From NCBI GenBank assembly GCA_013390375.1, contig JACATA010000001.1, positions 1 through 50,210 of the forward strand: a stretch of 50,210 bases of DNA, given 5' to 3'. The position numbers were made by a program, and so were the translations under genes. The DNA comes from Marine Group I thaumarchaeote. GTDB lineage: Archaea > Thermoproteota > Nitrososphaeria > Nitrososphaerales > Nitrosopumilaceae. Below are positions 1 to 50,210 of this stretch, in pieces; position 1 is the stretch's first letter, and the number at the start of each line of letters is the position of its first letter. A model generated the notes under the pieces. That model was given only the letters and a program-made list of their open reading frames with translations. It did not search any database and was not told the origin of the DNA.

Positions 1-510
1 AATGAAATTGGAAAATTTGATGCAATACACACTTTTGATGTGTTAGAACATGTAAACGACCCCATAGGTGTAATTGAAAAAGCATATTCACTTCTAAAAA
101 GAGGTGGAGTGATTGTGGTTGAAGTTCCTAACGACTTTAATCCTTTACAAAAATTAGCCCAAAAAGCACTTAAGAAAAAGGAATGGTGGATTACATTTTA
201 TTCTTGGTCAAAAACTTCAGGCAACATTCAACATCTTAATTATTTTAATTTCTCAAGTATTTCTGATTTGTTAAAGCGTATTGGATTTAAAATAATTATA
301 AAAGAGGCTACTTTTCCTCTCGAAATATTTCTCTTAATGGGACAGGATTATATCAAAAATCCCAAAATTGGGAAGAAAATACATTTGGAAAGAATTCAAT
401 TCGAAAAAAACTTTGAAAAAAGAAAGGAAGGACAATTAAAAAGAAAAATTTATCAAAAACTTGCAGAAATTGGTATTGGTAGGACAGCTATTATTTACGC
501 AAAAAAATAA
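1..510 (+). CDS. Class I SAM-dependent methyltransferase, 5' end cut by window
   Basis: The reading frame is open from base 1, so the N-terminus lies outside the window; about 169 residues are visible. The segment FDVLEHVNDP, at about residue 12 of the visible part, is the acidic post-II/III motif typical of Methyltransf_11/23 proteins. It is followed by a glycine-rich turn and a strand (GGVIVVEVPN) that fit the end of the Rossmann-like fold. The SAM-binding glycine motif must lie upstream. The C-terminal part is basic. The substrate cannot be told. The convergent flippase-like neighbour suggests the edge of a polysaccharide or lipid-glycan region, which is inference only. Confidence 0.8.
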   Translation, partial: NEIGKFDAIHTFDVLEHVNDPIGVIEKAYSLLKRGGVIVVEVPNDFNPLQKLAQKALKKKEWWITFYSWSKTSGNIQHLNYFNFSSISDLLKRIGFKIIIKEATFPLEIFLLMGQDYIKNPKIGKKIHLERIQFEKNFEKRKEGQLKRKIYQKLAEIGIGRTAIIYAKK

Positions 511-519
511 CATGCAAAA

Positions 520-1476
520 TTAAGATTTTGAATCATTAGGTTCTTGATTATTTGTTAACCCTCCACTCAATTTCAACGCAATAAAACCAAATGAAACTCC
601 ATACCAACGTGTGAATAACCGTATTACAACGACTATTGTTAACGCTAAAGAGACATCAATACCCTGCATCGTAAAAAAACTTGTCAAAGTGCCTTCAACT
701 ACTCCTATTCCTATAGGAAGAAATGATAGAATCCCTAACATTATTGAAGTTGTATAAGTTGAAATAATTGTAAGAAATCCTATTGCTTCAACTTCAAATG
801 CTGATAAAATAAAATATATCGATATTGCTTCTATCAGCCAAAAAAGTATCGATAGACCAGAAGCATAAAGCGTTATCGGTCCTCTAATTCCATTCTTAAT
901 GGCATCATAAGAAGATGATAATGGTTCTACAAATTTCGAGGTGAATCTTCTTTTCTCAAGCAATGTCACAATTTTATTAAATGCTTTTCTTGATGAAAGC
1001 AAAACAAAAACAAAAACCAGCGCAGCCGTAAAAAACCCAAGTACATATACTCCTAATTCGAAATACCATATTCCAAAAAATGATAGTGTTGTTATGCCAA
1101 CAGCTGAATAAAATTGCTCTAAGATTACTATGGGAACTGTTTTACTTCTAGCAATCCCAAACTTTGTTTTTAATAATTGAGATTTAACAAGTTCACCAAC
1201 TTTACCGGGAATTATAGTTAATGCGAAACCAGACGTGAAAATTAAAAAACTATCTTTTACTGGGATGAAAATTTTTGCGTTTCGCAATAACAAATGCCAT
1301 CTAAAAAATAGCACAAACCATCCTGATGTTACAAGTAAAAGTATGATAGGGATGATTTCAATTTTAAAATCTGATATTTTACTAGAAATAGTGTTAATAT
1401 CTGAATAAATAAGAAAAGCAGCATAAAGACCAATAACTGCAATTACTACAATGAGTATTTTATTACCAATTTTCAT
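520..1476 (-). CDS. Lysylphosphatidylglycerol synthase/flippase-like integral membrane protein (UPF0104 type)
   Basis: This 318-residue protein has about eight hydrophobic segments, starting with a Lys-led N-terminal helix. It contains the family-like stretch TIIPGKVGELVKS at about residues 87-99 and the late glycine/proline-rich membrane segment FLPIGIGVVEG at about residues 255-265. Both are typical of the flippase-like or AglD-type membrane proteins that accompany archaeal glycosyltransferases. Length matches the family (about 300-340). It likely acts in the cytoplasmic membrane in lipid or polyprenyl-glycan handling, but no substrate can be assigned. It ends close to the convergent methyltransferase and starts 10 bases after the small gene at 1487-1726, probably in one transcript. 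Confidence 0.75.
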   Translation of the reverse strand: MKIGNKILIVVIAVIGLYAAFLIYSDINTISSKISDFKIEIIPIILLLVTSGWFVLFFRWHLLLRNAKIFIPVKDSFLIFTSGFALTIIPGKVGELVKSQLLKTKFGIARSKTVPIVILEQFYSAVGITTLSFFGIWYFELGVYVLGFFTAALVFVFVLLSSRKAFNKIVTLLEKRRFTSKFVEPLSSSYDAIKNGIRGPITLYASGLSILFWLIEAISIYFILSAFEVEAIGFLTIISTYTTSIMLGILSFLPIGIGVVEGTLTSFFTMQGIDVSLALTIVVVIRLFTRWYGVSFGFIALKLSGGLTNNQEPNDSKS

Positions 1477-1486
1477 CTAATTGTAC

Positions 1487-1726
1487 CTAAATTTCTTTTA
1501 TTTCTATTATAGTAGCTAAAACTGAATCCATTTTTACAATTACACGTTTGTCTTTCCAGCCTAATGCAACATACCAATCTCCTGCATCATCATCATACTT
1601 TGTTTCTAAACTTTGTATTTCGTTTGCTTGCACGTTGAACTTTTTTGTAATTCCTGAAATAGCTAATGAGATAGCAGACTCTTTTGTTTCAAGCCTTCTT
1701 TTCATAAGACCAATTCCCGGACTCAT
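1487..1726 (-). CDS. Small conserved-looking protein of unknown function
   Basis: I do not recognise this 79-residue protein. It has a predicted helix at residues 10-30 and a C-terminal two- or three-strand region (DWYVALGWKDKRVIVKMDS), so it looks like a small alpha/beta fold without membrane segments. The ATG at 1726 is preferred because an AT-rich TATA-like box (about 1747-1756) sits near -26, giving a leaderless start. A second in-frame ATG at 1705 is possible. It precedes the flippase-like gene by 10 bases and is probably co-transcribed with it. Confidence 0.6.
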   Translation of the reverse strand: MSPGIGLMKRRLETKESAISLAISGITKKFNVQANEIQSLETKYDDDAGDWYVALGWKDKRVIVKMDSVLATIIEIKEI

Positions 1727-1796
1727 AAAAAATTAAAGAAAGAATCTTCTAATATAGTTAAGTGTTTGATATGATTTTTTTGAACTTAATTAGAAA

Positions 1797-1870
1797 GGGC
1801 CCGAAGGGATTCGAACCCTTGACCTGGTGGTCCGAAGCCACCCGCACTATCCAGGCTATGCAACGGGTCC
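1797..1870 (-). tRNA. tRNA-Arg (anticodon TCG)
   Basis: A full cloverleaf folds on the minus strand: D arm with G18G19 and A20 (an arginine identity base), anticodon stem GGTGG/CCACC with loop CTTCGGA, and T arm AAGGG/CCCTT with loop TTCGAAT. The anticodon reads CGA codons. No intron is seen and CCA is not encoded. Two oddities: position 3 pairs with 70 as A-C, not Watson-Crick, and the base at discriminator position 73 would be U. Confidence 0.9.
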
Positions 1871-1912
1871 AAACAAGTAAGAATTTAACAGGTCTAAATA
1901 TTTGTCTAAATT

Positions 1913-3097
1913 ATGAAAGTATCAAAAAAAGTTTCAGGCGTTGAGTATGCTATACGAGATATAGTTTCAGCTGCCAAGGATTTAGAAAAGCAAGGAAGGA
2001 CGATAGATTATCTAAACATTGGTGATCCAGCACAGTATGGATTTCATCCTCCTGAAAATGTAAAACAGGCTTTCATTGATGCAATAAAAAAAGATCAGAA
2101 TTATTATTCTGCATCTGAAGGGATTCAAGAATTACGATCTGCGATTGCTAAAAAAGAAAACTTAAAAGGATTTTCAATTGGTGCCGATGATGTTTTGGTT
2201 ACAAACGGAGTCTCAGAAGGATTGGACATGGTTATGTCTTCCATCGTTGAAGAGGGTGACGAGGTTTTGCTTCCAGGTCCTTACTATCCACCATATGCAT
2301 CTTACATAAGATTACACGGTGGAATACCCATTGAATTTTCCGTGGATCTAGAACACTCAACTCCTGACATTGCTGATATCAAATCAAAAATTACACCCAA
2401 AACAGTTGCAATATGTCTTATCAGTCCTAACAACCCAACAGGTGCTGTCTTTGAAGAGGACTCGCTCAAAAAATTAATCGATGTTGCAAACGAGAATAAC
2501 TTGTATATTATATGTGATGAAATTTACGACCAGATTGTATTTGATAAAAAATTTGTAGGAATTGGAAAAGTTGCAGGCGATTCTCCTGTTATTATCTTAA
2601 ATGGATTTTCTAAAGTGCACTTGATGTCAGGGTGGAGAATAGGATATATTGCATTCAATAGTTCGCCACAGCTTGCTTCAATTAGAGAACACTTACCAAA
2701 ATTGGCCCGTGTTAGAATATCAACAAACCATCCAGTCCAGTATGCAGCGTTAGAATCTCTACGAGGACCACAAGAATACATATCTGAATTTGTATCTGAG
2801 TTAAAAAAACACAGAGATTTGGTTGTCAAGCGACTAAATTCAATGCCGGGAATTTCATGTTCTAATCCAAAAGGAGCATTTTACGTATTTCCAAAAATAG
2901 AAAACAACCCATTCAAGTCAGACAAAGAGTTTGTCTTAAACTTGTTAAAGTCAAAGGGAGTACTTGCTGTTCATGGCTCTGGCTTTGGCACAAAATATGG
3001 CAGTGGATATTTTAGATTGGTATTTCTTCCAAATATGGAAAAACTAAATTCTGCCTTAGATAAAATTGAAGATTTTGTCAGCAGTTACAAGCCTTAG
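1913..3097 (+). CDS. PLP-dependent aminotransferase, class I/II (aspartate/alanine aminotransferase type)
   Basis: This 394-residue fold-type I aminotransferase of the COG0436 group carries a cofactor-pocket segment (VTNGVSEGLD), the substrate/cofactor NNPTG motif, the CDEIYDQIVFD strand, and the Schiff-base lysine Lys234 within GFSKVHLMSGWRIGY, followed by the phosphate-binding Arg. It transfers an amino group between an amino acid, probably alanine or aspartate, and a 2-oxo acid in the cytoplasm. Length and motifs are complete. The ATG lies 42 bases after the divergent tRNA-Arg. The exact amino-acid preference cannot be read from sequence. Confidence 0.9.
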   Translation: MKVSKKVSGVEYAIRDIVSAAKDLEKQGRTIDYLNIGDPAQYGFHPPENVKQAFIDAIKKDQNYYSASEGIQELRSAIAKKENLKGFSIGADDVLVTNGVSEGLDMVMSSIVEEGDEVLLPGPYYPPYASYIRLHGGIPIEFSVDLEHSTPDIADIKSKITPKTVAICLISPNNPTGAVFEEDSLKKLIDVANENNLYIICDEIYDQIVFDKKFVGIGKVAGDSPVIILNGFSKVHLMSGWRIGYIAFNSSPQLASIREHLPKLARVRISTNHPVQYAALESLRGPQEYISEFVSELKKHRDLVVKRLNSMPGISCSNPKGAFYVFPKIENNPFKSDKEFVLNLLKSKGVLAVHGSGFGTKYGSGYFRLVFLPNMEKLNSALDKIEDFVSSYKP

Positions 3098-3119
3098 CGT
3101 ATTTTAGCTTTGAAGAAAT

Positions 3120-3356
3120 TCATCTTGCTTGTACATTTTTCTTTCCAAATCCTAGCACTACCATAAACGCTCCAAACGCAATTGCTCCTAGTGAAACTTT
3201 TTGAGCATTAATTTCTGAATCAAAAAAAAACTGAACAACAAAATCAGGACTCCAAATAATGAGATCTCTAACCAATGTTACCGTTGCAACAACTAAAAAT
3301 AAAACACCCATGGCTGTTAACCAATTTCTTCCACGGCGAGGATATTCTTCACTCAT
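3120..3356 (-). CDS. Small two-helix membrane protein, unknown function
   Basis: This 78-residue protein has a charged, arginine-rich N-terminus (residues 1-11), a hydrophobic helix at about residues 13-33 and a second at about 54-72, ending in a short basic tail. It would sit in the membrane with both ends on the same side. I recognise no family. It is convergent with the aminotransferase (22-base gap) and lies 24 bases after the end of the F420-reductase gene region on the same strand, so it may be transcribed behind that gene. Confidence 0.6.
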   Translation of the reverse strand: MSEEYPRRGRNWLTAMGVLFLVVATVTLVRDLIIWSPDFVVQFFFDSEINAQKVSLGAIAFGAFMVVLGFGKKNVQAR

Positions 3357-3380
3357 AACTGTTTTTTCTATTTGTATATT

Positions 3381-4052
3381 TTAAACAAGTTTAATTCCAG
3401 GATTTTTCATTTTGTTTCTGATCATTGCATTTAGTAGCAACGGCGTTGACATTTCAACAAGATATGCCAATGCTCCAGGACCCAAGTAAATTGGGCGTAA
3501 CCCCTCAATTTCGTTAATTAAACCATTGACTATCTCGACTGAATCTTTATCATCACCAGCAACAAAAATGTCATAATCTAAAGATAAAGTAGGATCCACA
3601 AGTTTTTTTTCTGAAATCACATGAAACGCAGAAACTAATTTCGATTTATCTTTCATATGTTTCTCAACTGTTTGGTGTGAAAATGCCTTATTGTCTTTGA
3701 TTGCTACGCATTCAAAACCGACATCAGTTTTTGTTATTGGAACAATAGGTGAAATTACAACGCATTGGTCACTAACCTCAGATAATAACTGTGAGCAGGT
3801 TGTATCGATATTTTCATATGGAATTGATAAAACTAAAACATCTGATTCTTTTGCAACTGAAAGGTTGTCCTTCCCTGAAATTGTCCCATTAATGTTTCCA
3901 TAGGCATCTTTAGCTAGGCTAGAATATTCATTTGCAGCAGTTGCTGCACGTTCTGCATCACGTGAACCAATTATTACTTGATGTTTTTTACACCATCTTA
4001 TTGCAAAACCTTTACCCATTCCCCCAGTTCCGCCAATTATACCGATTTTCAT
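3381..4052 (-). CDS. npdG: NADPH:coenzyme F420 oxidoreductase family protein
   Basis: The protein starts with a textbook dinucleotide-binding loop, GIIGGTGGMGKG (residues 4-15), followed by the short RDAERA segment after the second strand. This is characteristic of F420-dependent NADP reductase rather than of general 6-phosphogluconate-dehydrogenase relatives. At 223 residues it matches the roughly 220-residue family length. It would pass hydride between NADP(H) and F420 in the cytoplasm; members of this archaeal group make F420. The start ATG faces the histidine phosphatase gene, with 58 bases between the two start codons holding both promoters. Confidence 0.87.
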   Translation of the reverse strand: MKIGIIGGTGGMGKGFAIRWCKKHQVIIGSRDAERAATAANEYSSLAKDAYGNINGTISGKDNLSVAKESDVLVLSIPYENIDTTCSQLLSEVSDQCVVISPIVPITKTDVGFECVAIKDNKAFSHQTVEKHMKDKSKLVSAFHVISEKKLVDPTLSLDYDIFVAGDDKDSVEIVNGLINEIEGLRPIYLGPGALAYLVEMSTPLLLNAMIRNKMKNPGIKLV

Positions 4053-4110
4053 GAAGTGAATCTAACAATGTTATTATTATCTTTATGTAGGAAATCAAAT
4101 CGAGCTGGAA

Positions 4111-4728
4111 ATGATAATATTCCTAAGACATGCACAGGCAGAAAATAACACTAAACGAATTCTTGCGGGACGTACTGAAGGTGTACATCTAACCAAAGCA
4201 GGCATCGAACAAGCAGAAAGTATAGCAAAATATCTCAAGTCTCTTGACATATCAGCTATCTATTCTAGCCCTATAGAACGCGCAAGCCATACAGCAGAAA
4301 TTGTTGCAAAAAATAATTCATTGGACTATGAATTAGATGACAGGATTACCGAAATAGATATGGGAAGATTTACTCGTATGAATTATGATGATATGTTTGC
4401 CAAATATGGCAATATATTTTTGAAGTTTTATGAAAATGATCCTGTCATTGCCGAACATGAAGTAGAGACATTTCTAGAGGTGCAAAGGCGTATCCTAGAC
4501 ATGGTGACTCATGTTGTTAAAAAACACAAGAATGAAAACGTGATACTTGTGACTCATATGGATCCAATCAAATCAATGCTTTCTATAGTAATGGATCTAA
4601 AACCAAAAACTTTGTTTGAATTAATCATCGCAAATGCTTCTCTTACCATAATCAAAGAGCATGAGAATAAATTTTCTCTTTCAGCAATCAATGCAATGGA
4701 TATTGATCGATATTATCAAACTTGGTAA
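4111..4728 (+). CDS. Histidine phosphatase superfamily protein (phosphoglycerate mutase-like)
   Basis: This 205-residue protein opens with the RHG-type signature as FLRHAQAENN (catalytic His7), has the SSPIERASHTAE block of the phosphoglycerate-mutase/alpha-ribazole-phosphatase branch, an acidic ITEIDMG segment, and the second catalytic His within VTHMDPIKS. These residues form the phospho-His catalytic pocket. Whether it is a cofactor-dependent mutase or a phosphatase cannot be decided from sequence; phosphatase is more usual in this length class. A TATA-like CTTTATGT box centred near 4084 suits a leaderless ATG at 4111. Confidence 0.85.
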   Translation: MIIFLRHAQAENNTKRILAGRTEGVHLTKAGIEQAESIAKYLKSLDISAIYSSPIERASHTAEIVAKNNSLDYELDDRITEIDMGRFTRMNYDDMFAKYGNIFLKFYENDPVIAEHEVETFLEVQRRILDMVTHVVKKHKNENVILVTHMDPIKSMLSIVMDLKPKTLFELIIANASLTIIKEHENKFSLSAINAMDIDRYYQTW

Positions 4729-4784
4729 ATCTAAATCTTCCATAAATTTTAAATTATATCGGGCAACACCTCAAAACAACGATA

Positions 4785-5045
4785 ATGAGCAAAATATTTC
4801 ATTTATCAATCATCATTGCGACTTTATTCATAATTCCAACTATTAGTTTGGCATTTGCAGCTGAGACTGCTGGTGAATATATAGACAGGAAGGCTGAAAT
4901 CTGGAATCTATTCTTCCGTATGATGACAGTTGCATTTGTAGTAGGAGGCGTTATAGCCGGAACTATGGTGTGGCAGGTCTGGAGATTTAGAGAATCTAAT
5001 CCAAATTCAAAGCCAACAGAATACGAAGAGAAGGGAGAGTTCTAA
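4785..5045 (+). CDS. Terminal oxidase small subunit, probably the split N-terminal helix of subunit II
   Basis: This 86-residue protein begins with a signal-like hydrophobic segment (about residues 5-28, small residues near AFAAE) and has one strong membrane helix at about residues 46-68, ending in the WRFRE segment and a polar tail. Canonical cytochrome oxidase subunit II begins with two membrane helices before the CuA domain. The next gene has only one, so this gene probably supplies the missing first helix. It ends one base before the subunit II start and is clearly in the oxidase operon. Confidence 0.75.
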   Translation: MSKIFHLSIIIATLFIIPTISLAFAAETAGEYIDRKAEIWNLFFRMMTVAFVVGGVIAGTMVWQVWRFRESNPNSKPTEYEEKGEF

Positions 5046-5046
5046 C

Positions 5047-5469
5047 ATGGCACACTCAAACTGGGCCGAATGGATCTATCTTGGTGTAGTAACTGCGCTT
5101 TTGATTTATGTTGGTGCGGAAGCATGGAATGTTGAGAGGATTATCGACCATGCTCCTGAAGATGCTGAAATTATCAAAGTAACTGCTCAGCAGTGGTTTT
5201 GGAGTTTTGAGCATGAGGATGGTACAAAGGAAGTGGGCGAACTTCATTTGAAAAAGGACCATGCTTACAAATTTGAAATTCAAAGCAAGGATGTCGTTCA
5301 CAATTTCAACATACCTGAATTTGTTGTATTGATGGATGCGATTCCCGGAAGAATCAACACTGTATGGTTTTCTCCTAATGAGGCTGGCGAGTTCGATATT
5401 CAGTGTAGGGAATATTGTGGTTTAATTCATTATAATATGCGTGCAAAACTTTTTGTGGAGGGTGTTTAA
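5047..5469 (+). CDS. coxB: Cytochrome c oxidase subunit II, CuA domain
   Basis: This 140-residue protein has one membrane helix (about residues 9-26) and then the CuA cupredoxin domain. All CuA ligands are present: His85, Cys120, Glu122 (backbone), Cys124, His128 and Met131, in the CREYCGLIHYNM motif. The aromatic patch QQWFWSF (about 48-54), the electron-entry region in the family, is also present. It accepts electrons from a cupredoxin or other donor on the outside face and passes them to subunit I. It is shorter than usual because the first helix appears to be encoded by the gene directly upstream. Confidence 0.95.
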   Translation: MAHSNWAEWIYLGVVTALLIYVGAEAWNVERIIDHAPEDAEIIKVTAQQWFWSFEHEDGTKEVGELHLKKDHAYKFEIQSKDVVHNFNIPEFVVLMDAIPGRINTVWFSPNEAGEFDIQCREYCGLIHYNMRAKLFVEGV

Positions 5470-5512
5470 TGATGTCACATTTAATTTCAGTCCAAAAATC
5501 ATACCAAAGTAT

Positions 5513-5519
5513 GGAGGAT
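5513..5519 (+). promoter_or_regulatory. Shine-Dalgarno sequence of oxidase subunit I
   Basis: GGAGGAT lies 5 bases before the ATG at 5525 and matches the usual archaeal anti-Shine-Dalgarno. It fixes the start of subunit I and shows that genes inside this operon use leadered initiation. Confidence 0.75.
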
Positions 5520-5524
5520 AGAAA

Positions 5525-7066
5525 ATGGTTCTAGAACTTGCAAGACCACGTCCAATTTGGCAAATAATGTTCTCAACTCATCACACAGATGTTGGACTTC
5601 TTTACTTGGTTTTTTCTCTTCTTGCCATGTTTGTAGGCGGTGCAATGGCTATTGCACTTCGTATTGAGTTGTTTGCTCCTGGTATACAACTCATTGAAGA
5701 TTCCATGACGTATAACAGACTGTTTACAGCCCATGGAACTACTATGATCTTCTTATTTTTGCTTCCATCTGCAGCTGCCGTTGGGAACTATCTTGTTCCA
5801 ATTATGGTGAGATACAAAGATATGGCTTATCCAAAACTTAACGCAATTGCGTTCTGGATGATTCCGCCAGCAGCCGCACTTGTATGGCTTGGAATGGCTG
5901 ACTTTGGATGGTATGCTAATCCACCTTACTCTGTTATCAGTGCTCCTGCTCCAGCAGCGGAAATGTGGATCTTCGGACTAAAAGTGCTGGGCGTTTCATC
6001 AATTCTTAGCTCTATCAACTTTGTTGTGACTATATTGAAGTGCAAACATCCGGATTTGTCGCTTGGCAAGGTACCACTACTGGCATGGTCATTTTTGACA
6101 TCATCTATAATTGTACTTGCTGCCATGCCAACGTTTGCAGCCGCACTTTTGATGTTGTTGACAGACAGATTGGGTGTCTCAGGATTTTTCAATCCAGCTA
6201 TGGGCGGAGATCCAATTGCATATTCACACCTGTTTTGGTTTACTTTCCATCCTGAGGTGTATGTGCTTGTCATTCCTGCAATAGGAATGATGTATGAGAT
6301 CATACCTAGGTTTTCACGAAGACCTATTTTCAGTCACTCGTCCGGAGTTGCAGCTTTTATTATTTTGGCTCTAGTTTCATTTGCATCTTGGGCTCACCAC
6401 ATGTTTGCCACAGGAATGTCATTTACCGAGAAGACTGTGTTTATGGTTGGAACATTGGCAGCTGTACCTGCTTCTGCAATGCACGTTTTCAACTTTCTCG
6501 CTACGATGTGGAATGGCAGAATTAAGTTTGCAACACCAATGATGTTTGCAGTTGGCGGAATCGCACTGTTCTTCGCAGCAGGTGCTGGCGGTGTTGTAAA
6601 TACAGCCATGCCATTAGACTTTATCACACATGACTCTTACTGGGTTGTTGGACACTTCCATCTGTTCGTATTTGGAACAATTGCATTTGGTACAATTGGA
6701 TTTGTCTATTATCTATTCCCATACATAACTGGTAGAATGTATAATGAAAAGTGGGGAGTTGTACACTTTATCTTGGCGTTTGTTGGTGCTTGCATTACAT
6801 TCTTCACCCAACACATATTGGGACTGTTTGGTATGCCAAGAAGAATTTATGATTATCCGGAGATAGACTCATGGATATCCATGAATGCACTCATTAGCGT
6901 AGGTGCTATGATCATACTTGTAGGTATGGTCATATTTTTGGGCAACATGATTTACAGTATGGCTAAAGGCAAGCCTGCCAATCTGGAAGATCCATTTGGA
7001 CTTGGTGGAAAATATTACTATCCGTTCGCACAGCGTAATCCACAACATGGAGAGGGTGGATATTAG
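5525..7066 (+). CDS. coxA: Haem-copper oxidase subunit I (A-type)
   Basis: This 513-residue, roughly 12-helix protein holds the catalytic core that reduces O2 to water and pumps protons. Visible ligands are His70 (low-spin haem), the CuB set His242 with the cross-link Tyr246 in HPEVY, His291-His292, then His377 (high-spin haem) and His379 (low-spin haem). Asp99 and Asn106 in the DMAYPKLN stretch and Glu244 correspond to the D-channel of A1-type enzymes. At the place of the K-channel lysine the protein has His320. A strong Shine-Dalgarno precedes the ATG, and the cupredoxin gene follows 8 bases later. Confidence 0.97.
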   Translation: MVLELARPRPIWQIMFSTHHTDVGLLYLVFSLLAMFVGGAMAIALRIELFAPGIQLIEDSMTYNRLFTAHGTTMIFLFLLPSAAAVGNYLVPIMVRYKDMAYPKLNAIAFWMIPPAAALVWLGMADFGWYANPPYSVISAPAPAAEMWIFGLKVLGVSSILSSINFVVTILKCKHPDLSLGKVPLLAWSFLTSSIIVLAAMPTFAAALLMLLTDRLGVSGFFNPAMGGDPIAYSHLFWFTFHPEVYVLVIPAIGMMYEIIPRFSRRPIFSHSSGVAAFIILALVSFASWAHHMFATGMSFTEKTVFMVGTLAAVPASAMHVFNFLATMWNGRIKFATPMMFAVGGIALFFAAGAGGVVNTAMPLDFITHDSYWVVGHFHLFVFGTIAFGTIGFVYYLFPYITGRMYNEKWGVVHFILAFVGACITFFTQHILGLFGMPRRIYDYPEIDSWISMNALISVGAMIILVGMVIFLGNMIYSMAKGKPANLEDPFGLGGKYYYPFAQRNPQHGEGGY

Positions 7067-7071
7067 GTGAT
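7066..7071 (+). promoter_or_regulatory. Shine-Dalgarno sequence of the cupredoxin gene
   Basis: GGTGAT begins on the last base of the subunit I stop codon and ends 3 bases before the ATG at 7075. Termination of subunit I and initiation of the cupredoxin are likely coupled. Confidence 0.6.
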
Positions 7072-7074
7072 AAG

Positions 7075-7638
7075 ATGAGCGAATACGATGAAACAGTTTA
7101 CAGAACTTCTCCCGGAAGAGCTGCAAAACTTATGATAATATTGGTTGGCCTAGTTGTAGTGGGTGGAGTGATCTTCTTTGCTCTTGGAGATTACTGGATT
7201 TCAGAACTTTCTCCCGCAGGAAAAGCTTTTGCTGGTATCACTGATGAAGAAGCTGCACCCGCTGTAGCGCAAACGGGTGCTGACATACCGGTAACGTTAG
7301 ACTTTATTGAATCAAAGGACTTTAGGACATTGGCTTTTAATGCATTGCCTGGCGAACCAGGAAATAACCCAACAATTAATGCCAAAGTTGGCGACAGAAT
7401 AATCTTTAATATTTTAAATGCTGGAAAATCATTCCATGCATTTGGTGTTACACTGAATGAAGAGGGATTTGGTGGAATATTAGGAGGAACATCTGTTGCT
7501 GCTGCAAATAATCCATTAAAGCCTGGCGAAGGTGGAACTTCTCAATTTATTCCGGGTGAGCCAGGAACATACTATTACATCTGTACTGTCCCAGGTCACA
7601 GAGAACTGGGTATGGTTGGAACAATCATAGTAGAGTAA
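7075..7638 (+). CDS. Membrane-anchored blue copper protein (cupredoxin)
   Basis: This 187-residue protein has a single N-terminal membrane anchor (about residues 18-38), a linker, and a C-terminal cupredoxin domain (about 70-187). The type 1 copper ligands are all visible: His121, Cys170, His175 and Met180, in the family arrangement CTVPGHRELGM. It sits on the outer face and probably delivers electrons to the CuA site; ammonia-oxidising archaea use many such copper proteins in place of c-type cytochromes. It is the fourth gene of the oxidase operon, and its stop is one base from the next start. Confidence 0.93.
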   Translation: MSEYDETVYRTSPGRAAKLMIILVGLVVVGGVIFFALGDYWISELSPAGKAFAGITDEEAAPAVAQTGADIPVTLDFIESKDFRTLAFNALPGEPGNNPTINAKVGDRIIFNILNAGKSFHAFGVTLNEEGFGGILGGTSVAAANNPLKPGEGGTSQFIPGEPGTYYYICTVPGHRELGMVGTIIVE

Positions 7639-7639
7639 C

Positions 7640-8083
7640 TTGAAATTAAAATATTTAGCATTAACATCTTTGGTAGTTCTTTATTCTTTGATGGTTATAG
7701 GCGGATATATCTCTGCAGCAGGACTTGGATTAACTTGTCCAGATTGGCCGTTATGCCCAAATGGAATTTTGCCTAACGAAGAATACTTTATTGAATGGTC
7801 ACATAGACTGATTGCTGCAACTACTGGAGTATTGGTAATAGCTACCGCTGTGGGTTCTTGGATTACAGCAGGTTCTCATTGGAGGATTAGAACTACTGGA
7901 ACTCTGGCAGCTATATTTGTCGTAACCCAGATAACACTAGGTGCATTGGTAATAGACACGCTGCTGCATGCCGTGTTGGTATCCATTCATTTTGGCATTG
8001 GAATATTGCTTTTTGCCATGGTTCTGTTAACTACGTTGTTTGCATTCAGACTGAAACCAAAATCTATTCAGACTACTGTTTAG
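7640..8083 (+). CDS. Short haem A synthase-like membrane protein (COX15/CtaA family, four helices)
   Basis: This 147-residue protein has four membrane segments, half the size of bacterial CtaA, like the archaeal half-length forms. After helix 1 it carries Cys33 and Cys39 in a loop matching the CtaA extracellular Cys pair, and the haem-ligand-type His55 (EWSHRL) and His117 (SIHFG). Such proteins convert haem O to haem A for the oxidase encoded just upstream. The start is a TTG one base after the cupredoxin stop. A four-helix protein would be expected to dimerise to rebuild the eight-helix architecture. Confidence 0.85.
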   Translation: MKLKYLALTSLVVLYSLMVIGGYISAAGLGLTCPDWPLCPNGILPNEEYFIEWSHRLIAATTGVLVIATAVGSWITAGSHWRIRTTGTLAAIFVVTQITLGALVIDTLLHAVLVSIHFGIGILLFAMVLLTTLFAFRLKPKSIQTTV

Positions 8084-8591
8084 ATTTTGATCTACGCTTT
8101 GACCAATATACGTAAACGAATATTATTGCAGTCATCATTCCGCCCATTGTAACTGCACTAATGAAAACAAACCCAAATGTATTCTGGGAGCTTATGTTAA
8201 ATGTGTAAGTAAGTGGTTGTCCATCATCGGCAATATCATATAGATCAACTCTAAAAACATGGTTTCCTGACATTTCAAAAATATAATCCATTTCCATATG
8301 CCCGTTTTGATACATCTTAGGTATGACAGCATCAATTTGCTCTCCATCATAAAAAATCCTAATTCCCAACGTAAATTGATCTAGTTCTTGAAAATCAGCG
8401 TCTACAACTTGGAAAAGAACTTGAATTTCTTCATCAACAGATGGTATTTCAGGGAGCGTAGCGATTTGAATTCGATGATCTCCTATCCATTCTTCTCCTG
8501 AATTAAACATTGAGTGTGCTTCAGCTCCAGGGATCAGGTTGATCATTGGTATAATTACAAAAAACAAAAAAAAGAGTTTCATTATTTGCAT
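8073..8591 (-). CDS. Secreted, C-terminally anchored protein; possible copper-binding CopC/YtkA-like
   Basis: This 172-residue protein has a signal peptide (about residues 4-25) ending in GAEA, a beta-rich extracellular domain (about 26-133), and a C-terminal membrane helix (about 139-162) with a basic SKRRSKSK tail on the inside. Cleavage after AEA would leave His26 as the mature N-terminus, with His39, His98 and His111 available as further ligands, as in His-brace copper proteins such as CopC. No family is certain. It overlaps the end of the haem A synthase-like gene by 11 bases, in convergent orientation. Confidence 0.7.
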   Translation of the reverse strand: MQIMKLFFLFFVIIPMINLIPGAEAHSMFNSGEEWIGDHRIQIATLPEIPSVDEEIQVLFQVVDADFQELDQFTLGIRIFYDGEQIDAVIPKMYQNGHMEMDYIFEMSGNHVFRVDLYDIADDGQPLTYTFNISSQNTFGFVFISAVTMGGMMTAIIFVYVYWSKRRSKSKQ

Positions 8592-8656
8592 TTTCTTTCT
8601 TACAAATTATAATCAATATATTGTAAAGGAATCTGCTGGCGGTATTTGCCAAAAGC

Positions 8657-8663
8657 TTTAAAT
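8657..8663 (+). promoter_or_regulatory. TATA box for the SRPBCC gene
   Basis: TTTAAAT is centred about 28 bases before the TTG at 8688, the distance expected for a leaderless archaeal transcript. It supports that TTG as the start. Confidence 0.5.
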
Positions 8664-8687
8664 CTATACTGAAAAGATTTACCAACA

Positions 8688-9293
8688 TTGACCTTAGTTA
8701 GTAAATCAATCGAGATCAAGGCTCCGGTTGATACTGTGTTTACGTATTTTGCAAGACCAGAACACGTTTCTGACCAATTAAAGGATCAAGAACGCGTTGG
8801 AATGACAGTCATTCCCATGGACATCAAAGAAGGAATGGGAGTAGGAACCACATTCAGAATAATAGGAGACTTTGATGGAAGGCGTCTAACGTGGGATTGT
8901 GAGACCACACAGTTTGACAGAAATGAAAAAATATCTGCAAAGATGATTAAGGGAAAATTCAAGAGATGGGAGATTACAAACGAGTTCAAAGCATTGGATG
9001 ACAATCTTACTCGTGTAACAATGACTGTGGATTACGAAATGCCACTTGGTCCATTAGGAGGAATTATTGATAAACTCAAGTTTGCTAAGAGTGCTGAAAG
9101 GGGAATGGAAAACGCCCTTTACAACGTTAGAGGCTTGCTGGAAGGAAACGGCTCAATACCAGTATACATTACTCTTGACGCATACCAAAAACTTCTAGCC
9201 GAAAAGAAGAAGATGAATAACATTCCAGTTTCCAAAGTACTCACTTCAATTCTTGAAAAGTATGATCAAAATCAAGTAGAAATTAAGAACTGA
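8688..9293 (+). CDS. SRPBCC (START-like) protein with C-terminal ribbon-helix-helix-like segment
   Basis: Residues 1-150 show an SRPBCC/polyketide-cyclase pattern: the opening strand SIEIKAPVDTVFTYFARPEH, alternating beta strands, and a long amphipathic helix at about 125-150. This fold binds hydrophobic ligands. After a short GNGS linker, residues 156-192 read like a ribbon-helix-helix DNA-binding unit: a beta strand with ITLDAYQKL, a helix, and the NIPVSKVLTSILEKY second helix. A ligand-responsive regulator is a plausible inference. The gene is monocistronic, starts at TTG and is followed by tRNA-Lys. The alternative is a plain lipid or aromatic-compound-binding protein with a dimerising tail. 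Confidence 0.75.
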   Translation: MTLVSKSIEIKAPVDTVFTYFARPEHVSDQLKDQERVGMTVIPMDIKEGMGVGTTFRIIGDFDGRRLTWDCETTQFDRNEKISAKMIKGKFKRWEITNEFKALDDNLTRVTMTVDYEMPLGPLGGIIDKLKFAKSAERGMENALYNVRGLLEGNGSIPVYITLDAYQKLLAEKKKMNNIPVSKVLTSILEKYDQNQVEIKN

Positions 9294-9341
9294 GTTCTCA
9301 TCCCAAGTTTAAATAAAGACAGTATTATTTTCTCTTTTTAT

Positions 9342-9415
9342 GGGTCTATAGCGCAGCCAGGTAGCGCACCGGACTCTTAATCCGGCTGTCATGGGTTCAA
9401 ATCCCATTAGACCCG
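9342..9415 (+). tRNA. tRNA-Lys (anticodon CTT)
   Basis: A complete cloverleaf: acceptor GGGTCTA/TAGACCC, anticodon stem CCGGA/TCCGG with loop CTCTTAA, and T loop TTCAAAT. Position 73 is G and CCA is not encoded. A TTTAAATA box lies at 9308-9315, about 30 bases upstream. The argH stop codon on the other strand lies 3 bases past the tRNA end. Confidence 0.95.
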
Positions 9416-9417
9416 CC

Positions 9418-10878
9418 TTATCTAGTTAATTGTTTTACTTTTTGATTCAGCTTATTTAGCGAGTTTTGTACTTGATCGCTTCGGTTTTTAACCCCTGTTT
9501 GATATGCATTTATTTTTCCCATTCTATGTTTAATCATCCTTTTTTGTTCTGATATTCCAGAAGAGCCTTGAGATTTCCTTTCATGAAGTGAAGATGTAAG
9601 TGTTGTAGTTCGTATTAGTTCCATAAGAAGTTTCAAACTAACTTTCTTATCTTTTATCACTTTTTTTACCTCAGATTCGTTCAATTTAGAAATAGGTTTT
9701 CCTGATTTATGTGCGAGTTTGACAACTCGTCCAATTATTTGATGAGATTTCCTAAACGATATGTCATGATGGACTAATTTTTCAGCTAGATCGAGTGCTA
9801 TAAGATATCCATCTTCCGCCGCTTTTCTCATATTTTTTTTATTAATTACAACTGTTTTCAACATAGATTCCATAATCAAAAGTGCAGATATAGCAATTTT
9901 AGAGGCAGACCAGATAGATGGGTTGAGCTGTTGCAGGTCCCTGCTATAACCTGATGGAAGTCCTTGTATTGTTGAAAGCATCGACGTTAAACTACCAATC
10001 ACATGTGATGTTTTTCCACGTGTAAGTTCTAGAATGTCAGGATTTTTCTTTTGTGGCATTACGCTTGACGGGGAAGTAAATTCATCAGACAACTCTAGGA
10101 AAGAAAACTCTGAAGTAGACCATATGGAAAAATCTTTTGAAACCCTGCTTAAATTTGTCATTAGGATTGCAATAGCCGCAATATATTCAACTGCAGAATC
10201 CCTTGTAGTTGTTGCATCAATCGAGTTTTCAACAATTCCTTTCAATCCTAGCATTTTTCCAGTGCTAATCCTATCAATAGGTATACTTGTACCACCGATC
10301 GGTCCAGCGCCCAGTGGATTTTCATTTACCCTACCATATGTAACATAAAGCCTGTCAAGATCCCTGAACAGAGCATCAGCATAAGATAGAAGATAGTGAG
10401 AGAATAGACCAACCTGAGCCTGTTGAAGATGTGTATATAGCGGAATTATAGTCTCTTGGTGTTTTTTAGCTAATACCACAAGTGATTTTATGGTATCCAA
10501 CAGACATTGACACACAATATTGATATCATCACGAATTTTCATGCGTATGTCTAATGCCACTTGATCATTTCTTGATCGTGCGGTGTGCATTTTTCCACCT
10601 ACATCGATTCCTATTTTTTTAATTATCAGAGATTCTATTAGCTCGTGGATATCTTCCGAGTCAGTTTTCTTGTCAAATTTTTCTTTTTTTAACCCTTCAA
10701 GTCCATTTAGGATTTTTTTTATCTCTTTCTTTGTTATGATTTTGTTTTCGTAAAGCATTATTGTGTGTGCCTGGCTTCCTAGAATGTCATAGAGTGCAAT
10801 TTCTACATCGTCATTTAATGACGATACGTAATCCAATGTTACCTTTCCTAAGTTTTTTCCTAGCCTTGAACGATACAT
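9418..10878 (-). CDS. argH: Argininosuccinate lyase
   Basis: This 486-residue fumarase/aspartase-superfamily enzyme cleaves argininosuccinate to arginine and fumarate. The family signature SSVMPQKKNPD is present at about residues 277-287, along with the early GKMHTARSRNDQ block (about 95-106) and HLQQAQ containing the catalytic-region His. Length is slightly above the usual 450-470 because of a basic, Lys/Gln-rich C-terminal extension of about 30 residues. The ATG at 10878 is about 26 bases from a symmetric TATA box shared with the divergent Fe-S assembly gene. Confidence 0.95.
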   Translation of the reverse strand: MYRSRLGKNLGKVTLDYVSSLNDDVEIALYDILGSQAHTIMLYENKIITKKEIKKILNGLEGLKKEKFDKKTDSEDIHELIESLIIKKIGIDVGGKMHTARSRNDQVALDIRMKIRDDINIVCQCLLDTIKSLVVLAKKHQETIIPLYTHLQQAQVGLFSHYLLSYADALFRDLDRLYVTYGRVNENPLGAGPIGGTSIPIDRISTGKMLGLKGIVENSIDATTTRDSAVEYIAAIAILMTNLSRVSKDFSIWSTSEFSFLELSDEFTSPSSVMPQKKNPDILELTRGKTSHVIGSLTSMLSTIQGLPSGYSRDLQQLNPSIWSASKIAISALLIMESMLKTVVINKKNMRKAAEDGYLIALDLAEKLVHHDISFRKSHQIIGRVVKLAHKSGKPISKLNESEVKKVIKDKKVSLKLLMELIRTTTLTSSLHERKSQGSSGISEQKRMIKHRMGKINAYQTGVKNRSDQVQNSLNKLNQKVKQLTR

Positions 10879-10898
10879 TATATGTAAAAGTAATAATG

Positions 10899-10910
10899 GC
10901 TATATATAGC
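10899..10910. promoter_or_regulatory. Palindromic TATA box shared by argH and the MIP18-family gene
   Basis: GCTATATATAGC is a perfect 12-bp palindrome whose centre is 26.5 bases from the first base of the argH ATG (10878) and 25.5 bases from the ATG at 10930 on the other strand. Both are the standard archaeal TATA-to-start distance for leaderless transcripts, so one box may serve both genes. Confidence 0.6.
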
Positions 10911-10929
10911 ATAAATAGTTTTGATGTTT

Positions 10930-11253
10930 ATGGCACAAGAGATGAAGCAGCTAAGAGTGAAAATTTTCGATGAGCTATCAGCAATTGTAGACCCTGAGAT
11001 AAACGTGTCAATTACTGAATTAGAATTAATCGACGAAGTTGATATTCAGGATAGTGGTGTAAAAGTTGATCTGCATCTAACCAGTCCTTTCTGTCCAGCT
11101 GTGTTCGGATTTAAAATTTGCCAAGATGTACATGACAATCTTTTGAAGATTGATGGTATTGATGATGTTAAGGTAAATGTTTCAAACCATTTCATGGCTG
11201 AGCAGATTAACAATCAAGTAAACAATAGTCCGAACCCACACAAAAAAGAATAA
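10930..11253 (+). CDS. MIP18/DUF59 family Fe-S cluster assembly protein
   Basis: This 107-residue protein shows the DUF59 (PaaD/SufT-like) pattern: an N-terminal helix followed by DPEINVSITELELI (about residues 22-35), strand-forming VKVDLHLTS, and the conserved cysteine in SPFCPAVFG. These proteins help insert or assemble iron-sulphur clusters. The ATG at 10930 is chosen over the in-frame TTG/ATG at 10921/10924 because it lies 25-26 bases from the TATA box. It converges on sdhB, an Fe-S protein, without a gap. Confidence 0.85.
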   Translation: MAQEMKQLRVKIFDELSAIVDPEINVSITELELIDEVDIQDSGVKVDLHLTSPFCPAVFGFKICQDVHDNLLKIDGIDDVKVNVSNHFMAEQINNQVNNSPNPHKKE

Positions 11254-12024
11254 TTATTTTCTATATCCTAACAGATATCCTCGTAACAATTGGATTCCCA
11301 TTGCAGGATCAACACCTTTTGGGCATACTTGGCTACAGGAACCAGCAAAATGGCATCCCCATATGCCATGACGCTCATCAATAATTCTAAGACGTTCATC
11401 TTTGCCTTGATCTCTATTATCCGCGATGTAGCGATATGCTTGAGCAAGTCCCTGCGGTCCGATAAATGTAGAATCTACTGCCATAGTAGGACAGGCAGAA
11501 TTACACAAGCCACATTTGATACAGCCTGAAAATTGGATATATTTTTCAACATCTTCAGGAGTTTGCAAAAATTCTTTTGCCCCAGAACTAATTTCCGAGT
11601 CTTCACGAATTATGTATGGTTTAATTCGTTTGTGAGTTGAGAACATTCTTTCAAATCCAACTACCAAGTCGCGTATTAGTGGAAAGTTGTTCATTGGTTC
11701 AACAGTAACCACATCTGAATCTAATTCAGATATTTTTGTAAAACACGCAAGTTTTGGTTTACCGTTAATGATCATGCCGCATGAACCACACATTGCCTGT
11801 CTGCACGAATAGCGTACACCTATTGAATGATCATGGTAATTTTTTACTTCTAAAATTGCATCCAATACAGTGGTCCACTTCTCATACGATACTGGAAATT
11901 CTAAGAATGTTGTAGCATGATCCTTGCCAGGATTAAATTTAGAAATTCTAAGAGTTATAGACTTGGTAGATGGTTTTGTTTTTTCATGTTTTTCTTGTGA
12001 TGATACTGGAAATATTGCTGCCAT
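11254..12024 (-). CDS. sdhB: Succinate dehydrogenase iron-sulphur subunit
   Basis: This 256-residue protein carries electrons from SdhA to the membrane quinone site. The N-terminal plant-type ferredoxin domain has Cys74, Cys79, Cys82 and Cys94 (pattern CRQAMCGSC). The C-terminal domain has CIKCGLCNSACP (Cys168, 171, 174, 178) and CHFAGSCSQVCPKGVDP (Cys224, 230, 234) for the 4Fe-4S and 3Fe-4S centres. It is the last gene of the order sdhA-sdhC-sdhD-sdhB, with one base between it and the preceding anchor gene. The first 20 residues are a polar, lysine-rich extension. Confidence 0.96.
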   Translation of the reverse strand: MAAIFPVSSQEKHEKTKPSTKSITLRISKFNPGKDHATTFLEFPVSYEKWTTVLDAILEVKNYHDHSIGVRYSCRQAMCGSCGMIINGKPKLACFTKISELDSDVVTVEPMNNFPLIRDLVVGFERMFSTHKRIKPYIIREDSEISSGAKEFLQTPEDVEKYIQFSGCIKCGLCNSACPTMAVDSTFIGPQGLAQAYRYIADNRDQGKDERLRIIDERHGIWGCHFAGSCSQVCPKGVDPAMGIQLLRGYLLGYRK

Positions 12025-12025
12025 G

Positions 12026-12385
12026 TCAGACCATTCCCATACTTGCCATTATTATTGTTCTAGAACCATACGCAATAAGAATAATCATTGCCGCTAAGCA
12101 TCCATATGTTACTGCATTTTCATATACACGTCCCTGTTTTATCTCAAGTAAGATTATACGTAAACCATTGAATCCATGCACTGAGATGAGTATTAGCATA
12201 GCCTCTAACACTATAGCATATGGAATAGATTTGTAATTTGCAATTACATTATCAAATAGCAGCGAATCTGAAAATCCCTGCATAACTCTAACCATAATAT
12301 GAATAATTACAAATCCAACAGCTACTAGTGCAGTCAAATAATGAATTTTCATTATATGACTTTCGCGCATTATACTAGACATCAT
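12026..12385 (-). CDS. sdhD: Succinate dehydrogenase membrane anchor subunit (SdhD-like)
   Basis: This 119-residue protein has three hydrophobic helices (about residues 15-33, 50-75, 93-115). Histidines at the start of helix 1 (SHIMKIHYL) and in helix 2 (ISVHGFNGLR) are candidates for haem b ligation or the quinone site; the HGFNGLR motif is typical of SdhD-like anchors. It overlaps the end of the sdhC gene by 11 bases and precedes sdhB by one base, so translation is likely coupled. Naming C versus D rests on order and motif. Confidence 0.88.
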   Translation of the reverse strand: MMSSIMRESHIMKIHYLTALVAVGFVIIHIMVRVMQGFSDSLLFDNVIANYKSIPYAIVLEAMLILISVHGFNGLRIILLEIKQGRVYENAVTYGCLAAMIILIAYGSRTIIMASMGMV

Positions 12386-12803
12386 ACATCACTCCCAAAC
12401 CATACATCATAGCTAGCGCAGCGAGGCCAATCGAAACATAAATGCAAAGTTTATTCTTCATGTTAAGTGAACTTGGAGTATAGGGATAATCAGGTCTACG
12501 TGCTTTGCCAAACCCGAACCCCGCTTCCGCAATCATTAATCTAATTCCATTACCTGTATGGAATACACACATGCCAATAACTAGCGCCAAGAATATGTGA
12601 CCTTCTGTTGTTTGTGTTAACTCTAACATGGAATTCCAAGCTGCTTTTCCATCAAGTAGACTGCTTGTCTCGTAAATATGACCAATGAAATAAACTAACA
12701 GTCCAAGACCGGTAATTCTCATTAACCAATATGCTACACGTTCTATTCCATACCGACCTGGATTTGCCATTCCTTTGATTCCCTCTTTGCGATCTTTTTC
12801 CAT
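12375..12803 (-). CDS. sdhC: Succinate dehydrogenase cytochrome b556-type anchor subunit (SdhC-like)
   Basis: This 142-residue protein has three membrane helices. It contains the SdhC-style region RVAYWLMRITGLGLLVYFIGH near the N-terminus (about residues 20-42) and the haem-ligand-type segment MCVFHTGNGIRL (about 78-89). The S/RITG and HxxNGIR motifs are what one expects of the quinone/haem site. It starts directly after the sdhA stop. The first 12 residues are charged, so a start at the downstream Met12 is possible. Confidence 0.9.
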   Translation of the reverse strand: MEKDRKEGIKGMANPGRYGIERVAYWLMRITGLGLLVYFIGHIYETSSLLDGKAAWNSMLELTQTTEGHIFLALVIGMCVFHTGNGIRLMIAEAGFGFGKARRPDYPYTPSSLNMKNKLCIYVSIGLAALAMMYGLGVMYDV

Positions 12804-14525
12804 CTAGTATTTTCTCTCCACAGGTTTGTAATTAGTTATTGTTACTGGGTGTTTTTTCATGATCGGCTCCTCAGGATCATAATATGCCAATGTATGATGC
12901 AAGAATTTTTTATCATCCCGCTTTGGGAAATCAGTTCTGGCATGGGATCCACGAGATTCCTTTCTATTGATTGCTCCAATCAAAACAACTTCAGCCACTC
13001 TAAACATCGAATCTAATTCCATTACATTTGAAAAATTTGTATTGTATTCCTTTGCTTGATCATCTACATGCTTCCAAGTCATTGCCTTTAATTCACGAAC
13101 TTTTTTTAATCCTTCTAACAAGTCAGTTTGATTTCTATAAACATAGGCTTTGTCATTTAATGTATCAGTAAGTTTCTGTCTTACTTCATATGGGTTGACT
13201 TGACCCTTTCCTCTAAAAATACCATCGTAGATTCTTTTTTCTTCTGCGTTTACCAAATCGGTTGGAAATGATGCTACAGAGGATCCTTTCTCTATGTAAT
13301 TTACAGCCTCGTCTCCCGTTATTTTCCCCCAAACTAGACATTCTGAAGTGGAATTTGCTCCTAATCTGTTTGAACCATGAATGCTGACACATGCTGCTTC
13401 CCCAGCAGCCCATACTCCTTGCAGTTCTGAGGCACCATTTATGTCAGTATGAATTCCACCCATCATATAATGGCAAACAGGTCGGATATCTAATAGATCT
13501 TTTGCTGGATCCACACCTGAAAATTTTAGTGATATTTCACGAATACCACCAAGTTTTTGTTTTATTATTTTATCACCAACATGCCTAAGGTCTAGCTTCA
13601 TACAATCTACTCCTGTTTCATGCTTGAATCCACGACCCTCCTTAATCTCAGTCATTATTGATCTTGATACTATGTCTCTTGGAGCAAGTTCCATTAGTTT
13701 GGAAGCATATTTTTTCATAAATCTATCACCATCCTTGTTGAGAAGATAAGCTCCCTCTCCTCTAGCACCTTCCGTTATCAATATGCCAGAGGGCATAATT
13801 CCTGTTGGGTGAAATTGGACAAATTCCATGTCCTTTAGAGCAAGACCTGCCCGGTACGCCATATCAATACCGTCAGGCGTAGACGAATATCCATATGTTG
13901 AAAAACTGTAAATTCTGCCCGCACCGCCAGTTGCGATGATCAATGCCTTACCCTTAATGACATAGAAATTACCATTAGACAATTCAATCGCTGTAATACC
14001 AGCAAATTTTTTCTCATTGTGTATAATAGAAGTTACAAACCACTCGTTGAGAAATTCAATATTATCAAATTTTTGACATGTATCATACAACGTTTGCATT
14101 TCAAAAAATCCAACTTTGTCTGACGCGTATGTTGCTCTAGGAAAACTATAGCCACCAAAAGCTCGTTGACCAAGTTTACCATCCTCTCGTCTGGACCATG
14201 GCATACCCCAATGTTCAAGTTGGTAGATTTCATCAGGCATTTCTTTACAAAGCCGTTCTGCAGCATCTTGGTCTGCCAGAAAGTCACTACCCTTTACTGT
14301 ATCATAGATATGCGATTCAATAGAATCGCCTTCATCTGGGAACAGTACTGCTGCAGTTCCTCCCTCCGCGGAAACGGAATGAGAACGCATAACTTGGACT
14401 TTGGATATTACTGCAATCCGTATCTTGGAATTTCTTCGCGCAGCCTGGATTGTTGCTCTCAAACCCGCCAGACCAGAGCCAACAATAATCAGATCGTAAT
14501 CAATAATATTTGCCATTCTTGACAT
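12804..14525 (-). CDS. sdhA: Succinate dehydrogenase flavoprotein subunit
   Basis: This roughly 573-residue FAD enzyme oxidises succinate to fumarate in the TCA cycle. The FAD-binding loop IIVGSGLAGLRA and the covalent-FAD motif SHSVSAEGGTAAV (His about residue 49) are clear, as are the catalytic-region blocks VQFHPTGI, TEGARGEGAYLLN and HGSNRLGANSTSECLVWG. The ATG at 14525 is used; the ATG at 14516 is equally possible, and a TTG lies at 14528. A minus-strand TTAAATTT-like box near 14562-14569 may be the promoter. It heads the four-gene sdh operon. Confidence 0.96.
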   Translation of the reverse strand: MSRMANIIDYDLIIVGSGLAGLRATIQAARRNSKIRIAVISKVQVMRSHSVSAEGGTAAVLFPDEGDSIESHIYDTVKGSDFLADQDAAERLCKEMPDEIYQLEHWGMPWSRREDGKLGQRAFGGYSFPRATYASDKVGFFEMQTLYDTCQKFDNIEFLNEWFVTSIIHNEKKFAGITAIELSNGNFYVIKGKALIIATGGAGRIYSFSTYGYSSTPDGIDMAYRAGLALKDMEFVQFHPTGIMPSGILITEGARGEGAYLLNKDGDRFMKKYASKLMELAPRDIVSRSIMTEIKEGRGFKHETGVDCMKLDLRHVGDKIIKQKLGGIREISLKFSGVDPAKDLLDIRPVCHYMMGGIHTDINGASELQGVWAAGEAACVSIHGSNRLGANSTSECLVWGKITGDEAVNYIEKGSSVASFPTDLVNAEEKRIYDGIFRGKGQVNPYEVRQKLTDTLNDKAYVYRNQTDLLEGLKKVRELKAMTWKHVDDQAKEYNTNFSNVMELDSMFRVAEVVLIGAINRKESRGSHARTDFPKRDDKKFLHHTLAYYDPEEPIMKKHPVTITNYKPVERKY

Positions 14526-14581
14526 CAAATTTGAAATCCGACTAAATATGTGTGTAAATTTAAGAGTTCAAAAACAAAGCA

Positions 14582-14591
14582 TTAATATATA
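14582..14591 (+). promoter_or_regulatory. TATA box of the padR gene
   Basis: TTAATATATA is centred about 26 bases before the ATG at 14613, so transcription probably begins at or next to that codon. Confidence 0.55.
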
Positions 14592-14614
14592 TCACTAGCG
14601 ATATCACTAGTGAT
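14591..14614. promoter_or_regulatory. Tandem 12-bp dyads over the padR start, candidate operator
   Basis: Two 12-mers lie head to tail without a gap. The second, ATCACTAGTGAT (14603-14614), is a perfect palindrome; the first, ATCACTAGCGAT (14591-14602), differs from it by one base. They fill the space between the TATA box and the start and include two bases of the start ATG. Regulator binding here would block initiation, so autoregulation of the PadR-type gene is the simplest reading. Confidence 0.6.
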
Positions 14615-15119
14615 GCAATCTGAATGGATTCAACGTGTTGGCAGTTCTGTTCCAAGGGGATTTTCACGACATTACATACTTGAAACGCTCAAAAAGAAAC
14701 CACATACAGGAAAAGAGCTTATTGATTTTGCTATAAAGCAAACTGAGGGGAAATGGAAACCTTCTCCAGGTTTGATTTATCCATTACTTGGGAGATTGTT
14801 GGATGAAAAATTAATACAAGAAACTACCGGTGGCAAATACAAAACAACAAAAAGAGGCAATACAACTGCAGACGATCTTGAAACAATCAATAAAATTGTA
14901 AAAAACCAACTTGACGTTTTATTCAGAATTAGTAATGTAGGTAGATTTGTAGCACTTGATATGATAGAACGAGTTTACACTTTGGGCTCAATTTTAAGTG
15001 AGAATGCAGCACAAATGTCAAAAGAGGAGATTGAAAAATATAAGAAATTCTTGAAGTCTGAGATAGAAAAAATGGAAAACCAGCCCAGTAAAAAGGGAAA
15101 GAATGTTAAGATAGACTAA
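14613..15119 (+). CDS. PadR family transcriptional regulator
   Basis: This 168-residue protein has a PadR winged-helix N-terminal domain (about residues 12-85): the helices RGFSRHYILETL and HTGKELIDFA, the recognition region PSPGLIYPLLGRLLDEKLI, and a beta wing GGKYKTT. A helical C-terminal dimerisation region (about 90-155) ends in a basic tail. It probably represses its own promoter through the dyads over its start and may control the isocitrate-lyase-like gene 31 bases downstream. The ATG at 14613 is preferred to the GTG at 14610 because of the TATA spacing. Confidence 0.88.
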   Translation: MQSEWIQRVGSSVPRGFSRHYILETLKKKPHTGKELIDFAIKQTEGKWKPSPGLIYPLLGRLLDEKLIQETTGGKYKTTKRGNTTADDLETINKIVKNQLDVLFRISNVGRFVALDMIERVYTLGSILSENAAQMSKEEIEKYKKFLKSEIEKMENQPSKKGKNVKID

Positions 15120-15150
15120 ATCATAAATAATTCAACAAAATAGACGATCT

Positions 15151-16008
15151 GTGAAAAGCATAACAAAACTTCTAAAAGACAAATCAAAGCCATTGGTGAT
15201 ACCTGGAGTTTATGATGCAATCGGGGCTAAAATAGTAGAAAAAGTAGGTTTTGAAGCAATGTTTCAGACTGGATATGGAACATCTGCTACTCTATTTGGC
15301 ATGCCTGATTATGGATTTATTGGTTCTACTGAAACTGTTGATAACGCACGTAGAATTTGTCGTGCAGTATCTGTTCCTGTCATAGTAGATGCAGATACTG
15401 GTTATGGTAATGCACTTAGTGTATGGAAATTAGTACAAGAATTAGAAAACGCAGGAGCATCAGGAATTTTTTTGGAAGATCAAAGATGGCCAAAAAGGTG
15501 TGGGCATATGCAAGGGAAGGAGGTTGTTCCTATAGATGAATATGCAGAAAAATTGCAAGCAGCACTAGACGCTCGAAGTAATAAGAATTTCATAATTGTA
15601 GCAAGGACTGATGCTAGAGCCACCGAAGGATTGGATAAGGCTATTGAAAGAGGGTTGTATTACAAAAAAGTTGGCGCAGATGTTATCTTTGTTGAAGCGC
15701 CAAAAACTATTCAAGAGATGAAAAAGATTGGGAGTGCTATTGATGCACCTCTTGTGGCTAATATGATCGAAGGTGGCGCAACACCAATAAGTTCTGAAAC
15801 CAAGCTGCATGAGATGGGATTTAAGATCATTTTATATCCACTTTCAGTTTTATTTTCCAATACATACGCAACACTTCAAATTTTGAGAGAATTAAAAAGA
15901 TCAGGAACTACTAGAAAATTAAATAAAAAACTTGTAAATTTTGATCAGTTCAATGATCTTGTAGAATTAAAAAAGTATAGAAAATTAGAAAAACAATATA
16001 AAAAATAA
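15151..16008 (+). CDS. Isocitrate lyase/PEP mutase superfamily protein (oxaloacetate decarboxylase or methylisocitrate lyase type)
   Basis: This 285-residue TIM-barrel protein has the superfamily marks GVYDAIGAKI, the Mg-binding DADTGYG, FLEDQ, the catalytic-loop motif KRCGHMQGKEV and VARTDARA. The loop cysteine of the KRCGH motif is retained, which favours a lyase or decarboxylase over PEP mutase. Length fits methylisocitrate lyase and oxaloacetate decarboxylase (about 280-300). The exact 2-oxo-acid substrate cannot be decided. The GTG start lies 31 bases after the PadR gene, so the two are likely co-transcribed and co-regulated. Confidence 0.83.
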   Translation: MKSITKLLKDKSKPLVIPGVYDAIGAKIVEKVGFEAMFQTGYGTSATLFGMPDYGFIGSTETVDNARRICRAVSVPVIVDADTGYGNALSVWKLVQELENAGASGIFLEDQRWPKRCGHMQGKEVVPIDEYAEKLQAALDARSNKNFIIVARTDARATEGLDKAIERGLYYKKVGADVIFVEAPKTIQEMKKIGSAIDAPLVANMIEGGATPISSETKLHEMGFKIILYPLSVLFSNTYATLQILRELKRSGTTRKLNKKLVNFDQFNDLVELKKYRKLEKQYKK

Positions 16009-16029
16009 AAAAAAACAGAGTAAAAAGAA

Positions 16030-16494
16030 TTACGAGTTTCTCTTCACTTCGATATCTATAGTGGAAACATTTCTCATTCTTCCATCTTGAGACTCTAATG
16101 ATTCAGAGCCAAGCTTGATGTTTCCTATACTATATCCTGCATTTTCTGTCTTACGTGATATGATTTGTGACACGTCTACAGCACGACCAATACTCATTCC
16201 TCGTGCTTTAATAGTTACACATGGAATGTTGGACAACTGGATTAGTGTGGATGTGACATAAGCCATCAATGGTTTCTTACCAATGTATATGATATCTCTT
16301 GGCCCAGATGTCTCAGTTTTCTTTGTTGCTTCAGTTGGTTCGGTCGTTACAGTTGTTTTAGTTGGTTCGGTCGTTACAGTTGCTTCAGTTGGTTCGGTCG
16401 TTACAGTTGCTTCAGTTGGTTCGGTCGTTACTGTTGCATTATTTGCTTCGGTCGTTACTGTCGCATTGTTTGTTTCAGTTGCGTCGTTTGACAT
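16030..16494 (-). CDS. Alba family DNA/RNA-binding protein with repetitive Thr/Glu N-terminal tail
   Basis: This 154-residue protein has two parts. Residues 65-150 form an Alba domain: IYIGKKPLMAYVTST, a second segment IKARGMSIGRAVDVSQIISRK with the basic surface and helix, and the closing strand STIDIEVKRNS. Alba proteins bind nucleic acids as dimers and coat archaeal chromatin or RNA. Residues 12-56 are five 9-residue units close to TVTTEPTEA, acidic, threonine-rich and surely disordered. The canonical Alba length is about 90-100, so the tail is an addition. A TTTAAATTAT box at 16514-16523 fits a leaderless ATG at 16494. Confidence 0.88.
   Translation of the reverse strand: MSNDATETNNATVTTEANNATVTTEPTEATVTTEPTEATVTTEPTKTTVTTEPTEATKKTETSGPRDIIYIGKKPLMAYVTSTLIQLSNIPCVTIKARGMSIGRAVDVSQIISRKTENAGYSIGNIKLGSESLESQDGRMRNVSTIDIEVKRNS
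16327..16461 (-). repeat. In-frame 27-bp tandem repeat coding for the Alba tail
   Basis: Five successive 27-bp units, each coding for nine residues, are visible; four read TVTTEPTEA or a close variant and the first reads TVTTEANNA. The nucleotide units are nearly identical as well, which points to recent expansion by slippage or unequal exchange. Confidence 0.85.
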
Positions 16495-16513
16495 GTTGCC
16501 ATTATAATTTAGT

Positions 16514-16523
16514 ATAATTTAAA
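16514..16523 (-). promoter_or_regulatory. TATA box of the Alba gene
   Basis: Read on the minus strand, TTTAAATTAT is centred about 25 bases before the ATG at 16494. Confidence 0.5.
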
Positions 16524-16595
16524 CCTAAAATTGCTAATCTGGCAAAATAACTATTAATTGTAATTTTTACATACTTTGCAATTGGATCTATATTA

Positions 16596-17147
16596 ATGAA
16601 CAAATCTGTGAGAATTCATCAAATTTTAGATTCTGGCTCAAATAAAGATAAAATCAGTGTTTTAGAATCTTTAAGTCAATCTAACGATCACGAAACCATC
16701 AATAAAATAATATCAAAACTTGATGACTCGGAAATTCAAGTAAGGGGGGAAGCGTTTAGCTCTCTTTTCCTTAACAAAAATGACATCTCCGAATTTTTGA
16801 TTGATGCCCTAAGTTCAGAAAGTAAGAACGTTAAGGGGTTTTCAGCTCTTGTTTTGGCTAACAGAGGTGATTCAAATGCAATATCTGCTATTGAATTATT
16901 AACAAAGGACTCCAGTGGCATGGTTAGATCCTGTGCTCTAGGTGCATTAGGACATCTTCGTTCAACCCTATCAACCACAATAATAAGAAAATGTTTTCAA
17001 GACAAAGTTTTAGAAGTTAGAAAGAGTGCTGTTCAGGCATTTTTGAAAATAGGAGGCGATATTTTACCTAGAGAAGTTGACGAATTAACTAAGGATGCCG
17101 ACGACGAATTAAAATTCTTGATTACGAAAGTTTCAAAAAACATGTAA
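16596..17147 (+). CDS. HEAT-repeat protein
   Basis: This 183-residue, all-helical protein has about five tandem helix pairs spaced roughly 31 residues apart. The HEAT pattern (D..VR..A...L) is visible as DSEIQVRGEAFSSL, SKNVKGFSALVLA, SSGMVRSCALGALG and DKVLEVRKSAVQAFLKI. It is most likely a protein-protein scaffold in the cytoplasm; no catalytic residues are seen. Phycobilisome-lyase-type HEAT proteins share this pattern, but no such pathway is evident. It stands alone, divergent from Alba, and ends next to tRNA-Ala. Confidence 0.8.
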   Translation: MNKSVRIHQILDSGSNKDKISVLESLSQSNDHETINKIISKLDDSEIQVRGEAFSSLFLNKNDISEFLIDALSSESKNVKGFSALVLANRGDSNAISAIELLTKDSSGMVRSCALGALGHLRSTLSTTIIRKCFQDKVLEVRKSAVQAFLKIGGDILPREVDELTKDADDELKFLITKVSKNM

Positions 17148-17221
17148 TGGACCGGGAGGGATTTGAACCCTCGATCTCACCCATGCCAAGGGCGTATCCT
17201 ACCAGTCTAGACGACCGGCCC
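17148..17221 (-). tRNA. tRNA-Ala (anticodon GGC)
   Basis: Cloverleaf on the minus strand: acceptor GGGCCGG/CCGGTCC with the G3-U70 pair that defines alanine tRNAs, anticodon stem CGCCC/GGGTG with loop TTGGCAT, T loop TTCAAAT, discriminator A. No intron; CCA not encoded. It begins one base from the stop of the convergent HEAT gene. Confidence 0.95.
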
Positions 17222-17274
17222 AATGAAAAATCAGAATATGTTTAGCCCTTTTAGGATTTCTAATTGATTTCTAA

Positions 17275-18399
17275 CTATGCGTTAACTAAGGATTCTGTAC
17301 CAAACCGTTTCATCGTTGCCTCGATAATTGGAATTTCTTCTTTAACCTTTTCTTCAACAGAAGAAACTGCATTCTTTCTTTTCTTCGTATTGTCCTCCAC
17401 CATCTCATTAATTTGTGATGGGTTCACCAGTTTTATTCTCTTGATAGTAGCAATTTGCTCATCAACTGTTCTGGGCTCAGACAAATCCATTATCAACGTC
17501 CCTTTCTTTTTCTTGTTCATAATTTTCTCAATTTTCTTAAAAGTAATTAGGAAAGCATCTGCAGTGGTTGCAACAAAGATAATGTCAAATTTATCAAAAC
17601 CTGACATAACATCTTTAAATTCTATCGGTTTTCCACCTAACATTTTAGAAAAACCAGTAGCTCGTTCAATTGTCTTGCTGGTAACGTCAAACGCATAATT
17701 ATTTTTATTAAGAGATTTAGCAACCAAGCCAGCTGTTTCTCCTGTACCTATAAGCAGAACATGCTTTGATCCAATGTCACCCATGCTTTCTTCAGCAATT
17801 TTGGCAGCCGTATCTCCAATTGTTATTACTTCTTTACCAATTCCAGTAGAATCTCTAATACTTGTTGCAACACGTAAAGTGGTATTAAACAATTTATCCA
17901 ATATTTTACCAAACGTTTTAGATTCTTTTGCAATTGAGATTGATTTTTTCAACTCTTCAACGATTTCATCTTTTCCAACAACTAGTGATTCTAAACCGCA
18001 CGCTAATCTTAAGACATGCTCATAAACATCAGAATCTTTGTAAATCTCTAAAGTTTGATCCCAGTGATCAAGATCAAATTGATCCATTTCTGTAAGTGAT
18101 GACCAAGTTGATAGGATCTTACTTACATTAAGTTTTTTTCCTTGCATCTTTGCCGGAGATCCATCTGTTTCAAAGTTTCTTCTTGCATCAGGTACTTCCC
18201 CACTTTGCACACCACCAACAGTAAAAACTTCAATTCTGCTAGAAGTTTGAACTATTAGACATTCTGAAGCGCCAGCATTTTCCGTAAAAGATTTACATGC
18301 AGCAGCAACATCTTTGAATGAAAAATTTGCTAACTTATGGAGTGGGACATTTCTAAAAGTAATTCTTGCATTCATGATTTGAAAATTATTTTCACTCAA
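17275..18399 (-). CDS. Glutamyl-tRNA reductase-like protein lacking catalytic Cys and C-terminal dimerisation region
   Basis: This 374-residue protein is clearly of the HemA fold: an N-terminal catalytic-type domain (about 1-155), the signature-like block ACGLESLVVGKDEIV (about 133-147), and a NADP-binding domain with LLIGTGET (about 215-222). Three things are unusual. The catalytic TCNR motif reads TSSR (residues 52-55), so the thioester-forming Cys is Ser53. The GExQI motif reads GKDEI. The protein also ends after the spinal helix, without the roughly 50-80-residue dimerisation domain of complete enzymes. It may be a paralogue with another role, or a non-catalytic partner. It follows an unknown gene by 13 bases. 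Confidence 0.8.
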   Translation of the reverse strand: MSENNFQIMNARITFRNVPLHKLANFSFKDVAAACKSFTENAGASECLIVQTSSRIEVFTVGGVQSGEVPDARRNFETDGSPAKMQGKKLNVSKILSTWSSLTEMDQFDLDHWDQTLEIYKDSDVYEHVLRLACGLESLVVGKDEIVEELKKSISIAKESKTFGKILDKLFNTTLRVATSIRDSTGIGKEVITIGDTAAKIAEESMGDIGSKHVLLIGTGETAGLVAKSLNKNNYAFDVTSKTIERATGFSKMLGGKPIEFKDVMSGFDKFDIIFVATTADAFLITFKKIEKIMNKKKKGTLIMDLSEPRTVDEQIATIKRIKLVNPSQINEMVEDNTKKRKNAVSSVEEKVKEEIPIIEATMKRFGTESLVNA

Positions 18400-18412
18400 T
18401 TCATGTTACCTT

Positions 18413-19129
18413 TTATTCTCGAAGCGTGTCTCTACCGCCTTTTGCAGTTCTGAAAACGTTCATTCCCATGTGAAAGTTGTCATACAAATAATTTAATTTC
18501 GTTAGATCAAGTTTAGCCAGTTCAATTTCTTGTTGAGTGGCTTCAGGATCGTTCAAAAGCCTAGCCAGTTTCTGTTTAGCCTTTTCCATCAAATCTATTA
18601 TGCCGGATTCATAATTAGAAGTTCCGCCAAATTCAGGACTGAGTATATGTTCTGGGTTGTATTCTGGGGTTTGATCTTTTGGATCCTGCACTCTCCTGGC
18701 AATCTCTTCAATCTCATCCCCCGTAAGTATAGGTTTTACTGGACCACTGTCCATTAAGAAGAATTCTGGTTCTCCCATTTCTCTTCGAAATATACGATCT
18801 TGTTTGTATCTATCAGAAAATTGTCCTGCTTGTCTTATTTCTCCCGCTTCGGCCTTTATCGCTTCATATTCTACCTTCCAAGCCGCTTCTGATACAGCTC
18901 TTGCAGCTTTTACTTTTTCTATTGCCGCCTCGTATGCTACCTCTGCTTTTGCTGCCACTTCCGATGCTGTTACTGCATCTGAAATTGTTGTTGTTCTAAG
19001 TGTGCCATCAGCAGGTTTTGCTTCTGCCGCTTCTTCTTTTGCAGCTTCGTATTCTGCTTTTGCCACAGCTTCGTCTGCCTCAGCCTCTGAAAGTGTTGAT
19101 GGTTGTGTTTCTTCTTTGTCCTCAGACAT
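18413..19129 (-). CDS. Alanine/glutamate-rich coiled-coil protein of unknown function
   Basis: I do not recognise this 238-residue protein. Residues 12-105 are very rich in Ala, Glu and Lys and should form long helices or coiled coil. Residues 105-160 are mixed, with aromatic and charged residues (RIFRREMGEPEFFL). Residues 170-225 are again helical (a leucine/lysine-rich segment including KLDLTKLNYLYDNF). There is no signal peptide or membrane segment. It is transcribed with the HemA-like gene, 13 bases upstream of it, so a shared function is possible. A TTAAAATTTAA box at about 19150-19161 may be its promoter. Confidence 0.65.
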   Translation of the reverse strand: MSEDKEETQPSTLSEAEADEAVAKAEYEAAKEEAAEAKPADGTLRTTTISDAVTASEVAAKAEVAYEAAIEKVKAARAVSEAAWKVEYEAIKAEAGEIRQAGQFSDRYKQDRIFRREMGEPEFFLMDSGPVKPILTGDEIEEIARRVQDPKDQTPEYNPEHILSPEFGGTSNYESGIIDLMEKAKQKLARLLNDPEATQQEIELAKLDLTKLNYLYDNFHMGMNVFRTAKGGRDTLRE

Positions 19130-19255
19130 TAAAATTACCTAAGGTTGGTTAAATTTTAAGATTTAGCAGATTCAAATTATAAATTTCTATTTTTCTTGGT
19201 ATAATATAAAAAATAGAATTAGGTATGCTATTTTTGTGAAACTTATTAACCACTT

Positions 19256-20125
19256 ATGTCGGATCTAACGAATATGGCTATTGACAAAAAGGCTACTTTG
19301 ACATACGTTCAATTAATGAAAGAGGATTTAGCTGTTTTTAGGCTTGTTCCAGAAGATGGTATGATTCCAGATTACGACGCAGGTCAGTTCATTACTGTTG
19401 GCATGCCTATACCCAGCGAAGACAATAAGCTTATTCGAAGAGCATATTCAATGGCTTCACATCCTGAAAACAAAGAATACATAGAATTAGTAGTCAGGTG
19501 GGTTAGAAAGCCACTACCAGGTCGTGTAACAACTGCATTATTCAACGCAGGTGAGGGTGATGAAGTGTCTTGGATTCCACCAACTGGTGTTGCTCTAAAA
19601 ATTAGCGAAAAGTTAGCGGATGGCAGCAAAGATGAAAGAAGAATTGTTTGTGTGAGTGGTGGGACTGGAATTGCCCCATTCATGAGTTTTGCTAGACATC
19701 TTCATGCTATAGGTGATCATAGAGAGATTATCAATTTGCATGGTTCTAGCTATGTTGACGAATTGAGCTATAAGGACGAGTTAACTGCTATGGATCAAGA
19801 AAGTCTTGACAGAGGTCCTGACAAATGGAACTTCAAATACAGAGCCTCCGTCAGCAGACCTCAAGAATGGTTCAATAGGTCTTGGACTGGTCAAACAGGA
19901 AGGGTTGAACAATTTTTAAAACCAGCTAATGGCGCCAAATCACCTCTTGAAGAACTAGTTGGAGAAAAAATAACCCCACAAAATACAATTTTTTACGTTT
20001 GTGGCTGGCAGGGAACAGTTGACGGCGTTTTGAATTATGTACGTCCACTTGGATTTTTGTTAGAAAAAGAAAAAGAAAAAGCAAAAGATGGAAACTTTTC
20101 TGTAAAGTTTGAATCTTACGGCTAA
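19256..20125 (+). CDS. Ferredoxin-NADP reductase-like flavoprotein (FNR family)
   Basis: This 289-residue protein shows the FAD-binding domain (residues 1-125) with RRAYSMASHPE, the RxYS flavin-phosphate motif, followed by an NAD(P)-binding domain with VSGGTGIAPFMSF and the C-terminal YVCGWQGTVDGVL motif that contacts nicotinamide and flavin. It lacks any ferredoxin domain, so it probably exchanges electrons with a separate ferredoxin or flavodoxin, for example a ferredoxin like that at 30.7 kb. It stands alone between a divergent gene and tRNA-Pro. Direction in vivo cannot be read from sequence. Confidence 0.87.
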   Translation: MSDLTNMAIDKKATLTYVQLMKEDLAVFRLVPEDGMIPDYDAGQFITVGMPIPSEDNKLIRRAYSMASHPENKEYIELVVRWVRKPLPGRVTTALFNAGEGDEVSWIPPTGVALKISEKLADGSKDERRIVCVSGGTGIAPFMSFARHLHAIGDHREIINLHGSSYVDELSYKDELTAMDQESLDRGPDKWNFKYRASVSRPQEWFNRSWTGQTGRVEQFLKPANGAKSPLEELVGEKITPQNTIFYVCGWQGTVDGVLNYVRPLGFLLEKEKEKAKDGNFSVKFESYG

Positions 20126-20165
20126 ATAACTAAAAAAATAATACAGCTGAATTCAATCTACTTTT

Positions 20166-20239
20166 GGGAACGTAGGTTAGCTTGGTATACTGCCAGCCTC
20201 GGGCGCTGGAGATCATGGGTTCAACTCCCATCGTTCCCA
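20166..20239 (+). tRNA. tRNA-Pro (anticodon CGG)
   Basis: Cloverleaf: acceptor GGGAACG/CGTTCCC, anticodon stem CCAGC/GCTGG with loop CTCGGGC, T arm ATGGG/CCCAT with loop TTCAACT, discriminator A. The D stem is weak, with three pairs. CCA is not encoded. Confidence 0.93.
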
Positions 20240-20284
20240 TAGCAAATCAATCATTGAAATATGACTATTATTAATAATGCATAA

Positions 20285-20887
20285 TTGACAACCGCCATCT
20301 ATCTTGCACATTTGAATCCAATGACAAACGCTCACGTTGAGATTATTGAAGAACAAAAAAAAGAAAACAAAGTAGTTGTAATGCCTGTGCGTTTTTTAAA
20401 TGAGAAAAAAGAGATCAACAGCAAAAGTTTTCCATTTAATTTTGAAACTAGAAAAAAAATGATTGAATCAGTATTTGGTGATTCAGTGACAGTTTCATCA
20501 AACTATACATTCTTTGTTCCATTCAAAAAATATTTTCCTCCGCTCCTTTCACCAAAATCATGGTCCCTAAGAAAAAAAATCCTGCAAGAAATTGATGATG
20601 ATTATTTTACATATACTGGAGACAAGGCAGAAGGTCTTATGCTCAAATTGTATAGATTAAATCCAAGGGTGGGAAATAGAAAGTTAGTATCTGCAACGTC
20701 TGTAAAAAATGAAATGTATGTAGCAGCACAAGGTACTGAATCATCATGGGAAAAATATGTGCCATCAAGCGTTGCTAAAATAATCAACGAAAATTGGGAA
20801 ACAGTCAAAAAATTTGCTCCTGTAGAAGATATGACTGTTAGAATAGCTGGGATGAAATTTCCAAAAGAAGGTTACAATTCAAAATAG
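20285..20887 (+). CDS. Nucleotidyltransferase-fold protein (cytidylyltransferase/NMNAT-like)
   Basis: This 200-residue protein has the HxGH-superfamily opening strand and loop as AIYLAHLNPMTNAH (residues 4-17), with Ala in place of the usual Gly before His17, and the late SATSVKNEM block (about 139-147) matching the ISxTxxR motif. These bind the nucleotide triphosphate. The second substrate is unknown; the long middle region (FFVPFKKYFPP) is not that of NMNAT or of phosphopantetheine adenylyltransferase. The start is TTG at 20285. It precedes ilvE by 29 bases and may share its transcript. Confidence 0.75.
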   Translation: MTTAIYLAHLNPMTNAHVEIIEEQKKENKVVVMPVRFLNEKKEINSKSFPFNFETRKKMIESVFGDSVTVSSNYTFFVPFKKYFPPLLSPKSWSLRKKILQEIDDDYFTYTGDKAEGLMLKLYRLNPRVGNRKLVSATSVKNEMYVAAQGTESSWEKYVPSSVAKIINENWETVKKFAPVEDMTVRIAGMKFPKEGYNSK

Positions 20888-20916
20888 ATTAATTATAGGC
20901 TAATGTTCAAATTTTT

Positions 20917-21834
20917 GTGAAATTTCCTCTTTCAAAATACATTTGGTTTGATGGAAAACTCGTGCCCGTGAATATGGCAAAAGTTCCAGTCACAACACAC
21001 GCAATACATTATGGCACGTCAATCTTCGAAGGAATTAGAGCCTACTGGAACTCAAAAAACTTGCATGTTTTTAGATTAAAAGATCATATTAAACGATTTA
21101 GGAATTCAGGAAAGTTTTACAATATTAAATTAAATTTTTCTGATAAACAAATAGAAAATGCTGTAATAGATCTATGTAAGAAAAACAAAATCAAAAAATC
21201 ATGCTACATTAGACCGTTTTATTTTGTAGGCCAGTATGGGATTAATTTTCACGTAACCCAAAAAGCACCAACGCACACAGCTGTCTTTGCTTTTCCGTTT
21301 GGTGATTTATTCAATAAAAATGGTATTACTGCAACAATCTCAAAATGGAGAAAATTTAGTGACATGTCAACACCTACACAGGCAAAGATGGGTGGCAATT
21401 ATCTAAATTCTATTTTAGCAACGCAAGATGCAAAACAAAAAGGATTTGATGAAGCAATTCTATTAGATCAATCTGGAAATGTAAGCGAGGCACCCGGTGA
21501 AAACATATTTCTAGTAAAAAATAACGAATTAATCACTCCATCACTTAGTTCATCAGCATTAGATGGAATCACACGGAGATCAGTTATCACTTTAGCTAAT
21601 GATTTGAATTTAAAAATTAGGGAACGAAAAGTTAGTAAAAAAGAATTAAAGTTAGCTGATGAGATTTTTCTTTCTGGTACCGCTGCAGAAATTACTCCAA
21701 TAATTAAAATAGACAAAAAGAAGATATGCAGTGGAAAAGTTGGAAATATAACTAAATTATTCATGGATACTTATTCAGACATCGTAATGAATAAAAACGA
21801 AAATTATTCTCACTGGTTAACTACGGTGTATTAA
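20917..21834 (+). CDS. ilvE: Branched-chain amino acid aminotransferase (fold-type IV)
   Basis: This 305-residue PLP enzyme has the IlvE marks: WFDGKLVP at the N-terminus, HAIHYGTSIFEGIRAYW (about residues 28-44), the PLP-lysine region KMGGNYLNSILA (about 157-168), the cofactor-phosphate block GNVSEAPGENIF, and the LDGITRRSVI segment. It makes or degrades leucine, isoleucine and valine in the cytoplasm. The GTG start is in a good context. The stop abuts the TTG of the following oxidoreductase gene, so it heads or joins a tight operon. Confidence 0.92.
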   Translation: MKFPLSKYIWFDGKLVPVNMAKVPVTTHAIHYGTSIFEGIRAYWNSKNLHVFRLKDHIKRFRNSGKFYNIKLNFSDKQIENAVIDLCKKNKIKKSCYIRPFYFVGQYGINFHVTQKAPTHTAVFAFPFGDLFNKNGITATISKWRKFSDMSTPTQAKMGGNYLNSILATQDAKQKGFDEAILLDQSGNVSEAPGENIFLVKNNELITPSLSSSALDGITRRSVITLANDLNLKIRERKVSKKELKLADEIFLSGTAAEITPIIKIDKKKICSGKVGNITKLFMDTYSDIVMNKNENYSHWLTTVY

Positions 21835-22770
21835 TTGAAGGTTGTTCAGATAGGTGTTGGAGGATGGGGTAAAAATCATTCGAGAGTACTTTCAGAATTT
21901 GGTGTGCTTTCCGCAATATGTGATACAAACTCACAACGTGCAGAGAAGTTTGGGAAAAAATACTCTGTTAATTTTTATAATTCGTTTGAAAATTTGTTAG
22001 AAAAAGAGAAATTTGATGCTGCATTAGTTTGTACACCAACGTTTACACATTCAGATATTACTACAAGATTAATTGAAAACAAAAAACATGTTTTTGTAGA
22101 AAAACCAATGACGTATTTATCTGAGGATGGTCAAAATCTTGTTGATCTTGCAAAAAGAAATAATGTAATCCTCACCTGTGGATATATAGAAAGATTTAAC
22201 CCAGCTGTTGCTTCTGTCAAAGATTTTCTTAAATCAAAAAAATACGGCGATTTAATCAGACTTGAATTTTATCGTGAACACAGAATGCCACAACATATCA
22301 AGGATGTTGGGGTCATTTATGATACATCGGTTCATGATATTGATACAGCAATGTGGTTATTCGACGAGACACCAGAGGTTGTCTATGCGATTGCGGGCAA
22401 AATTAATCATGAACACGAAGATTTTGCTACCATAATGCTTGGCTTCAAAGATAACAAAACTGCAACAATTTCGTCTAATTGGATTACTCCAATACGTGTG
22501 AGAAATTTTAATGCCGTTTGTACCGAAGCAAGAATATTTTCTGATTTTATAACTCAAGAAATTCGAATTGAGACAGATAACGGCACAGAAAACCCAAAAA
22601 ATGTAAAAGCTGAACCGCTATCATTAGAAATAAAAAATTTCCTAGATTCAATAGAGGGTAAAAACGATCTTTTAGTAAAACCAGAACAGGCTGTAAATGT
22701 TACAAAAATTGCTGAAGCTGCACTTTTATCGAGCCAGAAGGGTACTCCAATTTATCTTGATCTAAGATGA
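21835..22770 (+). CDS. Gfo/Idh/MocA family oxidoreductase, possibly UDP-GlcNAc 3-dehydrogenase type
   Basis: This 311-residue protein has an N-terminal NAD(P)-binding fold (IGVGGWGKNHSRVL, residues 4-17), the CTPTFTH strand and the EKPMTYL motif (catalytic-type Lys, about residue 93), and a C-terminal alpha/beta substrate domain with YDTSVHDIDTAMWL, whose DxxxH/HDID residues line the active site. The family oxidises sugar hydroxyls. Its nearness to a WbpD-like acetyltransferase suggests a UDP-HexNAc 3-dehydrogenase in amino-sugar synthesis, by analogy to bacterial WbpB/GnnA. It starts at TTG directly after ilvE. Confidence 0.85.
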   Translation: MKVVQIGVGGWGKNHSRVLSEFGVLSAICDTNSQRAEKFGKKYSVNFYNSFENLLEKEKFDAALVCTPTFTHSDITTRLIENKKHVFVEKPMTYLSEDGQNLVDLAKRNNVILTCGYIERFNPAVASVKDFLKSKKYGDLIRLEFYREHRMPQHIKDVGVIYDTSVHDIDTAMWLFDETPEVVYAIAGKINHEHEDFATIMLGFKDNKTATISSNWITPIRVRNFNAVCTEARIFSDFITQEIRIETDNGTENPKNVKAEPLSLEIKNFLDSIEGKNDLLVKPEQAVNVTKIAEAALLSSQKGTPIYLDLR

Positions 22771-23036
22771 AAAGAAAGCTGTTAGAGATACTTGCATGTC
22801 CTATAGACAAATTTCATCCCCTAGAACTTTTTGAGAATAAATCAGATGATGAAAAAATAACTGAGGGAGCTTTGTACTGTCAACAATGCTCTAGATTTTT
22901 TCCAATAATAGATGAAATTCCTATAATGTTACCTGATGAATTAAGAGACAAAAAACAAGACATTGAATTTCTAAAGAGAAACATTAAGGAATTACCAGAG
23001 AAAATTGTAACGCAGGCATTGCCATGGCATTTGTGA
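22767..23036 (+). CDS. Trm112-like zinc-binding protein
   Basis: This 89-residue protein has a Trm112 pattern: LLEILACPIDK at the start and YCQQCSRFFPIIDEIPIMLP in the middle. Trm112 partners activate methyltransferases; many such small proteins also occur in sugar operons. The usual first CPxC pair reads CPID (Cys11, Asp14), so only three of four zinc-type cysteines (11, 38, 41) remain. It overlaps the upstream oxidoreductase gene by 4 bases and lies 6 bases before the acetyltransferase, so it belongs to the same transcript. Confidence 0.82.
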   Translation: MKRKLLEILACPIDKFHPLELFENKSDDEKITEGALYCQQCSRFFPIIDEIPIMLPDELRDKKQDIEFLKRNIKELPEKIVTQALPWHL

Positions 23037-23042
23037 GGTATT

Positions 23043-23519
23043 TTGGTTACTAACTATATTTCTGACAAAGCAAAGATTGGTGAAAATACCAAAATTTGGC
23101 ATTTTGTTTATGTAGGCGATGACGTTGAAATTGGAAACAATGTCAAAATTGGGTCCTTAGCACATATAGACTATGATGTAAAAATTGGAGATGACACACT
23201 CATTGAGGGATTAGTTTACATTCCACCACTTTCCAGGATTGGGAAAAACGTCTTCATTGGGCCAGGCGCTGCATTAACAAACGATCCCTATCCTCCTAGT
23301 GAAAAATTAGCTGGTGTAACAATTGAGGATAATGTTGTAATTGGCAGTAAAGCAGTCATTAAAGCTGGTGTAACTATTGGCAAAAATAGCGTAGTTGCAA
23401 TGGGCGCAGTAGTTACTAATGATGTTCCACCAGATACTGTAGTTGCAGGAGTACCTGCAAAACCAAAATATTCACGTGATGAATATGATAAAAAACAAAG
23501 TGAATGGAAGAGTATCTAA
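23043..23519 (+). CDS. Left-handed beta-helix N-acetyltransferase (WbpD/WlbB-like)
   Basis: This 158-residue protein is almost wholly hexapeptide repeats ([LIV]Gxxxx), e.g. IGENTK, IGNNVK, IGDDTL, IGKNVF, IGSKAV and IGKNSV, which build a trimeric left-handed beta helix binding acetyl-CoA. IWHFVYVG near the N-terminus and ALTNDPYPPSEK in the loop resemble enzymes that N-acetylate UDP-3-amino sugars. Together with the Gfo/Idh dehydrogenase upstream it suggests a UDP-2,3-diacetamido sugar route for glycans. The TTG start lies just after the Trm112-like gene. Confidence 0.87.
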   Translation: MVTNYISDKAKIGENTKIWHFVYVGDDVEIGNNVKIGSLAHIDYDVKIGDDTLIEGLVYIPPLSRIGKNVFIGPGAALTNDPYPPSEKLAGVTIEDNVVIGSKAVIKAGVTIGKNSVVAMGAVVTNDVPPDTVVAGVPAKPKYSRDEYDKKQSEWKSI

Positions 23520-23521
23520 AT

Positions 23522-23746
23522 CTAAGATTTTATTTCTGTTTTGAAGATCCAATTCTTAATTTTTGTGAGAATAAACACCCAAATGAATATCAAAAATAAT
23601 GCGAGAAACACTTTAACACCAGAGGTAATTATCGGTTCAACATCTGTAGCGAATGTAATGGGTCCAACAAATACTACCACTAACCCACCACCAATTATTA
23701 TCAAAACCCACATGACAAGGATAAAACTGTAAATTTTCATTTTCAT
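23522..23746 (-). CDS. Small two-helix membrane protein, unknown function
   Basis: This 74-residue protein has hydrophobic helices at about residues 6-32 and 43-64, with a short extracellular loop and a basic C-terminus. I recognise no family. Its first base coincides with the last base of the GlcNAc-1-phosphate transferase gene, so the two are translated together. It is probably the last gene of the GINS-MCM-Hel308 operon. It ends 2 bases from the convergent acetyltransferase. Confidence 0.6.
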   Translation of the reverse strand: MKMKIYSFILVMWVLIIIGGGLVVVFVGPITFATDVEPIITSGVKVFLALFLIFIWVFILTKIKNWIFKTEIKS

Positions 23747-24735
23747 TAAATTTTGACACCCATCATAAACGCAGTGATAATTGCTAAAACTCCAGAGAAC
23801 ATTGTTAATTTCAAAATTTCATTACAAATTTGTTTTTCTGACAATGGTTTTTTGGCTACAAGCAACCTCACTAGTGTAATTGGTGCATGATTCTCATCAG
23901 TAGATTTTAGCTTAAAATCATCAGCATGTAAAGTAGGATTCTTAATTTCTCTATGCTCAACAATTCTTTTCACACTTGAAAGAAAAAGGAATGAGTTTAT
24001 GATAGCAGGCAAAATTGCAACTGCTGCAATAACTTCTACCTCACCAACTATAGCAATAACACCGTATGTTGCACCAAACATAACTGCCCCAGAATCCCCA
24101 GGAAATATCCTACTTGGTAATTTGTGATATTTGTAAAAAGCAAGAGAAGCAAAAGCCAAACATAGACAAGCTATACCAATTTCATAATTCTGTTGAACAA
24201 ATAGTGAGATTGCCAATGCAAAACTTGCAATTGTAGTGAATCCACTTACTACTCCATTGAGGACATCAATAGAGTTGAATGTGTTTCCTGTAATGGGAAT
24301 CATAAACACGACTAAAGCTAAATACAAAGAAGGTATTTTGACTGAACCGAATAATGGAAAATCTAGATTTGAATCATATGCACCTAACAAAAGTATTGGT
24401 GCTGCACAAAATGCAAGTGCCACTGGCTTAAACCAACCACCCATAGTTTTTCTGTCATCTATTATTCCAACAGAAAATCCCAAAACCGATGTTATGATTA
24501 TAGCTAAAATCTCTGAAATTGGAAAAAAGAAATATAATGTGATTTCTGATGCAACAATCCCAATCAGTATGGAGATGCCACCTGGTCGTGGTATCATAAC
24601 ATTGCCTTTTTTGTTAACATCTTTTACTGTCAGATTTCGCTTTTCTAAGAATTTAATCAAAATTGGAGTAAAAGCGTAAATCAAAAAAAAAGCAATTGCT
24701 GATACAATTATCGCAATGATTATTTTTTCTTGCAA
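23746..24735 (-). CDS. Glycosyltransferase family 4: UDP-GlcNAc (or HexNAc) polyprenyl-phosphate HexNAc-1-P transferase
   Basis: This 329-residue polytopic protein has about ten membrane helices. The MraY/WecA/Alg7 motifs are present: IIDDRKTMGG (the DDxxD-type Mg site, about residues 91-100), GNTFNSIDVLNGV (about 150-162) and RIFPGDSGAVMFG (about 213-225). It starts lipid-linked oligosaccharide synthesis by moving a HexNAc-1-phosphate to dolichol- or undecaprenyl-type phosphate. It probably begins protein N-glycosylation. The start is TTG, adjacent to the Hel308 stop, so it is unexpectedly placed in a DNA-replication operon. Confidence 0.9.
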   Translation of the reverse strand: MQEKIIIAIIVSAIAFFLIYAFTPILIKFLEKRNLTVKDVNKKGNVMIPRPGGISILIGIVASEITLYFFFPISEILAIIITSVLGFSVGIIDDRKTMGGWFKPVALAFCAAPILLLGAYDSNLDFPLFGSVKIPSLYLALVVFMIPITGNTFNSIDVLNGVVSGFTTIASFALAISLFVQQNYEIGIACLCLAFASLAFYKYHKLPSRIFPGDSGAVMFGATYGVIAIVGEVEVIAAVAILPAIINSFLFLSSVKRIVEHREIKNPTLHADDFKLKSTDENHAPITLVRLLVAKKPLSEKQICNEILKLTMFSGVLAIITAFMMGVKI

Positions 24736-26871
24736 TTATCTTACCCTTAATTGTGATTTTATGCTATTTGCAACAGCCATACCGATTTTATCTATTGCTG
24801 CTAATTGATTAACGGAAGTTGTTGCTAAATCTTGACGCGTTTTGATATTATTTTTGTATAATCTTCTTGCTCTCACGCGTCCAATTCCCTTAATCTTGAC
24901 AAGATCTATCAATTCTTCTTTTATACCATATCTTATCCTCTGTCGTAAGGCATCAAGCTCACTGATCAGATCAGCCCGTCCAAGTAATCTTGATAGTTCT
25001 CTAAGAGAATATACTAACCAATTTGCAGTTTCAACCATTCTGTGTATGTCGCCAGATTCAATGTTTAGTTGATCAGACAAATCAATTTCAGTTCCTTCAT
25101 TTATCCATAGATCCATTGCAAGTAAGCTTCTTGTACAATCTTGCATTTCAATATGTTTAATTTTTGTTTGTTTGTTATTTTCAATTACGACGTCTGCCCT
25201 TTCTTCATCTTTGTTTCTAAGTTCAAATTTTGGAAAAAATTCATTACAGTTGGTAATTAAATGTAAAAAACCAAACGTGTGTTTTCTTCCTTTAGAAACA
25301 TCATATTCAATTGCGTTACGAAAATCTCTTGCCGTCATTGGATCAATATATAATCTAGAAACCATTTGACCAAATTTAGTAGCTATATAACCGCCTTCTT
25401 TGTTAACAATAAATTTTTCATCTTGTAGAAAGCTTTTTGCGTTTTCTAAATTCAACTCAATTGTTTCATCTTCAACTTGCATACCGCCAAGCGTTTGTGA
25501 AAAGAATTTGTAAATTCTATCCTCTGTGATTGTAGGTGATGTAACAACCAAGCTAAGTAAATGAATCCTTAGAGAACTTGGTTCTGTAATTTTTGATTCA
25601 ATGGGTTCTGGCTCGCCATCTACATAATGTTCAAGTAGATCATCTTGAGGAATTTGTTTTGCAATAATTATCGATTCTCCCTCTTTATCATATTGCGGTC
25701 TACCAGCTCTTCCACACAACTGCTTGTATTCTAAAACACTAATGGGGGAATTTCCACCAAATTTTGAGTTATATCTCAATATACTTGATATAACCACTCG
25801 ACGGGCTGGAAGATTTACACCAGCAGCTAACGTTGGAGTTGCAGATAGCAACTTTATTTTACCATTTCTAAATTCTGTTTCAATGATTTCACGACAGTTT
25901 TGATTGAGTCCAGCATGATGAAATGCCACACCCTGTTTTACAACAGATGCCAATTTTTTAATTAGTTCTGTTTGTTCATTATTTGAGAGTATTTTTTTTG
26001 AAATTTTTCCTAGTTCTGCTAATTCTTTGCTGCCCAATTTCTTTTCAATATATTTTCCAGAATCCATAGCAAGTTTGACAGAGCTAGGTCTAGTCATAGC
26101 AAATAACAAACTTTGACCACCATTTTTTACAGAGTCTATGCCTAAACCAATTGACGGTAATCCTACACTATCAAAATTTATTTTGTATGATTCCCTTTCT
26201 TGGTTTTTTACAGTAAAGTCGTCATACACTGCTTCTGAAAGTGGCACAGGTCGCCATTTACTTTCAACTGGTTTACACTCCAACCATTCTGCAAGTTCAT
26301 CGTAATTCGTAATGGTTGCACTTAATGCAATAATCTGTGATTTGTTTCCTGCAAGTCCAAGTTTGAATCTAGTTAGGATCATTTCTAGAGTTGGACCTCT
26401 TCCCTCATCTCCAACTAAATGAATTTCATCACTTATCACGAGTCCTATATCATCAATCCATGACGGACTAAATCGCATTAGAGAATCCATCTTTTCGTTT
26501 GTAAGAATCAAAATGTCAGAATTTTTTAATGTGTCATCCGAATCAAAATCTCCTGTAGAAATTGTTACTTTGATTTTACGATCAAGCTTTGCGGTTTCTA
26601 GCTTCTTAAATTCTGAAAACTTTTCAGCGGCAAGGGCCTTCAAAGGACTGAGATAAACAATTTTTGTTTTATGTTTTTTAATGTGTTGGATTATTGCCAA
26701 AATGGCAATGAGTGTTTTTCCACTTGCAGTGGGTGCAGAAACAAGAATATTTTTCCCATCAAGAACTCCTGCTTTGATGGCATCTTCTTGTGGGGGGTAA
26801 AGTTCTGTATAGCCTTGGGATTTTAAGAAATTAATTATGTTAGGATCAAGAGGTAATTCATCAATTTTCAT
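24736..26871 (-). CDS. hel308: Hel308-type DNA helicase (Ski2-like superfamily 2)
   Basis: This 711-residue protein has helicase motif I SAPTASGKT (about residues 44-52), the DEIH box, SAT motif III, GRAGRPQYD (motif VI, about 388-396), then a winged-helix and ratchet region, and a C-terminal helix-hairpin-helix (KIKGIGRVRARRLY, about 660-673). Hel308 unwinds forks with 3'-5' polarity and assists restart and recombination in archaea. The four-base overlap with mcm means they are translated together. Length is typical. Confidence 0.93.
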   Translation of the reverse strand: MKIDELPLDPNIINFLKSQGYTELYPPQEDAIKAGVLDGKNILVSAPTASGKTLIAILAIIQHIKKHKTKIVYLSPLKALAAEKFSEFKKLETAKLDRKIKVTISTGDFDSDDTLKNSDILILTNEKMDSLMRFSPSWIDDIGLVISDEIHLVGDEGRGPTLEMILTRFKLGLAGNKSQIIALSATITNYDELAEWLECKPVESKWRPVPLSEAVYDDFTVKNQERESYKINFDSVGLPSIGLGIDSVKNGGQSLLFAMTRPSSVKLAMDSGKYIEKKLGSKELAELGKISKKILSNNEQTELIKKLASVVKQGVAFHHAGLNQNCREIIETEFRNGKIKLLSATPTLAAGVNLPARRVVISSILRYNSKFGGNSPISVLEYKQLCGRAGRPQYDKEGESIIIAKQIPQDDLLEHYVDGEPEPIESKITEPSSLRIHLLSLVVTSPTITEDRIYKFFSQTLGGMQVEDETIELNLENAKSFLQDEKFIVNKEGGYIATKFGQMVSRLYIDPMTARDFRNAIEYDVSKGRKHTFGFLHLITNCNEFFPKFELRNKDEERADVVIENNKQTKIKHIEMQDCTRSLLAMDLWINEGTEIDLSDQLNIESGDIHRMVETANWLVYSLRELSRLLGRADLISELDALRQRIRYGIKEELIDLVKIKGIGRVRARRLYKNNIKTRQDLATTSVNQLAAIDKIGMAVANSIKSQLRVR

Positions 26872-28961
26872 CTTACCGTGTTGTAATGACCTGGTTTTGA
26901 CTCATAAATAGTTGCATCTCGGACCATTCTACGAATATAATTTCTAGCTTCTTCTTCGTTAAATTTCTCTGATTTTACAAGCTCATCAACAAATGTTTGT
27001 TCTAGTACTGGTGACTGCGGTTCACCCTCAAGTGATTTTAGAATTTCCATAAACGTAGCCAATTTTGAAACTTCGCTACGAGGGCGACCCTGTAGCACGC
27101 CAATGTCAATCTTTCCTGTGTTGACATCTATTCCCGCATTCTTCAACATTTCATTGAATAAGTAAATTGCCCTATCTGCATCATCTTCCTCAACTTGATT
27201 TTTCAACAAAATCCTTGCTCGTGCAGTAGATAATCTAATTAGTCCTTCTAGTTGTCTTGGTGTTATCGTGATCATTTTTTCTTTATCTTCGCCTTCAACG
27301 CTTCTCATTTTAAGATAGAATTCCATTATCTTATTTTCAGCTTCTTTTGTAAGAACTGGATCATTTTGTTTTGCATATGCCAAATATTTTGTAAGAATAT
27401 CTACATCTATAAGCGAAGTAGTGTCAGTTCCAGACGTTCCATGCTGACTTAGTATATGCTGCGCTATCTGTCTATCTTTTTCCTTATGTGGGATATCTCT
27501 TACAACAAAGATCAAGTCAAATCTTGTAAGAAGTGGGATTGGAAGATTTACATTTTCAGTTAAATTTTTGAATGGATCATATTTTCCAAACATGGGGTTT
27601 GCCGCAGCCAATATTGAGGTTCTTGCATTAAGGGTCGCAACTATACCACCCTTGGCTATGCTTGCTGACTGTTGTTCCATCACTTCATGTAGAGCGCTTC
27701 TATCCTCTGGTCGCATTTTGTCGAATTCGTCTATACAAACTAGACCTTGATCACCAAGAACTACAGCCCCAGCTTCTAGCATGAAAATTCCTGAAGCATC
27801 ACGCACAACGGCGGCAGTAAGACCCGCAGCAGTAGAGCCTCTTCCTGACGTATATAGTCCTCTAGGAGCAATCCTTGCACAGAACTTTAGCATTTCACTT
27901 TTTGCAGTACCCGGATCTCCAACAAGAAAAACGTTGATGTCTCCTCTAACTTTTGAGCCATCTGAAAGTGCTCGTTGTGTTGAACCGACAATCAACAAAA
28001 GAATAGCTTCTTTGAATAACTCATGCCCCCGAATATGCGGTGCAAATGACGCAATCAATCTATCATAAATATCTGGGTTTTTTGATAACGTTCTTATTAT
28101 TTTCTGTTCATCTGGGGAAATTTCTTCTCTTTCTGTTCGTCTTGAACCTTTAATTCCCCTGCCTCCAATAAATTCAATATTATTTCCATCCATTCGTAGT
28201 CTGTAAAGCGCGCTTTCAGATTGTTTTACTCCAAATACTCGTTCCTGCTCAATTCTGACAATTCCAGTTAAAATAATTCTATCACCAGGACGTGCATAAT
28301 CCACCAAGTCCTGCTTCATACTGACGTTCACATAGTGAGGCAACTGTCCTGGTGGAAGATCCTCAGGCAATTCCTGCAATCTAACTATTTGAAAATCTAT
28401 GAATCTACTTTCTTCAGCCACTATAGCTAAATTGGTATATGGACACTTTGGACTCTGACATTTTACAGCTTTATCCAAGCTCATTCCATCAAGCAAAGTA
28501 AATTTTGAGATGTGTTTATCAAGACACTTGTAAGTTAATTCTTTAGCCAGCGGTTTTACTTCTGAAGCTCTTACCACCATGCCAGATACACTTGTCATCT
28601 TTGTGATTACTTCAGAGTTAATCTGACGTAAACTTCGTTCAGCAGGAAAGTTTGCTATACGTGCGCGTATGTCATGTTCGATCTTTCTTGCATATTCCGG
28701 GAAACGTTCTTGTAATATTTCCTTAATAGCTCTTGAAAATGCATTGAGAATCTCGTCAGGACTTTCAACGAACTTTGATTCAATAAATGGAACCGACACC
28801 AAGTCATTAAAATCTACAACAATGTACTTTGCTCTTTTTGGCATCATTTGATCAATTTGTTCAACATAAGAAAAAGATCCTGTAGGATCTTTGAACTGCG
28901 TTAGAAATTCCTTTACTTTGTCTGCAAGTGCTGATTCTGTTTGTGATTCCTCTGCAGTCAT
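26868..28961 (-). CDS. mcm: Replicative DNA helicase MCM
   Basis: This 697-residue AAA+ helicase has an N-terminal domain with a zinc site (CLDKH at about 149-153, CQSPKC at about 173-178), then the ATPase core: Walker A GDPGTAKSEM (about 343), Walker B CIDEFDKM, the sensor region AAANPM, and the arginine-finger block LLTRFDLIF. It forms the hexameric engine of the replication fork, driven with GINS and GAN/Cdc45-like partners. It overlaps gins (upstream) and hel308 (downstream) by 4 bases each, indicating a coupled operon. Confidence 0.97.
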   Translation of the reverse strand: MTAEESQTESALADKVKEFLTQFKDPTGSFSYVEQIDQMMPKRAKYIVVDFNDLVSVPFIESKFVESPDEILNAFSRAIKEILQERFPEYARKIEHDIRARIANFPAERSLRQINSEVITKMTSVSGMVVRASEVKPLAKELTYKCLDKHISKFTLLDGMSLDKAVKCQSPKCPYTNLAIVAEESRFIDFQIVRLQELPEDLPPGQLPHYVNVSMKQDLVDYARPGDRIILTGIVRIEQERVFGVKQSESALYRLRMDGNNIEFIGGRGIKGSRRTEREEISPDEQKIIRTLSKNPDIYDRLIASFAPHIRGHELFKEAILLLIVGSTQRALSDGSKVRGDINVFLVGDPGTAKSEMLKFCARIAPRGLYTSGRGSTAAGLTAAVVRDASGIFMLEAGAVVLGDQGLVCIDEFDKMRPEDRSALHEVMEQQSASIAKGGIVATLNARTSILAAANPMFGKYDPFKNLTENVNLPIPLLTRFDLIFVVRDIPHKEKDRQIAQHILSQHGTSGTDTTSLIDVDILTKYLAYAKQNDPVLTKEAENKIMEFYLKMRSVEGEDKEKMITITPRQLEGLIRLSTARARILLKNQVEEDDADRAIYLFNEMLKNAGIDVNTGKIDIGVLQGRPRSEVSKLATFMEILKSLEGEPQSPVLEQTFVDELVKSEKFNEEEARNYIRRMVRDATIYESKPGHYNTVR

Positions 28962-29485
28962 TTTTTGTTACCTAATATTGTTTTAGAAAACTTTGTGCTA
29001 TTATCGTGAAGGTTATTGTAGAATTCACGTTCTTCTACAGACAGTTTCTGAGCAATCTCAGCTGTCAGTTTGGATGCATCTGCAAGACGAATTATTTTGG
29101 TTTGCCTAGTTCTAAGTAGTTTGTTTAGCATGCTTTCAACCCTGTCATAATCTTTTTCAGGCAATCCTTTCATGTACGATTTCAACTTTATGTAAAAATG
29201 AGGATCAGCTTGTTGTTGCACTTGAAGTGTCGACAGATCAAATTGACCTAACATTATCTCCTTTTCAACAGCCTGTTTTAATTGTACAAGCATATCTACA
29301 TCTTGAATTTCAACATGTTTTTCAGATTCTAAAACCTCTGCAACCCATCTAGGAATATTAAGAATTTCACCCTGTTTTCCTTCAATTGAAATGCCTGAAA
29401 CATCTAATTTCAGATCTTTTTTAAATTCCACTTTAACATCCTTTAGACTATTTCCTATCGAATGCATGTGTACCAGTTCAGACAT
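28958..29485 (-). CDS. GINS complex subunit, Gins23-like
   Basis: This 175-residue protein is placed by context and domain order. A beta-rich domain comes first (residues about 10-50, with GEILNIPRWVAEVL) and a helical domain follows (about 60-165). This B-then-A order is that of Psf2/Psf3-type, Gins23-like subunits. GINS ties MCM to the archaeal replisome. The ATG at 29485 is used; an in-frame TTG at 29491 lies 26 bases below a TATA-like TTAAAT and is also possible. It heads the operon and overlaps mcm by 4 bases. Confidence 0.85.
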   Translation of the reverse strand: MSELVHMHSIGNSLKDVKVEFKKDLKLDVSGISIEGKQGEILNIPRWVAEVLESEKHVEIQDVDMLVQLKQAVEKEIMLGQFDLSTLQVQQQADPHFYIKLKSYMKGLPEKDYDRVESMLNKLLRTRQTKIIRLADASKLTAEIAQKLSVEEREFYNNLHDNSTKFSKTILGNKK

Positions 29486-29531
29486 TTCCAATGGATCTGT
29501 AACACCATTGAACCATTTAATGGATACGATC

Positions 29532-29569
29532 GATCAAATGAATTTACAAAAAGCTTTGATCATTTGATC
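29532..29569. promoter_or_regulatory. 10-bp inverted repeat between the GINS-MCM operon and RFC
   Basis: GATCAAATGA (29532-29541) and its exact complement TCATTTGATC (29560-29569) flank an 18-base spacer. The site lies between the TATA-like box for GINS (about 29513-29521) and that for RFC (about 29579-29587), so one bound protein could influence both promoters. Confidence 0.4.
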
Positions 29570-29610
29570 CTTTATGTCATTTATTAACAGGACAGGCAGG
29601 TTAAGATCCA

Positions 29611-30567
29611 ATGTCGCCATCAAGCGTTATGTGGGTAGAGAAATACCGTCCCCAGAAAATATCTGAATTGATAAATCAAAAGGAAATTGTGGGCAGTATT
29701 AACTCTATGTTGAAAAACCAGTCTGAATTACCTCATCTTTTATTTTCAGGTTCGGCCGGAGTAGGAAAGACTTCTGCTGCACTTTGTGTATCAAGAGAGA
29801 TCCTGGGTAAACATTGGCGGGACTATACTTTAGAGCTTAATGCATCTGATGAGCGGGGAATTAACATGGTAAGGGAACGTGTAAAAAAATTTTCACGGTT
29901 TGCAGGATTAGATACAGAAATTCCGTTTAAAATAATAATTCTTGACGAGGCAGATGAGATGACAGCAGATGCACAAACTGCACTTAGAAGGATAACTGAA
30001 GACACTGCAAAAATTTGCAGATTTATTTTAATTGCAAATAATTTATCAAAAATAATTAAACCTATTCAAAGTAGATGTGTTGTATTCAAATTTACTAAGA
30101 TTTCAGACAAGGAAATTCTCTCTCAATTAAAATCCATTGGTAAAAAAGAGAAGATTAAGGCAGATGAAAAAGGATTGAGTGCTATATGTGATTATACTGA
30201 TGGCGATCTACGTCATGCAATTAATATTCTTCAAGCAGCTGCAAGTTCAGGAAATGTAACCGAGTCAGTTGTCAAATCAGTGGTTGGATTAACTAAAACA
30301 AATGATGTTCAAGATGTTCTAAAATTAGCCCTTGATGGAAAGATTTCTGATGCAAGGGACAAAATGATAGAACTGATCAAAGTTTATGGAATGTCAGAGT
30401 CAGATTTTCTAAAATATATCAATCAAGCAGTTTTTAATTCCAAAGCCAACAACCTTGAGGGAATGTTAGAGACAATTGCAAAGTATGATTACAGAATTTT
30501 GGTAGGTGCTAACCCTGAGATTCAGCTGTCAGCACTATTAGCAGAGTTAACAAAATTTGGGAAATAA
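29611..30567 (+). CDS. rfcS: Replication factor C small subunit
   Basis: This 318-residue AAA+ clamp-loader subunit has the RFC boxes: WVEKYRP at the N-terminus, Walker A SGSAGVGKTS (about residues 46-55), Walker B ILDEADEM (about 110-117), the SRC motif in QSRCVVFKF, and a C-terminal helical collar. It loads the PCNA clamp with the large subunit, which is not in this window. It diverges from the GINS-MCM operon. A TTTATTAAC box lies about 27 bases before the ATG, suggesting leaderless transcription. Confidence 0.96.
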   Translation: MSPSSVMWVEKYRPQKISELINQKEIVGSINSMLKNQSELPHLLFSGSAGVGKTSAALCVSREILGKHWRDYTLELNASDERGINMVRERVKKFSRFAGLDTEIPFKIIILDEADEMTADAQTALRRITEDTAKICRFILIANNLSKIIKPIQSRCVVFKFTKISDKEILSQLKSIGKKEKIKADEKGLSAICDYTDGDLRHAINILQAAASSGNVTESVVKSVVGLTKTNDVQDVLKLALDGKISDARDKMIELIKVYGMSESDFLKYINQAVFNSKANNLEGMLETIAKYDYRILVGANPEIQLSALLAELTKFGK

Positions 30568-30571
30568 CAAG

Positions 30572-30655
30572 CGCAGAGAGAGGGATTCGAACCCCCGCGT
30601 GCTTGCACACACAGGCTCTCAAGGCCCGCGCTCTACCAGGCTAAGCGACCTCTGC
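30572..30655 (-). tRNA. tRNA-Ser (anticodon TGA)
   Basis: A type II cloverleaf on the minus strand with a long variable arm (TGTGTGCAAGCACGC), anticodon stem CGGGC/GCCTG with loop CTTGAGA, T loop TTCGAAT, and G73, the serine discriminator. CCA is not encoded. Confidence 0.93.
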
Positions 30656-30720
30656 AAAAATCAGTTATTATGACTGGTTAAAATTTGTTTTAAAGAAAAA
30701 AAAACGTTAGAAATTACTTT

Positions 30721-31287
30721 CTAAACAATTCCTTTGCTCGGTACATCATGATGTGAGTGTGGGTTTGCTGCTCCAGAACTTAGATTTTGGTAAGTTCCTG
30801 CAGCCTTTTCGTGAAATTCCTGTAAGCCTTGGTCCACTAATACCGCTTGTGGGGGACAAACTGATACACATGCCATACACCAGATACAATCATGTTCTCT
30901 AATTGCATCAGCCTTGTCTGTGTAATCTAATCTCTCTTCTTTCTCAGTAGTACCTAGACCTTTCCATGGTGTCTTATCTTTCACTGCATCTATGCCTGAA
31001 ATGTCCTTGTCAGTTCTGTACCATTGAAATATTTGTACAGGACAAGCCTCAATACATGCGCCGTCTGCAACACAAGAATCCCAGTCATTTGCCACCATAG
31101 TACCTGTTATACCTAGAGGAACCATCTTCTCTTTGTGCTTTTTATAGTCAGCAAGAACTTTTTCGTCCTTTGATGCTTCAACTAGCCCTTGAGATGGCCA
31201 AATCCAGTGAAAATTTTCGCCGTCATCCAGTGCAATCTTTCCGATCGGCTTTTTGTCTCCTTTACAGAAGTCCTCTTGAATTGGCAT
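30721..31287 (-). CDS. Dicluster ferredoxin (zinc-ferredoxin type)
   Basis: This 188-residue protein has two iron-sulphur motifs. CVADGACIEACPV (about residues 72-84) is a Cx5Cx3CP set, typical of a 3Fe-4S or atypical cluster. CIWCMACVSVCPPQA (about 133-147) is the classic CxxCxxCxxxCP set. A long N-terminal extension with HWIWP and a middle loop resemble archaeal zinc-containing ferredoxins; the zinc-binding histidines are in the N-terminal region. It likely carries low-potential electrons in the cytoplasm. A TTTAAAT box sits about 28 bases upstream of the ATG. The C-terminus has a His-rich segment. Confidence 0.9.
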   Translation of the reverse strand: MPIQEDFCKGDKKPIGKIALDDGENFHWIWPSQGLVEASKDEKVLADYKKHKEKMVPLGITGTMVANDWDSCVADGACIEACPVQIFQWYRTDKDISGIDAVKDKTPWKGLGTTEKEERLDYTDKADAIREHDCIWCMACVSVCPPQAVLVDQGLQEFHEKAAGTYQNLSSGAANPHSHHDVPSKGIV

Positions 31288-31311
31288 TAAGAATTCTATT
31301 TTTAGATATTA

Positions 31312-31318
31312 TTTAAAT
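31312..31318 (-). promoter_or_regulatory. TATA box of the ferredoxin gene
   Basis: The symmetric TTTAAAT is centred about 28 bases upstream of the ferredoxin ATG at 31287, matching leaderless initiation. Confidence 0.5.
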
Positions 31319-31421
31319 CTAGACAAATTTAGTTATTCCTAACTGGAAATTTTAAAATTTTTAGTTATAACACCGTTTTTCATTTTTCCTTACGTTCATA
31401 TCGTTTCATGATGGTTTTTGA

Positions 31422-32090
31422 TTGTTGGATATTATCAAATATGATGTTTATAGCGGACCAAATATTGGAATTTTTACCAGTGTAAATGACAAATTTGTTT
31501 TTATTCCAAATGGATTTGCCAAAACTAAGGCTGAGAATTTAGCACGCTATCTTCAAACTGAATATCTTATGACGCCTGTTGCCAACACCAGATTACTTGG
31601 TATTCTAATGGTTCTAAACAATCATGGAATACTTTTACCTAAAACATCTTCTCCAGATGAGATCGCAAATTTACGAAAATGCACTGACTTGAATGTAAAA
31701 ATATTAGATACGAAATACAATGCCCTAGGAAATTTAATCTGCGTTAATGATAAGGGCGGAGTTATTTCTCCCATTATTGAAAAGGAATTCATCAAAGAAA
31801 TTGAGGATGTTTTAGATATCGAAGTGATCCAAAAGAAGGTTGCTGGATTTCATCAGGTTGGTGCTGTAATGGAGGCTAACAATCTTGGAGGTATTATTCA
31901 TCCTGAGGCAGATGAGGAAGACATTAAAAACTTTTCAAATGTTTTAGGTGTTAACCTTGAACCTGCAACAATAAATGGAGGAATTCCATTTGTTTCCTCT
32001 GGCATGTTAGCAAACAGTAATGCTGTTGTAGTTGGCAACTTAACAAACGGCCCTGAAATTATGATGCTAACAAGAGCATTTACAAATTAA
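31422..32090 (+). CDS. eif6: Translation initiation factor 6 (aIF6)
   Basis: This 222-residue protein is the five-fold pseudosymmetric eIF6 fold, seen as repeated segments of the type GIF...NDKFVFIP, LLGILMVLNNHGILLP, NALGNLICVNDKGGVISP, AVMEANNLGGIIHP and SNAVVVGNLTNGPEI. It binds the large ribosomal subunit and blocks premature joining. Length is normal. The start is TTG at 31422. It ends with an 11-base overlap against the convergent hisS gene. Confidence 0.95.
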   Translation: MLDIIKYDVYSGPNIGIFTSVNDKFVFIPNGFAKTKAENLARYLQTEYLMTPVANTRLLGILMVLNNHGILLPKTSSPDEIANLRKCTDLNVKILDTKYNALGNLICVNDKGGVISPIIEKEFIKEIEDVLDIEVIQKKVAGFHQVGAVMEANNLGGIIHPEADEEDIKNFSNVLGVNLEPATINGGIPFVSSGMLANSNAVVVGNLTNGPEIMMLTRAFTN

Positions 32091-33378
32091 GAACGTCTTT
32101 TGGGCTTGTAACTAAGTCGTCTAAAGAAATTTGCTTTTCTGTTCTATCCACCATATTTCTTAAGACAACTTGTTTCTCTGAAAATTCTTTGGGCGCGAAT
32201 ATAACACAAAACTTTGAGTTTGCTGACATTTCCATCTGTTTCTTCAATGATTTGGCAGTTAAATCGATGTTTGTTGATATTCCAAGTTTTCGTAGTTTTG
32301 AGACGCAATTAATTGCATCTGATTTTAATTCGTCATTTACGTAGAGTACAGATATTGTATCAGCAGGTGGAATAGAAGAAATGCCTTGATCATCAAGGCG
32401 TAGAATAATTCTTTCTACACCTCCCGCTACTCCCGTAGCCCCTAAATCATCACGACCAAACGCATTTGGTAGACTGTCATACCTTCCACCACCTACCAAC
32501 GCACCCAAATCAGAAGTGCTATCGAATGCTTCAAAGACTATACCCGTGTAATAATCAAGACCCCTTACAATACCGAAGTTAATTCTGATGTTATCCACTC
32601 CTCTGTTTTTTAGTGAACGATACAGATTACATAATTCATTCCAACTATCTAATAATTCTCTCCAACCACCACCTTCAATTGAAGCATCAAAGCTTTGTTC
32701 AATTTCATCCGGTGTTCCCTTAAGATTTGAAAACTCTAATATTTTTTCCAATTTTTCTAGAGAATATCCCTTTTTCTTGTATTCTTGCAGTATTTCGTCT
32801 TTTGATTTTTTTTGAATCTTGTCTACAGCTCTGAAAATATCATGAAGTAAGGTGGTTTCATTTGATTCAAAAACATGGTTGATATACGATTCAACTAGTT
32901 TTCTATGATTGATATCAATACTGATGTTTTGTAGTTTGAGATTATCAAAAAACCTAGATGTAAATTCTATAAGTTCTGCATCATGTTCTGTGTTTAGGTT
33001 ACCAAATGTTTCAATGTTCCACTGATGAAAGAATCGATATCTGCCTTTTTGTGGTTCATCGTATCTCCAAACACCACCAAATGAAGAAAATTTTGCAGGC
33101 AATTTCAGATTTTTTTGTGATGCAGCATATCTTGTTAGACCAACGGTAAAATCAAATCTTAGTGCTACCTCCCTATCGCCCTTATCTTTGAATTGATATA
33201 TCTCATCACGAATGGATGGTCCACTCTTTGCTTCTAGCACGGATAAAAGTTCAATCGGTGAAGGTTCAATCAAATCAAATCCAAAAGTTTTTGCAGTATC
33301 CAAAAATGTTTGACGAACGAACTCAATTTTTATCATTTCGTCCGTATCGAAGTCCTTCATTCCACGTGGTAGTTCCAT
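32080..33378 (-). CDS. hisS: Histidyl-tRNA synthetase
   Basis: This 432-residue class II synthetase has the N-terminal MELPRGMKDF motif, motif-2-region residues ALRFDFTVGLTRYA (about 70-83), the histidine-A block GLDYYTGIVFE (about 258-268), GGGRYDSL, and the motif-3 stretch GVAGGVERIILRL. A C-terminal anticodon-binding domain follows (about 330-432). It charges tRNA-His in the cytoplasm. A CTTAAAG-like box lies about 26 bases upstream of the ATG. The gene diverges from archease. Confidence 0.96.
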   Translation of the reverse strand: MELPRGMKDFDTDEMIKIEFVRQTFLDTAKTFGFDLIEPSPIELLSVLEAKSGPSIRDEIYQFKDKGDREVALRFDFTVGLTRYAASQKNLKLPAKFSSFGGVWRYDEPQKGRYRFFHQWNIETFGNLNTEHDAELIEFTSRFFDNLKLQNISIDINHRKLVESYINHVFESNETTLLHDIFRAVDKIQKKSKDEILQEYKKKGYSLEKLEKILEFSNLKGTPDEIEQSFDASIEGGGWRELLDSWNELCNLYRSLKNRGVDNIRINFGIVRGLDYYTGIVFEAFDSTSDLGALVGGGRYDSLPNAFGRDDLGATGVAGGVERIILRLDDQGISSIPPADTISVLYVNDELKSDAINCVSKLRKLGISTNIDLTAKSLKKQMEMSANSKFCVIFAPKEFSEKQVVLRNMVDRTEKQISLDDLVTSPKDVLNL

Positions 33379-33458
33379 TCAAAAAAAAATCGTAAAAAGT
33401 ACCTTTAAGATTTGCTGTTTACTTTAACTCATTAATAGCAGAAATTTATAAAAAAAGT

Positions 33459-33875
33459 ATGAGCTACAGGTATCTCGAACATTCAACTGACGCATTTATA
33501 GAAGTTAAAGCAAAAACCTTAGAAGAAGCGTTTTCGGTAGCTGGAAAATCAGTTGTTGAAACTATAATAGATTTGAAAAACATTCAGGAAATTGAAGAAA
33601 AAAATATCAATGTGAAAGGGAGAAACCTCCTAAATCTGTTGTATAACTGGTTGGAAGAGATTGTAACGATAACGATAACTGATGGTTTTGCTATAAAGAA
33701 TTTCTCTGTTAATATTAAAAAAAATGATGGGTATGAAATCATTTCAAAGATTTCTGGTGAAAAATTAGACCTAAAAAAACATAATTTCAAAATAGAAATC
33801 AAGTCTCCCACATTTCATTTAATGGAAATAAAAGAAAACGATGAAATTACTATGCAGTATCTTTTGGACTTGTAA
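33459..33875 (+). CDS. Archease
   Basis: This 138-residue protein starts with YLEHSTDAFIEV, the archease His/Asp motif (usually EHTADV), and has the alternating strand pattern of the family together with the LYNWLEEIV helix. Archease activates the RNA ligase RtcB, which joins tRNA halves; RtcB is not in this window. A CATTAATAG box lies near -26 relative to the ATG at 33459. It is divergent from hisS and convergent with infB, 5 bases apart. Confidence 0.88.
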   Translation: MSYRYLEHSTDAFIEVKAKTLEEAFSVAGKSVVETIIDLKNIQEIEEKNINVKGRNLLNLLYNWLEEIVTITITDGFAIKNFSVNIKKNDGYEIISKISGEKLDLKKHNFKIEIKSPTFHLMEIKENDEITMQYLLDL

Positions 33876-33880
33876 ATAAT

Positions 33881-35662
33881 TCAATAGCCATAGACTGGAT
33901 TGATTTTTCGTTTAATCTCTACAATCTCATTTAGTGTATTTCTTTCTTCAGAGCTTAATTTCTGCGTAAATTGATTTAGCAATTTCTTTGCGTCAGAAGA
34001 AGAGGGCAATGTATAGAACACATCTTCTTCAGCGATCTGTCTTCCTATAGTTACGTTTTGAACAGAACACGCCACCTCTTGTCCAACTTTAGCAGAAGTG
34101 ATGGTTTTGCCATCATGTTGGAGTTGATGTATAACGCCAATTTTTTTCCCATCTTTGTTCATGAAGGAAATTTTCTGACGTAGATTTCCTACATCCACTC
34201 TAATACCAAACACTGCAGGGTTGTTATTTCTAAAAACAAAGCCTTTCAGAAAAGTAAACTTGCATATTGGAGTTAGTTCAGCCAAAATAGAATTTTCTTC
34301 ATCCGCTTTATCATCCTCGACCCATTGTGTGTATGTATCAATTAAACTGTAGATTATTTTATCAGTGAAAACTCTAATATGATTATCTTCCGCTTCAGTT
34401 TCAGCATCTTGTAAAACCTTCACATTGAATGATAAAATTACACCCAAATGTCTATCATTTTCCTTCATTGCCATAGCTTCTAGAACATCTCGACGAGTTA
34501 CTGGTCCTATGTCAGCTTTTGAAATAGGAATTTGTTGGCGACGTAACATTTCTGTTAAAGCCTCAAGAGATCCAATAGCATCACATTTTAGAATTACTCC
34601 ATTTGTTTCAGTATTAATAAAAACAGATTGCATCTCGTCTTCAATGGATTTTTTAAAACCTTCTATCTCCGAGTTATCACTGGTTGCATAAAGTGTACTA
34701 CCAGGCAAAACACCCTCCAAATCTGGTGATGCTATTTTTACACCAGCAGCTGCTTGTATGTGTTCTACTGGTTTGAATTTATCTCGTGGATCTCTCATTT
34801 CGTCTAGTGCCTTTGGCAACAGCAAAGCTTTTGGTTTTGTTACAATTACTGAATCTCTTTTTGCGACTATTATAGAATCATCTTTTTTCAACTGACCATC
34901 GATTAAAATCACATTTGCTGTAGGACCCAAGCCCACTTCATCATTAACTTCTAGTATGATTCCTCGATTAGACTTTTCCTCTTGGTTTAATTTCTCTTTT
35001 AGATATTGCTGTGTTAATCCAACCAAAACTGCAAATAGTTCAGGTATACCTATGCCTGTTTTTGCACTAACAGGAACTATTGCAATCTCCTTTTTGTAGT
35101 CATTAATCCTGTAAAATGCTTCTGATTGATATCCCAAAACAGAAAGTGCAGTAACTACATTGTAGATTTTTTCGTCCAAAAATGTTTGCACTTCAGGATT
35201 TTGTTTCTCAATGGTTTCTGAAATAAACTGTGTTTCTGTATCCTTCCAACCGGAAATCATGTCGGTTTTATTCAGTGCCACGACAAAAGGTACCTTACGG
35301 CTTTCTAAAATTTTTAAACTTTCATTAGTTTGAGGTTGAAAGCCTTTGTTTGCATCAACTACTAAAATTGCAATGTCTGCTGCAGAACCTCCGCGTGAGC
35401 GCAAATTTGTAAAAATTTCGTGGCCTGGTGTATCAATTACTAAAATGCCTGGAATTTTATGTTCAACCTTACTTAATTTTTCATACAACGGTCCACAAAT
35501 TTTCTGTATAGTTTCTACTGGTAGAAAACTTGCACCTATATGCTGAGTTATACCACCAGCTTCTCTTCCCTGTACACCAGTTCCACGTACTTTGTCAAGT
35601 AGCGAGGTTTTTCCAGAATCAACATGTCCTAAAACGGACACAATGGGTTGCCGAATGCGCAT
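33881..35662 (-). CDS. infB: Translation initiation factor aIF5B
   Basis: This 593-residue GTPase has G1 GHVDSGKTS (residues 12-20), G3 DTPGHE (about 76-81), G4 NKTD (about 130-133) and G5 SAK, followed by beta-barrel domains and a C-terminal domain IV typical of archaeal/eukaryotic aIF5B. It promotes subunit joining with initiator tRNA. It is the last gene of the L7Ae-S28e-L24e-NDK-IF5B order that is widely shared among archaea. Its ATG lies 9 bases after the ndk stop. Confidence 0.97.
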   Translation of the reverse strand: MRIRQPIVSVLGHVDSGKTSLLDKVRGTGVQGREAGGITQHIGASFLPVETIQKICGPLYEKLSKVEHKIPGILVIDTPGHEIFTNLRSRGGSAADIAILVVDANKGFQPQTNESLKILESRKVPFVVALNKTDMISGWKDTETQFISETIEKQNPEVQTFLDEKIYNVVTALSVLGYQSEAFYRINDYKKEIAIVPVSAKTGIGIPELFAVLVGLTQQYLKEKLNQEEKSNRGIILEVNDEVGLGPTANVILIDGQLKKDDSIIVAKRDSVIVTKPKALLLPKALDEMRDPRDKFKPVEHIQAAAGVKIASPDLEGVLPGSTLYATSDNSEIEGFKKSIEDEMQSVFINTETNGVILKCDAIGSLEALTEMLRRQQIPISKADIGPVTRRDVLEAMAMKENDRHLGVILSFNVKVLQDAETEAEDNHIRVFTDKIIYSLIDTYTQWVEDDKADEENSILAELTPICKFTFLKGFVFRNNNPAVFGIRVDVGNLRQKISFMNKDGKKIGVIHQLQHDGKTITSAKVGQEVACSVQNVTIGRQIAEEDVFYTLPSSSDAKKLLNQFTQKLSSEERNTLNEIVEIKRKINPVYGY

Positions 35663-35671
35663 TTTTAATCA

Positions 35672-36070
35672 CTAGAATACTACATTCACTTCCTTATCAA
35701 AACTTTCTCTTGAATCTGAGGCATGGATAGAGTTTTCGAGTATTCCTGTACCAAAATCACCACGTATTGTACCCGGACTAGCTTCCTTAGGATTAGTTTT
35801 ACCGATAATTTCCCTAGTTACATTGATGACATTGTCACCTTCAATTATTGCCGCTACAACCGTTCCAGACGTAATAAATGACACCAATTCACCAAAAAAT
35901 GGTTTAGAGCTATGTACAGAATAGAACTGTTCAGCCATTTCTACAGTAAAATTGAACGTTTTTAATTTTGAAATACTAAATCCTTTCTTTTTAAAACGTG
36001 ATAGAATTTCTTCTACCAGATTTCGTTTTACAGCATCTGGCTTTACAATGATTAGTGTTTGTTCAGCCAA
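35672..36070 (-). CDS. ndk: Nucleoside diphosphate kinase
   Basis: This 132-residue enzyme moves the gamma-phosphate between nucleoside tri- and diphosphates. The catalytic His116 sits in the NSIHASDS motif, with the N-terminal IVKPDAVKR and GDFG residues of the nucleotide site. It is slightly shorter than the usual 140-150. The start is TTG at 36070, just past the L24e stop. In archaea ndk commonly sits in this ribosomal operon. Confidence 0.95.
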   Translation of the reverse strand: MAEQTLIIVKPDAVKRNLVEEILSRFKKKGFSISKLKTFNFTVEMAEQFYSVHSSKPFFGELVSFITSGTVVAAIIEGDNVINVTREIIGKTNPKEASPGTIRGDFGTGILENSIHASDSRESFDKEVNVVF

Positions 36071-36071
36071 C

Positions 36072-36275
36072 TTACTTTTTGACTTTAATCCCGCCTTTAA
36101 CGTATTTTTTTGTCCATTTTAGCTTTCTAGGGTCACGTTTTAGAACAAGAGCATTTTTTTTACATTTAGACGAACAAAACCACTGTACCGTTCCATCATT
36201 TTTTGCAAACATTGTTCCTGATCCTTTTGCTACTGGACGATTACAAAAACTACATGATTTTACTAACATACTCAT
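36072..36275 (-). CDS. rpl24e: 50S ribosomal protein L24e
   Basis: This 67-residue protein is a zinc-ribbon protein: CSFCNRPVAKGSG near the N-terminus and WFCSSKC about 24 residues later, giving the four zinc cysteines, with a basic C-terminal tail. It binds the 50S subunit near the subunit interface. The ATG at 36275 is chosen because the AGGTGA Shine-Dalgarno (minus strand, 36289-36284) lies 8 bases upstream; a GTG at 36284 overlapping the S28e stop is the alternative. Confidence 0.94.
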   Translation of the reverse strand: MSMLVKSCSFCNRPVAKGSGTMFAKNDGTVQWFCSSKCKKNALVLKRDPRKLKWTKKYVKGGIKVKK

Positions 36276-36280
36276 AAGAC

Positions 36281-36499
36281 TCACCTAATCTTTTTGGCTT
36301 CTCGTTCTGTTTCTCTTAATACCAGAATATCAGATATGCGTATTGATCCCTTGACGTTTCTTGTAAGTACTCTTCCTTTGTCTTTTCCTTCCAAGATTTT
36401 TACTCTAACTTGAATAACTTCTCCAGCAATACCCGTTCTGCCTACAATTTGAATAACTTCAGCGGGTGATAATTCGTCAGTTTTTGGCCTTGTGCTCAT
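36281..36499 (-). CDS. rps28e: 30S ribosomal protein S28e
   Basis: This 72-residue protein carries the S28e signature [21 protein letters not shown] and the conserved [12 protein letters not shown]-terminus. It is an OB-fold-like subunit of the 30S head. Its start ATG overlaps the L7Ae stop in an ATGA arrangement, so translation is coupled with L7Ae and with the end of its repeat. Confidence 0.95.
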
Positions 36500-36990
36500 G
36501 GTTCTGGTTTAGCTTCTGGTTCTGGTTTAGCTTCTGGTTCTGGTTTAGCTTCTGGTTCTGGTTTAGCTTCTGGTTCTGGTTTAGCTTCTGGTTCTGGTTT
36601 AGCTTCTGGTTTTGATTTGCCCTCTTTAATTTTTTTAATTGACGCTGTAACTTCATTAATTATGTGTTGAGCATCGCCAGAATCTAAAATTGCCGCTGCC
36701 GCCGATGTGACATCAATCCCTAATGCTTTTCCTAACTCTTGTTTACTTGGAACAAAAGCATAATCAGCTCCTTGCTCTTCACATATTATTGGAAGATGTG
36801 CTACAACCTCTGGTGGTTCCACATCTTCAGCAATAATGATTAGTTTACTTATACCCCTTTCAATAGCTTTAGTAGCCTCATTTGTGCCTCTTTTCACTTT
36901 TCCAGTCTCAACAGCTACTCTAAGGGATTCATAGATAGGACTAACCAAATTTTCTGGCATATCAAATTTAACATAGTACGGCTTTGCCAT
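36496..36990 (-). CDS. rpl7ae: 50S ribosomal protein L7Ae with C-terminal EAKPEP repeat
   Basis: Residues 1-122 are a complete L7Ae, the K-turn-binding protein of the ribosome, box C/D and H/ACA particles and RNase P. The RNA-binding block [22 protein letters not shown] and [15 protein letters not shown] are all present. After a lysine-rich hinge the protein adds exactly six perfect copies of EAKPEP (residues 129-164), which most L7Ae proteins (about 120-130 residues) lack. The tail is rich in Glu, Lys and Pro and disordered. A GGTGAT Shine-Dalgarno lies 4 bases before the ATG. Confidence 0.95.
36499..36606 (-). repeat. Six perfect 18-bp in-frame repeats at the L7Ae C-terminus
   Basis: The 18-bp unit (plus strand, ggttctggtttagcttct) is repeated six times and codes for EAKPEP. 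The array runs up to the base shared by the last L7Ae codon and the start of S28e. Changes in copy number keep the frame. Confidence 0.95.
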
Positions 36991-36994
36991 TTAC

Positions 36995-37000
36995 ATCACC
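36995..37000 (-). promoter_or_regulatory. Shine-Dalgarno sequence of the L7Ae gene, within a short hairpin
   Basis: Minus-strand GGTGAT sits 4 bases before the ATG at 36990. The preceding CCCTCAGGG can fold as a 3-base stem with a 3-base loop that covers the first two bases of the Shine-Dalgarno. Confidence 0.5.
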
Positions 37001-37050
37001 CTGAGGGATCATCTCCATTCCAAAAATCAATCTAATTGGTATTAAAAACG

Positions 37051-38400
37051 TTATCTGTCTAGAAACGATTTGATTTTTTGGGTATATTCTTTCATAAGTG
37101 TTTCAAGGTTTTTTTCTGAATCAGATTCTGCATAAATTCTAATTATAGGCTCAGTGCCACTAGGTCTTACCATAACCCAGTTTTTCTTATCAAAAATAAT
37201 CTTTATACCGTCTGTAGTATCCGCACTTGGAAATTCAGCTAAAAGTTTAGAGATTATCTTATCTGCATCTTCCTTTTTGCATGAAATTTTGTCTTTAGTT
37301 GTAAAAGAAGGTGGCAAAGTAGCAAGTTCTTCACTCATACTTTTGTTCGAGCTTGCAAGAAGTTCTAGGAGTAAAGCTAATGTCATACCACCGTCTCTGA
37401 CATGATTATGTTTTCCAAACATGAATCCGCCATTTTCTTCAAATCCTAAAAGCGCATTTTCAGTGATCATTTTTCTTGAAACTTCAATACTTCCAACTTT
37501 GGTTCTGATAACAGTGGAATTAGTTTGTGTAACTATCTCATCAATCGAATTTCCAGAATTCATACACGTTACTACTTTAGAATTTGGGTTTTTCTTTAGT
37601 AGATAATTTGATAACAATAATGCAGATTTGTCACCAGATAGTAACATTCCTTTATTATCACAAAATATACTTCTATCACCATCACCATCAAATGCAATAC
37701 CAAGATTAGCATTATTTTTTACAACAGCGGAAGATAGTTCTTGAAGATTGTACGGAGTTGGTTCAGGTCCCCTGCCAGAAAAGCTACCATCAATTTCTCG
37801 GTTGATTGTTATAATTTCACATTCCAATTGCTCACACAGTTTTATCGCAGTAACTGATTGAGCGCCATTTCCAAGATCTAATACAACTTTGAGTTTTCTT
37901 GACTTTATTTTTGAAACGTCTACTTGTGATTTTATTCCATCTAGATATGTTTGAACCGCTCTATCATCATTTTTTGTTGAGCCCCATGTAGAAGAATTAT
38001 GTTTCCAATTTTTTTTGAAAAAAATATCTTCAATGACTTTCTCATCTTCACGTGAAACTTCTACGCCATCACTAGCAACTGGTTTAATTCCATTATACTC
38101 AGGAGGATTATGCGAAGCAGTAATCATAATTCCACCATTATATCCTAGTGCTTTAGTTGCAAATTCCAGGCAAGGAGTAGGAATAAGACCAGCGAGATGA
38201 CAATCTAGTCCAGCATAATTTAACGTAGAGCAAACTAATTTTGAAACCACAACACTAGAATCTCTTCCATCATATCCAACAAGTATTCTGCCTTCCTTGA
38301 AATAAGTTGAAATTGCTAATACAAGATCATGTACAAACTCTAAAGTGAAATCCTCAGAAAAAACTCCTCTCACACCATTTGTTCCAAATAATTTATCCAT
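37051..38400 (-). CDS. glmM: Phosphoglucosamine mutase family protein (GlmM-like phosphohexomutase)
   Basis: This 449-residue alpha-D-phosphohexomutase begins LFGTNGVRG and has the phosphoserine loop TASHNPPEYNG (Ser of ASH), the metal motif DGDGDRS, the sugar-specificity loop GFEENGGFMF and the phosphate-binding RPSGTEPIIR. It interconverts hexosamine-6-P and hexosamine-1-P (or mannose/glucose forms) for UDP-sugar synthesis. An in-frame start at 38472 exists, but it lies inside tRNA-Leu, so the ATG at 38400 is right. It shares a TATA region with the divergent tRNA. Confidence 0.9.
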   Translation of the reverse strand: MDKLFGTNGVRGVFSEDFTLEFVHDLVLAISTYFKEGRILVGYDGRDSSVVVSKLVCSTLNYAGLDCHLAGLIPTPCLEFATKALGYNGGIMITASHNPPEYNGIKPVASDGVEVSREDEKVIEDIFFKKNWKHNSSTWGSTKNDDRAVQTYLDGIKSQVDVSKIKSRKLKVVLDLGNGAQSVTAIKLCEQLECEIITINREIDGSFSGRGPEPTPYNLQELSSAVVKNNANLGIAFDGDGDRSIFCDNKGMLLSGDKSALLLSNYLLKKNPNSKVVTCMNSGNSIDEIVTQTNSTVIRTKVGSIEVSRKMITENALLGFEENGGFMFGKHNHVRDGGMTLALLLELLASSNKSMSEELATLPPSFTTKDKISCKKEDADKIISKLLAEFPSADTTDGIKIIFDKKNWVMVRPSGTEPIIRIYAESDSEKNLETLMKEYTQKIKSFLDR

Positions 38401-38448
38401 GTAATGTAATTCAATACCGATAAATTTGTCTGTTGTTACACAAAGCTT

Positions 38449-38536
38449 GCGGGAGTCGCCCAGCCTGGTCAAAGGCGCAGGGCTTAGGACCCTGTCTCTT
38501 AGGAGTTCGTGGGTTCAAATCCCACCTCCCGCACCA
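38449..38536 (+). tRNA. tRNA-Leu (anticodon TAG)
   Basis: A type II tRNA with long variable arm TCTCTTAGGAGTTC, anticodon stem CAGGG/CCCTG with loop CTTAGGA, T arm GTGGG/CCCAC with loop TTCAAAT, acceptor GCGGGAG/CTCCCGC and an encoded CCA. Discriminator A. It starts 49 bases from the divergent glmM ATG. Confidence 0.95.
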
Positions 38537-38602
38537 TTTGATATTATAGACAATTTACTTAGCGTACTAAGCATTATATGGAATTAATTACCAACGACGC
38601 CA

Positions 38603-39445
38603 ATGAGGAAAACCATAGTTGGTATCACTGTTGTTGGAAAAGATAGAGAAGGTGTTGTTGCACAATTTACAAGCTTTGTATTCCAGAATGGCGGTAACGT
38701 TGAGAAAGTTAACCAGAATGTAATCAAGGGTTTGTTTGGAATGTATCTAGAAGTATCTTTTACTTCTAAGATTAATTTTAAGCAACTTGATTCTGGACTT
38801 CAAAAATTAGGCAAAAAACTAAGGATGGAGGTAAGCACCCACTCTGAAACTGGTGCGGAAAAAAATATTGCTATATTTGCTACCAAAGAGCAGCACTGCC
38901 TGAAAGAAATTTTATCAGCTAAGCATGCTCTTACAGGTAAGATTTCTGTTGTTGTTGGTACGGAAAGAGCGCTTGCACCACTTGCAAAAAAGGCAAAAAT
39001 TCCATTTGTTGTTATTGAAGACAGAAGCCAAGAGAAGGCTGAAGAGAAACTACTCAAAATTTGTAAAAAATATCAGGTGGATCTGATTGTTCTGGCAAGA
39101 TATATGAGAATTTTGACACCAAACTTTGTCTGGCGGTATCCAAATAGAATAATTAACATCCATCCATCTTTACTTCCGGCATTTCCAGGCTCGCTGGCAT
39201 ATGCACAGGCATTTGAGCGAGGAACAAAAATTGTCGGTGTAACATCACACTATGTAACAGAAAACCTTGATCAGGGACCAATAATCTTCCAAGATTCCTT
39301 CAAAGTAATCCCAGAGGACACTCTCGAGTCAATAAAAAAGAGAGGTCAGAAATTGGAAGCAACTACCCTTTTGAAGGCTGTAAAGATGCATTTGGATAAC
39401 AAATTAGAAGTTCGCTGGAGAAAAGTTCACACCAAGTCAAAGTGA
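38603..39445 (+). CDS. purU: Formyltetrahydrofolate deformylase (PurU-like)
   Basis: This 280-residue protein has an N-terminal ACT domain (about residues 1-80, VGITVVGKDREGVVAQFTS) and a formyltransferase-fold domain with the catalytic Asn and His of IINIHPSLLPAFPG (about 186-199) and the Asp of LDQGPIIFQ. PurU-type enzymes release formate from formyl-THF; the related GART fold transfers it. The ACT domain supports PurU. Archaea often use alternative one-carbon carriers, so the substrate is uncertain. The TATA at about 38572-38581 gives a leaderless ATG. It overlaps the next gene by 4 bases. Confidence 0.83.
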   Translation: MRKTIVGITVVGKDREGVVAQFTSFVFQNGGNVEKVNQNVIKGLFGMYLEVSFTSKINFKQLDSGLQKLGKKLRMEVSTHSETGAEKNIAIFATKEQHCLKEILSAKHALTGKISVVVGTERALAPLAKKAKIPFVVIEDRSQEKAEEKLLKICKKYQVDLIVLARYMRILTPNFVWRYPNRIINIHPSLLPAFPGSLAYAQAFERGTKIVGVTSHYVTENLDQGPIIFQDSFKVIPEDTLESIKKRGQKLEATTLLKAVKMHLDNKLEVRWRKVHTKSK

Positions 39446-40152
39446 AAGTAATGGACGCTAGCGAGCTTTATGATCCAGAATTTAGAAAATTAATCAAGTC
39501 AAAAAAACCTACAATCATAATTCCTGTTGGCTCTATTGAACAACATGGCGCTCACTTACCAATAACAACTGACTCTGACATTGTTACAGAGATTGCTTCA
39601 CGTTTGGCAAAAAAATGTGGCTTCATAGTTTTTCCAACTATTAGTTACGGAGTTTCAGAGGAGCATGCCCCTTTATTCAATGCTAGTATTTCAGATACAC
39701 TACTTCCAGATCTCCTAAAGGAGATTTTCCATTCGCTAGTAAAAAATAAAATTAAATCTGTTGTAATTCTAAATGGTCATCACGGAAATGCCAGGGCTGT
39801 ACAGCATTCCACTACACCATTATCATATTGGAGAAAAATCATCAAACTAAGATATTACTCCTATTGGCATTTTATGAAGCATGAATTTGACCATGCAGGC
39901 TTTGTGGAAACATCACTAATGCTGGCTATTTCAGACAAGGTCAAGATGAAAAAGGCGAAAAAGGGGTTAATAACAAAGGGGATGAGTGAGAAGGAAATAC
40001 AAAGAATTAAGAAACTTTCTACAGAGTCAGGCGGATTTCCTAAGGTTGCAAAGAACGGAGTGTGGGGTGACCCAACGAGTGCAACAAAGAAGGACGGAGA
40101 GAAATTTCTTGCAGAAATTGTTAGAAACCTGGCAAAAGAGTGTCAATCTTGA
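39442..40152 (+). CDS. Creatininase-family amidohydrolase, ArfB-like deformylase candidate
   Basis: This 236-residue protein has the creatininase fold marks PVGSIEQHGAHLPITTDSDI (metal-site Glu, His, Asp), PTISYGVSEEHA and NGHHGNARAV, with the metal-binding His and Asp residues of the family. In archaea the relative ArfB deformylates the first intermediate of F420 and riboflavin synthesis. With purU in the same operon a role in formamide/formyl metabolism is plausible. The 4-base GTGA overlap supports the GTG at 39442; an ATG at 39451 is an alternative. Confidence 0.83.
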   Translation: MKVMDASELYDPEFRKLIKSKKPTIIIPVGSIEQHGAHLPITTDSDIVTEIASRLAKKCGFIVFPTISYGVSEEHAPLFNASISDTLLPDLLKEIFHSLVKNKIKSVVILNGHHGNARAVQHSTTPLSYWRKIIKLRYYSYWHFMKHEFDHAGFVETSLMLAISDKVKMKKAKKGLITKGMSEKEIQRIKKLSTESGGFPKVAKNGVWGDPTSATKKDGEKFLAEIVRNLAKECQS

Positions 40153-40229
40153 CTTACTGACTAACACCGAAAGTTTCACCAATGAATGTTTAATATAATC
40201 CGTCAATAGAGTTCTCAATAAGTGATATA

Positions 40230-40460
40230 ATGTCCGTTGATATGGCAGTAAAAGTACTGGATGAAAGTATTAACAAAATAGTACTGATCAAGCTGAAAGG
40301 AAACAAGACCATTAGAGGTAATCTTCTTGGCTTTGATCAACACATGAACCTGCTACTCGACCAAGCAGAAGAGATCCTTTCTGAGGGCGATTCCAATAGT
40401 CTAGGATCCCTAGTTGTGAGAGGAGATAACGTAGTAATGATATCTCCGCCTCCTGCATAA
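40230..40460 (+). CDS. Sm-like archaeal protein (LSm)
   Basis: This 76-residue protein has the two Sm motifs: [29 protein letters not shown] (Sm1, seen as the strand/loop around the conserved D-Q-H-M-N) and the C-terminal [13 protein letters not shown] (Sm2, RG motif). It forms heptameric rings that bind U-rich RNA. The next gene is L37e, with only 13 bases between, the LSm-L37e pair that recurs in archaea. The start is an ATG. Confidence 0.95.
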
Positions 40461-40461
40461 A

Positions 40462-40467
40462 GGTGAT
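40462..40467 (+). promoter_or_regulatory. Shine-Dalgarno sequence of the L37e gene
   Basis: GGTGAT lies 6 bases before the ATG at 40474 and fixes the start of the short L37e gene. Confidence 0.65.
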
Positions 40468-40473
40468 AACAAA

Positions 40474-40641
40474 ATGGTGAAAGGAACAACATCGATGGGT
40501 GGTTTTACTAGAAAGAAAGTACACATCAGATGTAGACGATGTGGTAAAAACTCATTTCATTTACGTCATCACACTTGTGCGAGTTGTGGGTTCCCTGATT
40601 CTAAACGAAGAAAGTACTCTTGGATCAAATGGTATACGTAA
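40474..40641 (+). CDS. rpl37e: 50S ribosomal protein L37e
   Basis: This 55-residue protein has the L37e zinc ribbon: [10 protein letters not shown] and [14 protein letters not shown] (residues 20-48), with a basic N-terminus [15 protein letters not shown]. It coats rRNA on the 50S subunit. It overlaps nothing and is easily missed for its size; the gene that follows begins at the next base, 40642. Confidence 0.95.
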
Positions 40642-41505
40642 ATGCAAGAAATTGAATATGGTTTTAAAAATGAGGCTAACTCATTAATTATAGAACGAGA
40701 TATTCTTACAAAAACAATTTTTAGGGTTTACCAGCAAGATTCTCATTTAACTAAAATCCAACGAGACAAGCTTTTAACAAGATATCAGCATCAACTAGCG
40801 GTAGTAGTAACTAAGATAGAGGAAATAGGAAAAGCGATGAGACATACAGGGACAAATCCTTTGGATGAAGGACTATTCGCGGCTATGGAACAAAAATTAT
40901 CGAGGATAGATGAAAGATTACAAGAAATGTCATCAAAAATAGCTCCATCAAACAAACGGACAGAGCGACAAATACAAAAATCAGCATTAAACATGCAATC
41001 ATCAGTTCAAAAAAATAAGAAAAAATCTGCTTACACATCAGATATGAAACTAACCTCAAATAATCACTTGCCTCTTGAAATCACTACTCTAACTCAGGTG
41101 CCAAATGAACTTCCGGAGTTTTTCCGTAGAAAATTCAAACCATCTGTATCAAAAATACAACACATGGAATCTAATGATAATGAGAAAGTAGTTAAAATTG
41201 AAGGAAATGTAAATGAGGTACAAGTAACACAATCTAATGTTTGTGAATATCCTGACTGTAACAATCCAAAGTTTTCTAACAAGCATTGTTCGGTGCATAC
41301 TGGCTCAAATGTAAAAAAATCTGACAATAATGAAAAAGAAGTAATTCTTTCTGGTTTGGAAGTAGAAAAATCAGAAAAGGTAACTATGACTGACGACATA
41401 TCATCAGACGATAATAATGTGGAAGAAGATGATGGTGATCTCAGTGAAATTAAAAAAAGAATAGAACAATCGTTGTCCAACTTAGATCAGGCTGAGGTAG
41501 AATAA
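40642..41505 (+). CDS. Coiled-coil protein with C-terminal zinc-finger-like motif, unknown function
   Basis: I do not recognise this 287-residue protein. Residues 5-110 are helical, with heptad-like Leu/Ile spacing (KLLTRYQHQLAVVVTKIEEIG; KLSRIDERLQEMSSKI). Residues 110-185 are polar and low in complexity. Residues about 197-215 carry CEYPDCNNPKFSNKHCSVH, a C-x4-C-x9-C-x2-H pattern fit for zinc. The C-terminus is highly acidic. It starts directly after the L37e stop and ends directly before rpiA, so it is translated in the LSm-L37e operon, and an RNA- or ribosome-related role is possible. Confidence 0.65.
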   Translation: MQEIEYGFKNEANSLIIERDILTKTIFRVYQQDSHLTKIQRDKLLTRYQHQLAVVVTKIEEIGKAMRHTGTNPLDEGLFAAMEQKLSRIDERLQEMSSKIAPSNKRTERQIQKSALNMQSSVQKNKKKSAYTSDMKLTSNNHLPLEITTLTQVPNELPEFFRRKFKPSVSKIQHMESNDNEKVVKIEGNVNEVQVTQSNVCEYPDCNNPKFSNKHCSVHTGSNVKKSDNNEKEVILSGLEVEKSEKVTMTDDISSDDNNVEEDDGDLSEIKKRIEQSLSNLDQAEVE

Positions 41506-42180
41506 TTGACATATGATGATGCCATTAAGGCATTATCAAATGATGCACTCAAACTTGTAAAAAATCACCAAACGATAGGATTAGGTAGTGGCAGAGCTGC
41601 CACTGCGTTTGTAAAATCATTATCATTGTTTGTGAAAAAAAATAAATTCAGTATAAAATGCATTCCAACTTCTTTGCAAATAAAATTAGAAGCTGAAAAG
41701 GGAAAATTACATCTTATAGATACTGTTCTAGATAAAATTGATATTGTTTTTGATGGGGCTGATCAGATTGACAAAGGAAAAAATTTGATAAAGGGCGGTG
41801 GAGGTGCATTACTAAGAGAAAACATTCTGATTAATGCAGCGAAAAAAGTTGTAATCATGGCAGATGATTCAAAATTTGTTACAAATTTCAACAGAGATGT
41901 TCCAGTTGAAGTTCATCATTTAGCTAGAAACACGGTAGCCAAACATATTTCAAAAATTGGTGGCAGATCACGTATCAGAACGCTTGATAGGGGCTATCCA
42001 TTCATTACAGAAAATGGGAACATTATTCTTGATTGTAATTTTGGCGTGATAAAAAAACCAAAATTATTACAGGAAAAGATTAAGAAAATTTCTGGAGTTT
42101 TAGAGGTAGGTATTTTCACCAGAAAACCGGATATTATCTACAAAGCCAGATCAACTGGCAAGTTTGATGTAATCAAGTAG
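41506..42180 (+). CDS. rpiA: Ribose-5-phosphate isomerase A
   Basis: This 224-residue enzyme interconverts ribose-5-P and ribulose-5-P for nucleotide synthesis. The family motifs are GLGSGRAATAFV (about residues 25-36), the catalytic-acid strand IDIVFDGADQIDKGKNLIKGGGGALLRENI (Asp of DGAD, Lys and Glu) and the KPDIIY tail. Length matches RpiA (about 220). The start is TTG directly after the preceding gene. The stop converges on the dihydroorotase-type gene with an 8-base overlap. Confidence 0.95.
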   Translation: MTYDDAIKALSNDALKLVKNHQTIGLGSGRAATAFVKSLSLFVKKNKFSIKCIPTSLQIKLEAEKGKLHLIDTVLDKIDIVFDGADQIDKGKNLIKGGGGALLRENILINAAKKVVIMADDSKFVTNFNRDVPVEVHHLARNTVAKHISKIGGRSRIRTLDRGYPFITENGNIILDCNFGVIKKPKLLQEKIKKISGVLEVGIFTRKPDIIYKARSTGKFDVIK

Positions 42181-43570
42181 AATTGGTTTTTCTAGATACA
42201 AGTTTGCCGTAACCACATTTACCTATAACTTGAGAATCTTCAGAAACGGTTTGACCACGAATAATGGTTTTAACCGGCCAGCCTTTCAATTTCCATCCCT
42301 CATAAACAATATAATCAGAAAAACCTCCAAATAGGTCGGTTGTTACTTTCTGCTCTTTTTTTAGATCAACTAATGTAATATCTGCATCAGAATTAAGTTC
42401 AAGCGAACCTTTTGCAGGATACATACCAAAAATTTTTGCAGCATTCATACTAGTGAGATTTGCTAATTGAGAGACGGAAATTCTATTTTTGTTTACACCC
42501 TCACTTAGCATTAATGGTAATAGTGTTCCAATACCTGGAAAACCTGCAAGAGCATCCCAAACCGTATTTCCATCTAGTTTGAGTTTTAACTGATTTGCAA
42601 CATGGTCCGTTCCAATTGTATTTATCTGGTTTTGACTAATTGCATTCCAGACGGACAAAACATCATCTTCACTTCTGATTGGTGGCATTACCTTAGCAAG
42701 ATAACCTTCTTGGTTTTCATGAGAGAGTGTTAAATAATGAGGGCATGTCTCGACAAAAATTTTCGTTCCATTTTTTCTTTCTTCGCTAATTTGTTCTAAA
42801 GCACGACGTGAACCTATATGAGCAAAATAAAGAACACAGTTAGAATCTCGAGCATATTTTGAAATAGTTTTAATTGATTTTATTTCCGATTCGGAAGGTC
42901 TGCTTTCAGACCACGCATGAAGCCCATCTAGATTTTTTTCCTTAGCCTTTTTTATTCCACAACCACATTCTTCGTAATCTTCTGCATGAACCAAAACAGG
43001 ACAACCAAGTAAAGATGCATTTTTCACAACTTTTTGAACAATTTCGGAAGTTACTTCTACATGTTCTTCCTGTAATAGATTTTTTCCTGGTTCCATATCC
43101 ATGTAAACATGATCAACTTCTCCTCCTAGATTCATGTATAACTTGAAGGAGGTAACACCATTTTCTAAACAATATTGCATTTCATCTGCTTGTTTCAAAT
43201 TAAAAATTGACGCGTGAATCGCATAATCTACATAATGAGATTTTGAGCTTGCGTTTAACTGTGGCAATAATGAATTCTTATACGAATCTCCTAGCCGAAG
43301 CATTCGCATCATAGTAGTAATTCCACCAATTGCAGCTGCGTGTGATTCAGATTTGGCAGCATGTTCTATGGGAGAATAAACCCCATAGTGTACATGTGGG
43401 TCAATAACACCTGGTATAGCAAGCAACCCATCTGCATTAATTTTTCTATCGGCTGACGGCATCTCATTTGTCAAACCAATTATTTTACCATCATCTAAAA
43501 CTAGATTTTTGTCAATTATTCCTGTGGGCAGAACTACATGTGAGCCAACAATCACCGTATCACATGTCAT
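42173..43570 (-). CDS. Dihydroorotase/hydantoinase-type cyclic amidohydrolase
   Basis: This 465-residue TIM-barrel amidohydrolase has the metal motif DPHVHYG, the carbamylated lysine in TSFKLYMN, metal histidines in VLVHAED and YFAHIGSRR, and the catalytic Asp in TIGTDHV. The subgroup holds dihydroorotase (pyrimidine synthesis) as well as hydantoinases and dihydropyrimidinases. Its length and the CPHYLTL block are closer to the hydantoinase type, which many archaeal genomes use as dihydroorotase. The substrate remains open. It stands alone, divergent from tRNA-Ala. Confidence 0.85.
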   Translation of the reverse strand: MTCDTVIVGSHVVLPTGIIDKNLVLDDGKIIGLTNEMPSADRKINADGLLAIPGVIDPHVHYGVYSPIEHAAKSESHAAAIGGITTMMRMLRLGDSYKNSLLPQLNASSKSHYVDYAIHASIFNLKQADEMQYCLENGVTSFKLYMNLGGEVDHVYMDMEPGKNLLQEEHVEVTSEIVQKVVKNASLLGCPVLVHAEDYEECGCGIKKAKEKNLDGLHAWSESRPSESEIKSIKTISKYARDSNCVLYFAHIGSRRALEQISEERKNGTKIFVETCPHYLTLSHENQEGYLAKVMPPIRSEDDVLSVWNAISQNQINTIGTDHVANQLKLKLDGNTVWDALAGFPGIGTLLPLMLSEGVNKNRISVSQLANLTSMNAAKIFGMYPAKGSLELNSDADITLVDLKKEQKVTTDLFGGFSDYIVYEGWKLKGWPVKTIIRGQTVSEDSQVIGKCGYGKLVSRKTNST

Positions 43571-43642
43571 CTAATTCTATTATAAAATCCGATATTTGTA
43601 GTTGAGCAAATGAATAAAAACTGATTTAATGATGAATATTGA

Positions 43643-43717
43643 GGGCTGGTGATTTAGTGGTATAATGCCGCGTTCGCAACGCGGTTGTCAAGGGTTCAAT
43701 TCCCTTCCAGTCCACCA
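43643..43717 (+). tRNA. tRNA-Ala (anticodon CGC)
   Basis: Cloverleaf with acceptor GGGCTGG/CCAGTCC holding the alanine G3-U70 pair, anticodon stem CCGCG/CGCGG with loop TTCGCAA, T arm AAGGG/CCCTT with loop TTCAATT, and encoded CCA. It is the second alanine tRNA in the window; this one reads GCG codons. Confidence 0.95.
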
Positions 43718-43756
43718 CCTAGAAAACATTATACATAAACTAGGAAACTATATCAC

Positions 43757-44116
43757 ATGAAAGTCTTCAATAGCAAAGAAGCTGCAGAACAGTATATGTC
43801 AAGTCACACACTAACGTTTTCAACCCCTGATCTTACGCTTAAGCGATTTGCGTTTTGGTTGGGGGACATAGTTCCTGACCCAAATAACAAAGAAGAAACA
43901 ATGCCAAGGCTAATGAACTATATTGAGGAAAAGGATTTTGCACCAGCCCAAGTTATTGATGATGAAAAATATGAACCATCTGGGGCTCTGCTTTCGGGAA
44001 AGCTTTATGGTAGCGCAAACACAAATCCTGATGCTGAAACTAAATTTTGTTCAGAATGTGGTAAGAAAATTTCTGCTTCTGCTAGATTTTGTACTGAATG
44101 TGGTGTTGATCAGTAA
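43757..44116 (+). CDS. Small protein with C-terminal zinc ribbon
   Basis: This 119-residue protein has a mixed N-terminal region (residues 1-85) that I do not recognise and a C-terminal zinc ribbon with FCSECGKKISASARFCTECG (residues 97-116), two CxxCG knuckles. The same ribbon style ends the two other unknown genes nearby. It probably mediates a protein or nucleic-acid contact. It starts 39 bases after tRNA-Ala, and the next gene converges on it with a 23-base gap. Confidence 0.7.
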   Translation: MKVFNSKEAAEQYMSSHTLTFSTPDLTLKRFAFWLGDIVPDPNNKEETMPRLMNYIEEKDFAPAQVIDDEKYEPSGALLSGKLYGSANTNPDAETKFCSECGKKISASARFCTECGVDQ

Positions 44117-44139
44117 TAATAGAATGCTATCCACAAAAA

Positions 44140-44667
44140 TTACATTCTAGTTCCACAACTAGTACAAAACTTTGCGTTTGGTCGTAAATCAGAACCACAT
44201 GAAGAACATTTTCCACCAGATTGTTTAGGTACTAGTGATGGATCGGGAGTAGGCAACGTTCCTGCACTATTAAAACCACCTCCAGCGGAGATTACAGACG
44301 CTGGACCACCAACGGGGTTTTGTGCCGTACCAGGACGTGGTCCTGGCATACCACCAGCCATCATTCCCGGTGTGCCCATTCCCGGCATTAAGCCTGGAGA
44401 TTGTGTTCCTCCTTGTGCTAAGCCTCCTGCCATTTTGTCAATTGATTTTTTTAATTCAAAAATAACTTTGATTGATAAAAATTCTAATGCAGAATATGCA
44501 ACAACATAGTCACCTAGTTTTTGAAAGAACTCCTTATCCGTTAACTTTCCTTTTTTGTACAAATTGTTAGCATCAAGAAAAGATTCGTAATAATCCTGGG
44601 ATTCATCAAATAAATTATTTAATTTATCCGACAAAAGGTTTAGGGTATCAACTTCTCCTAGAGACAT
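44140..44667 (-). CDS. Helical protein with Gly/Pro/Met-rich linker and C-terminal zinc ribbon
   Basis: This 175-residue protein has three parts: a helical domain (about residues 1-78), a low-complexity linker rich in Gly, Pro and Met (about 79-148, with MPGMGTPGMMAGGMPGP), and a C-terminal zinc ribbon CSSCGSDLRPNAKFCTSCG (about 153-171). I recognise no family for the N-terminal part. The linker must be flexible. It lies 64 bases downstream of the thioredoxin gene on the same strand and may share its transcript. Confidence 0.7.
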   Translation of the reverse strand: MSLGEVDTLNLLSDKLNNLFDESQDYYESFLDANNLYKKGKLTDKEFFQKLGDYVVAYSALEFLSIKVIFELKKSIDKMAGGLAQGGTQSPGLMPGMGTPGMMAGGMPGPRPGTAQNPVGGPASVISAGGGFNSAGTLPTPDPSLVPKQSGGKCSSCGSDLRPNAKFCTSCGTRM

Positions 44668-44731
44668 ATAAAATCTAATAATTTATTACAATTATAATTA
44701 CTTTAGGCTCTATCAAGAAAATAATTTGAGG

Positions 44732-45064
44732 CTAGAGGTTTTCTATTACCTTGTCAATCATATTTTTGTAGGTTTCTTTAGATGCAGCACCTACTTGCTG
44801 GGCAACAATTTCTCCCTTGTTAAATATCATCAAGGTAGGTATGCTGAAAATGTTGTATTTTGATGCTAATTCATTAGCTTCATCAACATTTACTTTTACA
44901 AATTTAATCTTCCCGTCATAATCACCAGACAGTTCCTCTACAACTGGTCCAACCATCCTGCATGGTCCACACCACTCAGCCCAGAAATCAACAAAAACAG
45001 GTACAGGTGAATTAACAACATCAATTTCCCAAGTTTTTGAATCCGAAACTTTGCTTATCGCCAC
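44732..45064 (-). CDS. trxA: Thioredoxin
   Basis: This 110-residue protein has the redox-active WCGPC motif (residues 31-35), FVDFWAE before it and the cis-Pro loop FSIPTLMIF (about 75-83), as in a single-domain thioredoxin without a signal peptide. It reduces protein disulphides in the cytoplasm using a thioredoxin reductase not in this window. A CCTAAATAGG box at about 45088-45097 lies near -26 to -28. It is flanked by zinc-ribbon protein genes. Confidence 0.95.
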   Translation of the reverse strand: MAISKVSDSKTWEIDVVNSPVPVFVDFWAEWCGPCRMVGPVVEELSGDYDGKIKFVKVNVDEANELASKYNIFSIPTLMIFNKGEIVAQQVGAASKETYKNMIDKVIENL

Positions 45065-45183
45065 AACAACATTATCAAGAAATCATACCTAAATAGGTTG
45101 GGTGTAAAAATCGCAACTTTTCATTGAATCTTAATTACAAATTAATGAAATATACTTAAATGACATTTTAGGTAAGTGGAGAT

Positions 45184-45975
45184 ATGAGTGAAGATTTACG
45201 GATTAAAAAATTAAGAGGTTCTGGCGGATTTGTAATAGCGCAAGTAACTGATGAACAACAAAGAAAAGGAAATCTGGGCGGTCCTGATCTCTTTTTAGCG
45301 CCAATTGGAAGGTTAGATGTAGAAGACATCAAAAAGTACACATGCAATACTTGCGATAAAGAATATGAAGGAGCTCCAAAAATTGAGTACGAAAATCCCA
45401 ACGAGGAAGTGGCTGAGAATTTGATTCTTGCAGAGAGGGGGCAATATCTTTGTATTACGTGTGGTTCTTCCATTGCGGAATATAGAGAATTTAAGAAACC
45501 AAATGAATTAGGTGATGTAGGTTACGCAAAACCAATTGAGACACAAACAGAGACTGTTCAGGAACCAATGAATGATACTCAGCAAGAATCTGATGATCAA
45601 TACCATGCATTTGATGATGTTGTTGAACAGCCACTAGATTTTGGAGAAACTGACACTGAAACCAAGCCGGTAGATTCATTCAGTTCGATTTCTGGCATGT
45701 CAGTCTTTGATGGGAATGCCAAACAAATCGGAATAGCCAAACAGGTAGGTGTAGATTCCAACAATCAGATAATTTTAGTTATTTCAGATAATGAGGGCAA
45801 TGATGTGAGTATTAACTGGGAGAGAATAAAAAAAGTCGGTGAGATTATTTTACTTGGAGATTCTCAGATAACCACAGCGGGTGTATCTGCACAGCAGGGA
45901 TTGAGATGCCCAAGCTGTAATTTTGATAATAAACCAGATTCAAAATTCTGTGAGAGTTGTGGAACCAAAATTTAG
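45184..45975 (+). CDS. Zinc-binding, PRC-barrel-containing protein
   Basis: This 263-residue protein has an N-terminal region with CNTCDKEYEG and LCITCGS (about residues 56-98), making a four-Cys metal site, an acidic linker (about 110-160), a PRC-barrel-like domain (about 165-225, MSVFDGNAKQIGIAKQVG and VSINWERIKKVGEIILLG), and a C-terminal zinc ribbon CPSCNFDNKPDSKFCESCG (about 240-258). The PRC barrel and the ribbon suggest an RNA or protein adaptor. The ATG is 26 bases past a TATACTTAAA box and has a purine-rich GTGGAGAT close by. Signal peptidase follows within 45 bases. Confidence 0.7.
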   Translation: MSEDLRIKKLRGSGGFVIAQVTDEQQRKGNLGGPDLFLAPIGRLDVEDIKKYTCNTCDKEYEGAPKIEYENPNEEVAENLILAERGQYLCITCGSSIAEYREFKKPNELGDVGYAKPIETQTETVQEPMNDTQQESDDQYHAFDDVVEQPLDFGETDTETKPVDSFSSISGMSVFDGNAKQIGIAKQVGVDSNNQIILVISDNEGNDVSINWERIKKVGEIILLGDSQITTAGVSAQQGLRCPSCNFDNKPDSKFCESCGTKI

Positions 45976-46016
45976 AAGCAAGATTTATCTTATCATCACA
46001 AAGGAAAAAACGTGAA

Positions 46017-46745
46017 TTGACTACAAGCTCAATCAGGGGTATAGTAAAGGACATTATCATTGTGGCTGCATGTGTTGCAGTAATTTGGATTGGTCTTACG
46101 GCTTATTTTGGCGCACAAAATCCATTCTATGTGGTTTCTAGCGGAAGTATGTATCCAGAATTAGCTATGTATGATATTATAGTAATTTCTGGACATGCAT
46201 TATTTGAAGACGTGAAAATTGGAGATATTATTGTATTTGACAGACCAAAAGATCACGATAAGGTGATTGTCCATAGAGTAGTTGCGGTTGTTGATGACGA
46301 TCCATTAACATTGAGAACAAAAGGTGACAATAATCAAAATTCTATAGTAGGAACGGACTATCCCATAACTGAAGAGGAATATATTGGAACAGTCGTATAT
46401 GTAATTCCACAAGTAGGATATATTACAAAAATTTTGCAACCACCGATTAACTACATTATCATTGTCGTAATTATAGGAATAATGATAATTAGACAAATTA
46501 CAAAAAGCAAGAAGAAAGCATTATTAGAGAAAGTAAAAGCAGAGTCAGAAATTAATGATTTTAACGAATCTCAACCTAACGAGAAAATAGATCAACTACC
46601 TAAAGATGCAGAATATTCTGAATCAAAAGATTTTACCACCCAAGAAAAAAAACCTACTGATAAACTTGATGAAGAAAATACTAAATCAGAAGGCATACCG
46701 GAATTTTTTCTTGACAAGGAAAAAGAATCTGAAGAAAAAAAGTAA
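46017..46745 (+). CDS. Signal peptidase I (archaeal/Sec11 type)
   Basis: This 242-residue S26B-family protease has an N-terminal membrane helix (about residues 10-29), the catalytic Ser in SSGSMYPEL, the His of VIVHRVVAVV that replaces the bacterial Lys, and the Asp-containing TKGDNN box. It removes signal peptides outside the membrane. A second membrane helix (about 135-160) and a long acidic/lysine-rich cytoplasmic tail (about 165-242) follow. The TTG at 46017 is preferred because it does not overlap the previous gene and follows a TTTATCTTAT box; an upstream TTG at 45957 would add 20 residues. Confidence 0.9.
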   Translation: MTTSSIRGIVKDIIIVAACVAVIWIGLTAYFGAQNPFYVVSSGSMYPELAMYDIIVISGHALFEDVKIGDIIVFDRPKDHDKVIVHRVVAVVDDDPLTLRTKGDNNQNSIVGTDYPITEEEYIGTVVYVIPQVGYITKILQPPINYIIIVVIIGIMIIRQITKSKKKALLEKVKAESEINDFNESQPNEKIDQLPKDAEYSESKDFTTQEKKPTDKLDEENTKSEGIPEFFLDKEKESEEKK

Positions 46746-46750
46746 TAAGA

Positions 46751-48277
46751 TTATTCTTTAGAATTGTCTAATTTGAAAACTCGTTTGAAGTAATCAGCGT
46801 TTTCTAGGGTTTCTTCGCCTTTCTCTTGGACTTTAGCCAGATCTTTTGCAAGTTTTTTCTTGTAACCTAGTTGCATTATGCGTGCAATTTGAATTCTCTG
46901 GGCTTGCGGTGAGCCTGCCCCATGCATTGATTCTGTAAGATAACCCACAGCATTTCTACCCATGGTCATGTTTTCAATCAAACGTAAAATTCTCATCTTG
47001 TTTTCAACGTCAACACCCTTTCTTGCCTTCAGGTATTTTTTGAGTAGCGGTCCTGTTTCTGGACTTCTAAATTCAGCTTCAGATGGCAGTGTAACCATTA
47101 GTCCGCCAGCAATGTCTTGGGCAAACCTGCCTATTTGATAAGGGAAGCGTGTGACGTTGTGTTTGCACACGTTTGCTAACATATCGTCGTTTTGCCAAAC
47201 TCCAGACTTCATTTTATGAGATTGATACGATGACGCAATTCCCGTGCCGTAGATTGTCTCGTTTAGATGAGTCATCTCAACTAGTTTATCCTTGATGTGA
47301 GAAACATTAGGTATACCATTATAGTCTGCTATAGAAGCTGCAGCACCAATAAGAACGTCACCTACACCAGTCTTACAAACATAGCTTCGTCTGTGATAAC
47401 ATGTAAACCTCTCAATTAACATAGATGCAAATTCGTACTCACCATCCATGAAGATCAATTCATTTGGAATGAAAGCCCTGTCAAAGATTACCATTGCTTC
47501 TTGACCAGAGAATTGAGAGTTACCTTGATCCATATCACCAGGTTCCATACTTCTTGTATCACATGACTGCCTGCCATAGATGTAAGTTATTCCCGGAGCG
47601 TCTACTGGAATGCAGCCAACAATTGCATAATCTTTATCTTTTTCAGTCAATCTTATGGCCGGCATAACAATCATCCAATGAGAGTTAATACAGCCAGTCT
47701 GGTGAGCCTTTGCGCCAGAAATGTAAACACCCTTGTCATCTCTATCTACGATATGAAGAAACATGTCAGGATCTTCTTGCTCAGTTGGTCCCTTGCTTCT
47801 GTCGCCCTTGACATCAGTCATGGCTCCACCAATTACTACATTTTCATGCTGAACCATCTTGATAAATTCTAACAACCTTTTATGATATTTTGTTCCGTGT
47901 TTTTCATCCATCTCAAATGTGGTAGAGTGAAGTGAGTTTAGTGCATCCATACCAACACATCTTTGGAAGCAGGTACCAGTAAGTTGACCTAGCTTTCTCT
48001 GCATCTTGTTTTGTAGAACTACATCTTGTGCACTTTCAGCAATGTGTAAGAAGCGGTTTACTCGTTCTCCTGTGATAGATGATTTGGCAGATGCAAGATC
48101 TTCTTCTTCAACAGCAAGATCATAAGTTTTTGCAACTGCGTTTATTGAAGGGCGAATTATTGGATGGTCAACAGGTTCTTTGACAAGTTCACCAAACAAG
48201 TAAACTTTGAGATTACGACCTCTCAAACTTTCAATGTATTCTTCACCAGTTCTGATAGGCCTTACTGTTTTTTGCAT
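46751..48277 (-). CDS. abfD: 4-Hydroxybutyryl-CoA dehydratase (vinylacetyl-CoA delta-isomerase)
   Basis: This 508-residue flavin/4Fe-4S enzyme removes water from 4-hydroxybutyryl-CoA to give crotonyl-CoA, a diagnostic step of the 3-hydroxypropionate/4-hydroxybutyrate CO2-fixation cycle. The family's cluster ligands are seen as the pair in TGTCFQRCVG (about residues 100-107) and the His/Cys set in CYHRRSYVC (about 292-300). Length is normal (about 490-510). A TTTATAAT box lies about 25 bases upstream of the ATG, so it has its own promoter although it follows the acyl-CoA synthetase on the same strand. Confidence 0.96.
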   Translation of the reverse strand: MQKTVRPIRTGEEYIESLRGRNLKVYLFGELVKEPVDHPIIRPSINAVAKTYDLAVEEEDLASAKSSITGERVNRFLHIAESAQDVVLQNKMQRKLGQLTGTCFQRCVGMDALNSLHSTTFEMDEKHGTKYHKRLLEFIKMVQHENVVIGGAMTDVKGDRSKGPTEQEDPDMFLHIVDRDDKGVYISGAKAHQTGCINSHWMIVMPAIRLTEKDKDYAIVGCIPVDAPGITYIYGRQSCDTRSMEPGDMDQGNSQFSGQEAMVIFDRAFIPNELIFMDGEYEFASMLIERFTCYHRRSYVCKTGVGDVLIGAAASIADYNGIPNVSHIKDKLVEMTHLNETIYGTGIASSYQSHKMKSGVWQNDDMLANVCKHNVTRFPYQIGRFAQDIAGGLMVTLPSEAEFRSPETGPLLKKYLKARKGVDVENKMRILRLIENMTMGRNAVGYLTESMHGAGSPQAQRIQIARIMQLGYKKKLAKDLAKVQEKGEETLENADYFKRVFKLDNSKE

Positions 48278-48295
48278 ATCTTAACTACTCAATTC

Positions 48296-48307
48296 TATTA
48301 TAAATAT
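48296..48307 (-). promoter_or_regulatory. TATA region of the 4-hydroxybutyryl-CoA dehydratase gene
   Basis: Minus-strand ATATTTATAATA is centred about 25 bases before the ATG at 48277. Confidence 0.5.
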
Positions 48308-48340
48308 TCTAAAAGTATTTTGGTCGTAGCTCTAGCTAAT

Positions 48341-50210
48341 TTAGATACCAATTCTTACATCCAATATTTTACAGCCTTCACCTTTTTCCATGACCAACAC
48401 TGGATTCATGTCAAGTTCTTTAATTTCTTTGAAATCAGTGACAAGCTGTGATAACCGTTGAATACATTCAGAAAGTTTTTCTACATCAGAAGGTTTTTCA
48501 CCCCTCACTCCTTCTAACAGCTTCTTTGTCTTGATTGATGAAATCATATCGTTCGCTTCTTGGTCAGTCACAGGTGCAAGTCTGAACGTAACATCTTTCA
48601 AGATTTCAACATAAATTCCACCCATGCCGAGCATAAGAACTGGACCAAATCCAGGCTCAAGCTTGGAGCCTATGATCATCTCTTTGCCACCCTTGACCAT
48701 CTCAACAACCAAAACTCCTTTGATTTCGGCGTTACTGTCATATTTTTTGGCATTACCAACAATTTCTTTGAAGGCGTTACGAACTTCCTCATCATTTGTC
48801 AGGTTAACTTTAACACCACCGGCATCTGATTTGTGAACTATTTGTGGTGAAGCAATCTTCATGACGACAGAATATCCAATATTGTTTGCAGATTCGACAG
48901 CCTCATCTTCCGTCTTTGCAAGAATATTTTTTGGGAGTGGAAATCCATAGGAACCTAAAATTTCAAGACCCTCCTCTTCAAGAAGGTTGGTTCTTCCCTC
49001 CTGTTTTACTTTGTCAAATATTTTCTTGACTTTTTCCCTGTCGGCTTCAAATTTTGTAATGTTACCTTCCGGAGTTTTTATCCATTCAACAAATCGAAGC
49101 ATTGCCTTGAGTGTACGAATGGAACCCTCTGCGTATGTATAATACGGAACGTCACCGTTTGCAAGAATTTTTCTATTTGTTATTCCTTCGTCTAAGCCCA
49201 TTAAACTTGCAAGCATTGTTTTCTTGTATTTTTTTGACATTTTTACAATTACTTCTGCAAGCTTGTCATAATCCAATGTTGCAGAAGGAGTACACATTGA
49301 GATTACAGAACCAACATTCTTGTGTGCAAGAACTTCGTTCAAAACATTTTCAAATCTGTTAAAGTCCGCATCACCCACTATGTCAACCGGGTTTCTTGAA
49401 CTGCCCCAAGGTGGAATAACCGCATCTATTTTTGGTCTAATCTCTTCAATCTCTGCCATTTTGATTCCAAGTTTAGAGCATGAATCAGTTGAAATGATTG
49501 CTGGACCGCCAGCATTTGAAACGATTACAAGATCACCTTCTGTAGGAAGTGGCTGTTTAGAAAATGCGGTTGCATAATCAAAAAGTTCCTCCATAGTGTC
49601 AACTCGAATGGCACCTGACTGTTTGAGTACAGCGTCATAGATTTCATCTTTGCCCATCAAGGCACCTGTATGGGACATCGCTGCCTTGGCACCCTCAGGG
49701 CTTCTACCTGCCTTCAAGACTAGAACTGGTTTTTTAATTTCGTTGTACTTAGTAATTTGCTTACAGACTTTAAGAAACTCTTGACCGTTACCCATGTCTT
49801 CTAGATACATCACAATTACCTTGGTCTGTTCGTGGTCTGCTAGCATTTTTAATACGTCATTCTCTGTCATGTCTGCCTTGTTTCCCATGCTAACAACTGC
49901 AGAAAATCCAATTCCCTGTGCACTTGCGTCTTCTACAAGTGCTGCACAAATTGCACCGCTTTGTGACACAAGAGCAATTTGACCAGACTTGGGAGTTATT
50001 TTTAGAAAGGTAGAGTTCATCATAGTTTTTGGATCCAGATTCATTACGCCAAGACAGTTTGGACCAATGACTTTTACACCGTACTTGGTGGCAATATCTT
50101 TCAGTTTTTGTTCTAGTTTTTTCCCTTCTTCATCTACTTCTTTGAATCCCGCAGTGATTACAATAGCACCCTTGATTCCCTTTTTTCCACATTCCTCTAG
50201 AACTATTGGA
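48341..50210 (-). CDS. ADP-forming acyl-CoA synthetase (probable 4-hydroxybutyryl-CoA synthetase), N-terminus outside window
   Basis: The frame is open to the right edge, so the start lies outside; about 622 residues are visible. It is a fused alpha-beta NDP-forming acyl-CoA synthetase: the CoA-binding Rossmann tail ITAGFKEVDEEG and VIGPNCLGVMN, the succinyl-CoA-ligase-like domain with the phospho-His SHTGAL, and a C-terminal ATP-grasp domain with VMKIASPQIVHKSDAGGVK and LEGVRGEKP. In Nitrosopumilus maritimus the gene beside the 4-hydroxybutyryl-CoA dehydratase activates 4-hydroxybutyrate with ADP formation, an energy-saving variant. The same role is inferred here from position. Confidence 0.92.
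   Translation of the reverse strand, partial: PIVLEECGKKGIKGAIVITAGFKEVDEEGKKLEQKLKDIATKYGVKVIGPNCLGVMNLDPKTMMNSTFLKITPKSGQIALVSQSGAICAALVEDASAQGIGFSAVVSMGNKADMTENDVLKMLADHEQTKVIVMYLEDMGNGQEFLKVCKQITKYNEIKKPVLVLKAGRSPEGAKAAMSHTGALMGKDEIYDAVLKQSGAIRVDTMEELFDYATAFSKQPLPTEGDLVIVSNAGGPAIISTDSCSKLGIKMAEIEEIRPKIDAVIPPWGSSRNPVDIVGDADFNRFENVLNEVLAHKNVGSVISMCTPSATLDYDKLAEVIVKMSKKYKKTMLASLMGLDEGITNRKILANGDVPYYTYAEGSIRTLKAMLRFVEWIKTPEGNITKFEADREKVKKIFDKVKQEGRTNLLEEEGLEILGSYGFPLPKNILAKTEDEAVESANNIGYSVVMKIASPQIVHKSDAGGVKVNLTNDEEVRNAFKEIVGNAKKYDSNAEIKGVLVVEMVKGGKEMIIGSKLEPGFGPVLMLGMGGIYVEILKDVTFRLAPVTDQEANDMISSIKTKKLLEGVRGEKPSDVEKLSECIQRLSQLVTDFKEIKELDMNPVLVMEKGEGCKILDVRIGI

Follow-up and report, generated by a model that had tools for sequence, protein, structure and literature searches.

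A ribbon-helix-helix-like tail on an SRPBCC protein: a candidate ligand-responsive regulator in AOA

The window analysed here, a stretch of 50,210 nucleotides from a Marine Group I thaumarchaeote, encodes a 201-residue protein in which an SRPBCC (START-like) domain is followed directly, on its C-terminal side, by a tail of about 45 residues with the strand–helix–helix outline of a ribbon-helix-helix (RHH) subunit. The SRPBCC-RHH protein is single-copy and near-universal in ammonia-oxidizing archaea (AOA), and among the relatives sampled the tailed form occurs only there. The tail very probably adopts an RHH-type fold. For the protein as a whole we lean, by a modest degree, towards an AOA-specific, ligand-responsive one-component DNA-binding regulator, a reading for which we infer dimerization, DNA binding, the ligand and the direction of regulation. 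The features of the locus are collected in Table 1.

Table 1. Coordinates of the SRPBCC-RHH gene, its parts and neighbouring features in the window
Feature	Position	Strand	Basis or remark
Divergent gene for a small protein	8073–8591	-	
BRE/TATA-like core promoter word AAAGCTTTAAAT	8652–8663	+	Conserved; ends 24 nt before the start codon
SRPBCC-RHH gene	8688–9293	+	201 aa, TTG start, stop included; intact ORF
SRPBCC/START-like domain, residues 1–152	8688–9143	+	PF10604 profile, AF2 fold, PDB matches
SRPBCC C-terminal long helix, residues 126–151	9063–9140	+	AF2 DSSP
Linker E152–G155 (EG[N/T]G), near-invariant in AOA	9141–9152	+	Alignment; low-confidence coil in the AF2 model
Predicted RHH strand, residues 156–162 (SIPVYIT)	9153–9173	+	In register with the VapB strand; near-invariant
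RHH helix A, residues 163–175	9174–9212	+	AF2, full-length and tail-only models
RHH helix B, residues 181–200	9228–9287	+	AF2 (both models); alignment
tRNA gene downstream of the ORF	9342–9415	+	Intact covariance-model match, 72.3 bits; anticodon CTT (Lys) read by eye

The initial annotation had delimited the open reading frame exactly and had placed a complete START-like domain ahead of the tail, which Pfam profiles and the AF2 and PDB comparisons bear out. Residues 1–152 match Polyketide_cyc2 (PF10604) with an E-value of 1.2e-10 and 42.3 bits against a cut-off of 27.4, and the matches to Polyketide_cyc (PF03364, E 3.6e-7) and AHSA1 (PF08327, E 9e-7) over the same residues also lie above their cut-offs. 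The AF2 model resembles START/SRPBCC structures in Foldseek, best of all TTHA0849 (2d4r_A, E 8.2e-10), and the helix-grip fold with its long C-terminal helix is present by both AF2 and Foldseek. The SRPBCC fold is thus held in common with the single-domain START/Polyketide_cyc2 proteins (TTHA0849, MSMEG_0129 and the Rv0910 and RatA toxins), but the closest solved members are 145–147 residues long and have no room for an RHH tail. The gene is present as a single copy in its own genome. Its start codon is mostly TTG in Nitrosopumilaceae orthologues, and mostly ATG, at the same position, in Nitrososphaeraceae and Nitrosocaldaceae.

The tail does not pack as an ordinary SRPBCC helix, the domain's own helix (residues 126–151) being complete before the tail begins in the AF2 model. 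Residues from about 152 to 162 are modelled with low confidence and are followed by the two helices of Table 1; in a model of the tail only, pLDDT reaches 93–96 across fragment residues 11–40. The predicted strand appears as coil in the monomer model, as would fit a strand that pairs in the dimer only. The initial annotation had described a strand with ITLDAYQKL and then two helices; the pattern holds and the boundaries shift, with ITLDAYQKL running from the last residues of the strand into helix A. Helix B begins at an invariant S182 motif, which reads PVS, or S-V-S-E in Nitrososphaeraceae.

Support for the RHH assignment first made in that annotation comes from a profile–profile match, from sub-threshold Pfam matches of orthologues and from a fold search, though not from the window protein by itself, which has no RHH match in Pfam or NCBIfam and whose tail is assigned to nothing significant by PADLOC together with Pfam/NCBIfam. 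RHH profile matches do exist by way of the orthologue tails, which at the order level reach VAPB_antitox (PF02697) with a best E-value of 3e-5 and 25.1 bits, none attaining the curated cut-off of 27.9, and which also match MatP_C weakly (Pfam E 0.03, below cut-off). We take PF02697 to be an RHH family, and the same family as COG1753. The archaeal COG1753 proteins are described as RHH antitoxins of PIN toxins (PMC2701414). For the profile comparison, 28 PF02697 sequences and 28 RHH_1 sequences were taken from genomes of the phylum, the PF02697 set being archaeal. In hhalign the tail alignment matches the PF02697 set with a probability of 93 and a score of 35.4, against a best score of 17.3 for 60 column-shuffled control tails. 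The match to the RHH_1 set is weaker (probability 12.6, score 17.0; shuffled maximum 13.0), which is no strong objection since the two RHH sets score only 13.0 against each other. HMM matches are reciprocal, the VapB model finding a Nitrosocaldaceae tail at 5.4e-5 and the tail model finding a VapB at 1.8e-5; the tail profile yields only chance matches among PDB sequences.

The fold search points in the same direction. The tail-only model gave 38 Foldseek matches in the PDB, of which 12 are named RHH proteins (MatP, NikR, MazE-mt1, ParD), with MatP 4d8j the best-fitting (TM 0.74, 1.3 Å). The remainder are two chains labelled as TCP domains, 21 chains labelled 'transcription factor and DNA complex' (7vp1–7vp7) and three others. 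We take the 7vp1–7vp7 chains to be TCP domains as well and TCP domains to be RHH-like, so that presumably 35 of the 38 are RHH or RHH-like. Every E-value in this search exceeds 0.7, weak values that we ascribe to the shortness of the tail (52 residues), and the evidence lies in the concentration of the matches on one fold. Those E-values, and the want of a Pfam match above cut-off, would suit a generic helical hairpin that resembles an RHH; we regard such a hairpin as very improbable, because the profile score far exceeds that of the shuffled controls and because the PDB is rich in two-helix hairpins and yet the matches are almost all to RHH or RHH-like proteins.

The archaeal VapB antitoxins (PF02697), the nearest relatives of the tail, share with it the same strand–helix–helix in register, [IV]xIxxxAYxxLxxxK...SxSxxI. 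They differ in that the tail described here sits behind an SRPBCC domain and lacks the toxin-binding C-terminal part (positions 3–38 of the 69 in PF02697 are matched). No PIN toxin gene was noticed adjoining the SRPBCC-RHH gene, and no PIN-like product was seen among those neighbours that were read by eye. The kinship with VapB, together with weak matches of some relatives to the NCBIfam models for RatA (0.0055) and the Rv0910 toxin (1.8e-4), brings up a fused and domesticated toxin–antitoxin pair, in which a RatA/Rv0910-like SRPBCC toxin would be restrained by a VapB-like RHH antitoxin tail. Rv0910 is indeed a START/polyketide-cyclase-type toxin (PMC2781298). We nevertheless give this reading little credence: the window protein has no NCBIfam match and the RatA and Rv0910 models are silent on it at E ≤ 1, tail-less orthologues persist without an RHH or VapB gene within about 1.5 kb, and the gene is vertically kept, single-copy and stable in its neighbourhood, unlike mobile toxin–antitoxin modules.

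The distribution of the tail follows that of AOA. Across 300 evenly sampled genomes of the phylum, strong matches (E ≤ 1e-66) come from 43 of the 44 genomes in the window's family, two of three in family f2 and all three in f3, and from no further family of that sample. A larger order-level sample adds family f56, along with relatives at 38–45% identity in f61, f62 and f66, non-AOA members of the same order whose proteins end at about 165 residues and consist of the SRPBCC domain without the tail. The tail is real coding sequence, being retained by every one of 138 full-length orthologues whose AOA loci were examined (some loci duplicate a genome). Every genome checked in f1, f2, f3 and f56 carries amoA (PF12942) and no tail-less family does, so that tail and amoA coincide in every family checked. 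In a tree of the SRPBCC part a single change of tail state suffices, at modest support (68/73); the simplest reading is that the tail was gained once around the AOA ancestor, though it may instead have been lost in the other families. The tail-less orthologues show the SRPBCC domain to have a function independent of the tail. A separate RHH gene beside them was considered as a clue to gene fusion and rejected, as no RHH or VapB gene was found within about 1.5 kb.

Most Nitrosopumilaceae loci, and f56, place the gene after those for a blue copper protein and ctaA, and after coxB–coxA as well where the locus extends that far. The same oxidase cluster also precedes it in several Nitrososphaeraceae, with a gene for an iron-containing alcohol dehydrogenase in between; the dehydrogenase gene lies directly upstream of SRPBCC-RHH in L111, L153 and L158, where oxidase cluster genes stand further upstream, and likewise in L112 and L113. 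Synteny is lost in some genomes (L067, L079 and L112–L115). The cox, ctaA and copper-protein neighbours hint at a signal linked to respiration, heme, quinone or copper. The divergent neighbour conserved in Nitrosopumilaceae and f56 is a small, secreted-looking or membrane-anchored protein with no significant Pfam family; its positional counterpart in Nitrosocaldaceae, likewise divergent, is a CopC/CopD/YtkA protein.

Conservation is highest where the tail would meet DNA. Among 139 AOA sequences the most conserved stretch is 153–162 (0.975; the SRPBCC domain scores 0.80), followed by helix A and then helix B, and G155, S156 and P158–L163 are invariant. Set in the VapB register, V159 and I161 would face the core and P158, Y160 and T162 outward. 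The predicted outward residues match the core ones in invariance, and with both faces invariant the strand fits a role in dimer as well as DNA contacts. None of the three is among the R, K, N or Q common at RHH contacts, and the net charge of the tail is only 0 to +2. The scarcity of basic residues in the strand and this low charge also suit a protein that does not bind DNA at all, in which the tail would be a dimerization or partner-docking module and the whole would carry lipid, quinone or heme, or serve the neighbouring oxidase genes as an assembly factor; so do the existence of orthologues without the tail, the tight synteny with coxA, the blue copper protein and ctaA in Nitrosopumilaceae, f56 and several Nitrososphaeraceae, and the match to PF03364, a family that presumably includes COQ10-type proteins. 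We judge such a carrier unlikely, while according it real weight, since the outward residues are conserved beyond the needs of dimerization alone and gene and tail survive where the synteny is lost. Moreover, most known RHH domains bind DNA.

If the protein is a regulator, as we prefer, two subunits would pair through their C-terminal RHH tails, the strands 156–162 forming a two-stranded ribbon that enters the DNA major groove and the helices 163–175 and 181–200 making up the core of the RHH dimer. The SRPBCC domain of each subunit would bind a small hydrophobic molecule. In this fold the C-terminal helix of the SRPBCC domain lines the pocket, and here that helix would connect to the DNA-contacting strand via the near-invariant four-residue linker EG[N/T]G, so that ligand occupancy could alter how the dimer is spaced or oriented on DNA. 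NikR, structures of which are among the fold matches of the tail, likewise combines a ligand-binding domain with an RHH domain. In NikR nickel is sensed by the C-terminal domain and the RHH domain is N-terminal, whereas the protein described here has its RHH-type tail last, and an SRPBCC domain would be the sensor. A link between SRPBCC and DNA-binding proteins also exists between genes, as SRPBCC/AHSA1 (COG3832) genes neighbour genes for ArsR-type HTH repressors (PMC2701414); those pairs differ in the HTH fold of ArsR, in consisting of separate genes and in belonging to another SRPBCC subfamily.

Of 141 regions upstream of the gene, 137 contain an AAA[C/G]CTTTAAAT box, placed in almost every case in AOA about 25–30 nt ahead of the start; given this spacing, the SRPBCC-RHH mRNA is probably leaderless. 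In the form AAACCTTTAAAT the word occurs exactly once per genome in several AOA genomes, at the SRPBCC-RHH gene wherever coordinates are comparable. As an operator the promoter word was rejected: in a control with the same genomes, the amoA promoters proved equally conserved (10 vs 11 columns at ≥90%), the flanking bases vary between families, and the word shows no special depletion within the window. No operator-like site was identified, and none is claimed. The amoA upstream regions (L258–L275) carry the core promoter AA.T.TTATATA, which is kept in all AOA families sampled.

Among open-licence PMC papers we found no description of an SRPBCC-RHH protein, and the reports of a 'polyketide cyclase' in soil papers are unrelated or uninformative. 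It might be that an SRPBCC sensor joined to an RHH domain represents an undescribed class of one-component transcription regulator, with a single origin in the AOA ancestor and conserved in AOA to regulate respiratory or energy metabolism, a broader proposition to which we give slightly less than even chances. An SRPBCC domain would extend the sensor-domain repertoire of RHH proteins. AOA are among the most abundant marine organisms, yet their gene regulation is poorly understood, and a single-copy candidate sensor-regulator that co-occurs with amoA, and whose tailed form is absent from the nearest non-oxidizers, offers a specific and testable entry point.
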